Origin: Deltaproteobacteria bacterium
GTDB taxonomy: Bacteria > Desulfobacterota > Syntrophorhabdia > Syntrophorhabdales > Syntrophorhabdaceae
Direction: 5' to 3'
Assembly: GCA_022711595.1 (NCBI GenBank)
Contig: JAKLET010000001.1
Span: 124,001 to 188,000 of the forward strand
Length of the DNA stretch: 64,000 nucleotides
The translations under genes were made by a program, and so were the position numbers. A model generated the notes under the pieces. The model was not told the DNA's origin, did no database searches, and was given only the letters and a program-made list of their open reading frames with translations. Below are positions 1 through 64,000 of the stretch, piece after piece. The stretch's first letter is position 1; the number at the start of each line of letters is the position of its first letter.

Positions 1-646
1 AGACATATTCGAGCGCTGGAAAAAGCGCTTCGGCATCGAGATCATCGACGGCATCGGCTCCACGGAAATGCTCCACATCTTTCTAAGCAACCGCCCGGGC
101 GATATCAAGCCGGGCTCCACGGGAAAACCCGTCCCCGGCTACGAGCTGAAGCTTGTCGGCGATGACGGCCAGGAAGTTCCCAGAGGCGAGATCGGCACCC
201 TGCACGTCAAGGGCGACAGCGCGGCCCAGCAATACTGGCGCAAGCGCGACAAGACGCGCACCACCATGCAGGGCGAATGGGTCAACACGGGCGACAAGTA
301 CTATGTTGATGAAGAAGGCTACTACTGGTGTGCCGGCCGTGCCGACGACATGCTGAAGGTCGGCGGCATCTGGGTCTCACCCGTCGAGGTCGAGAACTGC
401 CTCAGTCAGCACCCCGCCGTTCTTGAATGCGCCGTCGTGGGCGCCCCCGATGAAAAAAACCTCGCCAAACCGAAGGCATTCGTGGTGCTCCGGGAAGGCT
501 TCGAGAAATCGGAAGAGCTCAAGGAAGAAATGAAAAAGTGGGTCCTCGACAGGCAGGCCAAGTTCAAATACCCGCGGTGGGTGGAATTCGTTGACCAGCT
601 CCCCAAGAGCGCAACGGGCAAGATACAGCGTTTCAAATTGAGATAA
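1..646 (+). CDS. Benzoate-CoA ligase-like AMP-forming acyl-CoA synthetase (5' truncated by window edge)
   Basis: Only the last ~214 residues are present; the frame is open from base 2. Adenylate-forming enzymes of this family activate carboxylates (here probably an aromatic acid) to CoA thioesters through an acyl-adenylate. Visible signatures are DGIGSTEMLHIF near the start, the hinge region GRADDMLKVGGIWVSP, and the C-terminal PKSATGKIQRF containing the catalytic lysine (TGK). The STEMLHIF stretch and C-terminal spacing resemble benzoate-CoA ligases more than acetyl-CoA synthetases (family knowledge). A strong terminator follows, so the gene ends its transcription unit. Substrate cannot be fixed from this fragment. 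Confidence 0.85.
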   Translation, partial: DIFERWKKRFGIEIIDGIGSTEMLHIFLSNRPGDIKPGSTGKPVPGYELKLVGDDGQEVPRGEIGTLHVKGDSAAQQYWRKRDKTRTTMQGEWVNTGDKYYVDEEGYYWCAGRADDMLKVGGIWVSPVEVENCLSQHPAVLECAVVGAPDEKNLAKPKAFVVLREGFEKSEELKEEMKKWVLDRQAKFKYPRWVEFVDQLPKSATGKIQRFKLR

Positions 647-696
647 AAAAGCTTCTTAGTCCCGGGATTTCATCGTTTCAGATGAATATCCTGTTG

Positions 697-738
697 AAAA
701 ACCCCTCCCGTCTTAACAGACCCGGAGGGGTTTTCTTT
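697..738 (+). terminator. Rho-independent terminator after the CoA ligase gene
   Basis: An 11-bp perfect stem (698-708 with 724-734, core CCCCTCC/GGAGGGG) is followed by TTTTCTTT. The A tract on the left arm makes it potentially bidirectional. Confidence 0.9.
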
Positions 739-992
739 GCCGGTGACCGTACCGCCCCGAAAAAAGGCCCGCAGCTGAAAAAGCAAAATGGTCTTGCCTG
801 TCACATACGTTAGTAAAAGTATTAACTGACAAATATATCAGTACATTTCCATCATATTTCACGGCAATTTTTGTGAGTATACATATCTATACGATTTTAT
901 TAAGAATATTATTTGGCACAGGAAATGCTCTAACATGATCAAGGCAAATACTGTTGAACGGACCTCATAATAAGGCGAAAGGAGTAATTGTT
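739..992 (+). other. AT-rich upstream region of the flavoprotein operon
   Basis: Between the terminator and the flavoprotein start there is no credible ORF. The stretch about 790-910 is markedly more AT-rich than its surroundings, which would suit binding of an enhancer-type activator upstream of the sigma-54-like promoter (inference). Confidence 0.45.
913..929 (+). promoter_or_regulatory. Sigma-54 (RpoN)-type -24/-12 promoter
   Basis: TTGGCACAGGAAATGCT matches the consensus TTGGCAC-N4/5-TTGCW: GG at 915-916 and GC at 927-928 have the required 12-bp spacing. One mismatch lies in the -12 box (ATGCT for TTGCT). It is about 65 bp upstream of the flavoprotein start, which would imply an enhancer-binding activator. 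Confidence 0.6.
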
Positions 993-2570
993 ATGAAAAA
1001 GGATGCTTCGAACGAGAAAGCCGAAAGAACAGAAACAAAAAAGGAAGTGGCTGCCCTGAACAGGCGCGATCTCTTGAAAACTTCACTCGGTTTCGGGGCC
1101 ATTGCGGCAGCCGGAGCTTTGGGCCTTCATTTTTCCGGCAGCAAGGCAGAAGCGGCCCCGCTTCGTCAAATGCCGAAAAAGTGGGATGAAGAATACGATG
1201 TCGTGATAATCGGTTCCGGCTTCGCCGGCCTCGCCGCTGCCGCAGAGGCAGCAGCAGCCGGTGCGAAGGCCGTCATACTCGAGAAAATGCCCACATACGG
1301 GGGCAACTCGATCATAAACGGCGGCGTGTACGCGTCCTGGGACGATGAATACCATCTGCGTCAAAAATTGAACCTTGGCAATGACAGCCCTGAACAGCAC
1401 AAGACGGACACACTCAAGGGCGGCGATTTCTATGGTTTTCCGGAACTCGTGGATATACTCACGAAGGGAGCGACACCGGCGCTTAACTGGATGATCGACA
1501 AAGGAGGCCTCAAGATCAGGGAGGCGGTCACAAGGGCCGGCGGACACAGCGCCTACAGGACCCATACCTGCGTTGAAGGCGTGGGGCGCGGTTTCACGGA
1601 AGCCATCAAGAAAATTGCCGAAGGAAAAGGGGCAAAGATAAGGCTGAAAACCAGGGTCACCTGGATCTGGCGGAAAGATGTCAACAGTCCTGTAGCAGGC
1701 GTCGAAGTGGAGACCGCAAAGGGAAAGAAGAACATCAGGATAAAGAAGGCTCTCATACTTGCTTCCGGCGGTTTCAGCAGGGACATCGAGATGCGCAAGG
1801 CGTTCAATCCGGGGATAGTCCCTGAATTCAACTGCACCAATCACCCGGGCGCAACAGGTGAGATCCTCCGCTTTGCCCAGTCGATCGGTGCCGATTCCCT
1901 GCAGCTCGCTTTCATCCAGTTGTATCCCTTCGCAGAACCGGAAACCGGGATCCTCGACACACCCGCCGTCTATCCCTTCAATGGTGTCGGCTACGGCCTC
2001 GTATATGTGAGCAAGGAAGGCAAGAGGTTCGTCAACGAACTTGAACGGCGCGACGTATGCTCCTATGCCCAGATCAAACTCGGGCAAAAACCGACCTACT
2101 CCATATTCAACGACAAGATGGTCATTAAGATGGGCGGTTCAAAGGAAGAGGTCGAGAAAGGGATCAAGAAAGGACGCTTCATCAAGGCCGCAACAATAGC
2201 CGAACTGGCGGGAAAGCTGAAAATACCGGCCGACGCCCTTCAGGCGACAATAGCGAAGCACAACCAGTATATCAAGGACGGCAAAGACCCCGAACAGAAC
2301 AAACCGATGACGAAGAGCATGATCCCTCTCGAAGAGGGCCCTTTTTACGGCGTGGCCCAGTGGCCCGCCGTGCACCACACCATGGGCGGCCTGAGAATAA
2401 ACAAGGATGCCCAGGTCATAGACATATGGGGCGACCCCATACCGCGCCTTTATGCTGCCGGCGAGGTGGCCGGCGGCGTCCACGGGTCGAACCGCCTCGG
2501 GAGCAACGCCATTCCCGACTGTGTTGTCTTCGGCAGAATAGCCGGGCTCAACGCGGCAAAGGAAAAGTGA
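993..2570 (+). CDS. Tat-exported FAD-dependent reductase, flavocytochrome c/fumarate reductase family
   Basis: A 525-aa periplasmic flavoprotein of the flavocytochrome c (FAD_binding_2) family. ATG at 993 is chosen over an in-frame upstream codon at 954 because AAAGGAG sits at 978-984. A twin-arginine signal (NRRDLLKTS, residues 23-31) with a hydrophobic stretch ends near AEA at ~53. The FAD dinucleotide-binding motif VVIIGSGFAGLAAAA and EK-PTYGGNS follow at ~69-105; the C-terminal FAD contact is the region TMGGLRI to AAGEVAGGVHGSNRLGSNA. Members reduce C=C bonds of fumarate, methacrylate, urocanate and related acids; the acceptor here is unknown. There is no haem domain: electrons presumably come from the multihaem cytochrome encoded next, and tatA follows. 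Confidence 0.85.
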   Translation: MKKDASNEKAERTETKKEVAALNRRDLLKTSLGFGAIAAAGALGLHFSGSKAEAAPLRQMPKKWDEEYDVVIIGSGFAGLAAAAEAAAAGAKAVILEKMPTYGGNSIINGGVYASWDDEYHLRQKLNLGNDSPEQHKTDTLKGGDFYGFPELVDILTKGATPALNWMIDKGGLKIREAVTRAGGHSAYRTHTCVEGVGRGFTEAIKKIAEGKGAKIRLKTRVTWIWRKDVNSPVAGVEVETAKGKKNIRIKKALILASGGFSRDIEMRKAFNPGIVPEFNCTNHPGATGEILRFAQSIGADSLQLAFIQLYPFAEPETGILDTPAVYPFNGVGYGLVYVSKEGKRFVNELERRDVCSYAQIKLGQKPTYSIFNDKMVIKMGGSKEEVEKGIKKGRFIKAATIAELAGKLKIPADALQATIAKHNQYIKDGKDPEQNKPMTKSMIPLEEGPFYGVAQWPAVHHTMGGLRINKDAQVIDIWGDPIPRLYAAGEVAGGVHGSNRLGSNAIPDCVVFGRIAGLNAAKEK

Positions 2571-2650
2571 TAAATTATATGCCGGGAAGGTAATGCGGGG
2601 ACCAAAACCCCGCCTCCCCTTCCCGCAATGTGAGTCATGGGACGTGACGA

Positions 2651-3403
2651 ATGAATAGATCTCTTTTGAACACACTGGTCATCACGCTGTTCCTCGTATT
2701 GATAACCGATGCGGGGTACTCCGGAGCAACTTCCAAACCCTCGGTCCCCAAACAATCCTGCCATCAATGTCACAACGAATTCACCCCTCTCTTGCCGGCA
2801 AAACATCCCACCGTTGCCGGAAAAGATATCAGTTCGTGCACATCATGTCACGTCCCTGACTCACAAAACAAGGCAAAACCGGAACCCTATTCATCAAAGC
2901 TTCACCTGTCCCACATGCAGCAGAACGCCAAATTGGACTGCATGACGTGCCACATCTGGCAGCCAGGCAAGTCCTTTGGGCTGAAAGGAACAAAAATATC
3001 TTTTGGCGCCCTTTCAAAAGAAGGTATGGAACAGATCAAAAGGGTCTTTGATTCCTGGGCCGCTTCAAAACATCTCGACGCACACCATGGTAAAAAGAAC
3101 ATCACATGTTCCGGCTGCCACGAAGCAAAGCTGCCGGAGAAAGGTGATTCTGTCGAAAACGACCGCTGCCTCGCCTGTCATGGAGACTTCGAAAAGCTTG
3201 CGAAAAAAACTGAACCCAAAGATTTCCCCGACAGAAACCCGCACAAGTCCCATCTCGGCAGCATCGATTGTGCCGTATGCCACAAAGCCCACGGGCCGTC
3301 AAAATCCTATTGTCTCGATTGCCATAAGAAATTCGATATGAAGATCCCCTTCGGGGATGCCCCGGCAGACCCAAGGGCTGCGGCAGGCGGCAAGGTAAAA
3401 TAA
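2651..3403 (+). CDS. Periplasmic seven-haem c-type cytochrome
   Basis: 250 aa with an N-terminal Sec signal (hydrophobic ~5-22) and seven CxxCH haem c-binding motifs in order: CHQCH, CTSCH, CMTCH, CSGCH, CLACH, CAVCH, CLDCH. The four C-terminal motifs have the spacing of the tetrahaem domain that in Shewanella-type flavocytochrome c is fused to the flavin domain (family knowledge). Here the two parts are separate genes 80 bp apart, suggesting a two-subunit periplasmic reductase that takes electrons from a quinol-oxidising membrane cytochrome (inference). No membrane anchor such as NapC/CymA is encoded nearby. Confidence 0.85.
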   Translation: MNRSLLNTLVITLFLVLITDAGYSGATSKPSVPKQSCHQCHNEFTPLLPAKHPTVAGKDISSCTSCHVPDSQNKAKPEPYSSKLHLSHMQQNAKLDCMTCHIWQPGKSFGLKGTKISFGALSKEGMEQIKRVFDSWAASKHLDAHHGKKNITCSGCHEAKLPEKGDSVENDRCLACHGDFEKLAKKTEPKDFPDRNPHKSHLGSIDCAVCHKAHGPSKSYCLDCHKKFDMKIPFGDAPADPRAAAGGKVK

Positions 3404-3415
3404 GGAGGTATTCAC

Positions 3416-3607
3416 ATGTTTGGTCTAGGCATGCCGGAACTCATCATTATCATGGTGATCGTCCTTATGGTCTTCGGCGCGGGCAGGCTCCCGGAAATCG
3501 GGGGGGCTATCGGGAAAGGGATCAGGAGTTTCAAAAGGTCTGTTGACGGTCCCGATGCGGCTGAGGTCACCGAAAAAAGCGCCACCCGCGGAAACAAGGC
3601 GTCCTGA
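3416..3607 (+). CDS. tatA: Twin-arginine translocase subunit TatA/TatE
   Basis: 63 aa. It has the family architecture: a short N-terminal transmembrane helix (PELIIIMVIVLMVFGAGR), the FG-LPE hinge with GAGRLPEIGGAIGKG, an amphipathic helix (IRSFKRSV) and a polar tail. AAGGAGG lies 8 nt before the ATG, and the gene begins 12 nt after the cytochrome gene, so it is cotranscribed with a Tat substrate (the flavoprotein). tatC is not in the window. It is at the short end for TatA. Confidence 0.92.
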   Translation: MFGLGMPELIIIMVIVLMVFGAGRLPEIGGAIGKGIRSFKRSVDGPDAAEVTEKSATRGNKAS

Positions 3608-3652
3608 CGGCATATTCGGTTTGAGCGCTCATTCAGGCATCCAGGCCGCTTT

Positions 3653-4297
3653 TCATCGTTGTATCACGGCCTGCCATGTCAGCGGCTCCGGCAACCAGGG
3701 ACATTTCATTTCACCTTTCACCGCTTTCATATCCGAGGCGAGAATGCCTGTGTAGGTGCAGTTTCCCTTAGGGTGCTCACGTACAACGGTAACCTCATTC
3801 CCCTTGATATCAATCTTGAGCGTTGCGTTCACCTGACGTTTGTCGGGAAGGGTCCATACCGCATCAAAGGTCTTACTGTTGTCCTTTCTCGTCCAGACCC
3901 CCTTCCTCTGTCCCTCTTCTTGATCCCATACCTGTCCCAGGGCATCGTTCTCATAGTTTTTCAGGAACTTTTGGAAGGCGGCGCAGGTCTTGTTCGGCGC
4001 GGGATCGATATTACACCCGCACGAAAAATCCTCCCACTTGCGATGTTTGCAGGTTTCCTTTTTAACGTGTGAACGGACACCATGCTTCATGCACGTCCGC
4101 TGCGCCTCGGTGTAGCTCGACATTGGTATGAATGTCTCGCCCGTGTAATAGAACACCGTCGGAGCCACCGACATGTGACGGACAAAGGTCGGCTGCCATT
4201 TGTCGTGCCTGCACTCTGCTGAAAAAAGCGGCGGGGCGACAAAAAGTAAAAGCAAAAGAGAAACACAAATGACACTGAAAATGCTGTTGCTCTTCAT
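3653..4297 (-). CDS. Secreted protein of unknown function, paralogue 1
   Basis: About 214 aa with a Sec signal peptide (hydrophobic ~8-26, cleavage near FSA). I do not recognise the family. The mature protein is Cys-rich and begins with KWQPTFVRH, followed by FIP-SS-EAQ, CGCNI-P-PN-TCAAFQ, a GVWTR-FDAVWT block and a C-terminal CTY-G-L-SDM-V-G block. The same blocks recur in the gene at 6612-7253. The tail (FDAVWT, VTVVREHPKGNCTYTG) looks like a small beta-rich ligand- or matrix-binding fold (inference). The start is uncertain by one codon (ATGATG at 4300-4295) behind GGAGG at 4303-4307. Confidence 0.75.
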   Translation of the reverse strand: MKSNSIFSVICVSLLLLLFVAPPLFSAECRHDKWQPTFVRHMSVAPTVFYYTGETFIPMSSYTEAQRTCMKHGVRSHVKKETCKHRKWEDFSCGCNIDPAPNKTCAAFQKFLKNYENDALGQVWDQEEGQRKGVWTRKDNSKTFDAVWTLPDKRQVNATLKIDIKGNEVTVVREHPKGNCTYTGILASDMKAVKGEMKCPWLPEPLTWQAVIQR

Positions 4298-4396
4298 CAT
4301 TTCCTCCCCGGACCTCAATGAAGCTTAAAAAAAGGTAATATTCTCCCGCGCGGGACCTGTATAAAAAATCGATCTTTTTGCGGGACGATAACAAGG

Positions 4397-4425
4397 ATGT
4401 TATCAGATAGCGCGCCTGACGTCAA
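4397..4425 (-). promoter_or_regulatory. Sigma-70-type promoter of secreted paralogue 1
   Basis: On the minus strand TTGACG (4425-4420), a 17-nt spacer, then TAACAT (4402-4397). The paralogue at 7253 has the same arrangement, including flanking CCATTGAC and GATAACATC-TTGT, which strengthens both calls. Confidence 0.65.
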
Positions 4426-4461
4426 TGGCGGACTTGCCGCCGCACAGCGCCCTCCCTTAAA

Positions 4462-5298
4462 TTATCTTGCGGCTTGCGGGGATGCCCCTTTACGGCCGCG
4501 AAGCATCGGCAGCAGTAAAATTATGGCGGCGGCGGCTATAAGATGCTTCAATGTATGTCCGCTGATAAAACCCAACCGGGTAAAGACTGCTGAGTCATAA
4601 ATTTCGAGCGCTTTTGCGCACCCGTATATCGCAATAACGAAGAGGAGATATGCCCCTTTCGTATAGCGCGGCGGAAAAAGGGCGAGCATGAGGGGAATGG
4701 CGATCATGGGATAGAACTGCATGAAAATATAAGGCCGAAGGTCGCCATGCCCTGCCTGCTGTGTCGTGTACCAGTAAGCAACGCTGCAAACACCTGTAAT
4801 GACAAGAGGCAAAAGCATCAGGAGTCCGGCTTTCACATTGATCCGTTCCGCCGCCGTTACTGACAGAAAAGAGGCAAAGATGAGCGTCATGGGCAGCCTG
4901 TCCCATAAAAGCGTGCCGTCCGAAGGGGCCAGGTGATAATACGACGACCCGAAAGCGGTCAGGGCAACACCCAAAAAAAGAACGGCGTAGGGCCACCGCT
5001 CCAACGGATCGATAAAAAAGGCCCCCCTTGCAGTCCACCCCGGGAACGCGGTAATGAACATCCCGAGGACACCGGCGGCAAAAAACCCCGCATTGGAGAC
5101 AACGTTCATGAAATTGGGAACACCAGGGAGGCTGCGCTCGTCTGCAAAATGATGGTATGACTGCGGCTGGCTGACGGGAGGAAGAAGGCACAGGATGATG
5201 ACGGACACAACGGTCACCGCTATAAGGACGATGATCCTGCCCCCGGTCTCCCCCCGCTTCCCTTCCAGGGCGGAAACATCCCCGGTGCCTTCTTTCAT
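4462..5298 (-). CDS. Seven-TM membrane protein of the CREST/ceramidase-like superfamily
   Basis: 278 aa, about seven hydrophobic segments. Motifs typical of bacterial CREST (alkaline ceramidase/PAQR-type) proteins are visible: FADER and PNFMNVVSNAGF, then FGSSYYHLAPSDGTLLWDR (Ser, His and Asp that in the superfamily form the zinc site), and SGHTLKHL with paired His near the C terminus. These enzymes are predicted metal-dependent amide hydrolases acting on membrane lipids; activity here is inferred only. ATG overlaps the stop of the preceding gene (ATGA, 5295-5298) and GAAGGGA lies upstream, so translation is coupled. Confidence 0.7.
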   Translation of the reverse strand: MKEGTGDVSALEGKRGETGGRIIVLIAVTVVSVIILCLLPPVSQPQSYHHFADERSLPGVPNFMNVVSNAGFFAAGVLGMFITAFPGWTARGAFFIDPLERWPYAVLFLGVALTAFGSSYYHLAPSDGTLLWDRLPMTLIFASFLSVTAAERINVKAGLLMLLPLVITGVCSVAYWYTTQQAGHGDLRPYIFMQFYPMIAIPLMLALFPPRYTKGAYLLFVIAIYGCAKALEIYDSAVFTRLGFISGHTLKHLIAAAAIILLLPMLRGRKGASPQAAR

Positions 5299-5774
5299 GG
5301 ATCGGTCCCTTCACCCGCCGCCGGCCCGGAGCGCCGCGCGAAGATAAAATGGACAGCACCGGCGATGAGCACGGGAACAAAAAGGATAACGGGCAGGGTG
5401 GTATCGTTGATGAGGTACCCGCCCATCCCGCCGTCAAGGTCCGCCACGCCAAAGCGGCCGTGGTGACGGAAATAGGTCAGCGCCATATCATGCATCACTT
5501 CCGAAAAATAAAGGAAGGCAATAACGATCGTATAAACCGATTCGACAAAGAAAAGGACGGGTATCCACCATCCTTTTCTGCCGGAGCGCAGGCATTTCCA
5601 TATCAGCAGCGGCACGACCGCGCCGGGCACGAGAAGGACCAGCACTATCCAGTAGTTCGGGCGCATATCGAGAGGGAGCAGGGCGTGTATGTAATAGACG
5701 CAAAGGAGGGCGAACATTAAAAAGACCGTGACCGTCTTGATCCATATCAAAAGGAAGAACATCTTCCGCGCCAT
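5295..5774 (-). CDS. Small membrane protein, unknown function
   Basis: 159 aa with four predicted transmembrane helices (about residues 5-28, 40-60, 70-92, 125-147) and a loop rich in His/Asp/Gly (FRHHGRFGVADLDGGMGG). No family recognised. GGAGG lies 8 nt before the ATG. It starts 3 nt after the stop of the ankyrin gene and overlaps the CREST-like gene by 4 nt, so the three form a tight operon. Confidence 0.7.
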   Translation of the reverse strand: MARKMFFLLIWIKTVTVFLMFALLCVYYIHALLPLDMRPNYWIVLVLLVPGAVVPLLIWKCLRSGRKGWWIPVLFFVESVYTIVIAFLYFSEVMHDMALTYFRHHGRFGVADLDGGMGGYLINDTTLPVILFVPVLIAGAVHFIFARRSGPAAGEGTDP

Positions 5775-5777
5775 GGA

Positions 5778-6566
5778 TCACTCCTCCTTCTTTTGAACCT
5801 TTTTGACCGCATCGCGCAGGTAAATGACCATCTCCATGTTCTTTGCCGCCATGGCGACATCAAGGGGCGTGGAACCTGCCGGGAATATCGCCCAGTCACG
5901 GGTGGTCCGTGCCCCGATGTCTGCACCGCGGAAAACAAGGATGTCGGCGGTCTCCGGGGCGCCTTCAAAGGCGGCCCAGTGCAGGGGTGTCCAGCCTGAC
6001 GAGTCACGGGCGTTCACGTCGGCCCCGTGGGCCAAAAGCAGAAAAACAAACTCCTTCTTGTTCCAGTTGGCCGCGATATGGAGCGCACCCTTCAGGTATT
6101 CGTCGCCCCTGTTCACATCGGCACCCCTGGCTATGAGGAATCTCGCCTTGTCAATGGCATCCCAGTAAACAGCCCACATGAGCGGTGTTGTCCCCTTTTT
6201 GCTCCTTGCGTTCACATCGGCACCCCTGGCTATGAGGAGTTCGCTGATCTCAACGCTCTGGTTGAAAAGCGGCGTCATCCCGAAATCATTGTCCCTTGCG
6301 TTCACATCGGCACCCTTTTCGATAAGCAGCCGCGCGACCTCCCTGGATTTTGCGATATGGAGCGGTGTCTCGCCGATCTCTCCGCGGGCATTCACATTCG
6401 CGCCCCTGCCGACAAGGTCAATGACCTTTTCAATGTCACCCTCCGCGGCGGCGTCAAAGAGTGCATCGTCCACCCGGGACGCCTGCCCGAAGGCGGTGTG
6501 CGCCCACAGCGACAGAAGGATTGTCAATACAGCGATGAGCACTGCCGAATTTCGACCGGTTGTCAT
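5778..6566 (-). CDS. Exported ankyrin-repeat protein
   Basis: About 262 aa. ATG at 6566 is preferred over a TTG at 6590 because GGAGAAGGG precedes it. An N-terminal signal peptide (hydrophobic LIAVLTILLSLWAHTAFG) is followed by about six ankyrin repeats with the typical GADVNAR and TPLH(I/W)A signatures. Ankyrin arrays mediate protein-protein contacts; export suggests a periplasmic scaffold. The DNA of the GADVNAR units is itself strongly repeated. It is second in the minus-strand island and starts 45 nt after the secreted paralogue 2 gene. Confidence 0.85.
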   Translation of the reverse strand: MTTGRNSAVLIAVLTILLSLWAHTAFGQASRVDDALFDAAAEGDIEKVIDLVGRGANVNARGEIGETPLHIAKSREVARLLIEKGADVNARDNDFGMTPLFNQSVEISELLIARGADVNARSKKGTTPLMWAVYWDAIDKARFLIARGADVNRGDEYLKGALHIAANWNKKEFVFLLLAHGADVNARDSSGWTPLHWAAFEGAPETADILVFRGADIGARTTRDWAIFPAGSTPLDVAMAAKNMEMVIYLRDAVKKVQKKEE

Positions 6567-6611
6567 AGTCCCTTCTCCGTTGCCCTCCAAAACAGCACGG
6601 GCTCTCCAATA

Positions 6612-7253
6612 TCAAGGTTGGATCGTCGCCCGCCATGGTATCGGACCCGGAGCCCAGGAACATCCGTATGTGCCGCTTACGGTCCTCATGTCGGAGTCAA
6701 GGTTGCCCCGATAGGTGCAGGTTCCCCTCTGCTGACGCCTGGCGACATTCACATCGTTTCCTCTTATGCCGATGGTGAGCACCGCCCGTTCCTGCGGCTG
6801 TCCGCGCGTGGTCCAGACCGCATCAAAGGTATTGCTCGTGCCCCTTCTTGTCCAGACCCCGCTCCAGCCTGATTCCTGCTCGTTCCATACCCTCCCCAGA
6901 ACATTTGTTTCATAGGTCCTCAGGAAGTTCTGGAAGGCTGCGCAGGTCCTGTTAGGCGACGGCGTTATATTGCAGCCGCAGCCGAACCCGCCCCAATCGC
7001 GCTGCGCGCAGGTCTGGCCGTTAATGGCCATTCGGACACCCCGGTTTCGGCAGAGCTGCTGCGCTTCCTGGGGAGACGAGACAGGTATGAAGGTGCTCCC
7101 GGTAAAATAGAATACGGTGGGTGACACGGAGTTATGGCGTACAAATGTCGGCTGCCAGGTGTTGCCCCCGCATTCATCGGCAAAAAGCGCCGCAGGGCTT
7201 AAACACACAAATAGAGCGCAGAAACAAACCGTAAGGACAAAATAACCTTTCAT
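6612..7253 (-). CDS. Secreted protein of unknown function, paralogue 2
   Basis: 213 aa from the ATG at 7253, chosen because GGGAGGA lies just upstream; the frame is open to 7355. There is a signal peptide (ALFVCLSPAALFA). Homologous along its whole length to the product at 3653-4297: TWQPTFVRH, FIPVSS-EAQ, CGCNITPSPN-TCAAFQ, GVWTR, FDAVWT, CTY-G-LDSDM. Conserved cysteines suggest disulfides in an oxidising compartment. No known function. First gene of the minus-strand island. Confidence 0.75.
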   Translation of the reverse strand: MKGYFVLTVCFCALFVCLSPAALFADECGGNTWQPTFVRHNSVSPTVFYFTGSTFIPVSSPQEAQQLCRNRGVRMAINGQTCAQRDWGGFGCGCNITPSPNRTCAAFQNFLRTYETNVLGRVWNEQESGWSGVWTRRGTSNTFDAVWTTRGQPQERAVLTIGIRGNDVNVARRQQRGTCTYRGNLDSDMRTVSGTYGCSWAPGPIPWRATIQP

Positions 7254-7345
7254 GGTTTCCTCCCTTAGTTTTTGTGTAAAAAAATAAATCTCCCCTGTTT
7301 CCCGGCCAATGGAACTCAATATTTCACCAAAGCTATTATACAAAG

Positions 7346-7374
7346 ATGTTATCAATAGACTGGTTTTAAGTCAA
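7346..7374 (-). promoter_or_regulatory. Sigma-70-type promoter of secreted paralogue 2 / ankyrin island
   Basis: Minus strand TTGACT (7374-7369), 17-nt spacer, TAACAT (7351-7346), about 95 nt before the start codon. Near-copy of the promoter at 4397-4425. Confidence 0.65.
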
Positions 7375-7462
7375 TGGCTCTATCCTGTTCACGGTTTGGC
7401 TTGCTTCGAAAAAGGACATCTGGTAATGTGACCGATATAACAATCACACAGGAGGAAACAAA

Positions 7463-7873
7463 ATGAGGGCATCCCTTTTTATCTTTACCGCCTTTATCGC
7501 CCTGTGCACCTTTGCGTGTACACATAATGAAAAAGTCCGGAACCCCGCCCCGGAGACGATCAGGGAGTTCGGCGATCCTTCCCGGGAAATAAGAGTGTCC
7601 GTGGGTGAGAAGTTTTCCATTGTTCTTGATTCGAACGCAACGACGGGCTACTCATGGCAGACCGCAAAAAAGGCTGTCGGTCCCGTGGTAAAGTTCATCA
7701 GCAGGGATTACGAGGCACCCCGGACAAAGATGGCAGGGGCGGGCGGCAGGGAACACCTCACGTTCAGGGCCGAATCGGCCGGCACGGAAAAGCTGACCTT
7801 CCATTATCTGCGCCCGTGGGAAAAAGATACGGAACCAGCCCGCACGGTAACCTTCACAGTGGTGGCAAAATAA
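7463..7873 (+). CDS. Chagasin-family (I42) cysteine-protease inhibitor-like lipoprotein
   Basis: 136 aa. A lipoprotein signal ends in LCTFAC (lipid-modified Cys ~19). The mature domain carries the three loops that in chagasin insert into papain-like proteases: the NPTTGYxW loop (here NATTGYSW), a GxGG loop (AGAGGREHLTF) and RPWE near the C terminus, in family order and spacing. It probably inhibits C1 cysteine proteases in or outside the periplasm; the bacterial role is generally unknown. AGGAGG precedes the ATG. Monocistronic, divergent from the secreted/ankyrin island. Confidence 0.85.
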   Translation: MRASLFIFTAFIALCTFACTHNEKVRNPAPETIREFGDPSREIRVSVGEKFSIVLDSNATTGYSWQTAKKAVGPVVKFISRDYEAPRTKMAGAGGREHLTFRAESAGTEKLTFHYLRPWEKDTEPARTVTFTVVAK

Positions 7874-7889
7874 CTGCAGTTCCGATGTT

Positions 7890-7975
7890 CCAGCGTTTGT
7901 GAAACGCTCCAGGGAAAGACAATATCCCCTTGATCCTCCCCTGGAACTTTGAACTTTGAAACTCTTGAACTTTTT
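7890..7975. repeat. Gene-end spacer with nested hairpins (convergent)
   Basis: AGCGTTT-gtg-AAACGCT (7892-7908) is a perfect hairpin, and the flanking TCCAGGG pairs with a downstream CCCTGGA. The right side is a run of TTGAACTTTGAAACTCTTGAAC followed by a T tract. It sits between converging genes and belongs to the family described in the findings. Confidence 0.55.
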
Positions 7976-8476
7976 TTATTGGAGCGCTTTTATCTGTTCG
8001 TTGAGCTTATTGAAACGTTTCTCAAAATATTTCTTCGCTATTTCGCGGTCCTTTTCCCGGCGCTCCTGCTTGAAACCGGGAAATCCGTAGAGATTATCGA
8101 TGAACTTCAACACCTCCGGGATCGCCCGCTGTGCGTTCTCATCCCTGGGCTCTGCCAGGGAAAGCTTTCCCTGGAGCGTCACCCAGACGGAAAAAAGCGG
8201 CGTCCTCTTGTCCTGGTATTCCTTATCGCTGAGGTTCGCCGAGGCGTCGGTCTTCATGACCGGACCGGTCGCCTCCCAGAGTTTTTGCACCCTCTGGCCC
8301 GGAGTCCCCTCTGCGGGCACCGAAAAGTCACCGGCCTTCTGCTTTTCGCCCTGTGCACCGGTCTTGCCGCCGGAAGGACCCGTACCCTCCCTGGATGGCT
8401 CCCCGCAGCCTCCAAAAACCGCCATTAAGCAGATCATCACAAATAAGCAAAAGGCCTTCGCCGTTAAACCATTCAT
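7976..8476 (-). CDS. Putative lipoprotein, unknown function
   Basis: 166 aa. N-terminal signal with lipobox VFGGC (Cys ~24), then a low-complexity linker rich in Gly/Ser/Pro, then a predicted helical domain ending in a charged coiled-coil-like segment (KQERREKDREIAKKYFEKRF). GGAGGT lies about 10 nt before the ATG. No family recognised. Stand-alone gene, converging on the chagasin-like gene. Confidence 0.65.
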   Translation of the reverse strand: MNGLTAKAFCLFVMICLMAVFGGCGEPSREGTGPSGGKTGAQGEKQKAGDFSVPAEGTPGQRVQKLWEATGPVMKTDASANLSDKEYQDKRTPLFSVWVTLQGKLSLAEPRDENAQRAIPEVLKFIDNLYGFPGFKQERREKDREIAKKYFEKRFNKLNEQIKALQ

Positions 8477-8634
8477 CTTTTTAAGTACCTCCTTGTACGC
8501 GTTTTTTCACGACGGCCGCTCATCGATCCCGGCAAGACGTCTTCAAGCCGCAATATATCACTCCCAGCATGACAATGCAAGGCGCGCCCGGCCGAAAGCA
8601 TTCTTTAAAAAACCGATGTTTTATACCTCCAATG

Positions 8635-8659
8635 TGACAATAATATTTTTTTATTGTCA
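8635..8659. promoter_or_regulatory. Palindrome upstream of the hybrid kinase (possible operator)
   Basis: TGACAATAA (8635-8643), 7-nt AT spacer, TTATTGTCA (8651-8659): a perfect 9+9 inverted repeat in the divergent spacer. A second one, TGCGTC-AA-GACGCA, lies at 8710-8723 in the probable 5' leader. Both could be operator sites; neither was matched to a known regulator. Confidence 0.4.
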
Positions 8660-8758
8660 TTCACTGGATCAGGTGGTATAAAGACGTCAAACAGACAATC
8701 TATAAACTTTGCGTCAAGACGCAAGAATTGATCGAAACAACGAGGAAGCAACGCAATA

Positions 8759-11200
8759 GTGCGGACATTCAGAATTGGTCAAAGAATGCGCTTCGGCATC
8801 AGGAAAAAGGGTATCATTGCACTTTTTTCACTGATCTGTCTTTTTTCTGTCTCATTGCATGTCGTCCATGGCGACGCGCCGCAGCGGACAAAAGACAGCA
8901 AGACCCTTATTGTCAAAGGCGATAACAACTCCCCTCCCTTCGAATATCTTCACAACGGTCAGCCGACGGGGTTCAACATCGAGTTGATAAGGGCCGTTGC
9001 CGATGCCGCGGGGCTTAATATCAGCATTGAACTTCGTCCCCTGAACGAAGCACGCGAAGATATGGAAAAAGGTAAAGCCGATATACTCACCGGGATCGCC
9101 CATTCCCCGGAGCAAAATAACCTTTACAGTCTTAGCGTACCCCATTCCATCCAGTCCTTCGACCTCTTCGTCCGGACCGATTCAGCCATTAAGTCCTTAG
9201 AGGGCGCACGGGGCAAGGAGATAATGGTGCAGGAAGGCTCCGCTATGCATGACTTCCTGAAGGAAAAGGAACTCACATCAGATATAATTGCCGTGAAGGA
9301 CGCTTCCGGGATAGCTAAAACGCTTGCGGCGGGACAGCACGACGCGGCCCTGCTCAGTAAAGTACAGGGGCTCTATTTCATCAACACCGTGGGGCTTAAT
9401 AATATAAAAGCCCTTGGTGTAAAGATCACACCCCGCAAATATTCCTTCGCTGTCCGCAAAGGGGACGATGTTCTGCTCGCCCAGCTCAACGACGGGCTCA
9501 ATATTCTGAAAAGCTCCGGCAAGTTCGACGATCTTCGGGAAAAATGGTTCGGGATCCACGAAAAGAAAAGTATCTGGGAATCGAACGCAAACTATCTGCT
9601 CTATGGCCTCTGCTGCGCCATCGTTGTCCTTATCGTGTGCATCCTCTGGATACTGGGGCTCAGAAAGGGACTGAGGCGACGCACGACACAGCTCGTCAGA
9701 AGCAGGGACCTCTATCGCCTGCTTGTCGAGAATGCCCCGGAAGGTGTGATCGTCCTGGTAGAAAACAAGCCTGTTCTTGTCAATTCCAGGGCCGTGCGCA
9801 TAACCGGCTTCTTTCCTGAAGAGCTGACCGCAAAAACTCTTGCCGAGATCGTCTACCCCCAGGACCGCGGCCCTGTAGTTGAGGCACACCGGAAGATCGT
9901 CACGGGAGAGGCAAAAAACCTGGAGCTCTCTTTCAGGATCACGGACAAAGAGGGCACGACGAAGTGGATCATCAGTAATGCCGTGCATGTCGATTGGGAC
10001 GGGATACCCGGCATCCTGAGCATATTCGCCGATATATCAGGGCAGAAAAAACTGGAGGAGCAATACCTGCAAGCCCAGAAAATGGAGGCTATAGGTCAAT
10101 TGGCAGGCGGCATAGCGCATGATTTCAACAATATTCTCACAGCGATCATAGGTTATGGCAATCTTCTGAAATTGAAGGCGGCCGGTGATATGGTGCTGAA
10201 AAGGTATGCGGACAACATCCTCGGATGCTCCGACCGTGCCGCCAATCTCATAAAAGGACTGCTGGCTTTCAGTAAAAAACAGGTGCATGACCCTAAACCG
10301 ACCGACCTCCATGACATGATCGGCGGAGCGGAAAAGATGCTTCGCCGGATCATTGGTGAAGATATCGAGTTTTCGCTTATTTTTTCTAAAACAAGCCTGG
10401 TCGTGAACGCCGACAGCGGACAGTTCATACAGGTGCTCATGAACCTCGCCACGAACGCCCGGGACGCCATGCCGAAAGGCGGCAAACTGACCATACGGAC
10501 CCAGCCGGTAGAGATCGACGATGCTACGATGGAGATGGGGGGGCTGACGGGAAGCAGGAATTACGCCCTGGTAACCTTCGAAGATACCGGCGTCGGCATG
10601 GACGAGTCGACGGTGGAAAACATCTTTGATCCCGCCTTCACCACAAAGGATTCCGGAAAGGGCTCCGGCCTCGGCCTTGCCACTGTTTACGGCATCATTA
10701 AACAGCAAAAAGGAGTGGTTACCGTCCACAGTAACCCCGGCTCCGGGACAACTTTCAACATCTACCTGCCCCTCGTGGATTCCCCGCTCCGGGCCGACGA
10801 AAAGATACGCCCCTACCCGCTTTTACGCGGAACAGAAACGATCCTTCTGTGTGAGGATGAACCGGATATCAGGAAATTCATCAGGGAGGTCCTGGAATCG
10901 AACGGTTACGGCGTCATAGAGGCGCGAGACGGCGAAGAGGCTATAGAAGCTTTCCGGTATCACCGGGAAAAAATAAGCCTTGTTATCCTCGATGTCATCA
11001 TGCCTAAAAAAAGCGGGAAGGATGTCCACGACATGATCCTGGAGATCAACCCCTTCATCAAAACCATCTTCATGAGCGGATATACATCGGACATCCTGCA
11101 GAAGGAAGGCCTCACCGAATCCACAGCACGATGCATCTTCAAACCGATCGAGATAAACAATCTGCTGACAGAGGTGAGAAGAACGCTGGATGGGATGTAA
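8759..11200 (+). CDS. Hybrid sensor histidine kinase with periplasmic solute-binding sensor, PAS and receiver domains
   Basis: 813 aa starting at GTG (GAGGA about 10 nt upstream); an ATG at 8786 lacks a ribosome-binding site. Domains in order: signal/TM (~18-38), SBP_bac_3 periplasmic ligand-binding domain (~45-265, PPFEYLHNGQPTGFNIELI), TM (~280-302), PAS (~320-435), HisKA with phospho-acceptor His ~454 in GGIAHDFNN, HATPase_c (DTGVGMDES, GSGLGLATVYGI) and a C-terminal receiver with Asp ~745 (LVILDVIMP). It likely senses an amino acid or organic acid outside the inner membrane. No partner regulator adjoins it, so the receiver must pass on or sink the phosphate. Confidence 0.92.
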   Translation: MRTFRIGQRMRFGIRKKGIIALFSLICLFSVSLHVVHGDAPQRTKDSKTLIVKGDNNSPPFEYLHNGQPTGFNIELIRAVADAAGLNISIELRPLNEAREDMEKGKADILTGIAHSPEQNNLYSLSVPHSIQSFDLFVRTDSAIKSLEGARGKEIMVQEGSAMHDFLKEKELTSDIIAVKDASGIAKTLAAGQHDAALLSKVQGLYFINTVGLNNIKALGVKITPRKYSFAVRKGDDVLLAQLNDGLNILKSSGKFDDLREKWFGIHEKKSIWESNANYLLYGLCCAIVVLIVCILWILGLRKGLRRRTTQLVRSRDLYRLLVENAPEGVIVLVENKPVLVNSRAVRITGFFPEELTAKTLAEIVYPQDRGPVVEAHRKIVTGEAKNLELSFRITDKEGTTKWIISNAVHVDWDGIPGILSIFADISGQKKLEEQYLQAQKMEAIGQLAGGIAHDFNNILTAIIGYGNLLKLKAAGDMVLKRYADNILGCSDRAANLIKGLLAFSKKQVHDPKPTDLHDMIGGAEKMLRRIIGEDIEFSLIFSKTSLVVNADSGQFIQVLMNLATNARDAMPKGGKLTIRTQPVEIDDATMEMGGLTGSRNYALVTFEDTGVGMDESTVENIFDPAFTTKDSGKGSGLGLATVYGIIKQQKGVVTVHSNPGSGTTFNIYLPLVDSPLRADEKIRPYPLLRGTETILLCEDEPDIRKFIREVLESNGYGVIEARDGEEAIEAFRYHREKISLVILDVIMPKKSGKDVHDMILEINPFIKTIFMSGYTSDILQKEGLTESTARCIFKPIEINNLLTEVRRTLDGM

Positions 11201-11215
11201 AAAAAACAGTTTAAG

Positions 11216-11314
11216 CCGCTCGAACTGTTTGAACCGTTTCAACGGGAAAGACTAAAAAGATTTAAGGTCGTTAACGGCTGGAACATTTCAAACGGCTGAA
11301 ACGGTTGGAGCTGG
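11216..11314. repeat. 9-nt-phased inverted repeat between converging genes
   Basis: Left arm 11216-11243 is made of nonamer-like units (GCTCGAACT, GTTTGAACC, GTTTCAACG); right arm 11286-11314 is its near complement. Aligning the arms, about 22 of 28 positions pair, with mismatches recurring at the same place in each 9-nt unit. It could act as a two-way terminator. Confidence 0.7.
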
Positions 11315-11317
11315 TTT

Positions 11318-11968
11318 TTACCTGTTTATCTTTTCCCCGCACTCCGGGCAGAATTTTACCGAAGGCGAGATCTCCGCTGAGCACGCCGGGCATGTGCTCT
11401 TCTGTGCGAGCTTGTGTCCGCACTCCGGGCAGAACTTTGCCCCCTTTGTCTCGGCTCCGCACTCGGGACATTTCAACTGGTGCTCCGTCCTGACATCCCG
11501 CTTTTTCCCTTTCCTGATGCCCGCATTGACCGCCTCTTCCGTTGCGCCGTATATCTCGCCCTGCACCCTGGCAGCCTCCACTTCGGTCTGCACATCAGGC
11601 GCACAGTTAAGGCATAGCCCTTTGTCGTTGTTCCAGCATACATCGCACACATACTGATAGCACCTGGCACACCGGTGGAAGTGGTTCTTTGCCTGTTCAA
11701 CGGCGCCCTGGAATGCCTCGTCATGGGCACTGCCGTAGCCTGAACGTGCCAGTCCGTCAGCCGCACTTGCGGCACCGCCTATGATGCCGCCGAACATCCC
11801 CGAGGCCTTCTGGAGCCAGCCCGTTGCCTGGCCGCTCCGGAAAGGAACGAATTCGGTCCTCCACGTTTCATTGCACCGCTCACAATAAAACTCGAACTGG
11901 AACCCTGCATTGACGCCGCTCTCGACGGACATGTCATTATAATTATCGCTGAATTTAAGCTCTTTCAT
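11318..11968 (-). CDS. Zinc-ribbon protein, unknown function
   Basis: 216 aa from ATG 11968 (GGAGA upstream). Contains one CxxC near the start (FYCERCNETW), a Gly/Ala-rich hydrophobic segment, a CxxC/CxxC/CxxC cluster in the middle (CARCYQYVCDVCW, CLNCAPDV) and two zinc ribbons at the C terminus (CPECGAETKGAKFCPECG and CPACSAEISPSVKFCPECG). Probably a cytoplasmic metal-stabilised adaptor. The double C-terminal ribbon is common in uncharacterised proteins; no specific function can be assigned. Confidence 0.75.
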   Translation of the reverse strand: MKELKFSDNYNDMSVESGVNAGFQFEFYCERCNETWRTEFVPFRSGQATGWLQKASGMFGGIIGGAASAADGLARSGYGSAHDEAFQGAVEQAKNHFHRCARCYQYVCDVCWNNDKGLCLNCAPDVQTEVEAARVQGEIYGATEEAVNAGIRKGKKRDVRTEHQLKCPECGAETKGAKFCPECGHKLAQKSTCPACSAEISPSVKFCPECGEKINR

Positions 11969-12034
11969 GGTCTCTCCTCTTCGGAAAATATCTAAAGCGT
12001 GAACATTGTAACACAACGATTATAAATGATAAAG

Positions 12035-12125
12035 ATAGTTTGAACGTTTGAATCTTTGTGTAGCGATTTTCAAAGAAAGGAACTCTTCTTTTCCTTGAAA
12101 CGGTTCACAAACATTCAAACTGTGA
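12035..12125. repeat. Intergenic inverted repeat of the nonamer family
   Basis: AGTTTGAACGTTTGAA on the left is mirrored by an AAACATTCAAACT segment on the right, with GGTTCACAAACATTCAAACTG runs in the 9-nt-type pattern. It lies between tcdA and the zinc-ribbon gene (same strand). Confidence 0.5.
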
Positions 12126-12140
12126 AACTGTCTTCGCGGG

Positions 12141-12893
12141 TCAGGAACGTTTCAAGAGCTCGAGGATCACGTAATTCGCGGCTATGAGACCGAAAATGGC
12201 CGGGATCGTCGGAAGGCTCGGGAGGGACCTGCGCGGTCGTCCCCTTACATACGTTCCCGATGTTTCATGCTGTGCCGGAGGGCCGGCCGGATGGGAAGAG
12301 ACCGGCTTTTCCGTGGAATAGACGACAGGGACATCCATGGCCACCTTGCGGTTTCTCAGGTAGCGCCGGAGGGTGCGGGCAAGGGGGCACACGCTGGTCT
12401 TCCCAAGAGAGTCGATCCGCACACTCATCGGGTCTGTCTTTCCCGCCGCCCCAAGCACACATATGACCGGCAGGGCCCGCTCCACACACTGGCTGACAAG
12501 CTCCGCCTTGGGGTTCATACTGTCGATGGCGTCGATGACAAAATCGAGGTCCCCGCCGAGAAGCTCTCCCGTGGTGTCATGATGGAAAAACTCGTGGCGG
12601 GCGTCGACCTCCATAAAAGGGTTGATCTCTGCAAGGCGCCGTCTTGCAACGTCCACCTTTTTCTCACCCACATTCGTCGCAAGGGCAAGAAGCTGTCTGT
12701 TCACATCGGGTGGTTTGATGATGTCACAATCGACAAGCCGTATCCCGCCTATGCCTCCTCTGCAGAGCGCCTCTGCCGCATAAGAGCCGACACCGCCGAG
12801 ACCTACAACGGCAACGGTGCTGCCCTGGAGCCTTTCGAAGCCCTCGCGCCCGTAAAGCATGATGCTCCGTGAAAAAAAGTCTTCCCTGACCAT
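12141..12893 (-). CDS. tcdA: tRNA threonylcarbamoyladenosine dehydratase (TcdA/CsdL, ThiF family)
   Basis: 250 aa E1-like enzyme that in characterised members dehydrates t6A37 of tRNA to the cyclic form ct6A using ATP. Visible: N-terminal RSIMLYGREGFERL, the Rossmann ATP-binding VVGLGGVGSYAAEAL (~29-43), the VDCDIIKPPDVNRQ segment typical of TcdA, and AIDSMNPKAEL. Length matches the family. The ATG overlaps the stop of the tatD-type gene by 1 nt (TAATG), so the two are coupled. Confidence 0.88.
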   Translation of the reverse strand: MVREDFFSRSIMLYGREGFERLQGSTVAVVGLGGVGSYAAEALCRGGIGGIRLVDCDIIKPPDVNRQLLALATNVGEKKVDVARRRLAEINPFMEVDARHEFFHHDTTGELLGGDLDFVIDAIDSMNPKAELVSQCVERALPVICVLGAAGKTDPMSVRIDSLGKTSVCPLARTLRRYLRNRKVAMDVPVVYSTEKPVSSHPAGPPAQHETSGTYVRGRPRRSLPSLPTIPAIFGLIAANYVILELLKRS

Positions 12894-13693
12894 TACGGCG
12901 CCCCGCTCGCTGCCGGTATGGAAAAGACCCTCGCGGCGTTGCGTGTTGAAATGCGGCAGACCTCGTCATAAGGGACACCCCTGACCTCGGCGACCTTCCG
13001 GGCGACCTCGACCGCGTGGTGGGGTTCCACGCAGGAAGCCACTGTTGTCTGCGTCGCGATAGACGGAGCGTCCGTTTCGAGAAGCAGCCTTCCTTCTGGC
13101 ACCTGATGCGCGCAGCGATGGTATTTTTTTGCGCCCTGCCTCGTCACTGAGCCGGAAAAGGAGATATAACAACCAAGATCAATAAATCTTTCCATCACCT
13201 CGAAGCTTCCCGAGAAGGAGTGGAGCACCACATCCATCTTTCCCCTGTACGCGGTCAGGATATCGTAAAGCAGGCCGTGCGCCTTCCTGCAATGGACAAT
13301 AACAGGCAGGCCGAGGTTCGCGGCCATGTCGAGCTGCGCGACCAATGCCTTCTCCTGAACCTCTCGCGCAGGCATCCCCTGAGCGAGGTCAAGACCGATC
13401 TCCCCCACAGCAGACGTTCCGGGCCGCTTTAAGTAGTACTCCACGTCTTCAAGGCCTCCGCCATCCAGATACCAGGGATGGATCCCGAAGGCCGGGAAAA
13501 CCGCTTTGGGATAACGCCCGGCAAGTTCAAGGGTCCTCGGCAGCGAAGCGCGATCATAGGCAGGCACGACACAGGCCGTGACGCCCTTTCCCCGCGCACG
13601 GGAAAGAACGTCGCCAACGGAGCCCTCAAAAGAGGGGTCGTTGAGGTGACAATGTGTGTCAATGAGAATGCCTCCCTGCACGTCTCTTTCCAT
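12893..13693 (-). CDS. TatD-family metal-dependent deoxyribonuclease/hydrolase
   Basis: About 266 aa. Metal-binding signatures of the TatD family are all present: IDTHCHLND at the start, FGIHPWYL, GEIGLD, VIVHCRKA, HSFSG and ETDAPS. Members are Mg-dependent 3'-5' exonucleases or general hydrolases. Start uncertain: ATG 13693 lacks a clear ribosome site; a GTG at 13681 has GGAAAG just upstream; the frame is open to 13729. Coupled to tcdA. Confidence 0.85.
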   Translation of the reverse strand: MERDVQGGILIDTHCHLNDPSFEGSVGDVLSRARGKGVTACVVPAYDRASLPRTLELAGRYPKAVFPAFGIHPWYLDGGGLEDVEYYLKRPGTSAVGEIGLDLAQGMPAREVQEKALVAQLDMAANLGLPVIVHCRKAHGLLYDILTAYRGKMDVVLHSFSGSFEVMERFIDLGCYISFSGSVTRQGAKKYHRCAHQVPEGRLLLETDAPSIATQTTVASCVEPHHAVEVARKVAEVRGVPYDEVCRISTRNAARVFSIPAASGAP

Positions 13694-13862
13694 TGAGTAA
13701 ATGTACCATCTTTGGGTACACGGTGACAAGGGAAGGGAGCGGAGAGAAAGGTCCGTCCGCCCCCGGGAAATTTTTCAGGCCTCCGCTATATCGCTGACAA
13801 GAGGCAATTCGTATGTTATATAAAAAGGAAAGCAATTAAAATATTCTGCCCAGGAGAAAAAT

Positions 13863-14447
13863 ATGGAGGAACGAGAAATTATCGAAAGGATCAGCAAGGT
13901 TTTTGAAGAAACACTTCCCATCCTGAACAACATCTACAGGGGTTTTGCAGGCCAGAAGATCAATCTCCTCAGGGACAGCAAGGTACAATTCAGGGAATCA
14001 CTGAAAAGATCGCTCCCCGATATAGAAAAGCTTGTCGAAGAGAAAGACAAAAAAGAAGCGGTACAAAAGTTTCTCACTGCACTCCCTCACCTCCAGCGCG
14101 TCGCGCTGGCCCTCGACAGCCTTGTGGAGAAAATGGAAGCAAAGGTTGAAGCCAACGTGCTTTTCACTCAGAAGGCCCTTGATGAAATAAAGCAGCTCAT
14201 GGTGGCTGTCGGCGCCGAGTTCACCAATGTAAAGGATTATTACATAACAAGGAACCCAAAGCTCAAGGAACAGATACGGACCGACATGGAAAAGGTCAGG
14301 CAGATGATAGACGATTTTGACCACGTCCACCAGAACCGGTTGATCACCGGCGTATGCATGCCCCAGGCCTCGTATTTGTATATCGATATGACCGACTCCC
14401 TGAAAAGGATGGCGAAAGAGCTTGATGCCTTCGCCGAAAATATTTAA
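13863..14447 (+). CDS. PhoU-like/DUF47-type helical protein
   Basis: 194 aa, almost entirely alpha-helical and charged, consistent with a PhoU-type three-helix bundle. No catalytic motif. AGGAG precedes the ATG at about 8 nt. It is convergent with pstSCAB, 0.2 kb away, and may act on phosphate signalling or on a Pit-type transporter (inference). Weak similarity only; a generic coiled-coil protein is the alternative. Confidence 0.55.
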   Translation: MEEREIIERISKVFEETLPILNNIYRGFAGQKINLLRDSKVQFRESLKRSLPDIEKLVEEKDKKEAVQKFLTALPHLQRVALALDSLVEKMEAKVEANVLFTQKALDEIKQLMVAVGAEFTNVKDYYITRNPKLKEQIRTDMEKVRQMIDDFDHVHQNRLITGVCMPQASYLYIDMTDSLKRMAKELDAFAENI

Positions 14448-14658
14448 GCCTTAAAGCCGGTCAGTGACCGAACGGGCGGCCGGGCGGGAGGACAGGAACA
14501 AGCTTCATGGTTTAGGAACCGTTCCGGGGTGAAAATTCGGCGGCGAAACAGGATCAGCATGACAGCCCGGAGTGCGATTACCGGCAGATGTCAAAGGGAA
14601 TTGCGGATTACGTGAAAGGGCAATCCATCTCACTTTTACACGGTAATTCCATTGTCGA

Positions 14659-15369
14659 TCACATGATCTCTTTCTCTTCAGAGAACCTGACAACCCTGTC
14701 CGCAATCCTTTTCACCTGATCGAGGTAGTGCGAAACGGCAAGGATGGTGGTCCTTTCCCTGAGATGGAGGATCAGTTCCTCAATGACCTCCGCCGCTTTG
14801 CCATCCAGTGATGATGTGGGCTCGTCGAGCAGGAGCACTTCCGGTTCAAGTACAAGTGACCGCGCTATGCAAAGCCTCTGCTGCTGGCCGCCGGAAAGGG
14901 CGAATGCACTGTGATTCAGGCGGTCTTTGACCTCATCCCACAGATAGGCCTTTCTCAATGCCTCCTCCACTTTCCGGTCAATGAGCTTTTTGTCCTTTTC
15001 GCCGGACAGTTTGAAAGGAAAAGCGACATTGCGGAAAATGCTCATCGGCAGGGGGTTTGGTTTCTGAAAGACCGTCCCTACAAGTTTTCGCAGGTGCGAT
15101 GGTGAAATGGAGCTGTCATGGATATCCATGAGACGTCCGCCCAGCTTCATCTCCACCCTGCCTGACAACTGTGCCCGGGGTATGTTCTCCCAGAGGCGGT
15201 TGAGCGTCATGAGCAAGGTGGACTTCCCCACGCCTGAAGGCCCTACGATCGCGGTCACGGCAAACTCCTCGAAATTCTCGTTCATACCGTTCAGGATCCG
15301 CCGCCCCCTGTAGGAAAAGGTCAGATCCGTCACTCTGATCTTGGTATTTTCAATGTGGTTATTGTTCAT
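14659..15369 (-). CDS. pstB: Phosphate ABC transporter ATPase PstB
   Basis: 236 aa cytoplasmic ATPase of the high-affinity phosphate importer. Walker A GPSGVGKST (~43-51), Q-loop VFQKPNPLPMSI typical of PstB, signature LSGGQQQRL, Walker B LLLDEPTSSLD, H-loop AVSHYLDQ. ATG overlaps the pstA stop by 4 nt. Last gene of the pst operon; no phoU or phoB follows. Confidence 0.92.
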   Translation of the reverse strand: MNNNHIENTKIRVTDLTFSYRGRRILNGMNENFEEFAVTAIVGPSGVGKSTLLMTLNRLWENIPRAQLSGRVEMKLGGRLMDIHDSSISPSHLRKLVGTVFQKPNPLPMSIFRNVAFPFKLSGEKDKKLIDRKVEEALRKAYLWDEVKDRLNHSAFALSGGQQQRLCIARSLVLEPEVLLLDEPTSSLDGKAAEVIEELILHLRERTTILAVSHYLDQVKRIADRVVRFSEEKEIM

Positions 15370-16247
15370 GCCCTGTAGAATGCCATATATGTTAATCGTT
15401 TTTTAATAAAAAAAGCCGCCGAGAAGAGAACGACGCACATGGCGAGAAGGATGATCGAAGCCCCGTAGCCGGTCAGCAGTTCCTCCGGTGTGGTGTACTG
15501 CGAAGAAATGTAATAGATGTAGAAAGGGAGCGCTTCGTAACTGGAAAGAAGCGATCCCGGTATCCCGGCTGTGGCAACGACACCCGTCAGCATGATAACC
15601 GCGGTATCTTCGGCACAGCGGCCGATGGCAAGGATGACCCCGCTCATGATGCCCGAAAGGGACTTCGGAAGAAGCACATAAAAAATGTTCTGCATCTTTG
15701 TCGCTCCAAGCGCGAGGGCCCCCAGACGGGTGTCTTCCGGGAGGCCGTCAAGTGCCACCTGCGTTGTCCTTATAAGGTACGGCAGTACAAGGAAGGCAAG
15801 AGCAATACTTGATATGAGCAGACAGGGCTGTATTGCCTTCGAAACGTTCTTGTGGAGAAAAACCGAGAAGGCGAACCCAAACAGGCCGATAACTATGGAA
15901 GGGATTCCCGCGAGAATGTCAAAAAAAAGGTTGAACAGTCCCCTTACCCTGTCACCGGCATATTCCGCAAGGTAAATTCCTGTTGCTATCCCCACAGGTA
16001 TGGCCCATGCAACAGACATGACAACGAGAACCAGGGTCCCGGCAATTGCAGGAAAGAGACCGTTGAAGACCTGTTTTTTTAATAACAACGCATCGAGTAT
16101 CCCGGTATCGCCGAAGATCAGCCGGGTGTCGAGGCTGGAATACCCCTTCGCGAACAGAAAGCCCGTGATCGAGAAAACGGCCCCCAGAAGCATTATCGTG
16201 CACAACCATGAAAATCCGGTGACCAGTTTTTCAATTGGTCTTTTCAT
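15366..16247 (-). CDS. pstA: Phosphate ABC transporter permease PstA
   Basis: 293 aa from ATG 16247 (GGGAGACGCG upstream), overlapping pstC by 4 nt (ATGA). Six hydrophobic helices and the inner-membrane EAA-type motif (LGATKMQNIFYVLLPKS). Forms the membrane channel with PstC. Confidence 0.92.
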   Translation of the reverse strand: MKRPIEKLVTGFSWLCTIMLLGAVFSITGFLFAKGYSSLDTRLIFGDTGILDALLLKKQVFNGLFPAIAGTLVLVVMSVAWAIPVGIATGIYLAEYAGDRVRGLFNLFFDILAGIPSIVIGLFGFAFSVFLHKNVSKAIQPCLLISSIALAFLVLPYLIRTTQVALDGLPEDTRLGALALGATKMQNIFYVLLPKSLSGIMSGVILAIGRCAEDTAVIMLTGVVATAGIPGSLLSSYEALPFYIYYISSQYTTPEELLTGYGASIILLAMCVVLFSAAFFIKKRLTYMAFYRA

Positions 16248-17104
16248 CGCGTCTCCCTGTCTGTGAAAGCAAAATAACGGACGCCGATGACGATCGCCGT
16301 CGCGAAGAGATAGAGCACCATCCCGCAAGCAAAGATCGACTTGAACTCAAGGCTTTCGTAGTCTGCGGCGATGACCAGGGCGATATGGGCAGTCAACGCG
16401 CGCGCGGAATCAAAGACCGAACCGGGGATTTGGGTCGAGTTGCCGGCGATCATGAGGGCTACCAGGGTGTCCCCCAGGGCCCTTCCAAAAGCAAGTATCA
16501 GTCCGATGATAATGCCTTTTTTTGCATTGGGAAGAACCACGTAAACAAGTTTCTGCACATTGCTGGCGCCGAGTCCGTCAGCAGCGTCCAGATAAGATGC
16601 CGGCACCCTCTCAAAGCTGTCGTTGAAGAAAAGGACCATTGTGGGAGAGATGAGCACCGACAGCATGAGTGCCGCGGTGATCACCGACATGCCCGATCCT
16701 CCGCTGGCAAGCCCCCGGACAATTGGCACAAGAAGGAATATGCCGACAAATCCGTAGATCACTGTCGGAATACCGGTCATCATCTGGACGATCCTTTTAA
16801 GATAGCGGCCTGACCGCTTTGGCCCTAACACCCCTATGAAACTCGAGCAGCCGATGCTCATCGGAAAAGAGATCGTGACGCTTAAAAACGATATGGCGAG
16901 TGTGCCGACGGTCATCGGCAATATGCCGTAAGAACCATCCCCCGGCGACCAGGAACCGACAAAGATCTGGAATATCTTCCCCCCGCCTAAAAGGGGGAGA
17001 GCCATAAACAGCATAAAACCGAAGATGATGAGCGTTATGGAACCGCTCACTATCGTGGAGAGGAGAAGGGCCCTCTCCACGGCTGTCTCTTTTACCGCTC
17101 TCAC
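16244..17104 (-). CDS. pstC: Phosphate ABC transporter permease PstC
   Basis: 286 aa beginning at GTG 17104, which overlaps the pstS stop (GTGA), so translation is coupled. Six helices; typical PstC signatures GSWSPGDGSYGILPM, GIPTVIYGF and the EAA loop GLGASNVQKLVYVVLPNA. Confidence 0.92.
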   Translation of the reverse strand: MRAVKETAVERALLLSTIVSGSITLIIFGFMLFMALPLLGGGKIFQIFVGSWSPGDGSYGILPMTVGTLAISFLSVTISFPMSIGCSSFIGVLGPKRSGRYLKRIVQMMTGIPTVIYGFVGIFLLVPIVRGLASGGSGMSVITAALMLSVLISPTMVLFFNDSFERVPASYLDAADGLGASNVQKLVYVVLPNAKKGIIIGLILAFGRALGDTLVALMIAGNSTQIPGSVFDSARALTAHIALVIAADYESLEFKSIFACGMVLYLFATAIVIGVRYFAFTDRETR

Positions 17105-17934
17105 TTGACGGCGATGAAACCGTTCGCGGTTACGATCTTCTGACCTTCACCGGTGAACAGCAAATCGAGGAATTTCTTTGTCAGGGGCGCGGGGTCGCCT
17201 TTTGTGTTGCTGTAGAGGCCACGGGAAACTGCATATTTGCCTGACTTGACCGTTGCTATTGTCGGTTCGACGCCGTCAAAGGCGACAGGCACGACGGTCT
17301 TGTCTATGTGTCCCACTGAAACATACCCGATGGCATAAGGATCCTGGGATATTGCGGACTTCATCGCACCGTTTGAAACAACAACATTCGCGCTTTTTGC
17401 AATGTTTCCCTTCCCAAGCGCCTTTTCCCAGAAAACCTCTCTGGTGCCGCTCGCTTCGTCCCTTGTGTAGAGGTTTATCTTCCTGTCCTCTCCGCCGAGT
17501 GCCTTCCAATTATCGATCTTCCCAGAAAAGATGTCCGCGGCCTGGGCCTTGCTCAGGGACCGCACCTTGTTCTTCGGATTCACTATAAGGGCAACACCGT
17601 CGACGGCCCACATGAAAAGCTTGAGGTTGTAACGTTTGATCTCGTCATCGGTCGGCTTCCTTCCTGTGTTGCCGATGTCCACAAGCCCTTCTCCGACCTG
17701 TTTGATGCCCACACCCGAACCGCCGCCGGCGATGGTTATACGGATATCGGGATTTGCCGTCATGATCAGGCGGGCCGTTTCCTTCATTACGGGAATATGC
17801 GCCGTGCCTCCCGATATCTTTACAGTTCCCTTCTCCCCTTTGAATGCGTCAAGGGGCTCCGCAAAAGACAGTGACAGACCAGAAAAAACCAAACAAAGGA
17901 CAACCAGCAGAAAGAGGGTGCATGTTCTTTTCAT
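17101..17934 (-). CDS. pstS: Phosphate-binding protein PstS
   Basis: 277 aa from ATG 17934 with GGAGG 5 nt upstream; a longer open frame reaches 18036. Signal peptide (LFLLVVLCLVFSGLSLSFA). Phosphate-binding pattern of the family: GGTAHIPVM, AGGGSGVGIK, DIGNTGRKP and TRDEASGTREVFW. First gene of pstSCAB. Confidence 0.92.
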   Translation of the reverse strand: MKRTCTLFLLVVLCLVFSGLSLSFAEPLDAFKGEKGTVKISGGTAHIPVMKETARLIMTANPDIRITIAGGGSGVGIKQVGEGLVDIGNTGRKPTDDEIKRYNLKLFMWAVDGVALIVNPKNKVRSLSKAQAADIFSGKIDNWKALGGEDRKINLYTRDEASGTREVFWEKALGKGNIAKSANVVVSNGAMKSAISQDPYAIGYVSVGHIDKTVVPVAFDGVEPTIATVKSGKYAVSRGLYSNTKGDPAPLTKKFLDLLFTGEGQKIVTANGFIAVK

Positions 17935-17954
17935 ATATTCCTCCCAAACATCAA

Positions 17955-18027
17955 AATAATGCATTATTAAACCCCTGCGGCAGGAATATGTCCAATTGAA
18001 TTCTGGAATATGAATCTTGAGATTCAT
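17955..18027 (-). promoter_or_regulatory. Upstream region of pstS with two palindromes
   Basis: AATAATGCATTATT (17955-17968) is a perfect 14-bp palindrome and ATGAATCT-tg-AGATTCAT (18010-18027) a perfect 8+8 inverted repeat. I see no clear pho box. They are candidates for operator or hairpin function. Confidence 0.4.
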
Positions 18028-18178
18028 CAGGAACATCGATAGTTACAAAAGGGTCCGGCAGACGGTGCCCGTGTGTTGTCACAATCTGTTCAGCCGGGGG
18101 GAACACGGCGGCCTCTGGATGTAAGAACACCCTTTCGCGGGGAAGGTGCCGTGACCCGTGCGCCTGCATATACAGGGC

Positions 18179-18207
18179 TTGACATTCCGGAGCCCGTTCA
18201 GTTAAAT
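18179..18207 (+). promoter_or_regulatory. Consensus-like sigma-70 promoter for the tandem leader region
   Basis: TTGACA (18179-18184), exactly 17 nt, TTAAAT (18202-18207), about 20 nt before a short ORF with AAGGA. It would transcribe the two repeat units toward the hdrA gene. Confidence 0.75.
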
Positions 18208-18228
18208 TGTTCTATCAAAAAAGGAATC

Positions 18229-18273
18229 ATGACCATGCGTAAAAGAACAAATATATTTCTTCCATCGGGTTGA
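18229..18273 (+). CDS. Leader peptide 1 (14 aa)
   Basis: ATG 18229 behind AAGGAATC encodes MTMRKRTNIFLPSG and stops inside the first 165-nt repeat. A second ORF ending identically (FLPSG) precedes the second repeat. The shared C terminus may only reflect the repeat's nucleotide identity. Confidence 0.4.
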   Translation: MTMRKRTNIFLPSG

Positions 18274-18423
18274 GCAGCGTATCGGGGGCCCGTGCGGCCT
18301 CCCGTTGTGACCGTGCCCGCTGTTTCCCCGCCCTAACACCCCTGCCCCGCTTTCCTTCCAGGGGTCCGGACGCGGAAGACAGGCGGTCCGGATCTTTTGT
18401 TTTTGGGAGGTATTCATGTCAAA
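18259..18423 (+). ncRNA. Structured repeat copy 1 with intrinsic terminator (uncharacterised)
   Basis: 165 nt, identical base for base to 18596-18760. Predicted by eye: a long-range stem GCAGCG/CGCTGT enclosing a hairpin GGGGGCC/GGCCTCC; ACCCCTG/CAGGGGT; and a terminator stem CCGGAC/GTCCGG followed by TCTTTTGTTTTT. A ribosome site (GGGAGG) and ATG come directly after the T tract, so the unit looks like an attenuator. It matches no riboswitch class I know. Confidence 0.6.
18390..18415 (+). terminator. Terminator/attenuator of repeat copy 1
   Basis: The right arm GTCCGG of a 6-bp (7 with A-T) stem is followed by ATCTTTTGTTTTTG, directly before GGGAGG and ATG 18416. An identical element ends copy 2 at about 18727-18752. 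Confidence 0.65.
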
Positions 18424-18610
18424 GGATACACCGATATGGCCGGATCCGCACCTTTACCCCCGGACCCGCAATAGACCTCTTTTCACCACAGACGGAATTT
18501 ACAGGACACTTTCCCATACCGGAAGGGTGTTCCCGGGACAACGAGGTATTTCAATGAAAGGTATTGAGACCATGCAGAAAACGGCAGACTTGTTCCTTCC
18601 ATCGGGTTGA
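18416..18610 (+). CDS. Short ORF between the repeats (64 aa), leader peptide 2 at its end
   Basis: ATG 18416 has GGGAGG 5 nt upstream. The product (MSKDTPIWPDP...) is Pro/Arg-rich without recognised domain. Its last 18 codons from ATG 18554 (MKGIETMQKTADLFLPSG) resemble leader peptide 1. Either it is a real small protein or only the terminal leader is translated. Confidence 0.35.
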   Translation: MSKDTPIWPDPHLYPRTRNRPLFTTDGIYRTLSHTGRVFPGQRGISMKGIETMQKTADLFLPSG

Positions 18611-18760
18611 GCAGCGTATCGGGGGCCCGTGCGGCCTCCCGTTGTGACCGTGCCCGCTGTTTCCCCGCCCTAACACCCCTGCCCCGCTTTCCTTCCAGGG
18701 GTCCGGACGCGGAAGACAGGCGGTCCGGATCTTTTGTTTTTGGGAGGTATTCATGTCAAA
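18596..18760 (+). ncRNA. Structured repeat copy 2 with intrinsic terminator (uncharacterised)
   Basis: Second exact copy, 337 bp downstream of the first; the 172 bp between the copies is unrelated. It ends 130 bp before hdrA and is followed by a 26-codon ORF (18753-18833, MSKKRIYAISILPTF...), so it may control read-through into hdrA-mvhD. Confidence 0.6.
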
Positions 18761-18833
18761 AAAGCGAATATACGCGATCAGCATATTGCCCACGTTTTGC
18801 CGTATGCAAAGGGGCTGCACGCCTGTGTATTGA
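18753..18833 (+). CDS. Short ORF after repeat copy 2 (26 aa)
   Basis: Starts with the repeat's own GGGAGG-ATGTCAAA and encodes MSKKRIYAISILPTF... with two Cys, ending 56 nt before hdrA. No family known; likely a leader ORF or not functional. Confidence 0.3.
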   Translation: MSKKRIYAISILPTFCRMQRGCTPVY

Positions 18834-18889
18834 AACCTGAACAAAACCAGGACGTTGCGGGTACAAAATAATTGGATGAGGTGAAAAAA

Positions 18890-21800
18890 GTGGAAAAAGA
18901 GCTTATGGAAAAAGAACAGATCAAGGAACAGGTTCACAAAGACCTCCCGGAAGGCAATTTTGGAGACGTCATGATCGTCGGCGGGGGGATCAGCGGCATT
19001 CAGGCAGCGCTTGATCTTGGCACTGCCGGTTTTAAGGTCTACTTTGTCGAGAAATCACCGACAGTCGGCGGTAAGATGGCCCACCTTGACAAGACATTTC
19101 CAACCAACGACTGCTCCATGTGCATCGAATCACCCAAATTCGTTGAATGCAAAAGGCATCCCAACATAGAGATGTTGACCTATGCCGAGGTGGAGAGCGT
19201 AAAGGGGGAAGCGGGGGACTTCACCGTCACGGTGGTCAAGAAACCAAGGTACGTTGACGAGAGCAAATGTACAGGCTGTACTGTCTGCGTAGAATATTGC
19301 CCGGTCCAATACCCCGACCAGTTCAATCAGGGAATATCGAAGAACAAATCCATTCATATATACTTTGCCCAGGCAATCCCTCTTGTCACTTATATAGATG
19401 AAAGCTGCCTTTATCTCAAGGAAGGGAAATGCCAGATCTGCGCTGCAGCCTGCAAGACAAACGCCATAGATTTCGGTCAAAAACCGGAGAAAATAGATAT
19501 AAAGGTTGGTGCCATAATCCTGTCTCCGGGCATTGAACCCTTTGATCCCAGATTGAGGCAGGAGTACCGCTACGGGGAATTCATGAACGTGGTAAACGCT
19601 CTCGATTATGAAAGACTGCTGTGCGCCACGGGACCGTACGAGGGAGAGATACTGCGGGCCTCAGACAAGAAACATCCGCACAACATAGCCTGGATACACT
19701 GTGTCGGCTCCCGGCAGGTCACGGAGGGGGGCAACAGCTACTGCAGCGCCGTGTGCTGCACCTACACCCAGAAGCAGGTGATCCTCACAAAGGACCATGA
19801 CGACAATGCCAGGTGCACCATATTCCATAACGATATCCGTTCCTACGGCAAGGACTTCGAGCGCTTCTATCAAAGGACGGAGAACCTCCCCGGGATCCGG
19901 TTCATCAGAAGCTACGTATCGATAGAAAAAGAAGACCCCGTGACGAAGAACGTGACCATACGGTATTCCACGCCCGACGACGGGGTCAGGGAAGAAGAAT
20001 TCGATATGGTGGTACTGTCCGTCGGATTGACCCCTCCCGCCGGATTGAAAGGCCTTGCAGATGCCTTTGGCATCGAACTCAATTCCCACGGGTTCTGCAA
20101 GACCAACCCTGCCAATCCCCTTGAAACCACGCGGCCGGGTATTTTTGTAAGCGGCGCCTTCCAGGGCCCCATGGACATTCCCGAGTCGGTCCTGAGCGCC
20201 AGCGGGGCCGGTTCCCTGTGCGGAGAGATCCTTTCCTACAGGCGCGGCAATCTTTCCAGGGAAAGGGTCTACCCGGAGGAAAGGGACGTCTCCGGTGAAG
20301 AACCGAAGATAGGGGTCTATGTGTGCCATTGCGGGGCCAATATCGGAAGGATAGTCAACGTCCCTGAAACGGTCGCATACTCCCTGAGCCTTCCCAATGT
20401 CGTTCACGCCGAGGAGAGCCTTTTCATATGCTCCACTGAGGCAGCGGCGATGCTGGCAAAGGACATCAAGGAAAGAGGGCTCAACAGGGTCATTGTTGCC
20501 GCCTGTACCCCCAGGACGCATGAACCGCTCTTCCGGGACACGCTGCGCGAGGCGGGGATCAATCAGTACTACTACGATATGGCAAACATCAGGGAACATT
20601 ACTCCTGGGTCCATTCGAAAGAAAAGGAAGCGGCCACGGAAAAGGCAAAGGACATAATCCGGATGTCGGCTGCGCGGGCCTGCCACCTGGAACCCCTTCA
20701 GGAATTCGACCTGCCCGTCGACAAGAGGGCGCTCGTGGTCGGTGGCGGCATAGCCGGCATGACAAGCGCTCTCTCAATAGCAAAACAGGGGCACGAGGTC
20801 TTCCTGGTGGAGAAGGAAAAGGAGTTGGGCGGAATGGTGCGCAAACTCCATTACACCCTCGAAGGCCTCGATGTCCAGGCATTCCTGCGCGATCTCACAG
20901 CAAAGGTATATAAACACCCAATGATACATGTGTACACCAGCGCGGCCATCCCGGAATCCACCGGTTACGTGGGGAACTTCGTGACAAAGGTGAACTCCGG
21001 GCGCGGGGTCACCGAAATAAAACACGGCGCCATCGTCATCGCCATAGGCGCCGACCTGCACACCCCCACGGAGTACCTCTACGGCGAAGATGACAGGGTG
21101 ATGAACCACCTCGAACTGGAGGAGAAGATCGCCGCGGGAGACGAAAAAGTTGTCGGCGCGAAGAGCGCGGTCATGATCCAGTGCGTCGGCTGCAGGAACG
21201 AGGACAGAAACTACTGCAGCAGGATATGCTGCAGCGAGTCCATCAAGAACGCCCTGCTCCTGAAAGAGAGAAACCCCGGCATGGATATTTGCATACTCTT
21301 CAGGGACATAAGAACATACGGGTTCAAAGAGGATTATTACCGGGAAGCGGCGGGCAGGGGTGTCAGGTTCATCCGTTACGAGCCGGAAAACAAACCCCGT
21401 GTGGAACCCGGCAAGGCTGAGGACGACGGAAGACCGGTCCTCAAGGTCACCGCGACCGATTACGTTCTCGGAAAGAACATCGAACTGGATGCCGATCTGC
21501 TCGTTCTGGCCGCAGCCATCATCCCTTCCGCGGGAAGCCAGGAGGTATCCAAATTATTCAAGGTAGCCCTTGGACCGGACGGTTTCTGCCAGGAGGCCCA
21601 TGTCAAGTTAAGACCCGTTGACTTTGCCGCTGAAGGCGTCTACCTGTGCGGGACAGCCCACTATCCCAAGCTAATGTCTGAAACGATCAGCCAGGCCTAC
21701 GGGGCCGCCGGGCGGGCCCTGACACTCCTCGCGAATGATACGGTCGTGGCCTCAGGCTCTGTCTGTACCGTCAACGAAAAGCAGTGCATTGGATGCGGCG

Positions 21801-22039
21801 CATGCGCCCCGGCCTGCACCTACAACGCCATAGAGCTTCGCGAAACAAAGCAGGGCAGAAAGGCCGAGGTCATTCCCGTTCTCTGCAAGGGATGCGGTCT
21901 TTGCAACTCAAAATGCCCGACAGGGGCCATACGGCTCAAGCACTATACCGATGAAGAGATCTTCAGCCAGATACTTGCGGGACTTCACAAGGAAGAGGCC
22001 CCAATGCCGCAGATCGATTCGGCCGTTGGAGACGAGTAG
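18890..22039 (+). CDS. hdrA: HdrA-like FAD/iron-sulfur electron-bifurcation subunit with two FAD modules
   Basis: About 1049 aa from GTG 18890 (GAGGTG six nt upstream; TTG 18872 is in frame but badly placed). Two Rossmann FAD modules: VMIVGGGISGIQAALDLG (~22-40) and LVVGGGIAGMTSALSIA (~615). Between and around them lie Cys-rich iron-sulfur motifs (CTGCTVCVEYCPVQYP, CVGSRQ-CSAVCC, CVGCRN-CSRICC) and a C-terminal two-[4Fe-4S] ferredoxin (CIGCGACAPAC, CKGCGLCNSKCP). The doubled architecture resembles BamE-type and sulfate-reducer HdrA proteins. It likely couples ferredoxin and another carrier by flavin-based bifurcation or confurcation. Followed by mvhD; hdrB and hdrC are absent. Confidence 0.9.
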   Translation: MEKELMEKEQIKEQVHKDLPEGNFGDVMIVGGGISGIQAALDLGTAGFKVYFVEKSPTVGGKMAHLDKTFPTNDCSMCIESPKFVECKRHPNIEMLTYAEVESVKGEAGDFTVTVVKKPRYVDESKCTGCTVCVEYCPVQYPDQFNQGISKNKSIHIYFAQAIPLVTYIDESCLYLKEGKCQICAAACKTNAIDFGQKPEKIDIKVGAIILSPGIEPFDPRLRQEYRYGEFMNVVNALDYERLLCATGPYEGEILRASDKKHPHNIAWIHCVGSRQVTEGGNSYCSAVCCTYTQKQVILTKDHDDNARCTIFHNDIRSYGKDFERFYQRTENLPGIRFIRSYVSIEKEDPVTKNVTIRYSTPDDGVREEEFDMVVLSVGLTPPAGLKGLADAFGIELNSHGFCKTNPANPLETTRPGIFVSGAFQGPMDIPESVLSASGAGSLCGEILSYRRGNLSRERVYPEERDVSGEEPKIGVYVCHCGANIGRIVNVPETVAYSLSLPNVVHAEESLFICSTEAAAMLAKDIKERGLNRVIVAACTPRTHEPLFRDTLREAGINQYYYDMANIREHYSWVHSKEKEAATEKAKDIIRMSAARACHLEPLQEFDLPVDKRALVVGGGIAGMTSALSIAKQGHEVFLVEKEKELGGMVRKLHYTLEGLDVQAFLRDLTAKVYKHPMIHVYTSAAIPESTGYVGNFVTKVNSGRGVTEIKHGAIVIAIGADLHTPTEYLYGEDDRVMNHLELEEKIAAGDEKVVGAKSAVMIQCVGCRNEDRNYCSRICCSESIKNALLLKERNPGMDICILFRDIRTYGFKEDYYREAAGRGVRFIRYEPENKPRVEPGKAEDDGRPVLKVTATDYVLGKNIELDADLLVLAAAIIPSAGSQEVSKLFKVALGPDGFCQEAHVKLRPVDFAAEGVYLCGTAHYPKLMSETISQAYGAAGRALTLLANDTVVASGSVCTVNEKQCIGCGACAPACTYNAIELRETKQGRKAEVIPVLCKGCGLCNSKCPTGAIRLKHYTDEEIFSQILAGLHKEEAPMPQIDSAVGDE

Positions 22040-22091
22040 AGAGCACACGGACCTGTAAGAACAGGACAATAAACCATGGAGGTATAATAAT

Positions 22092-22952
22092 ATGAGTTCG
22101 GAAGGCAAGTTCAAACCAAAGATGCTGGGCATTATATGCAACTGGTGCTGCTATGGCGGGGCGGACCTTTGTGGGGTTTCCCGATTTCAATACCCCACTT
22201 ATATAAGACTGATACGCGTGATGTGCTCCGGCAGGGTCGACCTGAAGCACATACTCCTTGCCTTTGCCAACGGAGTGGACGGGATGTTTGTAGGCGGGTG
22301 TCATATCAACGACTGCCATTACAACCCCGAAGGTAATTACGACGCGATGAGCATGGTAAGCCTGTGCAAGAAACTGTTGGAACACATAGGTATAAACCCC
22401 AAAAGGTTGAGGCTGGAATGGGTGTCTGCCGGCGAAGGCATCCGTTTTGCCAATATCATGAATGAGTTCAGCAGGGAAATAGAGCATCTGGGGCCCCTCG
22501 GCAAAAGCGAAGGGCTCGATGCAGATGAATTGAAGAAAAGGATCGAGAGTATGGCGAAGCTCATCCCTTACATCAAACTGGCAAAAATGAAAAAACTGGC
22601 GCTGCATAACATTGATGAGGACTATACCAAACTCTACACCAGCGACGAGATAGACAGCCTTATCAGCGAAGCGCCGTCCTACTGGATCGATCCGGACAGG
22701 TGCCAGGCGTGCATGACCTGCGCCCGCAGGTGCCCCGTGGAAGCGATTATAAGCGCCAAAAACCAGGTCCACGTGATCGATCAGGACAAATGCATCAGAT
22801 GCGGCACCTGTCTTTCGGCCTGTCCGCCAAAGTTTGGCGCGGTGACAAGGATCGTCGGGGAACCTCTTCCGCCGCCGCTTCCCGAAGGAAAGAGAACCAT
22901 AGTCAGAAAAGGGAAGGAAAAGGCGGGGGAAAGCCCTTCACCGGCCGGTTGA
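22092..22952 (+). CDS. MvhD-like [2Fe-2S] protein fused to a two-cluster ferredoxin
   Basis: 286 aa. N-terminal MvhD domain (F420-non-reducing hydrogenase delta subunit) with ICNWCCYGGADLCG, VMCSGRVD and GGCHINDCHY; C-terminal domain with two [4Fe-4S] motifs (CQACMTCARRCP and CIRCGTCLSACP). MvhD links HdrA to an electron-donating hydrogenase or formate dehydrogenase. It starts 52 nt after hdrA with GGAGG upstream. The likely partner is the formate dehydrogenase 4 kb away (inference). The domain order MvhD-ferredoxin is a fusion seen in several syntrophs and sulfate reducers. Confidence 0.9.
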   Translation: MSSEGKFKPKMLGIICNWCCYGGADLCGVSRFQYPTYIRLIRVMCSGRVDLKHILLAFANGVDGMFVGGCHINDCHYNPEGNYDAMSMVSLCKKLLEHIGINPKRLRLEWVSAGEGIRFANIMNEFSREIEHLGPLGKSEGLDADELKKRIESMAKLIPYIKLAKMKKLALHNIDEDYTKLYTSDEIDSLISEAPSYWIDPDRCQACMTCARRCPVEAIISAKNQVHVIDQDKCIRCGTCLSACPPKFGAVTRIVGEPLPPPLPEGKRTIVRKGKEKAGESPSPAG

Positions 22953-22999
22953 AAAAATAGATACTGGCTGGATCGTAGAAGCGGTTTGGTTGTTTGAAC

Positions 23000-23018
23000 G
23001 CTCAACGGGCTGTTGAGC
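23000..23018. terminator. Hairpin after mvhD
   Basis: GCTCAAC-gggct-GTTGAGC is a perfect 7-bp hairpin followed only by a weak TTAAT. A second hairpin-like pair (GGCTCGAGCGTTTGAGCC) lies at about 23143-23162. Both are in the convergent spacer before the transglycosylase gene. Confidence 0.5.
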
Positions 23019-23170
23019 TTAATAGGGAACATTTCAAGGTAATTATTACCGCTTTAAGAGCAAAGATGATATGGATGCATCTGCGAGGAGGCGGCCCCGC
23101 CAACGGCGAACTGGCACGGGAAAGGTCTTTCCGTTCAAGCACCAAAGAGGCTCGAGCGTTTGAGCCGATC

Positions 23171-23983
23171 CTATTTCTTCAATGCTTTTGCGTAGGCAAA
23201 AACGGCCTTCACATAGTTGTCGCAGTGGTTGTATGCGTAGACCGCCTGCCATTTCCCGGCCTGTTTGTCCTTTTCCCAGCCGTGGGCCTTCAGGTAGTTG
23301 GCAACGCTCACCACGGCATCGCTCATGGTGAACAGATCGACGGTCCCGTCGCCGTTGCCGTCGACGGCGAACTTTACGTACGAAGAAGGTATGAACTGGC
23401 TGATGCCGAAGGCACCGGCCCAGGAACCGCGTATCGAAAAGGGGTCTGTGCCCTGCTGCCTGCACACCTTCAATAGCTGGACCACCTCATCCTGCGCCCA
23501 TTTTGATCGCCTATTCTCCACCACCGCGATCGTCACAAGGCTGTTCAGGATCGGGTAAGTACCGGTAGAGGAACCGAAGTTCGTCTCCACGCGCAGAATC
23601 GCGGCAATGACTTCCTTCTCGACCCCGTACTGGTCTTCGGCGCCTTTAAAGGTGTCCCTGTATTTTATGAGCACGGCCTTTCCGCGGCTCACAGACCTCT
23701 TCGTCAACAGGCCGAACCGGCGGTTGAAATAGTTCATGCCCTTGCCTTTTCTCCCGACGATCTCCGGATAAAGCTCAAACCGGCTGTCTAAAAAGACTCC
23801 CGCAAGCTCATCGGAAGTGAATCCGTGCCTCCCCAGCTCTTCCTTTAAACCTTCGAGGTTTTTTTCGTATGCGGCATTGACCCCTGCGCAGTACAAAAAT
23901 GAGGGCAGGCAAACAAAAGCTATAAGCAAAAGGCCGGCCGGCACCATGCGCCGTATGGTCCTCAACACGGCACCTTCCGTCAC
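23171..23983 (-). CDS. Membrane-bound/periplasmic lytic murein transglycosylase, MltB family
   Basis: 270 aa. GTG 23983 overlaps the preceding gene's stop (GTGA). Signal peptide ~13-35. The Slt35/MltB catalytic Glu is in AAILRVETNFG; NSLVT, GAFGISQFIPSSY and the GDGTVDLF loop are the family blocks, and YAYNHCDNYVKAV ends the domain. It cleaves peptidoglycan to 1,6-anhydromuropeptides. No lipobox is seen, so it is likely soluble periplasmic. Confidence 0.9.
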   Translation of the reverse strand: MTEGAVLRTIRRMVPAGLLLIAFVCLPSFLYCAGVNAAYEKNLEGLKEELGRHGFTSDELAGVFLDSRFELYPEIVGRKGKGMNYFNRRFGLLTKRSVSRGKAVLIKYRDTFKGAEDQYGVEKEVIAAILRVETNFGSSTGTYPILNSLVTIAVVENRRSKWAQDEVVQLLKVCRQQGTDPFSIRGSWAGAFGISQFIPSSYVKFAVDGNGDGTVDLFTMSDAVVSVANYLKAHGWEKDKQAGKWQAVYAYNHCDNYVKAVFAYAKALKK

Positions 23984-24705
23984 TTTGTACCGCCGCCGGC
24001 CGCCTTTAACAACAATCCACGGATCTTCACCGCATGACCGCTGCTGACGGTCCTTGCGACAAGTATGTCAGAGGGGCTCACATTCTTACTGTAATAGGCC
24101 TGGTTTAAGCTTTCTCTCACCTTGACTATGGCGCCTTCGAGAGATGCGCCTCCGTAGAGCCCCTTGGAACGTGAAAAGGTGAGTATGTCAACGCTGAGAT
24201 TCGCGGTGGAGGCGTCCGCACCGGCACCAACGGGCCCCACGGCTATACCGACATCCGCACCGAGCTTGACGCTGCTTGAAAGAAGGGCAGTCACACCGCG
24301 GTCCGTCATCGCGAGAAATATCACCTCCGAGGCATCCCCGCCGATCTGCAGGCCAAAGCTCACCTCCCCGATCGTATAGAATGCCGGACCCGCCCAGTCT
24401 CCCCTGTTCCTGTCGCGCACCATGAAAACGCCGCTGCCGCCCGAACCGCCAAAGATGAACGCCCCCCTTATCACCTGCGGTGATATGAAAACACCGCGCG
24501 CGCTTTTCAGGAGGGTGCGGAATTTGTCCATTTCGTCGGCATCGATAAATGATCCAAGGGTTATCTGCGCCTTCTCTACAAGCTGTCTTGCCTGCGCGCT
24601 GTCGTCGCAGCGGGCAGGGGAAACCGAGACCGCGCACACAACGACCGAGCACACGCAAAGAACCGCCGCGGCCCTCAACAATGAGTTGAACATTCCATAC
24701 CTCAC
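23980..24705 (-). CDS. SYLF-domain (Ysc84/DUF500) secreted protein
   Basis: About 241 aa from GTG 24705, which has AAGGAG 6 nt upstream (TTG 24711 is too close to it). Signal peptide ends near PARC. SYLF hallmarks: ARGVFISP-VIRGAFIFGG-GG-GVFMVRD, GPAFYTIGEVSFGLQIGG and AMTDRGV...LGADVGIAVGPVGAG. In eukaryotes the domain binds phosphoinositides; bacterial members are secreted and of unknown role. Coupled to the transglycosylase, suggesting a cell-envelope job. Confidence 0.85.
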   Translation of the reverse strand: MRYGMFNSLLRAAAVLCVCSVVVCAVSVSPARCDDSAQARQLVEKAQITLGSFIDADEMDKFRTLLKSARGVFISPQVIRGAFIFGGSGGSGVFMVRDRNRGDWAGPAFYTIGEVSFGLQIGGDASEVIFLAMTDRGVTALLSSSVKLGADVGIAVGPVGAGADASTANLSVDILTFSRSKGLYGGASLEGAIVKVRESLNQAYYSKNVSPSDILVARTVSSGHAVKIRGLLLKAAGGGTK

Positions 24706-24812
24706 GGGCAACTCCTTTCATCCTTTATCCCCGCCGCGCCCTTGAAACACAGGCTTTACGGGGTTTTTAACCGATGTCGTATTATGTCACATGGTATACG
24801 AATACTTTTTCC

Positions 24813-24842
24813 TTGTCAATCTTTCATGAATCGTTTTATGAT
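24813..24842 (+). promoter_or_regulatory. Promoter of the RRM gene
   Basis: TTGTCA (24813-24818), 18 nt, TATGAT (24837-24842). This predicts a 5' leader of about 150 nt before the RRM start codon, long for a small gene. Confidence 0.55.
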
Positions 24843-25000
24843 AGCTTTACATACTGGCTCCCTGAAAAGGGGCGTTTTAAATTTCCTGTTTCCAGGTATT
24901 TATCTCTTCCTCCTCCCATGTTTCTTTCGAGATAGGCTTGTAAGATCCGGCGTCTTGGAGAAATATGAATTGAGTTCAGCGCCAAGGGAGGTGTCACGCC

Positions 25001-25270
25001 ATGAACGGCAACAAACTTTATGTAGGCAACATAAGCTATTCAGTAAGCAGCGAGCAGTTAAGGGAGTTGTTTTCCCAATACGGGGAAGTGGGGGAAGTAA
25101 GGGTCATCGAAGGCAAGGGTTTCGGTTTCGTTGAAATGGCAACAAAAGAAGGTGCGGAAAAGGCGAAGCTGGCCTTGAATGGCACCGAATTCGCCGGAAG
25201 GAGCATGAGGATCGACGACGCCAGGCCGCAGAAAGAAAAACCAAGGGGAAGGGGTCCGCGCAGATATTAG
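25001..25270 (+). CDS. RRM-type RNA-binding protein
   Basis: 89 aa with a single RNA recognition motif: RNP2 LYVGNI (~6-11), RNP1 KGFGFVEM (~40-47), hydrophobic core positions conserved, then a basic tail (KEKPRGRGPRRY). Such bacterial proteins bind single-stranded RNA and are often cold-induced. GGGAGG precedes the ATG. Confidence 0.93.
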   Translation: MNGNKLYVGNISYSVSSEQLRELFSQYGEVGEVRVIEGKGFGFVEMATKEGAEKAKLALNGTEFAGRSMRIDDARPQKEKPRGRGPRRY

Positions 25271-25348
25271 ACCGCTGCGCACTTTTTATGGGAAAAGCTC
25301 TGAGAGTGAACGCGACAGGACGACCAATAAAACATCATGGAGGCAACA

Positions 25349-25777
25349 ATGGCATCTGCAAAAACAAACGATACGGTCAGGATCCACTATACGGGAACTC
25401 TCACGGACGGCACGGTATTCGATTCTTCCAACGACCGTGAACCTTTCGAGTTCATCATCGGTCAGGGCATGGTCATACCGGGTTTCGAAAACGCTGTTAT
25501 CGGCATGAGTGAAGGGGACGAAAAAACCGTATCGATCCCTGCAGAAGATGCCTACGGCCACTATCAGGATGAACTTGTCGCTGTTGTGGCACGTTCACAG
25601 GTACCAACGGAGATTGAACTCGACATCGGCACGATCCTGCAGGTCCGGTCGCCGGAAGGCGGCATTGCCAGGGTGGTGGTAAAAAAGATCACCGAATCAG
25701 AGGTCACACTCGACCTCAACCACCCGCTGGCCGGTCAGGATCTGACCTTCGAGCTCAAGCTCATAAAGATCCTTTAG
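25349..25777 (+). CDS. FKBP-type peptidyl-prolyl isomerase, SlyD-like (copy 1)
   Basis: 142 aa from ATG 25349 (GGAGG 5 nt upstream, in preference to ATG-like codons at 25337). FKBP core VRIHYTGTLTDGTVFDSS, FIIGQGMVIPGFENAVIGM, then the SlyD insert-in-flap region and LDLNHPLAGQDLTFE. No His-rich metal tail. Cytoplasmic folding helper. Shares a nearly identical 3' segment with the copy at 26049. Confidence 0.92.
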   Translation: MASAKTNDTVRIHYTGTLTDGTVFDSSNDREPFEFIIGQGMVIPGFENAVIGMSEGDEKTVSIPAEDAYGHYQDELVAVVARSQVPTEIELDIGTILQVRSPEGGIARVVVKKITESEVTLDLNHPLAGQDLTFELKLIKIL

Positions 25778-25796
25778 ATAGATTTTTCGCGAACAA

Positions 25797-25830
25797 AAAA
25801 GGGAGGGCTATGGGACCCTCCCTTTTGTTT
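25797..25830 (+). terminator. Rho-independent terminator after FKBP copy 1
   Basis: AAAAGGGAGGG-8 nt-CCCTCCCTTTT (11 bp, perfect) followed by GTTTTG. Confidence 0.9.
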
Positions 25831-25833
25831 TGT

Positions 25834-25905
25834 TTCAGCCGTCTTTTCATGTTTCTCTGGTTTCTTCAGTTCATTCAGTTTCTTTGGTTGTTAAAACCGA
25901 AAAAA
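25834..25905. repeat. Nonamer-type spacer between the FKBP genes
   Basis: Runs of TTTCTCTGG, TTTCTTCAG, TTCATTCAG and TTTCTTTGG repeat with a 9-nt step, without a good complementary right arm apart from AAACCGAAAAAACG. Confidence 0.5.
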
Positions 25906-26048
25906 CGATATCTTGAACGTTCGTGCCGTCCAAGCATTCCAGGGGTTTAGGCTGTCTTTAAAATTTGACTTCCGAACACAATCAGGTTAGAAAAATAGCG
26001 ATGTTGGAACAAGCATACCGGACAAAATCAGGGGACAGGGGAACAAAA

Positions 26049-26474
26049 ATGCAGGCAAAAACAAACGACAGGGTTAAAGTCCATTACAAAGGAACTCTGC
26101 AGGACGGTACCGTATTTGATTCATCCGTCGGCAAAGAACCTTTTGAGTTTATCATCGGCGAAGGCAAGGTCATACCGGGATTTGAAAAGAGCATCATCGG
26201 CATGTCGGCGGGCGATGTCAAAACCGTCACATTGGCACCGGAAGAAGGGTACGGCCCCCGGAGGAAAGAGCTTTGCGCCGTCGTTGCGCGTTCCCGTTTC
26301 CCCGAGACTATCAACCTCAGGTCAGGGGCCAAACTTGAGGTCCAATCATCGACCGGCAAATCCGCCCAGGCTGTTGTCCTTGATGTGACAGAATCAGAGG
26401 TCACGCTCGACCTCAACCACCCGCTGGCCGGTCAGGAACTTATTTTCGAGCTGGAATTAATAGAAATACTCTAA
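26049..26474 (+). CDS. FKBP-type peptidyl-prolyl isomerase, SlyD-like (copy 2)
   Basis: 141 aa from ATG 26049; the frame is open upstream to 25965 but the family begins with MQAKTNDRVKVHY. FKBP motifs GTLQDGTVFDSS and GEGKVIPGFEKSIIGM. Paralogue of the gene at 25349 and one terminator downstream of it, so expressed separately. In the flap CAVVARSRFP corresponds to VAVVARSQVP of copy 1. Confidence 0.92.
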   Translation: MQAKTNDRVKVHYKGTLQDGTVFDSSVGKEPFEFIIGEGKVIPGFEKSIIGMSAGDVKTVTLAPEEGYGPRRKELCAVVARSRFPETINLRSGAKLEVQSSTGKSAQAVVLDVTESEVTLDLNHPLAGQELIFELELIEIL

Positions 26475-26481
26475 TAAACCC

Positions 26482-26538
26482 GTAAGGCGTAGAACATGAA
26501 GAGTTAAGAGCTTCAACTCCTCACGCTTTACGCCTCAC
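26482..26538. terminator. Convergent hairpin between FKBP copy 2 and fdhA
   Basis: GGCGTA (26482-26487) pairs with TACGCC near 26530, with an inner GAGTT/AACTC pair. No long T tract; probably a two-way transcription barrier. Confidence 0.45.
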
Positions 26539-26551
26539 CCCTCGCACTCTC

Positions 26552-29251
26552 TTATGCGACGATCTTCTCCACCCTGCATGCGCAGACCTTGTATTCCGGT
26601 ATCTTGCATACCGGATCAAGACAGTCCACGGTAAGCCGGTTGGCGCACGATTCGTAGAAATGGAACGGGATAAAGACCGCATTGGGTTTAATGCGCTCCA
26701 CGACCCTCGCTTTGACCCTTATGCTGCCGCGCCTGGTGGAAACGGAAACAAGCTCGCCGTCTGCCACGTCGAGGTTGCCGGCGTCATTGGGGTTGACCTC
26801 AACGAAACCCTCAGGAGCGGTCTCTTCAAGGACCCTGGAGTTTCGTGACATGGAACCGGTATGGAATTGCTGCAGTATGCGCCCCGTCGTGAGTATGAGA
26901 GGAAATTCCCTGTCCGTTTCTTCAAACGGGGGAGTGTACTCGATGGCGGTAAAAAGCCCCTTGCCTCTCGAAAATGCCTCACGATGGAGAACCTTGGTCC
27001 CCGGGTGTTCCTTTGTCGGACAGGGCCACTGGATCAGCTCGTTCTCGATACGTTTGTACGTGATCCCGGCATAGGAAGGGGTGACCTTCCGTATCTCCTT
27101 GAAGATGTCCTTCGCGTCTTCATAATCCCAGTCGGCTCCCATGCGGTTGGCTATCTGCATGGTGATCCACCAGTCGTCCTTTATCAGGCGCCCCGGTTTG
27201 AGGACACGGTGCATCGGCTGGACCCGGCGCTCCGTGTTCGTCGCTGTTCCCTCTTTCTCCAGGAACGCGCACGACGGCAGGACAACGTGGGCATGCTGCG
27301 CCGTCTCTGTGAGGAAGATGTCCTGTACGACAAGGAGCTCCAAATTATCCAGCGCCTCGATCACGTGCTGCTGGTTGGGGTCGGACATGACGGGGTTCTC
27401 ACCCATGATATACATGGCCTTCACCCCGCCCGCGTGCGCTGCGTTCATCATCTCCATAAGTGTGAGGCCGGGCTTTACAGAGAGATTTTTCACGCTCCAG
27501 GCATCTTCGAACTTTTTCTTGTTGTCTTCGCTCGCCACAGGCTGATAAGCAGGATATGTCGCCGGCAACGCGCCCATGTCGCAGGCCCCCTGCACATTGT
27601 TCTGCCCGCGGAGCGGGTTGACCCCGCCGCCCTCGACGCCCATGTTGCCGAGCATCATCTGGAGATTTGCGGTCGACTTGACACCGTTCACACCGGAAAC
27701 GAACTGGGTGATACCCATGGAATAATAGAGCGCCATGGGCTTCAGCGACGCCATGAGACGGGCCGCCGCTACGATATCGTCGGGGTTGTCGAGGCCGCAG
27801 ATATCTGCCACATAGGCCGGCGTGTATTTCTCGAGGGTCTTCTTGAGGTCCTCGAAGCCTTCCGTGCGGTTTTCCACAAAGGCCTTGTCATAGAGGCCTT
27901 CCTTCACGATAACGTGCATGAAGCCGTTGAGGATGGCGATGTTGGTCCCCGGTTTTATCGGGAAATAATAATCGGCATATCTTGCCAGCTCTATCCTGCG
28001 CGGATCGATCACAATGAGGCGCTTTTGCTGGTTGATCACCTCGTTCTTTATCATCGAACCCATGACGGGGTGGTTCTCGGTGGTGTTGGAACCAATCACC
28101 AGATAGCCTTGCGATTGTGGAATTTCCCGTATGGAGTTTGTCATGGCTCCGGAACCGAAAACAGCCGCCAGACCGGCGACGGTGGAGCTGTGTCAGAGAC
28201 GGGCGCAGTGATCGACGTTGTTGGAGCCGATGACCGCGCGCATGAATTTCTGCATGAGGTAGTTCTCTTCGTTGGTGCACTTTGCCGACGAGAGGGCGGC
28301 GATTGCATCGGGACCGTCCTTTTCCTTGACGGCCCTCATTCTGCCCGCTACAAAATCGAGGGCTTCCTTCCAGCCAACCTCAACAAATTCGCCGTCCTTC
28401 TTCATGAGCGGTTTCGTGAGCCTCTTCGGGCTCTGTACAAAATCGAAACCGAACCTGCCCTTTACACACAGATGGCCCTTGTTCGGGCCGTCATCATTGC
28501 CAATGGCCTTTACCAGAACGCCCTCTTCATTGGTATAGAAATCTATCTTGCAGCCCACACCGCAGTATATGCAGATGCTTGATTCCTTTTTGAGCTCCCA
28601 GTTGAGGCCCTTGCCGGAAACTGTCTGGAAGGTGAGCGCGCCGGTGGGGCACAGCTGCACGCAGGTGCCGCACTTTACGCAGCTCGATTCGCCGATCTTC
28701 CGGTCGTCGTCGGCTATGAGGTGGGTCTGGCTGCCGCGCTCGGTGAAACCCCATACGTTGGAGACCTGTATCTCCTTACAGGCCCGTATGCATCTCCCGC
28801 AGAGGATACACCGGTTCTCGTTCCTCTTGATGGCATTGCTTGTCACATAGTCGACCTCGCGTGGATTCCGGGGGAAATCCTCATCGGTCTTTTCCACGTT
28901 GTAGATCTTGGCGTACCTTTGAAGCTCACAATCACCGTCGGCATCACAGTAGAGACAATTATGGTCGCCTTCCATGAGCAGGAGGCCCAGGAGCCATTTG
29001 CGTATGTTCCTGAGCGCTTCGTCCTCTGTAATGACGCTCATGCCGTCTCCAGCCAGTTCCGTGCAGGAGGTCTTCAGCATCTTGCCATCGATCCGTACAA
29101 GACAGAGGCGGCAGGCCCCGGTCTTGCTCAGTTTCGGGTGATAACACAGGTGGGGTATATCGATCCCGTTGTCCCGGGCAACCTCCATTATTGTCTGCCC
29201 GCGAAGTCCCGACACCTCTTTTCCGTCGATTGTGAGCTTGATCTTGTCCAT
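26552..29251 (-). CDS. fdhA: Selenocysteine formate dehydrogenase alpha subunit (NuoG-like N terminus)
   Basis: One 899-residue gene read through an in-frame UGA at 28195-28193 (Sec ~353). N-terminal [2Fe-2S] plant-type domain (CYHPKLSKTGACRLC), NuoG-like CLYCDADGDC, two [4Fe-4S] clusters (CILCGRCIRAC, CVKCGTCVQLCP), then the molybdopterin domain with its own [4Fe-4S] site (CIYCGVGC). The context DHCARL-Sec-HSSTVAGL is the classical active site of Sec-FDH, where Sec ligates Mo or W. It oxidises formate to CO2 or the reverse. No fdhB/nuoF-like partner adjoins, so it may pair with HdrA-MvhD. ATG 29251 has GGGGGT upstream; an ATG at 29266 lacks one. Confidence 0.93.
28161..28191 (-). promoter_or_regulatory. 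SECIS element of fdhA
   Basis: Directly 3' of the UGA the mRNA folds ACAGC (28191-28187) with GCUGU, and an apical GCC/GGC stem presents a GGUCU loop (28174-28170), the loop recognised by SelB. The loop begins 18 nt after UGA, the same spacing as in E. coli fdhF. Confidence 0.88.
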
Positions 29252-29607
29252 TAAACAAACCCCCATTTTTTATTATTTCAGCTGATTGTGCAAATTGTTA
29301 TGTTTTCAAGACCCATTTATTTTATACCTTTATTCCCCATTTTTCCAAGGAAAAATGTCTAATCTTTTCAAGACTATAGCATCGATTAGAGATACATGAA
29401 ATAAGGGATATAATAAGACAATAAAAGAAAAAAAGTTACCAATAATAACAATTATGCTCCGCATTCAAGGTGCGTAATTGCGATGCGCTCACATTTTCCA
29501 TTTTTTTGCCCCCCATGCTTTCCGCGTCCCGCGGCCTCCCCTTCCTGATCGTCTTCGTCCTTGACTGTTTTGCTGTTATGTGAAACATTAAAAGGGGTTG
29601 GAAGAAA
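29252..29607. other. AT-rich divergent spacer between fdhA and the YihY gene
   Basis: 356 bp without a credible gene. It must hold both promoters; I see AT-rich tracts around 29270-29440 but no convincing -35/-10 or sigma-54 motif. Confidence 0.5.
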
Positions 29608-30936
29608 ATGATATCACAGGCCATCGACTTTTTTCGCAAAGGGATATGGGAGGTCAGACTCGACAGACTTTCGAAGGCACGCGCCTATGTTATCGGCACC
29701 ATACGTATATTCCTGATGGCCGGCGGCAACCTTGAAAAGAACGATTGTCAGAGAAATGCCACGGTCCTCACCTATTATTCAGTACTCAATATCGTTCCCC
29801 TCTTCGCCGTCGTATTTGCCGTCGCCAACGGGTTTGGCCTGGAAAAGTTCGTTGTTCGACAGATATTCCGGTTGGCCCGCGACGCCAACCTGCAGCCCGA
29901 CGTGACAAGCAGGATCATCGACTTTTCCCGTTCTCTTCTCACCCACGCGAAAGGAGAGATCATAGTCGGTGTCGGCGTTGTCATCCTGTTCTGGACCATC
30001 ATCTCCATCCTTGGCAAGATAGAAGATACGTTCAATGTGATCTGGGGGGCACGCCAGTCGCGCACTGTTGTTCGTAAATTGACCGATTACCTGTCCATGC
30101 TCATATTGGGGCCGGTGCTTCTCGCGCTATGGAGCAGCGTGAACATCCTCATAGTCAGCGAACTACGGGTTATCATGCGGGACATCTCCCTCCTGGGCCC
30201 GATGAGCGCCATACTTTTTTTCCTCATGAAATTGCTCCCATTCATTTCCATCTGGCTTCTCCTACTGGTCCTTTATCTTGTTATGCCCAACACCAGGGTG
30301 TCCGTCAGGTCCTCCGTCTTCGCGGCCATAGTTACCGGTTCGCTCATCCAGGTTGTTCAATGGGTCTATATCAGGTTCCAGATCGGCGTTTCCACACAGA
30401 GCGCCATCTACGGCAGCTTCGCCGCCATCCCGCTTTTTCTCGCCTGGCTGCAGGTGAGTTGGATCATTGTTATTTTCGGTGCCGAGATCGCAAACTCCAG
30501 CGAGCATTATGAAACCTACGGTTTCCACCCCGATTATTCCCGTATCGGCGAAGCGAAGCGGCGGCTGCTTATGCTCAGGATCTTCCACCTCCTCGTAAAA
30601 AGGTTCGATGCCGGCGAAAAACCCCTGACCTCGAAAGAAATAGGAAAGATCCTCGAAATACCCGAACCGCTGGTAAGGGAGATACTTGTCCAGATCGTCG
30701 ATGTGGACCTCGTCTCCGAGATCACCAAGGGAGCACGGAAGGAATCCCGGTTCCAGCCGGCCAGGTCCGTCAATGAAATGACGATCAAAAATGTTCTCGA
30801 TGCCTATGAGAAAAGCGGTGAGGACATCCTTGTGCCCGCGGACGAGGAAGAGACGGACGGATTGGCCCGGTCCTTGCGAGTTTTTTCTGAAGCCATGGAA
30901 AATTCACCTGCCAATGTGAAATTGAAAGATATTTGA
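29608..30936 (+). CDS. YihY/BrkB family membrane protein
   Basis: 442 aa; six predicted helices spanning about residues 40-295, with family signatures ALTYYSVL-type (here TVLTYYSVLNIVPLF), LWSSVN and PNTRVSVRS. The C-terminal ~120 residues are a cytoplasmic winged-helix-like segment (LTSKEIGKILEIPEPLVREIL). Once named RNase BN, the family's role is unknown; transport of a lipid or solute has been proposed. GGAAGA precedes the ATG. Confidence 0.88.
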   Translation: MISQAIDFFRKGIWEVRLDRLSKARAYVIGTIRIFLMAGGNLEKNDCQRNATVLTYYSVLNIVPLFAVVFAVANGFGLEKFVVRQIFRLARDANLQPDVTSRIIDFSRSLLTHAKGEIIVGVGVVILFWTIISILGKIEDTFNVIWGARQSRTVVRKLTDYLSMLILGPVLLALWSSVNILIVSELRVIMRDISLLGPMSAILFFLMKLLPFISIWLLLLVLYLVMPNTRVSVRSSVFAAIVTGSLIQVVQWVYIRFQIGVSTQSAIYGSFAAIPLFLAWLQVSWIIVIFGAEIANSSEHYETYGFHPDYSRIGEAKRRLLMLRIFHLLVKRFDAGEKPLTSKEIGKILEIPEPLVREILVQIVDVDLVSEITKGARKESRFQPARSVNEMTIKNVLDAYEKSGEDILVPADEEETDGLARSLRVFSEAMENSPANVKLKDI

Positions 30937-30970
30937 CGGAATCCGGGATCCACAAGAACATGATGATGCG

Positions 30971-31078
30971 GTTTCCCCGGTTTCTATAGTTCTTCCGGTC
31001 TATCTGGTTAATAAGATTCGAATATCATGAAATAATCCTCAACCGGAAAACCAAAGAAACTATAGAAACCGGGGAAAC
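30971..31078. terminator. 21-bp perfect inverted repeat between convergent genes
   Basis: Left arm 30971-30991 and right arm 31058-31078 are perfect reverse complements (core CCCCGGTTTCTATAG). A second, imperfect pair lies inside (CCGGTCTATCTGG with AACCGG). Downstream of both genes; a probable bidirectional terminator of the nonamer family. Confidence 0.75.
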
Positions 31079-31085
31079 CCGACTG

Positions 31086-32291
31086 TTACTTTCTTGTTTT
31101 CAAAACCTCTTCGCAGCTCGGCACGTAGTCCTTGCCAGGGATCGTCACGATCTCTGAGGCGATGAGGAAATCATAGCCCGACGCTTTCTTCGTCACACCG
31201 AAGAACATGGGGAGTGTTGCCTGATGATCGCAGGCGCGCATCTCTATCTTCCCGACAGGGGTGTTGATGGCAAGCCCTTCGAGGGCATCGATAAATTTTT
31301 CTCGGTCGATCTTCTTCGCCTTCTCGTAGCCCTTCACGATAAACTGCCCCGTGATATAACCGTAGAGCGCAGTTGACCGGGGATAGCGTTTATAGGCTTT
31401 TCTGAACTTTTCCACAAAAGCCTTGTTATCCGCTGTCGCCGGGAAATAGAAATGATAATTCGAGGTGCCCATAATGCCCTCCGGCGCCTCCATCCCCAGA
31501 GGGGCAAGCGCGGCAAGCTCCGTGGAGTTGTGCTGGTATGAGGGTACCTTCTGGGCAAAACCGGTGCTTTTGATCGTCTTGAGCAGGTTAACAACGCCGC
31601 TGCCGCCCGAGGCATGGATGACGAAATCAGGCTTTTCCTGGAGGACGGCTGTCAGATAAGGAACAACGTCGGCTTCGCCGACCTTTCTCCATGACTGGCC
31701 TATGAGCTGCACATCGGGCTTGAGCGCCTTCAGGTTCTTCCAGACCCCGTCTGCGCAGGCATGGCCGAACTCATAGTCCTCACCGGTTATAAAGTATCTC
31801 TTGTACGGTCTTTTAGCGAGGGCAATGGCTGTGGCCTTGCCGATCATAGCGGTGTTCTCGTTGGCGTTGAACACGTAGCGGTGGCCCTTTTCACCGGTTA
31901 TCTTCTCGCTTTTCGAGTCTGTAACGATAAAAGGGACCTTTTCTCTTTTCACAAAATCGGATATTGCCAGAGCGGCGGCGCTGTTCGTGGTGCCGATGAT
32001 GATGTCGACCTGCTCCTTCAGGATAAGGTCCTTGGCCATGGTAAGGGCAATGTCAGGTTTGAATTTGTCGTCACGGATGACGAATTCGATCTTCCGCCCC
32101 AACACGCCTCCTTTCTTGTTGGCCTCCTCAATGGCGAGCTTGAAACCATCCAGGACATCCTGCGAATAGGTCAGCGCGGGGCCGGTATACGTGTCGACGA
32201 TCCCGACCTTGATGGGTGCCGCGCCGAAGGCAACCCCGGTAATAACGACAAAAAAACACATGGTTACAGCGATCAAAGAAAGAGTTCTCAT
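31086..32291 (-). CDS. Branched-chain amino-acid-type ABC transporter substrate-binding protein (orphan)
   Basis: 401 aa from ATG 32291 (AAGGAG 6 nt upstream; the frame extends to 32384). Signal peptide ends GVAFGA. LivK/LivJ fold: IKVGIVDTYTGPALTYSQDVLDGF, DDKFKPDIALTMAKDLI, IIIGTTNSAAALA, and FVIHASGGSGVVNLLKT. Ligands of such proteins include amino acids and aromatic or aliphatic acids. No permease or ATPase gene accompanies it, so it may serve a remote transporter or sense a ligand. Confidence 0.88.
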   Translation of the reverse strand: MRTLSLIAVTMCFFVVITGVAFGAAPIKVGIVDTYTGPALTYSQDVLDGFKLAIEEANKKGGVLGRKIEFVIRDDKFKPDIALTMAKDLILKEQVDIIIGTTNSAAALAISDFVKREKVPFIVTDSKSEKITGEKGHRYVFNANENTAMIGKATAIALAKRPYKRYFITGEDYEFGHACADGVWKNLKALKPDVQLIGQSWRKVGEADVVPYLTAVLQEKPDFVIHASGGSGVVNLLKTIKSTGFAQKVPSYQHNSTELAALAPLGMEAPEGIMGTSNYHFYFPATADNKAFVEKFRKAYKRYPRSTALYGYITGQFIVKGYEKAKKIDREKFIDALEGLAINTPVGKIEMRACDHQATLPMFFGVTKKASGYDFLIASEIVTIPGKDYVPSCEEVLKTRK

Positions 32292-32377
32292 GTCCTGCTC
32301 CTTGCGTTGTTTATTTGGTAATAGAAAAGATATACCACAGGGAAAGCAATTAAGAAAGAGGTGAAGAAAAAAGATAG

Positions 32378-32445
32378 CAGCCAAATTCAGTTTCTCTGGT
32401 TATCGGTTATTGTCTTTCATTTGGTTATTGTTTCCGATCCGTTTG
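32378..32445. repeat. Nonamer-type run upstream of nrdJ
   Basis: CAGTTTCTCTGG, TTATCGGTTATTG and TTTCATTTGG repeat in the pattern seen at gene ends, here in a divergent spacer. It may be a decayed copy. Confidence 0.4.
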
Positions 32446-32509
32446 GATCTTCCCGCCCTTCTTGACAGCCCCGGGTGCCTCCACGTAGTATTAATGTAAA
32501 GGAGCATTC

Positions 32510-34147
32510 ATGGTCGACGAAACGGCCCTTGCCGTCCTTCAGAAGCGATATCTTGTCAAGAACGCCGGGGGGAACACCATGGAAACCGTTGAAGGCATGT
32601 TCATGCGCGTCGCCCGGCACGTTGCCTCTGCAGAAAAGGAACTGGGTCCGGACGGCCTTGAGGGCCTTGCCGGATCGTTCTTCCAGGCGATGAACAACCT
32701 TGAGTTTTTGCCCAACTCGCCGGCACTCATGAACGCGGGAAGGCAGCTGGGCCAGCTGGCGGCCTGTTTTGTCCTACCCGTCGAAGACTCCCTCGACTCC
32801 ATTTTCGAGTCCGTCAGGGAAACGGCAAAGATCCACCAGACTGGAGGCGGTACAGGTTTTTCCTTTTCAAGGCTCAGACCTTCCGGTGATGTCGTAAGAT
32901 CGACCATGGGTGCGGCAAGCGGCCCGGTTTCATTTATCAGGGTATTTAATATGGCGACGGAGGTAATCAAACAGGGGGGCACCCGGCGCGGTGCCAACAT
33001 GGGGATCCTCCGGGTCGACCATCCTGATATCGAAGAGTTCGTAACCGTTAAGAACGACCCCGCGGAACTCTCCAATTTCAATCTCTCCGTGGCAGTCACC
33101 GACGCCTTCATGGGCGCCTGTGAAAGGGGTGAAGAATTCCCCCTCGTCAATCCCCGCACCGGCAGGGCAGTGCGTCAGGTGCCCGCCAGGGAAATCCTCA
33201 ACCTCATTGCCCACAGTGCCTGGCTGTCCGGCGAACCGGGGCTCATCTTCATAGATACGGTAAACAGCGCCAACCCCACACCGCACATCGGCACCATAGA
33301 GGCGACAAACCCCTGCGGCGAGCAGCCCCTTCTGCCATATGAGTCGTGTTGCCTTGGTTCAATCAATCTCGCGAAGATCGTGCGAAATGGAGAGATAGAC
33401 CGGGAAAAGCTTCGGGATCTTGTCCATCTGGGCGTGCGCTTTCTCGATGACGTAATAGATGCAGGCAGGTATCCCCTCTCAGTCATAGAGAAAACGACAA
33501 AAGCGAACAGGAAGATCGGCCTCGGGGTCATGGGCTTCGCCCATATGCTCATCGCCCTTGGCATCCCATATGATTCCGAAAGGGCGGTGAAGACGGCCCA
33601 CGACGTAATGGGATTCATCGAAAGTGAATCAAAGGCGGCATCAAAGGACCTCGCCGTTTTGCGGGGGGTGTTCCCGAACTATAGAGGGAGCGTATGGGAG
33701 AAAAAGGGCCTGCCCCAGAGAAATGCCACGACAACCACCATCGCCCCTACGGGTACCCTGAGTATAATCGCGGGTGTATCAAGCGGCATCGAACCAGTCT
33801 ACGACGTGCAGTACTCGCGGGTGCTCTTCGGAGGCCTGCTTGTCGACGTTGTCGACCCGCTTTACGCAGAGATGAAAAAGACCGTCAGCGAAGCCGGCCT
33901 TAAGTGGCTCTTCAGGAGGGCATACGACGTGAGCCCGGACTGTCATCTTGCTGTACAGAAGGCCTTTCAGGACCATGTTGACAACGCTGTTTCCAAGACC
34001 ATCAACCTCCCCGCCGCAACAACGCCGGAAGAGATAGGCTCGATCTTCATGAAGGCCCACAGAATGGGTCTCAAGGGGATCACCGTATTCCGCGACAGAA
34101 GCCGGGATTCCCAGGTCCTCTCCTGCAGGACACAGCAGACCTGCTGA
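32510..34147 (+). CDS. nrdJ: Adenosylcobalamin-dependent (class II) ribonucleotide reductase
   Basis: 545 aa; short form of NrdJ. Visible: substrate and radical-site region NPCGEQPLLPYESCCLGSINL (thiyl Cys in CGEQ), TGGGTGFSFSRLRP, KQGGTRRGANMG, and TIAPTGTLSIIAG. The C terminus ends in CRTQQTC, giving the redox Cys pair. Class II enzymes make deoxyribonucleotides with or without O2 and need B12. GGAGC 6 nt before ATG. Confidence 0.93.
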   Translation: MVDETALAVLQKRYLVKNAGGNTMETVEGMFMRVARHVASAEKELGPDGLEGLAGSFFQAMNNLEFLPNSPALMNAGRQLGQLAACFVLPVEDSLDSIFESVRETAKIHQTGGGTGFSFSRLRPSGDVVRSTMGAASGPVSFIRVFNMATEVIKQGGTRRGANMGILRVDHPDIEEFVTVKNDPAELSNFNLSVAVTDAFMGACERGEEFPLVNPRTGRAVRQVPAREILNLIAHSAWLSGEPGLIFIDTVNSANPTPHIGTIEATNPCGEQPLLPYESCCLGSINLAKIVRNGEIDREKLRDLVHLGVRFLDDVIDAGRYPLSVIEKTTKANRKIGLGVMGFAHMLIALGIPYDSERAVKTAHDVMGFIESESKAASKDLAVLRGVFPNYRGSVWEKKGLPQRNATTTTIAPTGTLSIIAGVSSGIEPVYDVQYSRVLFGGLLVDVVDPLYAEMKKTVSEAGLKWLFRRAYDVSPDCHLAVQKAFQDHVDNAVSKTINLPAATTPEEIGSIFMKAHRMGLKGITVFRDRSRDSQVLSCRTQQTC

Positions 34148-34294
34148 AAAACAACCGCATCAACCGCTCCGGCCGTTTCAGCCATTAAAAGCGGAACGCT
34201 GTGATATAATTACTTTAAGAAAGGGAAAACGGTTGCTTTTATCTCACAACGGAGCAATGGGCAGGAAAAAACACAAAAAGGAGGTTAGAACGCC

Positions 34295-34756
34295 ATGTTA
34301 AAACCTACCAAGATCCTGGTACCCACCGATTTTTCAGGATATTCTGATGCCGCCCTGAAGCAAGCCGTCGATATCGCAGAAGAATACGGGGCCGAAGTTC
34401 ATGTTCTCCATGTGGTCGAGGTAAGGATCCACAGCATGTACGAATATGAGTTCGCCGGAAAGACCGCTTCCGCCGCAGGCATAAGGCGCCTTGAAAGCAA
34501 AATGGTCAAAACCGCGGAGACCAGGATGCAGGAATACCTGGCCAAACCGATTGCCGGGAAAAAAGTAAAGGTGATCCCAAGGGTTGTAAAGGGCAGCCCG
34601 ATCAAGGAGATATTGAAGTTCCAGAATGAGAACGGCATTGATCTCATCGTCATTTCGTCACTCGGTCACAGCGGCCTTGCCGAATACTTTATCGGCGGCG
34701 TGGCGCGCAATGTGCTGAAAGGTTCAACCTGCCCGGTCCTGTTGACAAAGGGCTGA
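34295..34756 (+). CDS. Universal stress protein (UspA family), copy 1
   Basis: 153 aa: KILVPTDFSGYSDAALKQAV at the start, VIPRVVKGSPIKEI in the middle, then LGHSGLAEYFIGGVARNVL with the family's ATP-binding Gly loop and CPVLL at the end. Cytoplasmic ATP-binding stress protein. GGAGG upstream. Confidence 0.9.
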   Translation: MLKPTKILVPTDFSGYSDAALKQAVDIAEEYGAEVHVLHVVEVRIHSMYEYEFAGKTASAAGIRRLESKMVKTAETRMQEYLAKPIAGKKVKVIPRVVKGSPIKEILKFQNENGIDLIVISSLGHSGLAEYFIGGVARNVLKGSTCPVLLTKG

Positions 34757-34825
34757 CGGGCAGCAAAGGGCCATGCCCAGGATGCGTGTTCCCGGCCATT
34801 GGACATAACGTTAAAGGAGGGAATT

Positions 34826-35272
34826 ATGTTGAAACCTACAAAGATCCTGGTGCCAACGGATTTTTCAGAGTATTCGGACAAGGCCCTGCAGCAGGGCATC
34901 GATATCGCAAGGCAATACAGGGCGCAGGTATACCTTGTCCATGTCACTCCGGGAGATTTTCACCGCGTTGTCGTCGATTACGCTATTCCTGAAGAAATGA
35001 TAGAGTCCATTGAGGCAAAACAACAGGCAATTGCAACGGAGAGCCTGAAAACACAGCTTGCCAAATTTGAAAAAGCAAGAGAGGTGGAGGTTTTCCCCAG
35101 GATAAGGAAGGGTATTGCCCATGAGGAGCTCCTCAGGGAAGAGAAGGAAAAAGGGATAGATCTCATTGTCATAGCTTCCCTCGGAAGGACTGGCCTTGCA
35201 AAATACCTCATCGGCAGCGTAGCGCGCAACGTTCTGAAAAACGCCGTATGCCCGGTGCTGTTGACGAAGTAA
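34826..35272 (+). CDS. Universal stress protein (UspA family), copy 2
   Basis: 148 aa from ATG 34826 (AAAGGAGG 5 nt upstream). Tandem paralogue of the previous gene (shared KPTKILVPTDFS-YSD and GLA-Y-IG-VARNVLK), 70 bp away. Likely cotranscribed. Confidence 0.9.
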   Translation: MLKPTKILVPTDFSEYSDKALQQGIDIARQYRAQVYLVHVTPGDFHRVVVDYAIPEEMIESIEAKQQAIATESLKTQLAKFEKAREVEVFPRIRKGIAHEELLREEKEKGIDLIVIASLGRTGLAKYLIGSVARNVLKNAVCPVLLTK

Positions 35273-35279
35273 AGACGGC

Positions 35280-35350
35280 TTGAACGCTTGAACCGTTTAA
35301 GCGTTCAAAAACATTTATTTTTTTACTTTTAAGCGGTTCGATTGGTTCAA
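35280..35350. repeat. 9-nt-spaced inverted repeat between usp and MFS genes
   Basis: TTGAACGCTT (35280-35289), exactly 9 nt (GAACCGTTT), AAGCGTTCAA (35299-35308): perfect 10-bp arms. A related run (AAGCGGTTCGATTGGTTCAAAC) follows after a T-rich stretch. Confidence 0.65.
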
Positions 35351-36735
35351 ACTATTTTTTTATTGTGCATCTTCCCCCTCGCCAGCGACGCGAAGATGCC
35401 GAGGAAAGACAGGCCGGCAAATACAAAAAAGGCCGCCTTGACGCTCTCCATGAAGTGCCCGTAATGCTCCGGGGTAATCTGGATCTTCCCTACAAAAAGC
35501 ATGAACATGAACATAACGATCCCCATGCTGAGCGTCTGGCCGATAACGCGCATCGTCGCCAGTGTGCCCGACGCCACACCGTAGAATCTCTTGTCAACTG
35601 AACCCATCACGGCGTTGGTGTTGGGCGAAACGAAAAGGGCAAAACCGAACCCGAGAAAAAGAAGATTCAGTACTATGAGATGTATCCGGGCACCCTCACT
35701 GATAAAACCGAAAAGCCCGAGCCCGATCACAAGGGACGCCATACCCAGCGAAGAAAGTATCCTGGGTTCCACCCTGTCGGAGATCTTGCCCGTGAAGGTT
35801 GTCAGCAAGGCCTGCATCAGCGGCTGGGCGATCAGGATGAGCCCTGCTGCCTGCGGGCTCATACCTTTGATATACTGGAGGTAAAGGCTGATCAGGAAGG
35901 TGATGGCGAAAGTGGCGCTGTAGTTTATCAGCGTTGCGAGGTTTGAAAAGAGGAATGTCCTGTTGTCAATGAAAAGGCGCATCTCCAGGACGGGGTGCTC
36001 CACCCTGAGCTCCCACATTACAAAAAGGACAAGTCCGGCAAGTCCGGCCGCAAGGAAAAGCCCTCCTCTGATCGATGGAAGCGTCATAAACCCATACATC
36101 GTCAATGTGAACGGAACGATATAGAGCATGGAACCGGCGATGTCGAATTTTTCCCCTTTGGCCTCGGCCCATTCCTCCCTGATCTTCCATATTGTCGTCG
36201 CAAGGACCACGGTGCCGATGGCCACATTGGCGTAGAAAATGCTCCTCCACCCGAAAAGATCCGTCAGGATACCGCCAATGAACGGCCCCGCGGAAAGCCC
36301 CACATAGACCGCGGTGAGAACGATACCCAACGCCTTGCCCCGCTCGTTGGCCGGGAATACGGAGGCCACGATGGTGATCCCCGTGCCGAAGATCATTGAA
36401 CTGCCCATGCCCTGGATGACCCTCCAGAAAATAAGTGCGCAGCCCGTTGTAGAAAGGGCCGCGAATATTGAAGAGATACTTACAAGCGCCATGCCCCACA
36501 GAAAGATCTTTTTTCTGCCGTAAACATCGGACGCCCTGCCTATGGGGACAAGAAAGGCGGAGGCGGCAAGAAGGTATGCCGTAGCGACCCAGCTCAGCGA
36601 AATGGCGTCCATTGAGAGGTCCGCCCCTATGCTTGGCAGCGCAACGGTTATCGACGAGGCTATGAAGGGCCCGAGAAAGGCGCTTAAGACCGAAACAAGG
36701 AGGGCGTTCCTTTTGAGACTTCCGTCAATATCCAT
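35347..36735 (-). CDS. MFS drug/solute exporter, DHA2 (14-TM) type
   Basis: 462 aa with about 14 hydrophobic helices. DHA2 motifs: SWVATAYLLAAS, PIGRASDVYGRKKIF (motif A), GMGSSMIFGTG and LGIVLTAVYVGLSAGPFIGGIL (antiporter motif C). Probably proton-driven multidrug export; substrate unknown. Confidence 0.88.
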   Translation of the reverse strand: MDIDGSLKRNALLVSVLSAFLGPFIASSITVALPSIGADLSMDAISLSWVATAYLLAASAFLVPIGRASDVYGRKKIFLWGMALVSISSIFAALSTTGCALIFWRVIQGMGSSMIFGTGITIVASVFPANERGKALGIVLTAVYVGLSAGPFIGGILTDLFGWRSIFYANVAIGTVVLATTIWKIREEWAEAKGEKFDIAGSMLYIVPFTLTMYGFMTLPSIRGGLFLAAGLAGLVLFVMWELRVEHPVLEMRLFIDNRTFLFSNLATLINYSATFAITFLISLYLQYIKGMSPQAAGLILIAQPLMQALLTTFTGKISDRVEPRILSSLGMASLVIGLGLFGFISEGARIHLIVLNLLFLGFGFALFVSPNTNAVMGSVDKRFYGVASGTLATMRVIGQTLSMGIVMFMFMLFVGKIQITPEHYGHFMESVKAAFFVFAGLSFLGIFASLARGKMHNKKIV

Positions 36736-36894
36736 AGAGCGTTATCTACCTTTCAGCCAGACCAATATACCACAGCCTGCGGGCGGACAACAGGCTTTCG
36801 TCGTCCTGAAATAAGTTGACTTTTCCGCTTATCTCCGATATGAAATCTCTGTCGTTCGTATCGACATATCTCAAGAGGAAAGGAAAAAACATCC

Positions 36895-37005
36895 ATGGGT
36901 AAGGGCGATAAAAGGACAAAGAGAGGAAAGATATGGAGAGGCTCCTCCGGCAAAACCAGGCCCAAAGGCAAAAAGACCCGGCCCGTCGAAAAGACTGAAA
37001 AATAG
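36895..37005 (+). CDS. Small ribosomal protein bTHX (36 aa)
   Basis: A short gene easily missed. [19 protein letters not shown] is the diagnostic start of the Thx family, a basic peptide that sits in the head of the 30S subunit. 36 residues, 17 of them Lys or Arg. AGGAAAGG lies about 10 nt before the ATG. Divergent from the MFS gene. Confidence 0.92.
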
Positions 37006-37030
37006 CCCCGCTTAACCTGGCCGGCATTGC

Positions 37031-37642
37031 TCATTTTCCCTCAAGGACCGGCCGGGCGCCCTGAGCGATGGATCTGCTCAGGCTGGCGAGCGCCTCGCTC
37101 ATGGCTGCGTTCACGCCGGCGTCGTCCCTTCGCTCAACGGGTGTATTAAAAGAGATGTCCCTGACCAGAACAGGGGCTGACACCCTTTTGCTGTACAATG
37201 CCCATCTTGCCTTTGTTTCGATAAGACCGGATCCGGCGATATCAAAGACCGTGAGGTCTATGGCCACTCGATAGTCCGATACGCTGCCATGGGTATAGGG
37301 AACAACAGCGATACCGGCGGGGGCAAAAAGGACCCTCAGGTTTTCCGTGATGACCATCGGTATCTCTCTTTTAAGCACATATACCCTCTGATCGATAGAT
37401 GAAACATTCGCCATGTTCACCGTGGTTTCCATTATTGTGGACGCACGTTCGATATAACCCGGAACATCGATGGGACCGACAGCGACCACAGGCCCCATGG
37501 ACGAACCGGAAGTGGAGACAACCGGCGCTATGGTGCCAAGCATTGGATAGCCGCCCTGGTTCATCCCCGCGCAGCCCGCCATCATCATGATCATCCCCGC
37601 AATTGTCACCGCAAGAGGAATCTTTTTAATGCATTTCTTCAT
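37031..37642 (-). CDS. PqiC/ABC-transport auxiliary lipoprotein (DUF330-type)
   Basis: 203 aa; lipobox MMAGC (Cys ~24). The mature domain has the family's GPIDVPGYIER and ENLRVLF-type segments. PqiC-like lipoproteins help intermembrane phospholipid transport (MCE systems), but no mlaD/pqiB genes adjoin, so the role is open. Confidence 0.7.
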   Translation of the reverse strand: MKKCIKKIPLAVTIAGMIMMMAGCAGMNQGGYPMLGTIAPVVSTSGSSMGPVVAVGPIDVPGYIERASTIMETTVNMANVSSIDQRVYVLKREIPMVITENLRVLFAPAGIAVVPYTHGSVSDYRVAIDLTVFDIAGSGLIETKARWALYSKRVSAPVLVRDISFNTPVERRDDAGVNAAMSEALASLSRSIAQGARPVLEGK

Positions 37643-37843
37643 GTCCGCCTCCCGTCAATGTTTCGTTTCTGCTGCAGCCGGCAGATAAGACCAATATACA
37701 CAAGTGAACACCCTTCGTCAAAAACACTCAGGCGGTATTTTTGCTTGCAAAAGAAGCACCCCTGCTGTACAAATAAAGATATGCAATCCAATTTTCACGC
37801 TGCGCAGGTCCAGGGAACGACCTCCCGTCGATAAGAGGCAGCT

Positions 37844-38371
37844 TTGAATACCCCCAAAAAAAGCTTCATTAATAACCTTATGAAAAGAGCACAGGAGATC
37901 AGGTCGAGGCAGGCCCTTGAATCTTCGGAGGACCTCGATGATGCGGTGGTGCTTGTCTCCGCGGCCATTCTTGCCGATTCGGTACCCCTGCCCACAATAA
38001 TGAGGGTCACCAGGAACCCGGCATATGCGCGGGCCGTAGGCGCCTTTCTGTGCCTTGTTGTCGCGTCGATCCTCACGTGGATCGAAAAAGATGGTCACAA
38101 GACCTCAAAGAACGAGGTGCTTGCATCGACCTTTCTCGTTCTCTATCAGATGCACGAACGCGATATCATTGCGTCGCTTGCTTCCGAGGGGATGAGGCGC
38201 TTCCAGTCCATAACGCAGGAGGCGCTGGAAAACAGGACGGTGCAGGAATATCTGAACGGCATCAACCAGAGCATTCATCGTTACATCATGACAGGCGACG
38301 ACTCTTTCACGGAAACCTTCAAAGACCTCTACACAGCACTTCTCGAAGAAAAAGAAATAAAACCGGCGTGA
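37844..38371 (+). CDS. Conserved-looking cytoplasmic protein, unknown
   Basis: 175 aa starting at TTG 37844 with AGAGG upstream. Mostly helical; one moderately hydrophobic stretch (YARAVGAFLCLVVASIL). No family recognised. Stands alone between divergent pqiC-like and the M50 gene. Confidence 0.55.
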   Translation: MNTPKKSFINNLMKRAQEIRSRQALESSEDLDDAVVLVSAAILADSVPLPTIMRVTRNPAYARAVGAFLCLVVASILTWIEKDGHKTSKNEVLASTFLVLYQMHERDIIASLASEGMRRFQSITQEALENRTVQEYLNGINQSIHRYIMTGDDSFTETFKDLYTALLEEKEIKPA

Positions 38372-38374
38372 AAC

Positions 38375-38464
38375 GGTTTGTATGGTTTGTATGGTTTGTA
38401 TGGTTTGTATGGTTGGAATAACCAAAGAAACCGAATAAACAGAATAAACCGAATAAACCGGGGT
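38375..38464 (+). repeat. Tandem nonamer GGTTTGTAT x4 with facing arm
   Basis: Left: GGTTTGTAT four times in a row (38375-38410), then GGTTGGAAT. Right: CCAAAGAAA, CCGAATAAA, CAGAATAAA, CCGAATAAA, CCGGGG (38423-38464). The GGTTT core of each left unit faces AAACC of a right unit, giving 5-bp helices every 9 nt. Confidence 0.8.
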
Positions 38465-38579
38465 GACCTGTTCCTCCGCCTATTGCCTGTCTTTTTAAAA
38501 ATAAAAATGATATAGAATAACAGAACGAACACATAAAAAGACCGGCAGCATGCCGGGCCACTCTATTGGAGCGCAGACA

Positions 38580-39305
38580 ATGAATTATGTACTGGCAGTA
38601 CTCTCCATCGGATTCATCATACTTGCCCATGAACTGGGCCACCTTATCGCAGCAAAGCTCTCCGGGATACCCATAAGGGTATTTTCCATCGGTTTCGGCC
38701 CGAAGCTCTTCGCCATGAGAAGGGGCGGCACCGAATACAGGCTGTCCCTTGTCCCGCTGGGCGGTTACGTGATGCCCGACATCGATGACGAAAAGGAGTT
38801 CTTTAACTTTTCCGTGTCCAGGCGGATAGCCATGACCATCGGCGGTCCCGCAGCGAGTATTGTCCTCCCCTTCTTCTGTTTTGCCCTGTCCGATGTGCTT
38901 CGCTTCGGGCCAACATTGACTAATTTCCTCTTTGCACCCCTCTCACAGACCACGGCGGTCTTTATGAAAACTGCGGCGGTCATCCCCATGCTTTTCACGC
39001 ACCACGGGGAGCTTTCCGGAATAGCCGGTATTGTTTCACAGGGCGGCCGCTTCATCGGGATGAACGGGTTCAACCTCCTTCACTTTACTGCCCTCATGAG
39101 CATCAATCTCGCAGTGCTCAACCTGTTGCCCATACCTGTTCTGGACGGCGGCAAGATCGTCATGTATGCCATGGAAAAGATAAGCAGGCACCTCTCGAAG
39201 CTCCATTATCCGCTGGCCGTCGCGGGCTGGGTCTTCATGCTCGCTGTTATGATATACGCGACGATACTCGACGTCGGAAGGCTGACTGGCGGGAAGCTCC
39301 TGTAA
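38580..39305 (+). CDS. M50 site-2 zinc metalloprotease (RseP-like, no PDZ)
   Basis: 241 aa from ATG 38580 (an open frame begins 30 nt upstream). Zinc motif HELGH (~18) in TM1, third ligand region NLLPIPVLDGGK, and SLVPLGGYVMP. The PDZ domain of RseP is missing, as in short SpoIVFB/Sre-type members. It cleaves membrane-embedded substrates such as anti-sigma factors. Confidence 0.88.
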   Translation: MNYVLAVLSIGFIILAHELGHLIAAKLSGIPIRVFSIGFGPKLFAMRRGGTEYRLSLVPLGGYVMPDIDDEKEFFNFSVSRRIAMTIGGPAASIVLPFFCFALSDVLRFGPTLTNFLFAPLSQTTAVFMKTAAVIPMLFTHHGELSGIAGIVSQGGRFIGMNGFNLLHFTALMSINLAVLNLLPIPVLDGGKIVMYAMEKISRHLSKLHYPLAVAGWVFMLAVMIYATILDVGRLTGGKLL

Positions 39306-39344
39306 CCGCACCGTCTGTCCTTGGAACCTTAAAGGAGGGTTGCC

Positions 39345-39842
39345 ATGAATGAAACAGATCAGGCCGGGACTGCCGAAAAGAAGCTCGAAGGGATAGGCGG
39401 CTGGCTTATCCTTGTGGCTATCGGTCTGTGCGTAAGCCCGATCAAGATCGGTGTCGGTCTCGTTCGCGACGTCTTGCCGGCTTTTTCCGGCGGGGTATGG
39501 GAAAAACTGACAACCGCAGGCTCTCCGGCCTATGATCCTCTCTGGGCGCCTCTTCTCATCATGGAAATGGTCGGCAACATCATCTTCATACTTTTTCCCC
39601 TGGCCATCCTTTTCTTCTTTTTCACCAAAAAGAGGTCCACGCCCCTCCTCGTGATCATCTTCCTTCTGTCGAACCTTGCATTCGTGGTCGCTGATTACGT
39701 TGTCGCCATGAGGATCCCCGTAGTCGCGTCCATGCCTGACGAATCGACGCCTGTTGAGATCATACGGGTTGCCATTGCCTGCGCCATCTGGGTCCCCTAT
39801 TTCCTCAAGTCAAAACGGGTCAGGAACACCTTTGTGAAGTAA
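39345..39842 (+). CDS. DUF2569 membrane protein
   Basis: 165 aa, four helices; GIGGWLIL at the start and VPYFLKSKRVRNTFV at the end are typical of DUF2569. Function unknown. GGAGGG upstream; 39 nt after the protease gene and probably cotranscribed. Confidence 0.8.
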   Translation: MNETDQAGTAEKKLEGIGGWLILVAIGLCVSPIKIGVGLVRDVLPAFSGGVWEKLTTAGSPAYDPLWAPLLIMEMVGNIIFILFPLAILFFFFTKKRSTPLLVIIFLLSNLAFVVADYVVAMRIPVVASMPDESTPVEIIRVAIACAIWVPYFLKSKRVRNTFVK

Positions 39843-39920
39843 CGAGGGGTGATGGGTTATGGGTCATTGGTGATAGGAAGAACGGTTTCTCGAGCACCTA
39901 CAGCCAATAATCAGATCATC

Positions 39921-40053
39921 AATTATTCCAATTCCAGATCAAAAATGATGCCGAGGCGGCAACGAGGAGCCGACGCAGGCGTACTGTAGTACGTCGAGGA
40001 GTGCGACGAGGAAGACAACGAAGGGAGCACTTTGATGTGGAATTGGAATTATT
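39921..40053. repeat. 133-bp inverted-repeat element overlapping the coaX stop codon
   Basis: Left terminal arm 39921-39947 and right arm 40028-40053 are near-perfect complements (core CCAATTCCA-ATCAAA). Between them is a purine-rich stretch with recurring CGAGGAG/CGACGAGG motifs around the palindrome GTACTGTAGTAC (39981-39992). The right arm includes the coaX stop codon (40049-40051). It may be a small mobile or REP-like element. Confidence 0.65.
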
Positions 40054-40831
40054 TGAACTTGTGATGGTCCTTATTCTTCTCGTAGAGTATCTTCAATCCT
40101 TCAAGCGTGAGGAACTCGTCAACGACGTCGATCGTCTGGGAACCTTTGTAGATCAGGCTTGACAATCCACCGGTAGCGATGACATAAGGATCGGTCCCTA
40201 CCTCGTCCTTCATCCTCCTCACTATGCCGTCCACAAGGCTGACATAACCGTAGGTTATACCGGCCTGCATGGCCTGCACGGTGTTCTTGCCTATGAGTGA
40301 CCTGGGCTGGACGAGTTCCACCCGCGGCAGCTTCGAGGCCCGCTCGAACAGGGCATCAAGAGATATCAGGATCCCCGGGGCAATGGAACCTCCGGCATAT
40401 TCACCCTTCGGCGTAATATAGTCAAAGGTGGTGGCCGTACCGAAATCAACTATTATAAGGGCTTTTTTGTATTTATCGTAACCCGCGACAGCATTCACGA
40501 TCCTGTCGGCGCCAAGCTCGGATGCGTTCTCGTAAAGAATGGGCATACCCGTCTTGATCCCCGGTTCAACAACGATGGGCATGATGCCGATGTACTTCCT
40601 GCAGACGATCTCGAAGGGTATGAGAAGGGGCGGCACGACGCATGACACTATGGCGCTGTGGATCTCGTTCAGGCGTATCTTTTCGATATAAAGAAGGCTG
40701 TTGAGAAGAATGGCGTATTCGTCGACTGTCTTTGTAAGGGCCGTGCTCAGTCTCCAGTGATTGAGGAGCTTGCCCTCGTGGTAGACACCAAAAACAATGT
40801 TTGTGTTGCCGATATCGATGACCAGTAACAT
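40049..40831 (-). CDS. coaX: Type III pantothenate kinase
   Basis: 260 aa. First step of CoA synthesis. ASKHA phosphate loop [40 protein letters not shown] and ATGGLSS. ATG overlaps the birA stop by 1 nt (TAATG). The C terminus (KNKDHHKFK) is encoded partly by the inverted-repeat arm. Confidence 0.95.
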
Positions 40832-41796
40832 TAGAAGTTCACATCTCCTGCAATGATTTTTTTTATCTTTCCGTCTATGTCAAGAAGGATGGCCCCGTCC
40901 CGGTCTATACCCCTGGCGATCCCTTTGTAGGATTCGCCCATCTGGTTGATCTCGAGGCGTTTTCCGCGGATCCGGGCCTTCTCTTCCCAGATATCACAGA
41001 TGGCCATTTCGCCGTCTTCCCTGAAAAGGTTGTAATATCTCTCAAGGTTGGACATCAGAATACCACACACCCTGGGCCTTTCAAATGTTTTTTTTGTCGC
41101 CATGGAGAGTGAGGTCGCCCTGGCCTTTATCTCCTGGTCCATGTCCTTCGGCTCCAGGTTCACGTTGAGCCCGATACCGATGATGACGAACCGGACCATG
41201 TCCGCCTCCGTGGACAGTTCAAGGAGGGTCCCCGATATCTTCCTGTCGTGCAGGAGCACATCGTTGGGCCATTTCAGTGACGCTTCCAGGCCGGTAAGTT
41301 CCCCGATCGTATCGGATACGGCAAGAGAAGATAAAAATGTAATGGGATAAACAGTCGAGGGGTGGATCGCAGGCCGTAATATCACAGAAAAATAGATGTT
41401 CTTTCCCGCAGGGGAAGACCATTTCCGGCCAAGCCTGCCCTTGCCTTTCTCCTGTGATTCAGCAACCACGCAGGTCCCTTCCGGCTCGCCTGCCAGCGCC
41501 TGTTTGAAGGCCAGCGAGTTCGTTGAATCGATCTTGTCCCGGTGGATGATCCGGCGCCCGATAACGTCGGTCTTCCTGTATCGGTCGATCTCCCACCCAT
41601 AGAGCCTGTCAGGGGTGCCAGCAAGATGGTAGCCTTTCCCCTTTGATTTTTCGATATTATATCCGTACCGTTCAAGCTGGTTCATATATTTCCAGACGGC
41701 CGTCCTTGACACCCCCAGCCTGCCCGATATGCGATCACCCGATATGAACCCGTCACTTTCCCTGAGATACCTCAAGACCTCGCCCAGATTATCCAT
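40831..41796 (-). CDS. birA: Bifunctional biotin operon repressor/biotin-protein ligase
   Basis: 321 aa. N-terminal winged helix-turn-helix ([25 protein letters not shown]), central ligase ([27 protein letters not shown]) and C-terminal SH3-like domain. Regulates biotin genes and biotinylates carboxylases; bioB lies in the same window. Overlaps fusA by 8 nt. Confidence 0.95.
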
Positions 41797-43831
41797 TTTC
41801 TATCCTGTCATAGTGAGAAAAGTACATTGTAAAGGAGGCCCTTCCCTGGGAAAGCGACCTGATGTCGGTGGAATACCCGAACATGTTTGTGAGCGGTGCA
41901 TTCGCCTCCACAACGGTGTATTTGTCCTTCGTCGAGATATCGGCTATCTGGCATTTGCGAGAATTCAGATCACCGATGATCTCGCCCAAAAATTCGTTCG
42001 GCGTCGTCACCGTCAGCGACATGACCGGCACCAGCAGTACGGGCCCGGCATGTTCGCAAGCGTCCCGAAGCGCGTCATATGCGGCCATTTTCAGCGTAAG
42101 CCTGGCAAACTCGGGGTTGTTGAAGGTGGCATCGTTGATCTGTACCTTCACGTCGGTCAGGGGATATCCCTTGAGCACCCCGATGTTGGAAGCCTCATGG
42201 ATGCCCTCTTCAATGGCCGGGACAAAGGGATAGACGATGCTGTCCCCGGCTATGTTCGAAGTGACAAGCATACCCTCTCCCCTGCCGTTGGGACCGATGG
42301 CGATGGATACCCATCCCTTGCAAGGAACGTTGTTGATGAGCTTTTCAAAGGTGTGCTCCCGTGTTATGGCCTTCTCGATGCTCTCCTTGTACACGACCTG
42401 GGGCTTGCCGACGTGCAGGTCGATGCCGAACTCCTCTTTGATCCGGTGCATGATCACGTCGAGGTGCAGCTCTCCCATGCCGGAAACTATTGTCTGATAG
42501 GCATCTTCGTCCGCCTTGAGGACGAACGTCGGGTCCTCTTCCGATATCCTCCTGAGCGCAAGCATCAGTTTGTCCTGGTCCACGTTCCTGGCCGGTTCGA
42601 CGGCAATGGAGATGACGGGCTGGTAAACCTCGATAGGCTCGAGGAGCAGCGGTTTTGTCTGGGTCAGGGTATGCCCCGTGGATGTCTCCTTGAGGCCGAC
42701 GATGCCGACGATGGCACCCGTCCTCGCTTCCTCGACGCGGTCCTTGTGGTTCGCGTGCATTTTGTATATGCGGGAAATCTTCTCCTTCTTCCCGAGATTC
42801 ACATTATACACATCTCCCCCGACCTTGATCGAACCCGAATAGATCCTTATATAGGTGAGCTTCCTGCCCTCCTCGAGGACGATCTTGAAGGCCAGGGCCG
42901 CAAGGTCTTCTGAATCGGTGGCCCTTCGCTCCTCTGCCTCGCCTGTCGCCGGGTTTTCCCCCGTCACGGGCGGCACATCCAGAGGTGAGGGCAGATAGCG
43001 GACAACTGCGTCGAGGAGCGGCTGGATCCCCTTGTTTCTCAGGGCCGCACCGCAGAGCACAGGGACGCATTTGAGCGCGATGGTGCCCTTGCGAAGGGCG
43101 CCGTATATCCGCGAAGGCTCTATCTCCGCGCCTTCAAGGTAGAGTTCCATCAGTTCATCGTCAAAAAGGGAGATCCTGTCGAAAAGTTTCTCACGCCAGG
43201 CAAGGGCCTGCTCTTTATATTCCCGGGGTATGGAGATCGTACGGTACGTTGCGCCGAGGTCCTCTTCCTCCCATGCAATGGCCTCCATGGTCACGAGATC
43301 GACGATACCGTAAAAGCCGTCCTCCCTGCCCAGGGGGATCTGGAGCGGTATCGGGTCGGCGCCGAACTTTTCCACTATCATGTCTATGACGCGGAAGAAA
43401 TCGGACCCGATGCGGTCAAGTTTGTTGATGAAGGCAATGCGGGGCACATGGTACTTGTCCGCCTGGTGCCACACCGTTTCGGTCTGGGGCTCCACCCCTC
43501 CGACACCGCAAAATACAGCCACCATACCGTCGAGCACCCTGAGGGAACGTTCCACCTCAATGGTAAAATCGACGTGTCCCGGGGTGTCGATGAGCTGGAC
43601 CTCGTGATCGTTCCAGTAGAGAGTGGTCACCGCCGATGTGATGGTGATGCCGCGTTCCTGTTCCTGGGGCAGATAATCCATGACCGCCGTGCCCTCGTGG
43701 ACCTCGCCGATCTTGTGGGTCCGGCCGGTATAATAGAGGATCCGCTCCGTTACCGTCGTCTTGCCTGCGTCGATATGGGCAGCGATCCCGATGTTCCTGA
43801 TCCTGGAAAGCCGCAGCTGTTCTTTCTTCAT
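41789..43831 (-). CDS. fusA: Elongation factor G (non-ribosomal-operon copy)
   Basis: 680 aa from ATG 43831. G1 [10 protein letters not shown]2 RGITITSA, G3 DTPGHVDF, G4 NKLDR, and domain IV-V blocks. EF-G drives translocation. Its operon with birA and coaX and the absence of rps/rpl genes suggest a paralogue (EF-G2-type) to the main fusA. Confidence 0.92.
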
Positions 43832-43982
43832 TTTCGCATAAGATATAGACCTAAGATGATGCAAAAGTCAACAAAGAAGGCTGAAAGCAAAGGGCTTTAT
43901 CTTTGCTTGCAATTGGCAGCGGGAAGGTGTTAATTCTTATCGTGCCGGCAAAGCGGCAGACCTTTTGAAAAAGGACGTGAAC

Positions 43983-44771
43983 ATGGATACAAGACACATT
44001 CTCTACTCCACGCAGGGAAAGATAGCCACCATAACCCTCAACAGGCCCGATGCAAAGAACGCTTTCAGCCCCGAAATGATATCCCTGTGGCGTGAATTCC
44101 TCGAAAAGGCAAAGAACGATGATACCGTGAGCGTTGTCGTCGTGACGGGTACAGGGGACACCTTCTGCTCCGGCGGGGACATCCGTGATATGGCCGAGGG
44201 CAAACTCAAGTCCTGGGAGATGAAAAAGTTCCTCTGGGACGGGGTGCATCGCATCATATTTGCGCTGGAGGACCTCGATAAACCCGTCATTGCCGCCATA
44301 AACGGGGCCGCAATGGGAGCCGGCATGGACATGGCGATCATGTGCGATATGAGGGTGGCCTCCGACAGGGCAAAGCTTGCCGAATCGTACATAACGATGG
44401 GGCTCGCCCCCGGTGATGGAGGGGCATGGTTCCTGCCGAGGCTCGTCGGTACGTCGAAGGCCCTGGAACTCCTGTTGACGGCGGACGTGCTCAGCGCTCC
44501 CGAGGCGCTCTCGCTGGGTATCGTCAACCGCGTTGTGCCCCATGAAAAACTCATGGAGGAGACAATGAAGCTTGCCGGGAAGATCGCCGGCAAACCTCCT
44601 CTGGCCGTGAGAATGATGAAGCGCGCCGTCTACCAGGGCACGACAGGCACGCTCAGGGCCCACCTCGATTACATCTCTTCACAATTGTCCCTCCTGTCGG
44701 AAACACATGACCACGCCGAGGCGGCGCGGGCGTTCCTCGAAAAGAGAAAACCTGTCTTTACCGGAAGTTAA
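43983..44771 (+). CDS. Enoyl-CoA hydratase/isomerase family protein
   Basis: 262 aa from ATG 43983 (AAGGA 7 nt upstream; TTG 43965 is less likely). Crotonase fold: ITLNRPDAKNAFSPEM, oxyanion-hole CSGGDIRDM and NGAAMGAGMD. The position of the second catalytic Glu (GLAPGDGG) carries Asp, so it may be a specialised hydratase or isomerase of beta-oxidation or aromatic-acid degradation. Confidence 0.9.
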   Translation: MDTRHILYSTQGKIATITLNRPDAKNAFSPEMISLWREFLEKAKNDDTVSVVVVTGTGDTFCSGGDIRDMAEGKLKSWEMKKFLWDGVHRIIFALEDLDKPVIAAINGAAMGAGMDMAIMCDMRVASDRAKLAESYITMGLAPGDGGAWFLPRLVGTSKALELLLTADVLSAPEALSLGIVNRVVPHEKLMEETMKLAGKIAGKPPLAVRMMKRAVYQGTTGTLRAHLDYISSQLSLLSETHDHAEAARAFLEKRKPVFTGS

Positions 44772-45122
44772 GATGATCATTCTGCGTGACAGGGCAAAAT
44801 ACACCCGCCGCTGAACATAGACAAGGCAGGCCTGACACGGTTTTAGACTTCAAAGGACAGCGGCGTCTGTCTGAATGCCCGAACCCTTCAAACACCAGAA
44901 GCAAAAAGAGGAATTCCCGCCTTTCACACCCGAACGGTTGAAACTGTCTTTTACGACAAGCGGGTGCAAGACAGGTCTTTTTACTTTTTTTCAACCTCCT
45001 TTTCTCCCCCTGTCTCAGGTAAATAAAGATAAGAAATCAGGGATTCCCCTATTGTTGGGGCCCTTCTTAAAGGTCTACAATGAATTATACACACCGCAGT
45101 TTACTAAAAAAGGGGGTTCACA
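44772..45122. other. Intergenic spacer
   Basis: 351 bp with only unsupported ORFs. Traces of nonamer units (GAACGGTTGAAACTG ~44932) and a T-rich tract follow the crotonase gene. Promoter of the Cache gene presumably near 45060-45090 (no clear motif). Confidence 0.45.
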
Positions 45123-46016
45123 ATGGGTAAGCTCTGCGCAACGTTCGTCCTCGCAACAATTATCTCTTTGTTCCTGTTACCTCTTTCGGTCTTTTCCCAA
45201 TCAACAGATATAAAATACCCCGAAACGAAACAGGTCCTGAATATCGTTCAGGATGCTTCTCAGGCGGTAGCTCAAAAGGGTGAGGCGGCTTTTCCCGAGT
45301 TCCGCAAAAAGGGCAGCAAATGGCTTCATGACGATGTCTATGTCTTCGTTATAGATACACAGGGCAACGTTATACTTAATCCCACGCGTCCCGAACTGGA
45401 AGGGAAAAACCAGATAAACCTCAAGGATGCTATGGGAAAACCTTTCATCAGGTGGTTCATCAAAGAGGTAACGGACTACTCCTTCAAGACACAGGGATGG
45501 TCCCACTATGTATGGTTCAAACCGGGACAGGAGATCGCCTCCTGGAAGACATCATTCGTCAAATACGTCAAGGCGCCTTCCGGCAAAGGATATATCGTTG
45601 GCAGCGGCCTTTATGAAATGAGGCCGGAAAAGATATTTGTAGTGGACATTGTCGATGAGGCAGCCGAGCTCGTCCGTAAAGACGGGCGCGGTTCATTCCC
45701 GGTGCTTCGGGACAAGGCGGGGGAATTCAACTACCTCACCACATATGTTTTCGTGATCGACACGAGCGGCACCGACCTCGTCAATCCCGCATTCCCCCAG
45801 CATGAAGGGAAAAATGTTCTTTCCCTGAAAGACAGCAGCGGTAAATTTTTCATCAGGGACATGGTCGCCATGCTTGCCGGCAGAGACAGCGGCTGGACCG
45901 TCTATTCATGGCCGAAACCGAGAACAATAAAACCCTCCGTCAAGGAAACCTACGTAAAAAAGGTGAAACACGGCAATGAGGTCTTTTTCGTAGGGTCGGG
46001 CATATATCTCGAATAA
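45123..46016 (+). CDS. Secreted double Cache-domain protein
   Basis: 297 aa; signal peptide then two tandem Cache_2-type sensing domains (YVFVIDTQGNVILNPTRPELEGKN and YVFVIDTSGTDLVNPAFPQHEGKN, the two halves being similar). Such domains bind small ligands; usually they sit in receptors, here the protein is soluble and secreted. May be a ligand-binding partner of a nearby transporter. Confidence 0.85.
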   Translation: MGKLCATFVLATIISLFLLPLSVFSQSTDIKYPETKQVLNIVQDASQAVAQKGEAAFPEFRKKGSKWLHDDVYVFVIDTQGNVILNPTRPELEGKNQINLKDAMGKPFIRWFIKEVTDYSFKTQGWSHYVWFKPGQEIASWKTSFVKYVKAPSGKGYIVGSGLYEMRPEKIFVVDIVDEAAELVRKDGRGSFPVLRDKAGEFNYLTTYVFVIDTSGTDLVNPAFPQHEGKNVLSLKDSSGKFFIRDMVAMLAGRDSGWTVYSWPKPRTIKPSVKETYVKKVKHGNEVFFVGSGIYLE

Positions 46017-46038
46017 TCCCGTTATCCGTCTTTTCATC

Positions 46039-46089
46039 GGGCCGGCAGTGATCCCGCGGCGCTGAATGTTCGCGGGAAGCTATCGGCCC
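46039..46089 (+). promoter_or_regulatory. Nested hairpin in the leader of the symporter operon
   Basis: GGGCCG (46039-46044) with CGGCCC (46084-46089), and inside TCCCGCG (46052-46058) with CGCGGGA (46071-46077). A further perfect GGCCCC/GGGGCC pair lies at 46144-46167. No T tract, so a folded leader is likelier than a terminator. Confidence 0.5.
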
Positions 46090-46235
46090 CGATAAGGATT
46101 CCTGCGTGATAACACAGATCTTAAAAAAACATCATCGGTTCGCGGCCCCTTGTGCCTGTTCGGGGCCAACACCAGGTGATCGGGCTTTTGCTTTGGGCGG
46201 CCCTTTATAAAACAAAATGAAAAGGGGGTAGTAAG

Positions 46236-46355
46236 ATGGATCCTGTTCAAACTGATCTTATGTTTCCGTGGTACGTCTGGTGGATCATGGTCGTCGGCCT
46301 GTTTCTCATGACCTTTATAGGGACCTATATAATAACAAGGAGGTGGGACGAATGA
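46236..46355 (+). CDS. Small symporter-associated membrane protein (39 aa)
   Basis: ATG 46236 behind AAGGGGG; one transmembrane helix (WYVWWIMVVGLFLMTFIGTYII) and short RRWDE tail. Its stop overlaps the next ATG (ATGA), so the two are coupled. Such tiny one-helix proteins precede solute:sodium symporters and are thought to be accessory subunits. Confidence 0.8.
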   Translation: MDPVQTDLMFPWYVWWIMVVGLFLMTFIGTYIITRRWDE

Positions 46356-47905
46356 ACCAGCAATATCTGCCCATCCCTGAGATCACAACAACCATGGCGG
46401 TTTCCTCGTCCATCGGCATAGCGGTGCTGCTCGGCATCTCCATTCTCCTCGGAATGCTCGGTAAAAAACAATGGAAATCTTTTGATGAATACCTCGTCGG
46501 CAAGCGCGACATGGGCCCCGTAGTAACGGGGTGCGCCCTTTCGGCCTCTTATCTTTCCGGCTGGGCGTTTTGCGGCAGCACAGGCATCGTTTATTCCGTC
46601 GGTTTTTCAGGTATGTGGTTCGCCGGCATGTGGAGCCTCATCGGGGTCATCCCCTGTATCTGGGTGGCATCAGCCAAAACAAGGGAATTTGCCGTGAAGC
46701 TCGGCGCGGCAACGGTGCCGGAGCTCATGGGCCGCCGCTACGAATCAAAAGCGCTTCAGACACTGGTGAGCGTGAGCATGCTTTTCTTTCTCTTCATATA
46801 TTCCGTGGGTCAGCTTAAGGCTGCCGGCGGTGTCTGGTATGCGGTGACCGGCTTTCCTCCCGCCCTATGCCTGTTTCTTGGTGTATTTATCGCCTGGATC
46901 TACATGGTCCTCGGTGGTTACGTGGGCACGAACTGGTCCATGGCCTTCCAGGGCGGGTTCCTCGGCATCATCGGCGCGGCGGTCGGCATCATAGCCCTTG
47001 TCAAGTCCGGCGGTTTTGCGCAGATATCCACGGAGATCTTCGCGCAGGACCCGAGGCTCCTCCAGCTTGTCCGGCCCGATCTCCCGTCGGTGGGGCCGAC
47101 GGAGTTCTTTTCGAGCTGGGCGGGGCTTCTTTCCATACCGCTCATCTTCTTTACCATGGCCATCGGGTTCCCTCATAACCTCGGGAGGTTCCTGGGGATG
47201 AAAAAAATGAGCAAAAAGGAGTTCTGGGTGCTCGTTCTCATCGTCTGGGCCATCACCGGCATACCTGTCATGCTCGCCGCCTCGACGAACGGCCTGATCG
47301 CCAGGATGCTCTTCGGCCCGGAGCTGTTCAAGATCGAGCCGTGGAAAGCCGACCTCGCGGCGCCGCTGCTCACTTATGCCATCGGGGGCATCCCCCTTCA
47401 GACCCTCTATGTCATGGGCCTTTTCGCCGCAACGCTTTCGACGCTCGCAGGCATGGTCATGATCATGAGCGCCAACGTCACCCGCGACATCATCACCCTC
47501 TGGCGGCCGCAGGTGAAGGACAAGACCCTCATCCGTCTCTCTTATTTCCTCATCGCCCTCTTTCTGTTCCTGCCCTTCTACTGGACATGGAAGAGGCCGC
47601 CTGAGCTCCTTTCCGTCTTCATGGGCCTTGCCGCTATGGGACTCGGTGCCATATTCTTCTTCGTCACGGCCATGTCCTATTACTGGAAAGGGGCATCAAA
47701 ATGGGGCGCCATGGCCACCGTCGTCTACGGGACCATCGCCAGCCTTGTCGGCGGCTATCTCGTTTTCAGCAAGAAGGTGATAGGCATGGGCACCATGGAG
47801 TGGATCCTCCTCGGAGGATGCCTCGTTCTTTATGTGGGGGTCAGCCTGGTAACGAAAAAACCTTCAAAAGAACTGCTCGACGAGCTTTTTTGGAAAAAGG
47901 GTTAG
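46352..47905 (+). CDS. Sodium:solute symporter (SSS family)
   Basis: 517 aa from ATG 46352 (AAGGAGG upstream). About 13 helices; SSS signatures AISLSYLSGWAF-type (ALSASYLSGWAFCG), GAATVPELMGRRY and GFPHNLGRF. Candidate substrates are small carboxylates or amino acids (acetate, benzoate, proline); no substrate evidence here. Translationally coupled to the 39-aa gene. Confidence 0.9.
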   Translation: MNQQYLPIPEITTTMAVSSSIGIAVLLGISILLGMLGKKQWKSFDEYLVGKRDMGPVVTGCALSASYLSGWAFCGSTGIVYSVGFSGMWFAGMWSLIGVIPCIWVASAKTREFAVKLGAATVPELMGRRYESKALQTLVSVSMLFFLFIYSVGQLKAAGGVWYAVTGFPPALCLFLGVFIAWIYMVLGGYVGTNWSMAFQGGFLGIIGAAVGIIALVKSGGFAQISTEIFAQDPRLLQLVRPDLPSVGPTEFFSSWAGLLSIPLIFFTMAIGFPHNLGRFLGMKKMSKKEFWVLVLIVWAITGIPVMLAASTNGLIARMLFGPELFKIEPWKADLAAPLLTYAIGGIPLQTLYVMGLFAATLSTLAGMVMIMSANVTRDIITLWRPQVKDKTLIRLSYFLIALFLFLPFYWTWKRPPELLSVFMGLAAMGLGAIFFFVTAMSYYWKGASKWGAMATVVYGTIASLVGGYLVFSKKVIGMGTMEWILLGGCLVLYVGVSLVTKKPSKELLDELFWKKG

Positions 47906-47909
47906 AAAC

Positions 47910-48002
47910 GGTTTCTATGGTTTCTATGGTTTGTCTGGTTTGTCTGGTTATCAACATTTTTTTAACCAGAGAAACTAAAAAACCGGACAAACCGTAGAAA
48001 CC
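47910..48002. repeat. Tandem nonamer hairpin GGTTTCTAT/GGTTTGTCT
   Basis: GGTTTCTAT x2 and GGTTTGTCT x2 in exact 9-nt steps (47910-47945), then GGTT. The right arm (47964-48002) complements it in the same phase with G-U pairs. Convergent spacer; likely two-way terminator. Confidence 0.8.
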
Positions 48003-48059
48003 TTATTTATGGTTTGTCTGCATTAAAAAGGTTTCTCCGGTCATTGGTGGTTATCTCTT

Positions 48060-49052
48060 TCACCCTCCATAGGCAACGTGCTTCAGGAGTTCCATGGCGC
48101 GGCGCGCCTGATCGACGGTGAGGCTTCCCAGACCGCAGCTGGTCGTGAAAAGTATGCTTTCCCTGTCCGGGGAGGTAACGCCCGCGATCTTTTCAATGAA
48201 GTGCGCGGCGCGGTCGCGCACGGTATCGGGGGTTTCCTCCATGACCTCGGGTGATGACGGCACAATGCCGGGGGCGATCCAGCCGCCCCTTTCGAGGAAG
48301 GTCTTCAGGTCATCGTTGTAATAAAAGACTGTGTCGAGATAGGCAAATGCATCATAATTGACGATGTCGATATCCGACTGGAAGGGTACGGACCAGTCCG
48401 TATTCCCGCACACATGTATGCCGCATCTCGCTGGCAAGTCTTCCAGCACCTCGTTGAGGGCACCGATGACCTCTTCCCGGGAGATGGATATGTACGCCGA
48501 TCCGAAAGAGACCATATACGGTTCGTCAAAGAAAATGATGATGTCTACGCCGGGATAGGCTTCCTGAATGGTCTTTATCATCCACTTCGCCTTCATGTTG
48601 AGGGCCTTCTTGATGATATCGTAAAAGGCAAAGTTGTAAATGACGGGTTTGTCCTTTTCATCCTTCAGGCCAAGCCCCATGCTGAAAGGGCCCGTGACCT
48701 GGCACTTGATGAACTGGAGGTCATCCCCGATCTCTCCGAGTCTTTCGAGAAAACGGTAAAAACCCGGTATGAACCGCTCGGAGATTGCAAAGGCGCCGGT
48801 GTTGCCGGCGGCAACGTTCTCGTAGAACTCCTCGATCCCTTCCGTTCTTTCCGTGTCTATGAATATAGAACCGGCCGCCTCATCGCTTACGATGGAGGGC
48901 ACACCTTCCAGGAAAGGGACATACATGTTCTCGAGGGGGGACCGTTTCGGCAATTGCGGCCAAAAGGGTATGCCCCTGCATGTTGAAAAAATGAGATCGA
49001 TCGCTTCATCAACCCTTGTAAAGGGAAAACTGCCGATGCCTGTTATCATCAT
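48060..49052 (-). CDS. MetE/UROD-fold zinc protein (cobalamin-independent methionine synthase-like)
   Basis: 331 aa from ATG 49052 with GAGG just upstream. The zinc site of MetE C-terminal domains is present: His-x-Cys in IHVCGN and Cys in TTSCGLGSL; TGPFSMGL and IIIFFDEPY match the fold. It lacks the N-terminal MetE domain, so it is a short corrinoid-protein- or methyl-acceptor-type transferase, not full MetE. Monocistronic. Confidence 0.75.
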   Translation of the reverse strand: MMITGIGSFPFTRVDEAIDLIFSTCRGIPFWPQLPKRSPLENMYVPFLEGVPSIVSDEAAGSIFIDTERTEGIEEFYENVAAGNTGAFAISERFIPGFYRFLERLGEIGDDLQFIKCQVTGPFSMGLGLKDEKDKPVIYNFAFYDIIKKALNMKAKWMIKTIQEAYPGVDIIIFFDEPYMVSFGSAYISISREEVIGALNEVLEDLPARCGIHVCGNTDWSVPFQSDIDIVNYDAFAYLDTVFYYNDDLKTFLERGGWIAPGIVPSSPEVMEETPDTVRDRAAHFIEKIAGVTSPDRESILFTTSCGLGSLTVDQARRAMELLKHVAYGG

Positions 49053-49223
49053 GGTCCTCTGAAATTGAACTGTAATATCAATATCTCCCGAAATTATTAG
49101 CATAGTTGGCCGTTGAAGTAAAGGCATATGAGGCTTTGCAGCCAATCGGGGAACTCATGTTGCAGACGGCTTGACGGCAGGCTATACTTCCCATATAGGG
49201 CACATCTAAAAAAGGAGGATATT

Positions 49224-49796
49224 ATGGGAGAGTCCATTGTATGGGAAAGTGACTTGAAAAAGGCCCTGGCCCGGGCAGGGGCGGAGAAAAGACCCGTTCT
49301 CCTCGATTTCTTCAACCCCGGTTGAATAGGCTGTCAACAGATGGATGCGGTCACGTATCCGACAGCCTCTGTTGTTGAGTTTATAAGCAAGAACGTCACA
49401 CCCCTCCGCATTCCGTCTGACTCAGAACCGCTGGCTACGGATTTCATGATCAAGTGGACACCGACCCTGATCATCCTCGACGAGAACGGCAGGGAACACT
49501 TCAGGACTGTGGGGTTCCTCACACCGGAGGAGTTCGTACCCTCAATAATGCTTGGCATAGCTAAATACCACTACGGGCTCGACCGGTTCCAGAGCGCCAT
49601 ACACTGCGTAGACGATGTCCTGAAGGATCATCCGAAGAGCTCCGCCGCTCCTGAAGCCGTGTTCCTGCGCGGCGTCCTCGGTTATAAAAGCGCCCACGAC
49701 GCAATGAGCCTGAAGAAGGCCTACGAAAGGCTTGCAGAGGAATACCCCGGGAGCGAATGGGCCAAAAAGGCCCTGCCGTACCGGTTGATACATTAG
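49224..49796 (+). CDS. Selenocysteine thioredoxin-fold protein with TPR-like C terminus
   Basis: 190 aa read through an in-frame UGA at 49323-49325 (Sec 34). ATG 49224 has AAGGAGG 6 nt upstream. The redox motif reads FFNPG-Sec-IGC, i.e. Sec-x-x-Cys in the position of the thioredoxin CxxC (VLLDFFNP before, cis-Pro region WTPTLIILDENG after). A helical TPR-like tail (ENDED by ALPYRL) follows. No signal peptide, so cytoplasmic. A Cys relative of this type is common in the group (family knowledge). Likely a thiol-disulfide reductant or peroxidase-like enzyme; its partner is unknown. Confidence 0.82.
49328..49368 (+). promoter_or_regulatory. SECIS-like hairpin after UGA of the thioredoxin gene
   Basis: AGGCTGTC (49328-49335) pairs perfectly with GACAGCCT (49361-49368); inside, GGATGC (49343-49348) pairs with GTATCC and exposes GGTCAC with the GGUC SelB-type loop, 23 nt after the UGA. 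Confidence 0.8.
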
Positions 49797-49799
49797 AAG

Positions 49800-49945
49800 A
49801 TGGGTGACAGGTGATGGGTTATTGGAGATAGGAAAAAAGTTTGAAAGTTTACAGTTTGAGGGTTTGTGAAACGTTAGAAAAAGAAAAAGGGGCCTTCCCC
49901 TTTCCCTTGAAACGTCTCATAAACAATGAAACTCTGGAACAGTTC
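49800..49945. repeat. Spacer with nonamer-type runs
   Basis: GTTTGAAAGTTTACAGTTTGAGGGTTTGTGAAACG on the left and CCTTGAAACGTCTCATAAAC on the right; the perfect stem AAAGGGGCC/GGCCCCTT-like pair (AAAGGGG..CCCCTTT, ~49883-49905) suggests a terminator. Confidence 0.5.
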
Positions 49946-50027
49946 CTCCCATCACCTGCCTTCTTGTCAATTCGCTCGATACCTGTTATCTTATCCTTCA
50001 GTAAATTCCTGTCCCGGGGTTGATCAT

Positions 50028-51326
50028 TTGACTATATACAATGCGGTTTCTGCTGCGGGTGTTCTTTGTTTTCTTGCCTTCCTGCTTCTCCTTTCAAGGG
50101 ACAAAAAACGGGTAAGCGCGAGGGTTGTCGTCTGGGGCATCGCTCTGCAGGTCCTCTTCGCCCTTTTCGTTTTTCTCGTTCCCTTCGGTTCCCGCATCTT
50201 CCTCGTCCTCAACGATATAACCATGGAGGTCATTGAAAGCGCCTTTGAAGGGATACGTTTTCTCTTCGGCCCACTGGCGCTGTCACCCGGCAAACCCGGA
50301 TCCATAGGCTTTATCCTGGCCTTTCAGGCGCTGCCTTCCATCATTTTTTTTGCGGCCCTGATGGAGCTTTTGTATCATGTCGGATTCATGGAAAAACTGA
50401 TCGACGTCTTCGCCCGCATATTCGTCAAGGTGATGGGCATCAGCGGCGCCGAATCACTTTGCGCATCGGCGCAGATATTCCTTGGGATCGAATCGAACCT
50501 GACGGTAAGGCCTTACCTGAAAGAAATGACCCGCTCCGAGCTCATGGTGGTCCTCACGACAGGTATGGCCACAATCGCGTCGAGTGTGCTGGGCTTCTAC
50601 GTCATCATCCTCTCCGGCATCTTCCCGAAGGTGGCAGGGCACCTTATATCGGCTTCGATCCTTCTTGCCCCTGCCGCTATCGTGGCGGCGAAGATGATCA
50701 TCCCCGAAACGGCCGCCCCGAAAACCCTGGGAAAGGTCGTCAGGGCCGAGTATCAAAAGGCTGCAAGCCCCATCGAGGCGATCATCAATGGCGCCATGAC
50801 AGGCGTCAGGATGGTCGTCAGCATCGGTGCCCTGCTCATCGCCTTCATAGGGATAGTGGCACTTCTCGATAACGGCCTTATCTACCTGGGCAAGCTCGCT
50901 GGCTCTTTCACCGCCGGACCCATCGACCTTTCCCTGAACAGGATCCTCGGTTACGTCTTTTATCCCTTCACGGTGGCCATGGGAGTTCCCCTTGAAGACG
51001 CGCCCCAGATCGCACGAATACTGGGTGAGCGCATAGTCATGACGGAGGTCAAATCCTACCAGGACCTGAGCGTTCTCGCGAAAGAAGGCAAGATACTTTA
51101 TGAGCGGAGCATCTTCATTGCGACATACGCCCTGTGCGGTTTCGCGCACATCCCCTCCCTTGCTATCTTCGTAGGGGGAACATCGAGCCTGATCCCGGAG
51201 CGCACAAAGGACATTGCCGCAATCGGCCTGTGGGCGCTCCTTGCCGCCAACCTGGCCTGCTTTATGACGGGCGCCATCGCCGGGATATTCTATACGCCGG
51301 GCGGGGGCATCCTCTTCAAACCATAA
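50028..51326 (+). CDS. Concentrative nucleoside transporter-like (NupC/CNT) protein
   Basis: About 432 aa; the start is uncertain: TTG 50028 is the best candidate, the frame being open from 49926. Eight or more helices; CNT blocks GIRFLFGPLALSPG, FQALPSIIFFAALM, GAESLCASAQIFLGIESNLTVRPYL, GMATIASSVLGFYV and CGFAHIPSLAIFVGG. Takes up nucleosides with Na+ or H+. Confidence 0.85.
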   Translation: MTIYNAVSAAGVLCFLAFLLLLSRDKKRVSARVVVWGIALQVLFALFVFLVPFGSRIFLVLNDITMEVIESAFEGIRFLFGPLALSPGKPGSIGFILAFQALPSIIFFAALMELLYHVGFMEKLIDVFARIFVKVMGISGAESLCASAQIFLGIESNLTVRPYLKEMTRSELMVVLTTGMATIASSVLGFYVIILSGIFPKVAGHLISASILLAPAAIVAAKMIIPETAAPKTLGKVVRAEYQKAASPIEAIINGAMTGVRMVVSIGALLIAFIGIVALLDNGLIYLGKLAGSFTAGPIDLSLNRILGYVFYPFTVAMGVPLEDAPQIARILGERIVMTEVKSYQDLSVLAKEGKILYERSIFIATYALCGFAHIPSLAIFVGGTSSLIPERTKDIAAIGLWALLAANLACFMTGAIAGIFYTPGGGILFKP

Positions 51327-51337
51327 AGAACAAGTCT

Positions 51338-51437
51338 CAACTGCTTCAACCGTTTCAGCTGCTTAAGCTGTTAAAAACTTCAATCTTATCTTTTTTTTCT
51401 GAAACGTTTGGAACTGTTGAAACGGTTGGAACTATTC
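51338..51437. repeat. Four-unit nonamer spacer between converging transporters
   Basis: CAACTGCTT, CAACCGTTT, CAGCTGCTT, AAGCTGTTA (51338-51373) in exact 9-nt steps; facing units AAACGTTTG, GAACTGTTG, AAACGGTTG. The core CAACCGTTTCA pairs perfectly. Confidence 0.75.
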
Positions 51438-51440
51438 CTT

Positions 51441-52688
51441 CTATTTTTCCTTCTTCACGAAGAACATGAGAACCGCGGCAAGGACCGCAAACCCTATCGC
51501 GATGAGGAAAGGGATGAAGAAAGAACCCGTTGCGTCCCTTAAGTACCCGCCCAGCCTGTGGGAAAAGATCGCTCCAGCACCGTAGAAAAAAGTGAAGGCG
51601 CCGATCGTCGTGCCCATGATTTCCTTCCTGAAATAATCCCCCCCGCAGGCGCCGTACATGGGGAATGTGGACCCGTAGAACGCCCCCAGGACGGCGATGG
51701 ATATTATGAGCATGGTCTCGTTCTTCCCGGCCAGGATGACGCCAGCCACCGAGGCTGCAATAAAGAGATTAGAAAATATGATCGTTGTTTTCCTGCCGAT
51801 CCGGTCGGATATAAAAGAGATAGCGAGAACACCGGCTATCTGCCCCAGACCGTGGGCGGTGGCAAGGAACGACGCTCTCGCATAGGGGAGGCCCAGTTCG
51901 TACCGCGCGTAGTCTACCATGAATGTCGTGATTATATAAAGCGTTCCGGCAACGAGCAGGTATGAGAACGCGATGAGCCAGAATTTAGGTATTTTTAAAA
52001 TTTCCTTGTATATATCCTTCAATCCCGCTGCCTGCCCGGCAGGAGAAGGAGCTGACACCTGCGGCGCCTTTTCGCCCCAGGGCGCGAGCGCGATGTCCTC
52101 GGGTTTGCTCTTGAGCAGAAAAGCGTTAACCACCACCATCGCAAGGGCCGCGATACCAAGTATGTACCAGCAATAATGCCAGCTCCAGGCCTTTACTATC
52201 ATGGGAAAGAACCTTCCCATCGAGGCGAAACCCAGACCGAACCCGGCCGAGAGGATGCCGAGCGCCATCCCCCTTCTGTTCGTGGCAAACCAGCGCTGCA
52301 CAAGGGTGATGACCGGTGTCCACATGGCCGCTCCGCCGATCCCTGTTATTCCGAAAAATAAAAATGCCTGCCAGAAATCCCGGACCGTTCCCATCAGTAT
52401 CGCGCCGCCCCCGAGAAATATCCCGAAGAGAGGGATTATCCTCCTGGCCCCCAGACGATCCGTCAGGTACCCCGTGAAGGGTGAAAGACATATATAAGCG
52501 AAAAGATAGGCATTGAAGATGTCCCCTCCCTGGGTCCTCGAAAACCCGATGGTGCGGATCATCTCCGGAAGGACTATGCCGTAGCCGAGACGTATGCCGT
52601 AATTGATATAAAGATTCACAAAACACACCGCGAGGATGATCCATGCATAGTGGATGATGCGTGATCTCGATGTTTCCGGGCATCCCAT
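51441..52688 (-). CDS. MFS transporter, oxalate/formate-antiporter type
   Basis: 415 aa from ATG 52688 (GGGGA 6 nt upstream). Twelve helices; motif A-like GYLTDRLGARRII, and GGAAMWTPVITLVQRWF in the family's loop. It may exchange organic acids; substrate unknown. Confidence 0.85.
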   Translation of the reverse strand: MGCPETSRSRIIHYAWIILAVCFVNLYINYGIRLGYGIVLPEMIRTIGFSRTQGGDIFNAYLFAYICLSPFTGYLTDRLGARRIIPLFGIFLGGGAILMGTVRDFWQAFLFFGITGIGGAAMWTPVITLVQRWFATNRRGMALGILSAGFGLGFASMGRFFPMIVKAWSWHYCWYILGIAALAMVVVNAFLLKSKPEDIALAPWGEKAPQVSAPSPAGQAAGLKDIYKEILKIPKFWLIAFSYLLVAGTLYIITTFMVDYARYELGLPYARASFLATAHGLGQIAGVLAISFISDRIGRKTTIIFSNLFIAASVAGVILAGKNETMLIISIAVLGAFYGSTFPMYGACGGDYFRKEIMGTTIGAFTFFYGAGAIFSHRLGGYLRDATGSFFIPFLIAIGFAVLAAVLMFFVKKEK

Positions 52689-52739
52689 ATCAACTCCCCC
52701 TAAAAAAGTGAACCCATCCACGGGTATGCTGGTACACGG

Positions 52740-52798
52740 GTAAGAAAACTAAAAAGAAAATCTTTTCCCCGTAAACTCGTCAACTCGTTTACCCGTCT
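52740..52798. repeat. Short inverted run between MFS and cooS
   Basis: ACACGGGTAAG...CCGTAAACTCGTCAACTCG...TTTACCCGTCTG: GGGTAA pairs with TTACCC; the AACTCGTCAACTCG core is a direct 9-nt repeat. Confidence 0.45.
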
Positions 52799-52801
52799 GC
52801 C

Positions 52802-54706
52802 TCAGATCCCCATTTTTACCCTCTTCGTCTCTATGTGCGCCGCAATGCCGTCAACCGCCTTGATATGGTCCGTCTCCACGCTGAGTATGCCTCCTGTCAC
52901 CTGCGGCAGATCCTCGGTAAGCAGTTTCACAAGGTTCGGCCCGCCCGTTACGGTGGGAACAGGGTTTACATAGGTGTAAAGTCCAAGGGCGAGGGCAAAG
53001 ACGGCATCGACGGTCGCCTTTTGTTCCATGTATTCGGGCGCGACGGCGGCAACCGGGAGATCGGGAACGGGTACACCCGTGGCACCGGACACTGTGAGCA
53101 GAAAATCCGCCAGCCTTCCCGTATCGGTGCAGGTGCCGAAGCTCAACACGGGAGGCACACCCAGGAGATCGCAGACCTTTTTCAGGCCGGGGCCGGCAAG
53201 CTCCTTCGCCTCGCCGCTGCAGAGGCCCGCGACCTGCATTGCGCTGTTGCCGCACCCCATGGAGAGGACAAGGATGTCCCTTTTTATGAGCTCTTTCGCC
53301 ATGCGGACACTGTGGACATCCTGACCGCTGTCCCTGAGGCTCGTGCATGAAACAAGCCCGGCTATGCCGCGGATGCCGCCTGACTGAAGGGCTCCCAGAA
53401 GGGGTCCGAGGCTCCCTCCAAGCGCGTCGAGGATGCTCTCCGGGGAAAAACCCACGACGGCCTCGCTCACCGGCAGCCCGACAACGGGCTCAACTGCGCC
53501 GTGCCGCACCCTGAAATTATCGATCGCCATCTCCAGAAGCCGTGCCGCCTGCTCCCGGGCCTTCCGGGGGTCGTAATCCACCCGGTCGGTTATGCCCTCG
53601 AAGGCGACAAGCTGGCTCACGGGAATGAGTTTGAACTTGTATTTCTCGGCGTATTTGGGGTCGACAGGCATGGAGCAGTTCATGTCGCAGGCGAAAAGGT
53701 CCACGCAGCCGCTCGCGAGGACCGCCTCCTGCATGATCCAGTTTCCGGTGAAACCATAGAAAACGTCGTCCATCTCCCACCGCTGGATCATCTCCTGACC
53801 CGTTTCGATATTTGCTATTATCCGAAGTCCTTTTGCACCGGCCTGTTTCGCCCTTTCCTGCCACTCGGGTGACCGTGCAAGGCTGACCATGGCAAAACCC
53901 AAAAACGGCTCGTGCCCGTTGGGCAGCACGTTGACAAAATCGGGATCCAGGACGCCGAGGTCCACGCGCATCTTATGGGGCCGCGGTATCCCGAAAAGGA
54001 TGTCCTGGCAGTACTCGTTGACGATCTGGCTCTGGTAGGCCATGGCGATGCCGAGCCGCATGGCCTTGAGCGCCAGGCTGACGTAGTACCCGTCCACGTT
54101 GGTAAGACACGAACTGGTCGCAAACATCATCTCACCGTAAATACCTCCGGGGAAGATGCCCAGCCTTTTCCAGGCATCCTTGCGTTCCTTCGGCGCCAGC
54201 GTCTCAACGATATAGCTCGGTTCGTCGTACTTCCTGTTGAAGTCGGCCTCAAAATAATTGCACAGGGCAAGGGCAAGCTCATCGTCGTTGTCCACGATTG
54301 AAGGGATGTTAAAACGGTCCGCCAGTGCAACGAGCTTCGATGTCTCCTTGATCGAGAAAGGCGCTTCGCCGTTCGCCGCCGCCTTCAGTGTTTTAAGGGT
54401 CTGCTCCGTATGGTAGTGGTATGTCGACGCACCCAGCACATTTCTCAGAAGCATCATGCGCATGGCCATCCCGTCCCCGGTAATGCCGCAGACACCGCGC
54501 TTGTCCTTCGCGACATCTGCCCTACAGGGCCCGTTGGAACACAGGTCGCACCTGACACCCCCCTGGCAGAAGGGACAGCGCTGGTCGGGGCTCTGGCCCA
54601 GCCCCTGGGCCTCGTAGCGGTCCCAGATATTGGTCATGCCGTCCTTTTTGATGCGGTCATAAACCTTCCTGACCGATTCATGATAGGATATCCTGTCCTT
54701 TTCCAT
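52802..54706 (-). CDS. cooS: Anaerobic Ni-CO dehydrogenase, catalytic subunit CooS
   Basis: 634 aa from ATG 54706 with GGAGG upstream. B- and D-cluster Cys motifs CPFCQGGVRCDLCSNGPC and C-cluster context TSSCLTN, ACDMNCSMP, SCTSLRDSG, MGCGNS and GTCTDTGR. It oxidises CO to CO2 or the reverse. No cooC, cooF or acetyl-CoA synthase genes adjoin, so it is a stand-alone clade, possibly scavenging CO or sensing/disposing electrons. Confidence 0.93.
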   Translation of the reverse strand: MEKDRISYHESVRKVYDRIKKDGMTNIWDRYEAQGLGQSPDQRCPFCQGGVRCDLCSNGPCRADVAKDKRGVCGITGDGMAMRMMLLRNVLGASTYHYHTEQTLKTLKAAANGEAPFSIKETSKLVALADRFNIPSIVDNDDELALALCNYFEADFNRKYDEPSYIVETLAPKERKDAWKRLGIFPGGIYGEMMFATSSCLTNVDGYYVSLALKAMRLGIAMAYQSQIVNEYCQDILFGIPRPHKMRVDLGVLDPDFVNVLPNGHEPFLGFAMVSLARSPEWQERAKQAGAKGLRIIANIETGQEMIQRWEMDDVFYGFTGNWIMQEAVLASGCVDLFACDMNCSMPVDPKYAEKYKFKLIPVSQLVAFEGITDRVDYDPRKAREQAARLLEMAIDNFRVRHGAVEPVVGLPVSEAVVGFSPESILDALGGSLGPLLGALQSGGIRGIAGLVSCTSLRDSGQDVHSVRMAKELIKRDILVLSMGCGNSAMQVAGLCSGEAKELAGPGLKKVCDLLGVPPVLSFGTCTDTGRLADFLLTVSGATGVPVPDLPVAAVAPEYMEQKATVDAVFALALGLYTYVNPVPTVTGGPNLVKLLTEDLPQVTGGILSVETDHIKAVDGIAAHIETKRVKMGI

Positions 54707-54779
54707 ACGGCCGCCCTCCTCTTTTTTTCTCCTGATTTTGACATTGTAGGATAGGGCGGGAAAGATTGCAAGAGAAGGA

Positions 54780-54872
54780 GGGTTTTGGTTTCTCTGGTTT
54801 GTTCGGTTGTTTACCCAAAGAAACTGAAGAAGCAAGAGAAACGTTTTTTTGTTCTTTATTTGAAACTTAACA
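54780..54872. repeat. Nonamer-type run upstream of cooS
   Basis: TTTGGTTTCTCTGGTTTGTTCGG faces CCCAAAGAAACTGAAGAAGCAAGAGAAACG: 9-nt spaced TTTCTCTGG-type units with partial pairing, in a divergent spacer. Confidence 0.55.
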
Positions 54873-54921
54873 CCGCCTTATGAACATGCTATATTGATGG
54901 AAAGAAAAACGGGAGGGCGTC

Positions 54922-55140
54922 ATGAAGATCGGCGAGATTCAAAAAACAGGAACAGACAGGATCATCGTAACCGTGAAAGAGTTCAAGGGAAAAACCTATG
55001 TCGACGTGAGAAACTTCTTCGAGAACGATGAAGGCGAGATGGTGCCGACCAAGAAAGGTATCTCCCTTACGCCGGAAAACCTTGACGAGTTGATCCGCCT
55101 GCTTGGCGAGGCCAAAAAGAGCCTGCCGCAGGATAAGTGA
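54922..55140 (+). CDS. PC4/YdbC-type single-stranded-DNA-binding protein
   Basis: 72 aa; PC4 domain: IIVTVKEFKGKTYVDVRNF, then EGEMVPTKKGISLTPENLDEL. Eukaryotic PC4 is a transcription coactivator that binds ssDNA; bacterial members bind ssDNA and are of uncertain role. 84 nt before rarA; possibly cotranscribed. GGAGGG upstream. Confidence 0.88.
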   Translation: MKIGEIQKTGTDRIIVTVKEFKGKTYVDVRNFFENDEGEMVPTKKGISLTPENLDELIRLLGEAKKSLPQDK

Positions 55141-55224
55141 CCACAGTTATGAACAGGCGGATCAGGGGGCCGCAGGGCCCGCTTCCCTGATAAAGAAAAG
55201 CGCAAATTCCTAAAAAACGGGGGC

Positions 55225-56541
55225 ATGGACAACGTGGAACTTTTTTCCGATGACGCGATAACCACGGAAAGGTCTAAAAAGCCGCTCGCCGACAGGATGA
55301 GACCACGCTCGCTTGATGATGTCGTCGGCCAGGAGCACCTCCTGGGGGAAGGCAAGCTCCTGAGGGTGCTCATCGAGAAGGGGGACATACCATCCTTTAT
55401 CTTCTGGGGGCCAAGCGGCGTGGGAAAAACGACGATCGGCTGGCTTATCGGCAGGATCATGAAACTGCCCTACGTGTCGCTCTCCGCCGTGTCCATCGGC
55501 ATCAAAGAAGTGAAAGAAGTGATCCAGAAGGCAAAGAGCCAGCGGATCATCCTCTTCATCGATGAGTTTCACCGCTTCAACAAGCTTCAGCAGGACACTT
55601 TCCTTCCGCACGTTGAGAGCGGCACCATCATCCTCATCGGCGCCACCACGGAAAATCCTTCCTTCGAGATCATCTCTCCCCTGCTCTCCCGGATGCGGGT
55701 GCTCACGCTCAAGCCCCTTGCCGCAGCCGATCTTGTGAAGATAGTAGAGAGGGCACTCAGGGATGACGGGGAGTTGAAAAAGGCGTCAATAGCCATCGAC
55801 GCCAAGACGATCGAAGAGATAGCCTATCTTGCCGACGGCGACGCGAGGCGCGCGCTCAACCTGCTTGAGGTGTGCTATAAAATGGTCAGAGAAGGATCTT
55901 CGGAAGGTCTTGTCATCGATCACGACATAGTGCGCGAAGCCTACCAGAAGAAGACGGCCCGCTACGATAAAACGGGGGAGATGCATTATGACCTCATCAG
56001 CGCCCTCCATAAAAGCATGCGCGGCTCCGATGCCGATGCCTCTCTCTACTGGCTGGCAAGGATGATTGAGGCAGGCGAGGACCCCCTTTATATCATGCGG
56101 CGCATCGTCCGGTTCGCTTCCGAGGACATCGGCAATGCCGACCCTTATGCCCTGACGCTCACCATAAGCGCCACAGAGGCCTTCAAGTTCATCGGCCCAC
56201 CGGAAGGTTACCTGGCCCTTGCGCAGGCTGTCATATATCTTTCCCTCTGCGAGAAAAGCAATGCCGTATACAAGGCATACGGCGCGGCGGCGAGGGACGC
56301 GCGTGACCTCCCCGAATACCCCGTCCCCATGCACATCCGCAACGCTCCGACCAGGCTCATGAATGAGCTTGGCTACGGCGAGGGATACCTATACCCGCAC
56401 GACCATCCCGGAGGCCTCGTAAAACAGGCATATTTTCCCGGGGAGATGGCTGGCAAGAGATACTATCACCCAACGGACAGGGGCGAGGAAAGACGGCTCC
56501 GGGCCTTCATGGACAGGGCGCGTGCCTACCACAAAAAATAA
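55225..56541 (+). CDS. rarA: Replication-associated recombination protein RarA/MgsA (AAA+ ATPase)
   Basis: 438 aa. Walker A GPSGVGKTT (~53), Walker B LFIDEFHRF, sensor motifs and GDARRALN; C-terminal RarA domain with SEDIGNADP. Acts at stalled replication forks. Start ATG 55225 behind AACGGGGGC. Confidence 0.95.
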   Translation: MDNVELFSDDAITTERSKKPLADRMRPRSLDDVVGQEHLLGEGKLLRVLIEKGDIPSFIFWGPSGVGKTTIGWLIGRIMKLPYVSLSAVSIGIKEVKEVIQKAKSQRIILFIDEFHRFNKLQQDTFLPHVESGTIILIGATTENPSFEIISPLLSRMRVLTLKPLAAADLVKIVERALRDDGELKKASIAIDAKTIEEIAYLADGDARRALNLLEVCYKMVREGSSEGLVIDHDIVREAYQKKTARYDKTGEMHYDLISALHKSMRGSDADASLYWLARMIEAGEDPLYIMRRIVRFASEDIGNADPYALTLTISATEAFKFIGPPEGYLALAQAVIYLSLCEKSNAVYKAYGAAARDARDLPEYPVPMHIRNAPTRLMNELGYGEGYLYPHDHPGGLVKQAYFPGEMAGKRYYHPTDRGEERRLRAFMDRARAYHKK

Positions 56542-56715
56542 AGACATTTTTAAACCCGCCTTGCCTTTCCCTTGCGTGGTATAATGCTGATTATCCTGTA
56601 ATTCCTGATGGATACAGTCTATTCTTTAATTTAAGATGACCGCTTTATTCATCAACAAGTCGTTTATTGGTAATTTTTTCTTTGCAAAAAGCAATTATTC
56701 ATGTATTATTGATTC

Positions 56716-57924
56716 ATGCCTCAATATCAATGGGAAGGACGGACACTGGCGGGCGAAACACGCAAAGGCAGCACAAAGGCGTCGTCCGGCGATACCCTTC
56801 GCGCCCTCCTGAGAAAAGAGGGCATCATCCTCACCACTATGACGGAGACGAAAGAAGCGGCAAAACAGCAAAAATACAATCCCCAGAAAAAGATAAAAAA
56901 CCTCGAGATCCTCCTCTTCACCAGGCAGCTTTCGACGATGATCACCTCAGGGCTCCCCCTTGTGCAATCCCTCGACATACTCGCGAATCAGATCGAGGAC
57001 GTCAATTTCAAGGGGATCGTCAAAGAGATAAAGGAAAAGATAGAAGGCGGCGCGCGCTTTGCCGACGCACTCAGGGACTACCCCAAGTGTTTTGATGAGC
57101 TTTATATAAACCTTGTCGTTGCCGGCGAAGAGGGCGGCCTGCTCGATAACGTGCTCCAGAGGCTGGCCCTCTATATTGAAAAAACTGAAAAACTGAAGAA
57201 GAAGGTCAAGTCGGCGATGATCTACCCGATCGCGATCATATTTGTGGCCTTTACCGTCGTTGTTGTCCTCCTGCTCTTCGTTGTCCCCGTCTTTGAAAAG
57301 ATGTTCAAGGAGATGGGCGCCGAGCTTCCCACCCCTACCCAGGTGGTCATCAACATAAGTCAGATCATTCAGTCGTACTGGTATATCCTTATCGGCGGCA
57401 TCATCGCCCTCATTGTAGCGCTGAAATATTATTACAAGACCAACAATGGACACCGCACCATAGACCGTCTTATCCTGAAGCTTCCCCTTTTCGGGCTTCT
57501 CACCATCAAGGCCTCCGTAGCAAGGGTTACAAGGACCCTCGCGACGCTTCTCATGAGCGGCGTCGCCATTCTTGAGAGCATGGTCATTGTTGCAAGGGTG
57601 GCCGGCAACAAGATCGTTGAAGAGGCGCTCGTCGTGGCGCGGGCGCGCATCAGCGAGGGCCGTACCATGGCGGAGCCCCTCGAGCAGGCAGGGATCTTCC
57701 CCCCCATGGTCGTCCAGATGGTACAGGTCGGTGAATCAACGGGCGCCCTCGACAGCATGCTCAACAAGATCGCCGATTTTTACGAAGAGGACGTGGATAA
57801 CATGGTAACCAACCTCACGGCAATGATGGAGCCCATGATCATGGTCTTCCTCGGCGTCATACTCGGCGGCCTCATCGTCGCCATGTACCTGCCGATCTTC
57901 AAGCTCGGGCAGGCAGTCGGATAA
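56716..57924 (+). CDS. pilC: Type IV pilus/type II secretion inner-membrane protein PilC/GspF
   Basis: 402 aa; two T2SSF domains: LLFTRQLSTMITSGLPLVQSLDIL with GGARFADAL and EEGGLLDNVL; and RVTRTLATLLMSGVAILESM with QVGESTGALDSML, three helices between. ATG 56716 lacks a clear ribosome site. An orphan: no pilB, pilT or pilin genes are near. Confidence 0.92.
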   Translation: MPQYQWEGRTLAGETRKGSTKASSGDTLRALLRKEGIILTTMTETKEAAKQQKYNPQKKIKNLEILLFTRQLSTMITSGLPLVQSLDILANQIEDVNFKGIVKEIKEKIEGGARFADALRDYPKCFDELYINLVVAGEEGGLLDNVLQRLALYIEKTEKLKKKVKSAMIYPIAIIFVAFTVVVVLLLFVVPVFEKMFKEMGAELPTPTQVVINISQIIQSYWYILIGGIIALIVALKYYYKTNNGHRTIDRLILKLPLFGLLTIKASVARVTRTLATLLMSGVAILESMVIVARVAGNKIVEEALVVARARISEGRTMAEPLEQAGIFPPMVVQMVQVGESTGALDSMLNKIADFYEEDVDNMVTNLTAMMEPMIMVFLGVILGGLIVAMYLPIFKLGQAVG

Positions 57925-57930
57925 AAAAAG

Positions 57931-58115
57931 TTCCAGCCGTTTGAGCCGTTCCAACTGTTCCAACCGCGAAAAGCCAAAAAAGATCTGGGGTCTTTAACGA
58001 TTGGAACAGCTGAAACTGTTTACGCCTGACGCTTCACGTTTCACGGTTTCTAAAGCACTTTACGGTTTCACACCTTACGCTTTACGGCCTATTGAACGGC
58101 TGGAACGGCTGAAAC
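57931..58115. repeat. Multi-unit nonamer spacer between pilC and bioB (convergent)
   Basis: TTCCAGCCG, TTTGAGCCG, TTCCAACTG, TTCCAACCG in exact 9-nt steps (57931-57966); the right arm 58092-58115 (TTGAACGGCTGGAACGGC core) complements it in phase. Between lie ACGCTTCACG/TTTACGG runs of another short-repeat type. Confidence 0.75.
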
Positions 58116-58119
58116 TTTT

Positions 58120-59106
58120 TTACCTGCCTTCGAGCTTTGCCGTCATACCCAGATCGTTTATCATCTCCAGATCATTTGCCGTGTCCCTGCCGAGGGTCGT
58201 GAGGTAGTTGCCCGTCATGAGGGAGTTGCACCCGGCAACTATCGCCAGCGGCAGGAGCTGCCTCAGGTTCTTCTCCTTTCCTCCGCAGAGCTTGATGTCC
58301 TTGTCGGGCAGGATGAAGCGGTAGAGGGCGACGGTAAGGAGGATCTCCATCGGCGCAAGGGGGGCTATGCCTTCAAGGGGCGTCCCGGGAATGGCGTTGA
58401 GTATGTTGATGGGTACGGAATCAACGTCAAGTTCCCTCAGGGTCATTGCCATCTCGACACGCTGCGCCATGGTCTCACCGAGGCCGATGATCCCGCCGGA
58501 GCAGACGGTAAGGCCTGCCTCACGCGCGTTCTTTACCGTCTGGATGTCTTCTTCATAATCATGGGTGGAACATATCTGGTCGAAAAAACTCCGCGATGTT
58601 TCCAGGTTGTGGTGGTAACGGTAAAGACCGGCATTCCTGAGATCGCCCGCCGTTTTTTTGTCGAGCATCCCCAGGGACGCGCAGGATAAGGCACCCGACG
58701 CATTGATAAGACCGATGGCACGGTAAATGGTTTCCCACTCCCCGGCTGTCGATACCCTCGTGCCGCTCGTGACGATGCTGAACATGTGGGCACCGTTTTC
58801 GTGCGCCTCGCGGCCTTTCTCCCCTATCTCTTCTGCTGACATCAGGGGGTAAACAGGAGCCTCGGTATGATAATGGCCCGACTGGGCGCAGAATCTGCAA
58901 TTCTCCTGGCATACGCCGGATTTGGCGTTGACGATCCCGCAAAGGCTCACCGCGCTGCCTTTGAAATGCTCCCTTATCTTCGATGAGCAAGCCATGAGCA
59001 TGAAGGGGTCCTTCTGCCCTTCTTTATACAGTCCCATGGCCTCTTCAACTGAAATATCTTTTTTCTTTACGGCCTTGCCGGTAAGTTTATCAAAAAGAGG
59101 GTTCAT
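58120..59106 (-). CDS. bioB: Biotin synthase
   Basis: 328 aa radical-SAM enzyme converting dethiobiotin to biotin. Radical-SAM CQENCRFCAQS (~65-75), [2Fe-2S] ligands (SCASLGM, CSGGIIGLGE), and PINILNAIPGTPL. ATG 59106. Other bio genes are not in the window; birA is. Confidence 0.95.
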   Translation of the reverse strand: MNPLFDKLTGKAVKKKDISVEEAMGLYKEGQKDPFMLMACSSKIREHFKGSAVSLCGIVNAKSGVCQENCRFCAQSGHYHTEAPVYPLMSAEEIGEKGREAHENGAHMFSIVTSGTRVSTAGEWETIYRAIGLINASGALSCASLGMLDKKTAGDLRNAGLYRYHHNLETSRSFFDQICSTHDYEEDIQTVKNAREAGLTVCSGGIIGLGETMAQRVEMAMTLRELDVDSVPINILNAIPGTPLEGIAPLAPMEILLTVALYRFILPDKDIKLCGGKEKNLRQLLPLAIVAGCNSLMTGNYLTTLGRDTANDLEMINDLGMTAKLEGR

Positions 59107-59129
59107 TATGACATCTCCTAAGTAAGATA

Positions 59130-59240
59130 CGGTTCCAGGTTCAACGTTCCAGGTTCAAGGGAAAAATAAAGACACTTCGTGAGCAATCCGGTGATCATTT
59201 TCTCACTTCAAGTTTAACACTTGAAACTTGAAACGGTGTG
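59130..59240. repeat. Short direct/inverted run between bioB and trmFO
   Basis: GGTTCCAGGTTCAAC-GTTCCAGGTTCAAGG is a near-exact direct repeat (59131-59160); further right, TTCAAGTTT...AAACTTGAA forms an inverted pair (about 59208-59234). Confidence 0.55.
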
Positions 59241-59256
59241 CTCATTTACATTAACA

Positions 59257-60540
59257 TTAATGAAAGGTCTTTTTCCATTCCGTTATATCTTTCAGGGCAG
59301 TTTCAATGGCCGCTTCCTTGTTCTTTTTGGAATAGCCTTCCAGGAGCCCGAAATTGACATTCATCGGCTGAAAATGTTTGTTTTCCGTTGTCAGGTAACG
59401 GATGAGCGCGCCCACGCAAGTTGTTGCCGGCGGCGGTTGAAATTCCTTTCCGGCGGCGGACAACAGCGCCGAGATCCCCGCCATGAGACCCATCGCCGTC
59501 GATTCAACATATCCTTCCACGCCGGTCAGCTGTCCCGCGAAAAACACACGAGGCATCACTTTTGACTGCAGTTTTTCGTTCAGGATCAAAGGCGCATTGA
59601 TGTAAGTGTTCCGGTGAATGCTGCCATGCCTGAGGAACAGGGCGTTCCTGAGCGCCGGGACCATCCTGAAGACCCTCTCCTGCTCCGGGTATTTCATCTT
59701 CGTCTGGAAACCGACCATGTTGAGCATACTCCCCGAGGCATTCTCTTTCCTGAGCTGCAGCACGGCATACGGTCTCCTTCCGTCCGTCGGATCGACAAGG
59801 CCTACGGGCTTCATCGGCCCGTAGGTAAGGGTCTTTCTCCCCCTTTCCGCGAGCACCTCCACCGGCAGGCATCCTTCAAAGTAGGATGTCTTTTCGAAGT
59901 CTCTGAGGTCGACGCGCTCTGCGCTGATCAGCGCGTCATAGAAATTATCGTACTCATCCTTCGTAAGAGGACAGTTCAGGTAGTCTCCCCCGCCCTCTTT
60001 TGAATACCGCGACGCATAGAAGGCCCTGTCGTGATCGACGCTCCGCGCGTCAATGATGGGGGAAATGGAATCGAAGAACGAGAGGTTCTCTTCGCCCGTC
60101 AGGACCCCTATCTCACTGGCGATCGGCCCGCTTGTGAGGGGGCCCGTTGCAACTATAACGGTGCCTTCCGGTATCTTTTGCGCCTCCTGCCTGACAAGGC
60201 GGATGGCGGGGTCATCCTGTGTCATTTCAGTGAGCCGCCGCGCAAAGCGCTCCCTGTCCACCACGAGGGCCTTGCCGCCGGGTATGGCCGACCCGTCGGC
60301 TGCCTCGATAACGATGGAGGAGAGCCTGCGCATCTCTTCCTTGAGGAGTCCGTGGGCGTTGGACAATTCTTTCGATTTCAGCGAATTGCTGCAGACAAGC
60401 TCCGCGAGACAGTCTGTGTGATGGGCCGGCGTGCTGACAACCGGGCGCATCTCGTAAAGAACGACACTGCCTCCCATGCGGGCGATCTGGTGTGCGGCCT
60501 CTACACCAGCAAGACCGCCGCCTATTACCGTGATTTCCAT
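59257..60540 (-). CDS. trmFO: tRNA (m5U54) methyltransferase, folate- and FAD-dependent
   Basis: 427 aa from ATG 60540, overlapping topA by 16 nt. FAD motif VIGGGLAGVEAAHQ, AELVCSNSLKSKEL with the nucleophilic Cys and AGQLTGVEGYVESTA. Uses methylenetetrahydrofolate to make m5U54 in tRNA. Confidence 0.95.
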   Translation of the reverse strand: MEITVIGGGLAGVEAAHQIARMGGSVVLYEMRPVVSTPAHHTDCLAELVCSNSLKSKELSNAHGLLKEEMRRLSSIVIEAADGSAIPGGKALVVDRERFARRLTEMTQDDPAIRLVRQEAQKIPEGTVIVATGPLTSGPIASEIGVLTGEENLSFFDSISPIIDARSVDHDRAFYASRYSKEGGGDYLNCPLTKDEYDNFYDALISAERVDLRDFEKTSYFEGCLPVEVLAERGRKTLTYGPMKPVGLVDPTDGRRPYAVLQLRKENASGSMLNMVGFQTKMKYPEQERVFRMVPALRNALFLRHGSIHRNTYINAPLILNEKLQSKVMPRVFFAGQLTGVEGYVESTAMGLMAGISALLSAAGKEFQPPPATTCVGALIRYLTTENKHFQPMNVNFGLLEGYSKKNKEAAIETALKDITEWKKTFH

Positions 60541-62732
60541 CCGCAATCCTTGCGAAGACAGAAGAGGTTTTTCCTGAATGAGAAAAGGGTGGGCGCACCG
60601 CACACCGGGCATTGCCCTTCCACCGGTTCCCTGTTCGTTGCAAATGAACATTTCGGGTATTCGGAACAACTGACAAACTTCTTCTTCATTTTTGAGGTCT
60701 TTTCAACGAGCTTGCCGGGACAGCCTTCCAGGGGACAGGAATAACCCAGGGAATAGGCCTGTGTGTGCTTACATTCTGGATAGTTGCTGCATGCCAGGAA
60801 ACGGCCGAACTTCCCCTTTTTTTCGATGAGCTTCCCCTGGCATTTCGGGCAGATCCCCCTGGCCTCGCTTTCAACAATGGTTATCTTTCCGTCACCGCCG
60901 ACCTTGACGTTCTTCTTGTTCTTGCACTCCGGCTTCCCCGAGCAGACCAGGTATTCACCGCTCTTGCCCCAGCGCAGAAGCATCTTCTTCCCGCATTTAT
61001 CGCAGTCGATGTCTGTCTCTTTTTCCTCTTTTTTGAGGCTCTTCATCTGCTGTTGGGCGCCCTGCAGTTCACCCTCAAAGGCGCTGTTGAACTTTTCCAG
61101 CGACCTTGCCCAGTCTTTTTTCCCGTCCTCGATCTCGTCGAGCCTTGCCTCCATCTTTGCCGTAAAGCCCACGTCGAGCACCATGGGGAAAAATTGGGAC
61201 AAAAGTTTGTTCACTGTCCTTCCAAGAGGCGTTGGTACGAGTCTCCCCTTTTCCCTGTTCACATAGTCGCGCTCCTGAACGGTGCTGACGATAGTGGCAT
61301 ACGTCGACGGCCTGCCGATGCCTTTGCTTTCAAGGGTCCTGATGAGGGACGCCTCGGAAAAGCGCGGAGGAGGACTGGTGAAGCGCTGCTCCATTACAGT
61401 GTCTTTCAGGTCCACCTTCCATCCTTTCGCGACCGGGGGGAGACTGCTTTCGGCTTCTTCGTCTTCCCCGACCTCTTCATAGATCCTTGTGAAACCGTCA
61501 AAGAGCACATCCGTACCCCTGGCAACAAAGACGTATTCGCCTGCCGAGGCGTCCACCGTTTTTGTCTCCACCTTCTTCTGGGTCATCTGCGACGAAACGA
61601 AACGTTTCCAGATGAGATCGTAGAGGGCGAAAAGCTCTTTGTCCAGGTAGGGCTTCACCTTTTCAGGCGTGAACAACACGGATGTGGGGCGTATCGCCTC
61701 GTGCGCGTCCTGGGCGCTTTTCTTGTTGCGGTAGAAATTAGGTTTCGCGGGGATGTACTGGTCCCCGAAGCTTTTCTTTATGAACTCCCGCGCCTCACCG
61801 ACAGCCTCCATGGAGACCCTCACCGAATCGGTCCTCATGTAAGTGATGAGCCCCACCGGCCCTTCTTCACCTATATCGATGCCCTCATAGAGCCTCTGGG
61901 CAAGCATCATCGTCCGCTTCGGGGAGAACCTGAGCATCCGCGACGCCTCCTGCTGGAGTCTGCTCGTGATGAACGCGGGCTGCGGGGAGATGTTCTTCCC
62001 CTTCGTTTCCACCCTGGTCACAATGAAGTCCCTGCCGGCAACGTAATCCTTGATGGAAGCGGCCTCCTCGCCGGAACGTATCTTTATCTTATCAGCACCC
62101 TTTCGTTCCAGCGTCGCCGTAAAGGTCTCTCCCGTCGGAAGCGCGAGGATTGCGTCTACGACCCAGTATTCCTCCCTGACAAACCCTTCGATCTCCGCCT
62201 CGCGGTCACAAACAAGGCGAAGGGCCACCGACTGGACCCTCCCGGCTGAAAGTCCGTAACTCACCCTTTCCCACAGAAGGGGACTTATCTTATACCCCAC
62301 GAGACGGTCAAGGATGCGTCTCGCCTTCTGAGCATCATATTTTGCAGGATCAAGCCTGCTGGGGGATTTCATGGCATCAAGGACACCCCGCTTTGTGATC
62401 TCGTGGAAAAGGACGCGTTCTATCCTGTCTTCCTTCCCCAGGACCTCTGCCACATGGAAGGCTATAGCCTCCCCCTCGCGGTCCGGGTCAGACCCGATGA
62501 GGATCCTGTCCGCCTCTTTTCCCGCCTTTTTTATCTCGTCGACAACTTTCGATTTTCCTTTCAGAATGTGGAAATGCGGTTTGAAGCCCTCTTCGACGTC
62601 TACGCCGAGCTTGCTCTTCGGCAGGTCCTTGATATGGCCGTATGTCGCCTTTATGATGAAATCCTTTCCGAGGTACTTTGAAAGCGTTTTCATCTTCGTC
62701 GGCGATTCGACTATGAGCAGTGACTTTCCCAT
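60525..62732 (-). CDS. topA: DNA topoisomerase I
   Basis: 735 aa. TOPRIM LLIVESPTKMKTL, SDPDREGEAIAFH; catalytic Tyr in GLITYMRTDS; three or four C-terminal zinc ribbons (CDKCGKKM, CPKCQGKL, CPVCGAP). Removes negative supercoils. Operon dprA-topA-trmFO. Confidence 0.96.
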   Translation of the reverse strand: MGKSLLIVESPTKMKTLSKYLGKDFIIKATYGHIKDLPKSKLGVDVEEGFKPHFHILKGKSKVVDEIKKAGKEADRILIGSDPDREGEAIAFHVAEVLGKEDRIERVLFHEITKRGVLDAMKSPSRLDPAKYDAQKARRILDRLVGYKISPLLWERVSYGLSAGRVQSVALRLVCDREAEIEGFVREEYWVVDAILALPTGETFTATLERKGADKIKIRSGEEAASIKDYVAGRDFIVTRVETKGKNISPQPAFITSRLQQEASRMLRFSPKRTMMLAQRLYEGIDIGEEGPVGLITYMRTDSVRVSMEAVGEAREFIKKSFGDQYIPAKPNFYRNKKSAQDAHEAIRPTSVLFTPEKVKPYLDKELFALYDLIWKRFVSSQMTQKKVETKTVDASAGEYVFVARGTDVLFDGFTRIYEEVGEDEEAESSLPPVAKGWKVDLKDTVMEQRFTSPPPRFSEASLIRTLESKGIGRPSTYATIVSTVQERDYVNREKGRLVPTPLGRTVNKLLSQFFPMVLDVGFTAKMEARLDEIEDGKKDWARSLEKFNSAFEGELQGAQQQMKSLKKEEKETDIDCDKCGKKMLLRWGKSGEYLVCSGKPECKNKKNVKVGGDGKITIVESEARGICPKCQGKLIEKKGKFGRFLACSNYPECKHTQAYSLGYSCPLEGCPGKLVEKTSKMKKKFVSCSEYPKCSFATNREPVEGQCPVCGAPTLFSFRKNLFCLRKDCGWKSR

Positions 62733-62784
62733 CTGTTTCTCCTTGTATTCACAGCCGGAGAGCTATCAAGCGTCCCCGGATGCC

Positions 62785-63837
62785 CTACCTTCGTATGAAA
62801 AACCCTCCCGGCATTTCCTCCACGACGTTCTTCATCGTCAGTCTCGTAAGCACCGACATAACCTCTCTCGTATCCATATCGCTTCTTTCTATTACCTCAT
62901 CTGCATGGACTTTTTCAAATCCTATCAGAGAATAGACCTTCTTTTCCTCATCCGCAAGACTTACCGCTTCCTGCTTCGCCGGGAGAGAGATGCCCGGGAA
63001 ACATGTCGAAAGGACATCCCCGATGCCGTCGACGAGTTTTGCGCCTTCCTTTATGAGCCTGTTGGACCCCGCATGACCTTCACGGAAAACGCTCCCCGGC
63101 ACCGCCATGACCTCCCTGCCATAATCGAGGGCAAGCCGTGCGGTGATGAGGGACCCGCTGCGGCCTGATGCCTCCACCACGAGGACCCCCCTTGACAGCC
63201 CCGCTATGATCCGGTTCCGCTCCGGAAAATGGCGGGGAACCGGCGGTTCACCGGGCCCGTATTCCGTCAGGATCAGGCCTTCCCGGCCAATTTTCTCAAA
63301 AAGGATGCCGTTTTCAGGCGGATAACAGATGTCCAGCCCGCATCCCAGCACCGCTACCGTCTTCCCGGCGCCCGTAAGGGCCCCTGCATGGGCGGATGTA
63401 TCGATACCCCGCGCGAGGCCGCTCACTGTAGTGATCCCGGCGGATGAAAGCGCCTCCCCGGCCTTCCGCGCGAGGTTCATGCCCTCCCGGGATGCCTTAC
63501 GCGACCCCACGACGGCAAGCGCCAGCGGCCCCGGGAGCAGCACTCCTTTCTGGTAGAGGACGACGGGCGCGTCAGGTATGTGCCTGAGCAGTTCCGGGTA
63601 ATCATCATCCCTTATGGTGATAACCCTGGCCCCGATCTTTTCAAGGGACTCCAGGTCCCTTTCTATCCCCTTCCAGTCGTTGAAACGTGCTGCGATCCCG
63701 GCGGGGGCCGCAGCGGGTCCCCTCCCGGGCTTAAAGAGGGACTCCACGTTCTCAAACATCTCGCAAAGCTGGCGTTTCGCGAGGCGGTCAAGGCCCCTGA
63801 TGCGGGAAAGCGCTATAAGGGCCCTTTTCTCATCCAT
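62785..63837 (-). CDS. dprA: DNA-processing protein DprA/Smf
   Basis: 350 aa; Rossmann-fold DprA domain VGSRKASREG, TTVSGLARGIDTSAH, GCGLDICYPPEN, and C-terminal winged helix. Loads RecA on incoming ssDNA in natural transformation. Starts 9 nt after the preceding gene. Confidence 0.94.
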   Translation of the reverse strand: MDEKRALIALSRIRGLDRLAKRQLCEMFENVESLFKPGRGPAAAPAGIAARFNDWKGIERDLESLEKIGARVITIRDDDYPELLRHIPDAPVVLYQKGVLLPGPLALAVVGSRKASREGMNLARKAGEALSSAGITTVSGLARGIDTSAHAGALTGAGKTVAVLGCGLDICYPPENGILFEKIGREGLILTEYGPGEPPVPRHFPERNRIIAGLSRGVLVVEASGRSGSLITARLALDYGREVMAVPGSVFREGHAGSNRLIKEGAKLVDGIGDVLSTCFPGISLPAKQEAVSLADEEKKVYSLIGFEKVHADEVIERSDMDTREVMSVLTRLTMKNVVEEMPGGFFIRR

Positions 63838-63846
63838 TTCGTTCCT

Positions 63847-64000
63847 TCACTGTTTCCCGCTTTCTTTTTTCCAGAGCATTGAAGAATAATGGGAAAGCGA
63901 GGCGTAGAATTCCCGTGCCATGAGGGACCTCGAAAGGCCGTCGCGCCACCACTTGTCCCTCTGGAAATATGTGACCTGTACGGGTTTGATCATGTAAAAG
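63847..64000 (-). CDS. Unknown protein (C-terminal part, truncated by window edge)
   Basis: Only the last ~51 codons are here, ending ...SSMLWKKESGKQ at 63847-63849, with RDKWWRDGLSRSL upstream. No family recognised. It is 9 nt upstream of dprA, so it is first in, or within, the dprA-topA-trmFO operon. Confidence 0.6.
   Translation of the reverse strand, partial: FYMIKPVQVTYFQRDKWWRDGLSRSLMAREFYASLSHYSSMLWKKESGKQ

Follow-up and report, generated by a model that had tools for sequence, protein, structure and literature searches.

A conserved thioredoxin-fold protein with an in-frame UGA and a TPR-like tail, very probably a selenoprotein, in a deltaproteobacterium and its relatives

A gene on the forward strand of the window (the whole 64,000-nucleotide stretch of DNA analysed), at 49224–49796, almost certainly encodes a selenoprotein; the UGA at codon 34 (49323–49325) would be read as selenocysteine (Sec), and a TAG stop (49794–49796) closes a product of 190 amino acids including Sec34. 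A preliminary description of the locus had noted two open frames in the same phase, parted by a single UGA where a CxxC redox motif is expected (FFNPG-UGA-IGC), and this is exactly the arrangement found. The ATG at 49224 lies 4 nt downstream of a Shine-Dalgarno sequence (aaggagga, 49212–49219, forward strand, identified from the sequence), which constitutes a strong ribosome-binding site; the start is preceded by a GGAGG-type site in most of the aligned relatives too. The active-site context, PVLLDFFNPG-U-IGC, corresponds to a strand of the thioredoxin fold and the loop that carries its active site, with Sec first in a UxxC motif and Cys37 (49332–49334, forward strand) as its resolving cysteine.

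The UGA codon and the selenocysteine machinery

A first homologue search, covering 60 genomes (the organism's own and those of relatives), yielded 22 full-length members, the window copy included, in each of which a single TGA lies in frame, and one more distant relative without an in-frame TGA. On alignment every TGA fell in the residue-34 column, where the distant relative carries a Cys codon; the 21 relatives other than this Cys form are 47–68% identical to the window protein, full length and with one in-frame TGA apiece. When 395 genomes of the phylum were searched with a profile, 85 proved to have the family, and retrieval of the regions from this phylum-wide search gave a family set of 92 distinct members. 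The residue-34 column of this set holds TGA (82 members), TGC for Cys (nine) or, in a divergent clade, GTG for Val (one), so that the Sec or Cys anticipated at this position in homologues was found with a single exception. No other in-frame TGA occurs in any of the 92, and Cys stands at +3 from Sec in all 82 Sec members. The protein is under purifying selection downstream of the UGA; with synonymous sites near saturation, pN/pS is 0.37 before the UGA, 0.28 in the rest of the thioredoxin domain and 0.31 in the tail. Viral contigs searched for the family gave no match, plasmids gave only partial matches of less than 30% identity (DsbD where annotated), and a contig scan with the single window protein gave one weak, unrelated match among the matches listed.

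The genome is equipped to insert Sec. The preliminary description held that a lack of selB or selC would speak against recoding; tRNA-Sec (73.7 bits, cut-off 47, with ARAGORN in agreement), SelB (380.6, cut-off 242), SelA (573, cut-off 268) and SelD (374, cut-off 125) are all present above curated cut-offs. The genome's SelD gene (L132, G000:C23:186546-187457) itself has one in-frame TGA, like known Sec-containing selenophosphate synthetases. In the 59 family-bearing genomes tested, tRNA-Sec was detected in 41 of 50 with the Sec form and in five of nine with non-Sec forms; the nine Sec-form genomes lacking a match were scored under a strict filter, and the assemblies are mostly fragmented. One genus, with Cys forms in three species, has a detectable tRNA-Sec in none of them.

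The SECIS hairpin

The preliminary description also proposed a two-stem structure 3' of the UGA. RNA folding of this region indeed gave both stems, an outer one of 8 bp (49328–49335 with 49361–49368, forward strand) and an inner one (49343–49349 with 49354–49360) that can be read as 7 bp around a GUCA loop or as 6 bp around GGUCAC; the folded region has a minimum free energy of -22.6 kcal/mol (z -2.6), and two of 200 shuffles fold equally well. When the same stretch was folded in relatives, the inner hairpin recurred and the outer stem did not. The outer stem, private to the window sequence and not conserved, was therefore rejected as part of the SECIS and is probably incidental. What is conserved is only the inner hairpin, a bacterial SECIS core at 49343–49360 (forward strand) with a stem of 6–7 bp and a GUCA or GGUCAC loop from 24 nt after the UGA.

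A published model of the bacterial SECIS (PMC13188914) specifies a loop of 3–9 nt with a G in its first two positions, a stem of 4–16 bp, a location 16–37 nt after the UGA and a folding energy of at most -7.5 kcal/mol. The window hairpin fits this model, with its GUCA loop at 24 nt, 8 bp including a closing U-G pair, and -10.5 kcal/mol. A perfect-stem search of the members was run under the same model and compared with synonymous-codon shuffles. Of the 82 Sec members, 78 have a best hairpin whose loop, with a G in its first two positions, starts 23–24 nt past the UGA. The Sec members average -8.1 kcal/mol, against -1.4 in the shuffles; the -7.5 kcal/mol limit is reached by 52 of 82, against 2.8% of shuffles, and the perfect-stem hairpins of the other 30 are weaker than this published limit. 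None of the ten non-Sec members has kept the hairpin, and none passes the limit.

Codon usage points to the same element. Synonymous choice is narrowest within the hairpin, with Thr44 encoded by ACG in 59 of 61 cases and Asp41 by GAT in 44 of 50, and most neighbouring codons look free. Codons 41 and 45 co-vary, GAT occurring with TAT in 43 members, GGT with TAC in 14 and GAT with TAC in none; where Asp41 (GAT) is replaced by Gly (GGT), 14 of 17 members also have TAC instead of TAT for Tyr45, which keeps the pair. A subgroup with MNTGPYSD in place of MDAVTYPD nevertheless retains a hairpin of 7 bp whose loop is GGUC. Both-sided changes are seen in five of seven pairs, compared with 2.2 in shuffles, and none of 500 shuffles reaches five. 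Sliding the register by two columns gives a higher covariation score and lower pairing, RNAalifold on the alignment calls three of the seven pairs, and Rfam searched over the window gives no match at gathering scores. The inner hairpin is the SECIS, and since the TGA and this RNA signal recur together over much of the phylum, the recoding signature is real, conserved and of a known kind.

Domain make-up and family history

The N-terminal part of the protein is a thioredoxin-fold domain (residues 5–106; 49236–49541, forward strand). Its best Pfam match is PF13098 (Thioredoxin_2; 44.4 bits, cut-off 27), followed by PF13899 (Thioredoxin_7; 36.4 bits, cut-off 27), both spanning the TGA, and by PF00085 (25.4, cut-off 23.5). 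Compared with PDB, the family profile matches DsbD gamma domains over residues 5–107 with E about 1e-10, making the gamma domain, the periplasmic C-terminal domain of DsbD, the closest thioredoxin subfamily by profile (cd02953 is presumably its entry); the window protein differs from it in being stand-alone, without membrane part or signal, in having Sec for the first Cys and in its TPR tail. The protein is apparently cytoplasmic, since its N-terminus has no signal-like sequence.

The TPR-like tail suggested in the preliminary description was supported. It is helical, of the YbgF/CpoB/BamD type, and occupies residues 111–184 (49554–49775, forward strand); the family profile matches the TPR of CpoB (6g5s) over residues 114–184 (E 3.5e-9), Pfam TPR_6 is found in 17 of 23 members, and NCBIfam BamD/YbgF models match all 23 below cut-off. 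In the window protein itself, residues 107–183 give weak Pfam TPR matches (TPR_16, 20.6 against a cut-off of 32.7), and a single-sequence AlphaFold model is all-helical after residue 101, at low confidence (pLDDT 55). The Pfam and profile matches together thus define the gene as a DsbD gamma-like thioredoxin domain joined to a short TPR. This fusion had been regarded as unusual; it is instead the standard architecture, about 190 amino acids long, of a phylum-wide family. No NCBIfam model reaches its cut-off with the protein, and model-based annotation pipelines may therefore cut such genes short or label them as pseudogenes.

Four changes are required to place the Sec, Cys and Val states on a tree of the 92 members, and Sec is the usual state of the family. 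One Cys form (L079) sits, with good support, inside the Sec group of one bacterial family, and another (L039 in G058) is on a long branch. A third clade, from a single bacterial family (L071–L078), is mostly CxxS, with one CxxC and one Val, and some of its genomes have no detected tRNA-Sec; this branch may be degenerate or re-purposed, its redox role possibly abandoned. The window copy stands apart from the same-genus copies L034 and L036, which fall in another well-supported clade, and this separation suggests loss, duplication or transfer of the gene. The genome carrying L085 (G343:C10) has a pair of Sec copies about 6.7 kb from each other and, elsewhere, a third that is shorter.

No gene neighbour or operon partner conserved over the family was found, so the assignment of function draws on the domains; about one third of members lie less than 100 nt from a same-strand neighbour. 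In the window, the divergent neighbour (48060–49145, reverse strand) resembles methionine synthase only weakly (PRK00957, 25 of 258 bits) and matches nothing in Pfam, and a homologue of it occurs in ten retrieved family loci, some of these being the window's own place. A prismane/CO dehydrogenase family gene (52802–54835, reverse strand) is also near the selenoprotein gene. Elsewhere in the window, two universal stress protein domains share one frame with a single TGA between them (34295–35269, forward strand); the arrangement resembles a tandem pair of Usp genes and not recoding.

Alternative readings and proposed role

An otherwise ordinary open reading frame with a single in-frame stop, in a gene that is patchy among relatives of its own genus, might be taken for a pseudogene in which a Cys or Trp codon has turned into TGA and the sequence beyond it is decaying. 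The same TGA, however, is present in 82 members from many families of the phylum with no second one in frame, and purifying selection still acts on the downstream half; we rejected this explanation as refuted by the conservation of the TGA, and its probability is negligible. The ATG at 49341, 15 nt past the UGA, would allow a leader of 33 residues, terminated by the UGA, and a separate protein of 151 amino acids. Such a split would sever the thioredoxin fold between strand 1 and the active site, the Cys homologues are continuous across the junction, and no Shine-Dalgarno-like sequence lies upstream of 49341, whereas one does upstream of 49224; on these grounds the two-gene arrangement was also discarded as extremely improbable. 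That the frame is open when the TGA is read through would equally suit insertion of some other amino acid, such as Trp through suppression or an altered code, but the non-Sec members align Cys and not Trp, TGA is the normal terminal stop in several members, and the genome has a tRNA-Sec and the gene a SECIS-like hairpin, leaving that reading, too, with a vanishingly small probability. The hidden Sec-x-x-Cys thioredoxin-fold selenoprotein of the preliminary description is supported by the TGA/Cys column, the Sec machinery and the inner hairpin.

Insertion of Sec in vivo is predicted here from sequence. At the codon-34 UGA the ribosome would be served by SelB-GTP-Sec-tRNA(Sec), with the SelB complex anchored on the hairpin, the stem of which starts 17 nt past the UGA; Sec would be inserted and translation would continue to the 190-residue, apparently cytoplasmic protein. 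Sec34 would act as the attacking and Cys37 as the resolving residue. Because these two residues make up the UxxC site of a DsbD gamma-like fold, a role as a fast thiol/selenol-disulfide reductase is the most likely one and is, in our judgement, quite probable. Client disulfides would be reduced at the UxxC site, with the TPR choosing the client; that the short C-terminal TPR docks a partner or client protein has about an even chance of being correct. A thioredoxin reductase would be the usual electron donor, and is the putative donor here.

The same recoding could serve a different, chaperedoxin-like job. The TPR would then hold clients that are unfolding, and their cysteines would be protected or reduced by the UxxC site. 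An N-terminal thioredoxin fold followed by a TPR domain is the order seen in the CnoX/YbbN chaperedoxins (PMC6282202), but the tail here is only about 75 residues long, matches the TPRs of YbgF and BamD and is shorter and of another type; the active site is UxxC, as against SxxC or WCxPC in CnoX/YbbN. E. coli CnoX (3QOU) is absent from the PDB profile matches at E 0.001, and no specific sequence relation to the thioredoxin or TPR domains of CnoX appears among them. We consider a CnoX-like function rather unlikely, and favour the reductase.

Since 2004, published listings have included UxxC selenoproteins with PF13098 as "thiol:disulfide interchange protein" (PMC13188914, Table 1; Kryukov and Gladyshev 2004; WP_011366075.1); three deltaproteobacterial cases come from Syntrophus and Geobacter species (PMC1794560), and the class has been placed at cd02953 (PMC2398784). 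The window protein resembles these in its PF13098 domain, its UxxC motif with Sec first and its occurrence in deltaproteobacteria; the published listings give domain and motif only and mention no C-terminal TPR tail. Compared by domain and motif alone, the window protein may belong to the family of WP_011366075.1. Other thioredoxin-fold selenoproteins (TsoB, VPGUxxT and Trx7/PDZ) are among the best NCBIfam matches by E-value, but they have other architectures, and scores are far under cut-offs (48 of 805 and 28 of 275 bits). A literature search found no selenoprotein listing with a TPR tail and, in the library searched, no paper joining selenoprotein, tetratricopeptide and thioredoxin. We raise only tentatively the possibility that these genes form an unlisted selenoprotein family, a cytoplasmic thioredoxin-TPR protein spread across a phylum of anaerobes and acting as a selenium-based, client-directed reductase or chaperedoxin in which Sec is usual and Cys a rare replacement.

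Many selenoprotein families are outnumbered by their Cys homologues, and it is therefore unusual that Sec predominates here, with 82 of 92 members using it across many families of a single phylum. With Sec, Cys and CxxS forms in one tree, the family is a good test case for what Sec gains a thioredoxin-fold reductase and for the route by which Sec is lost.
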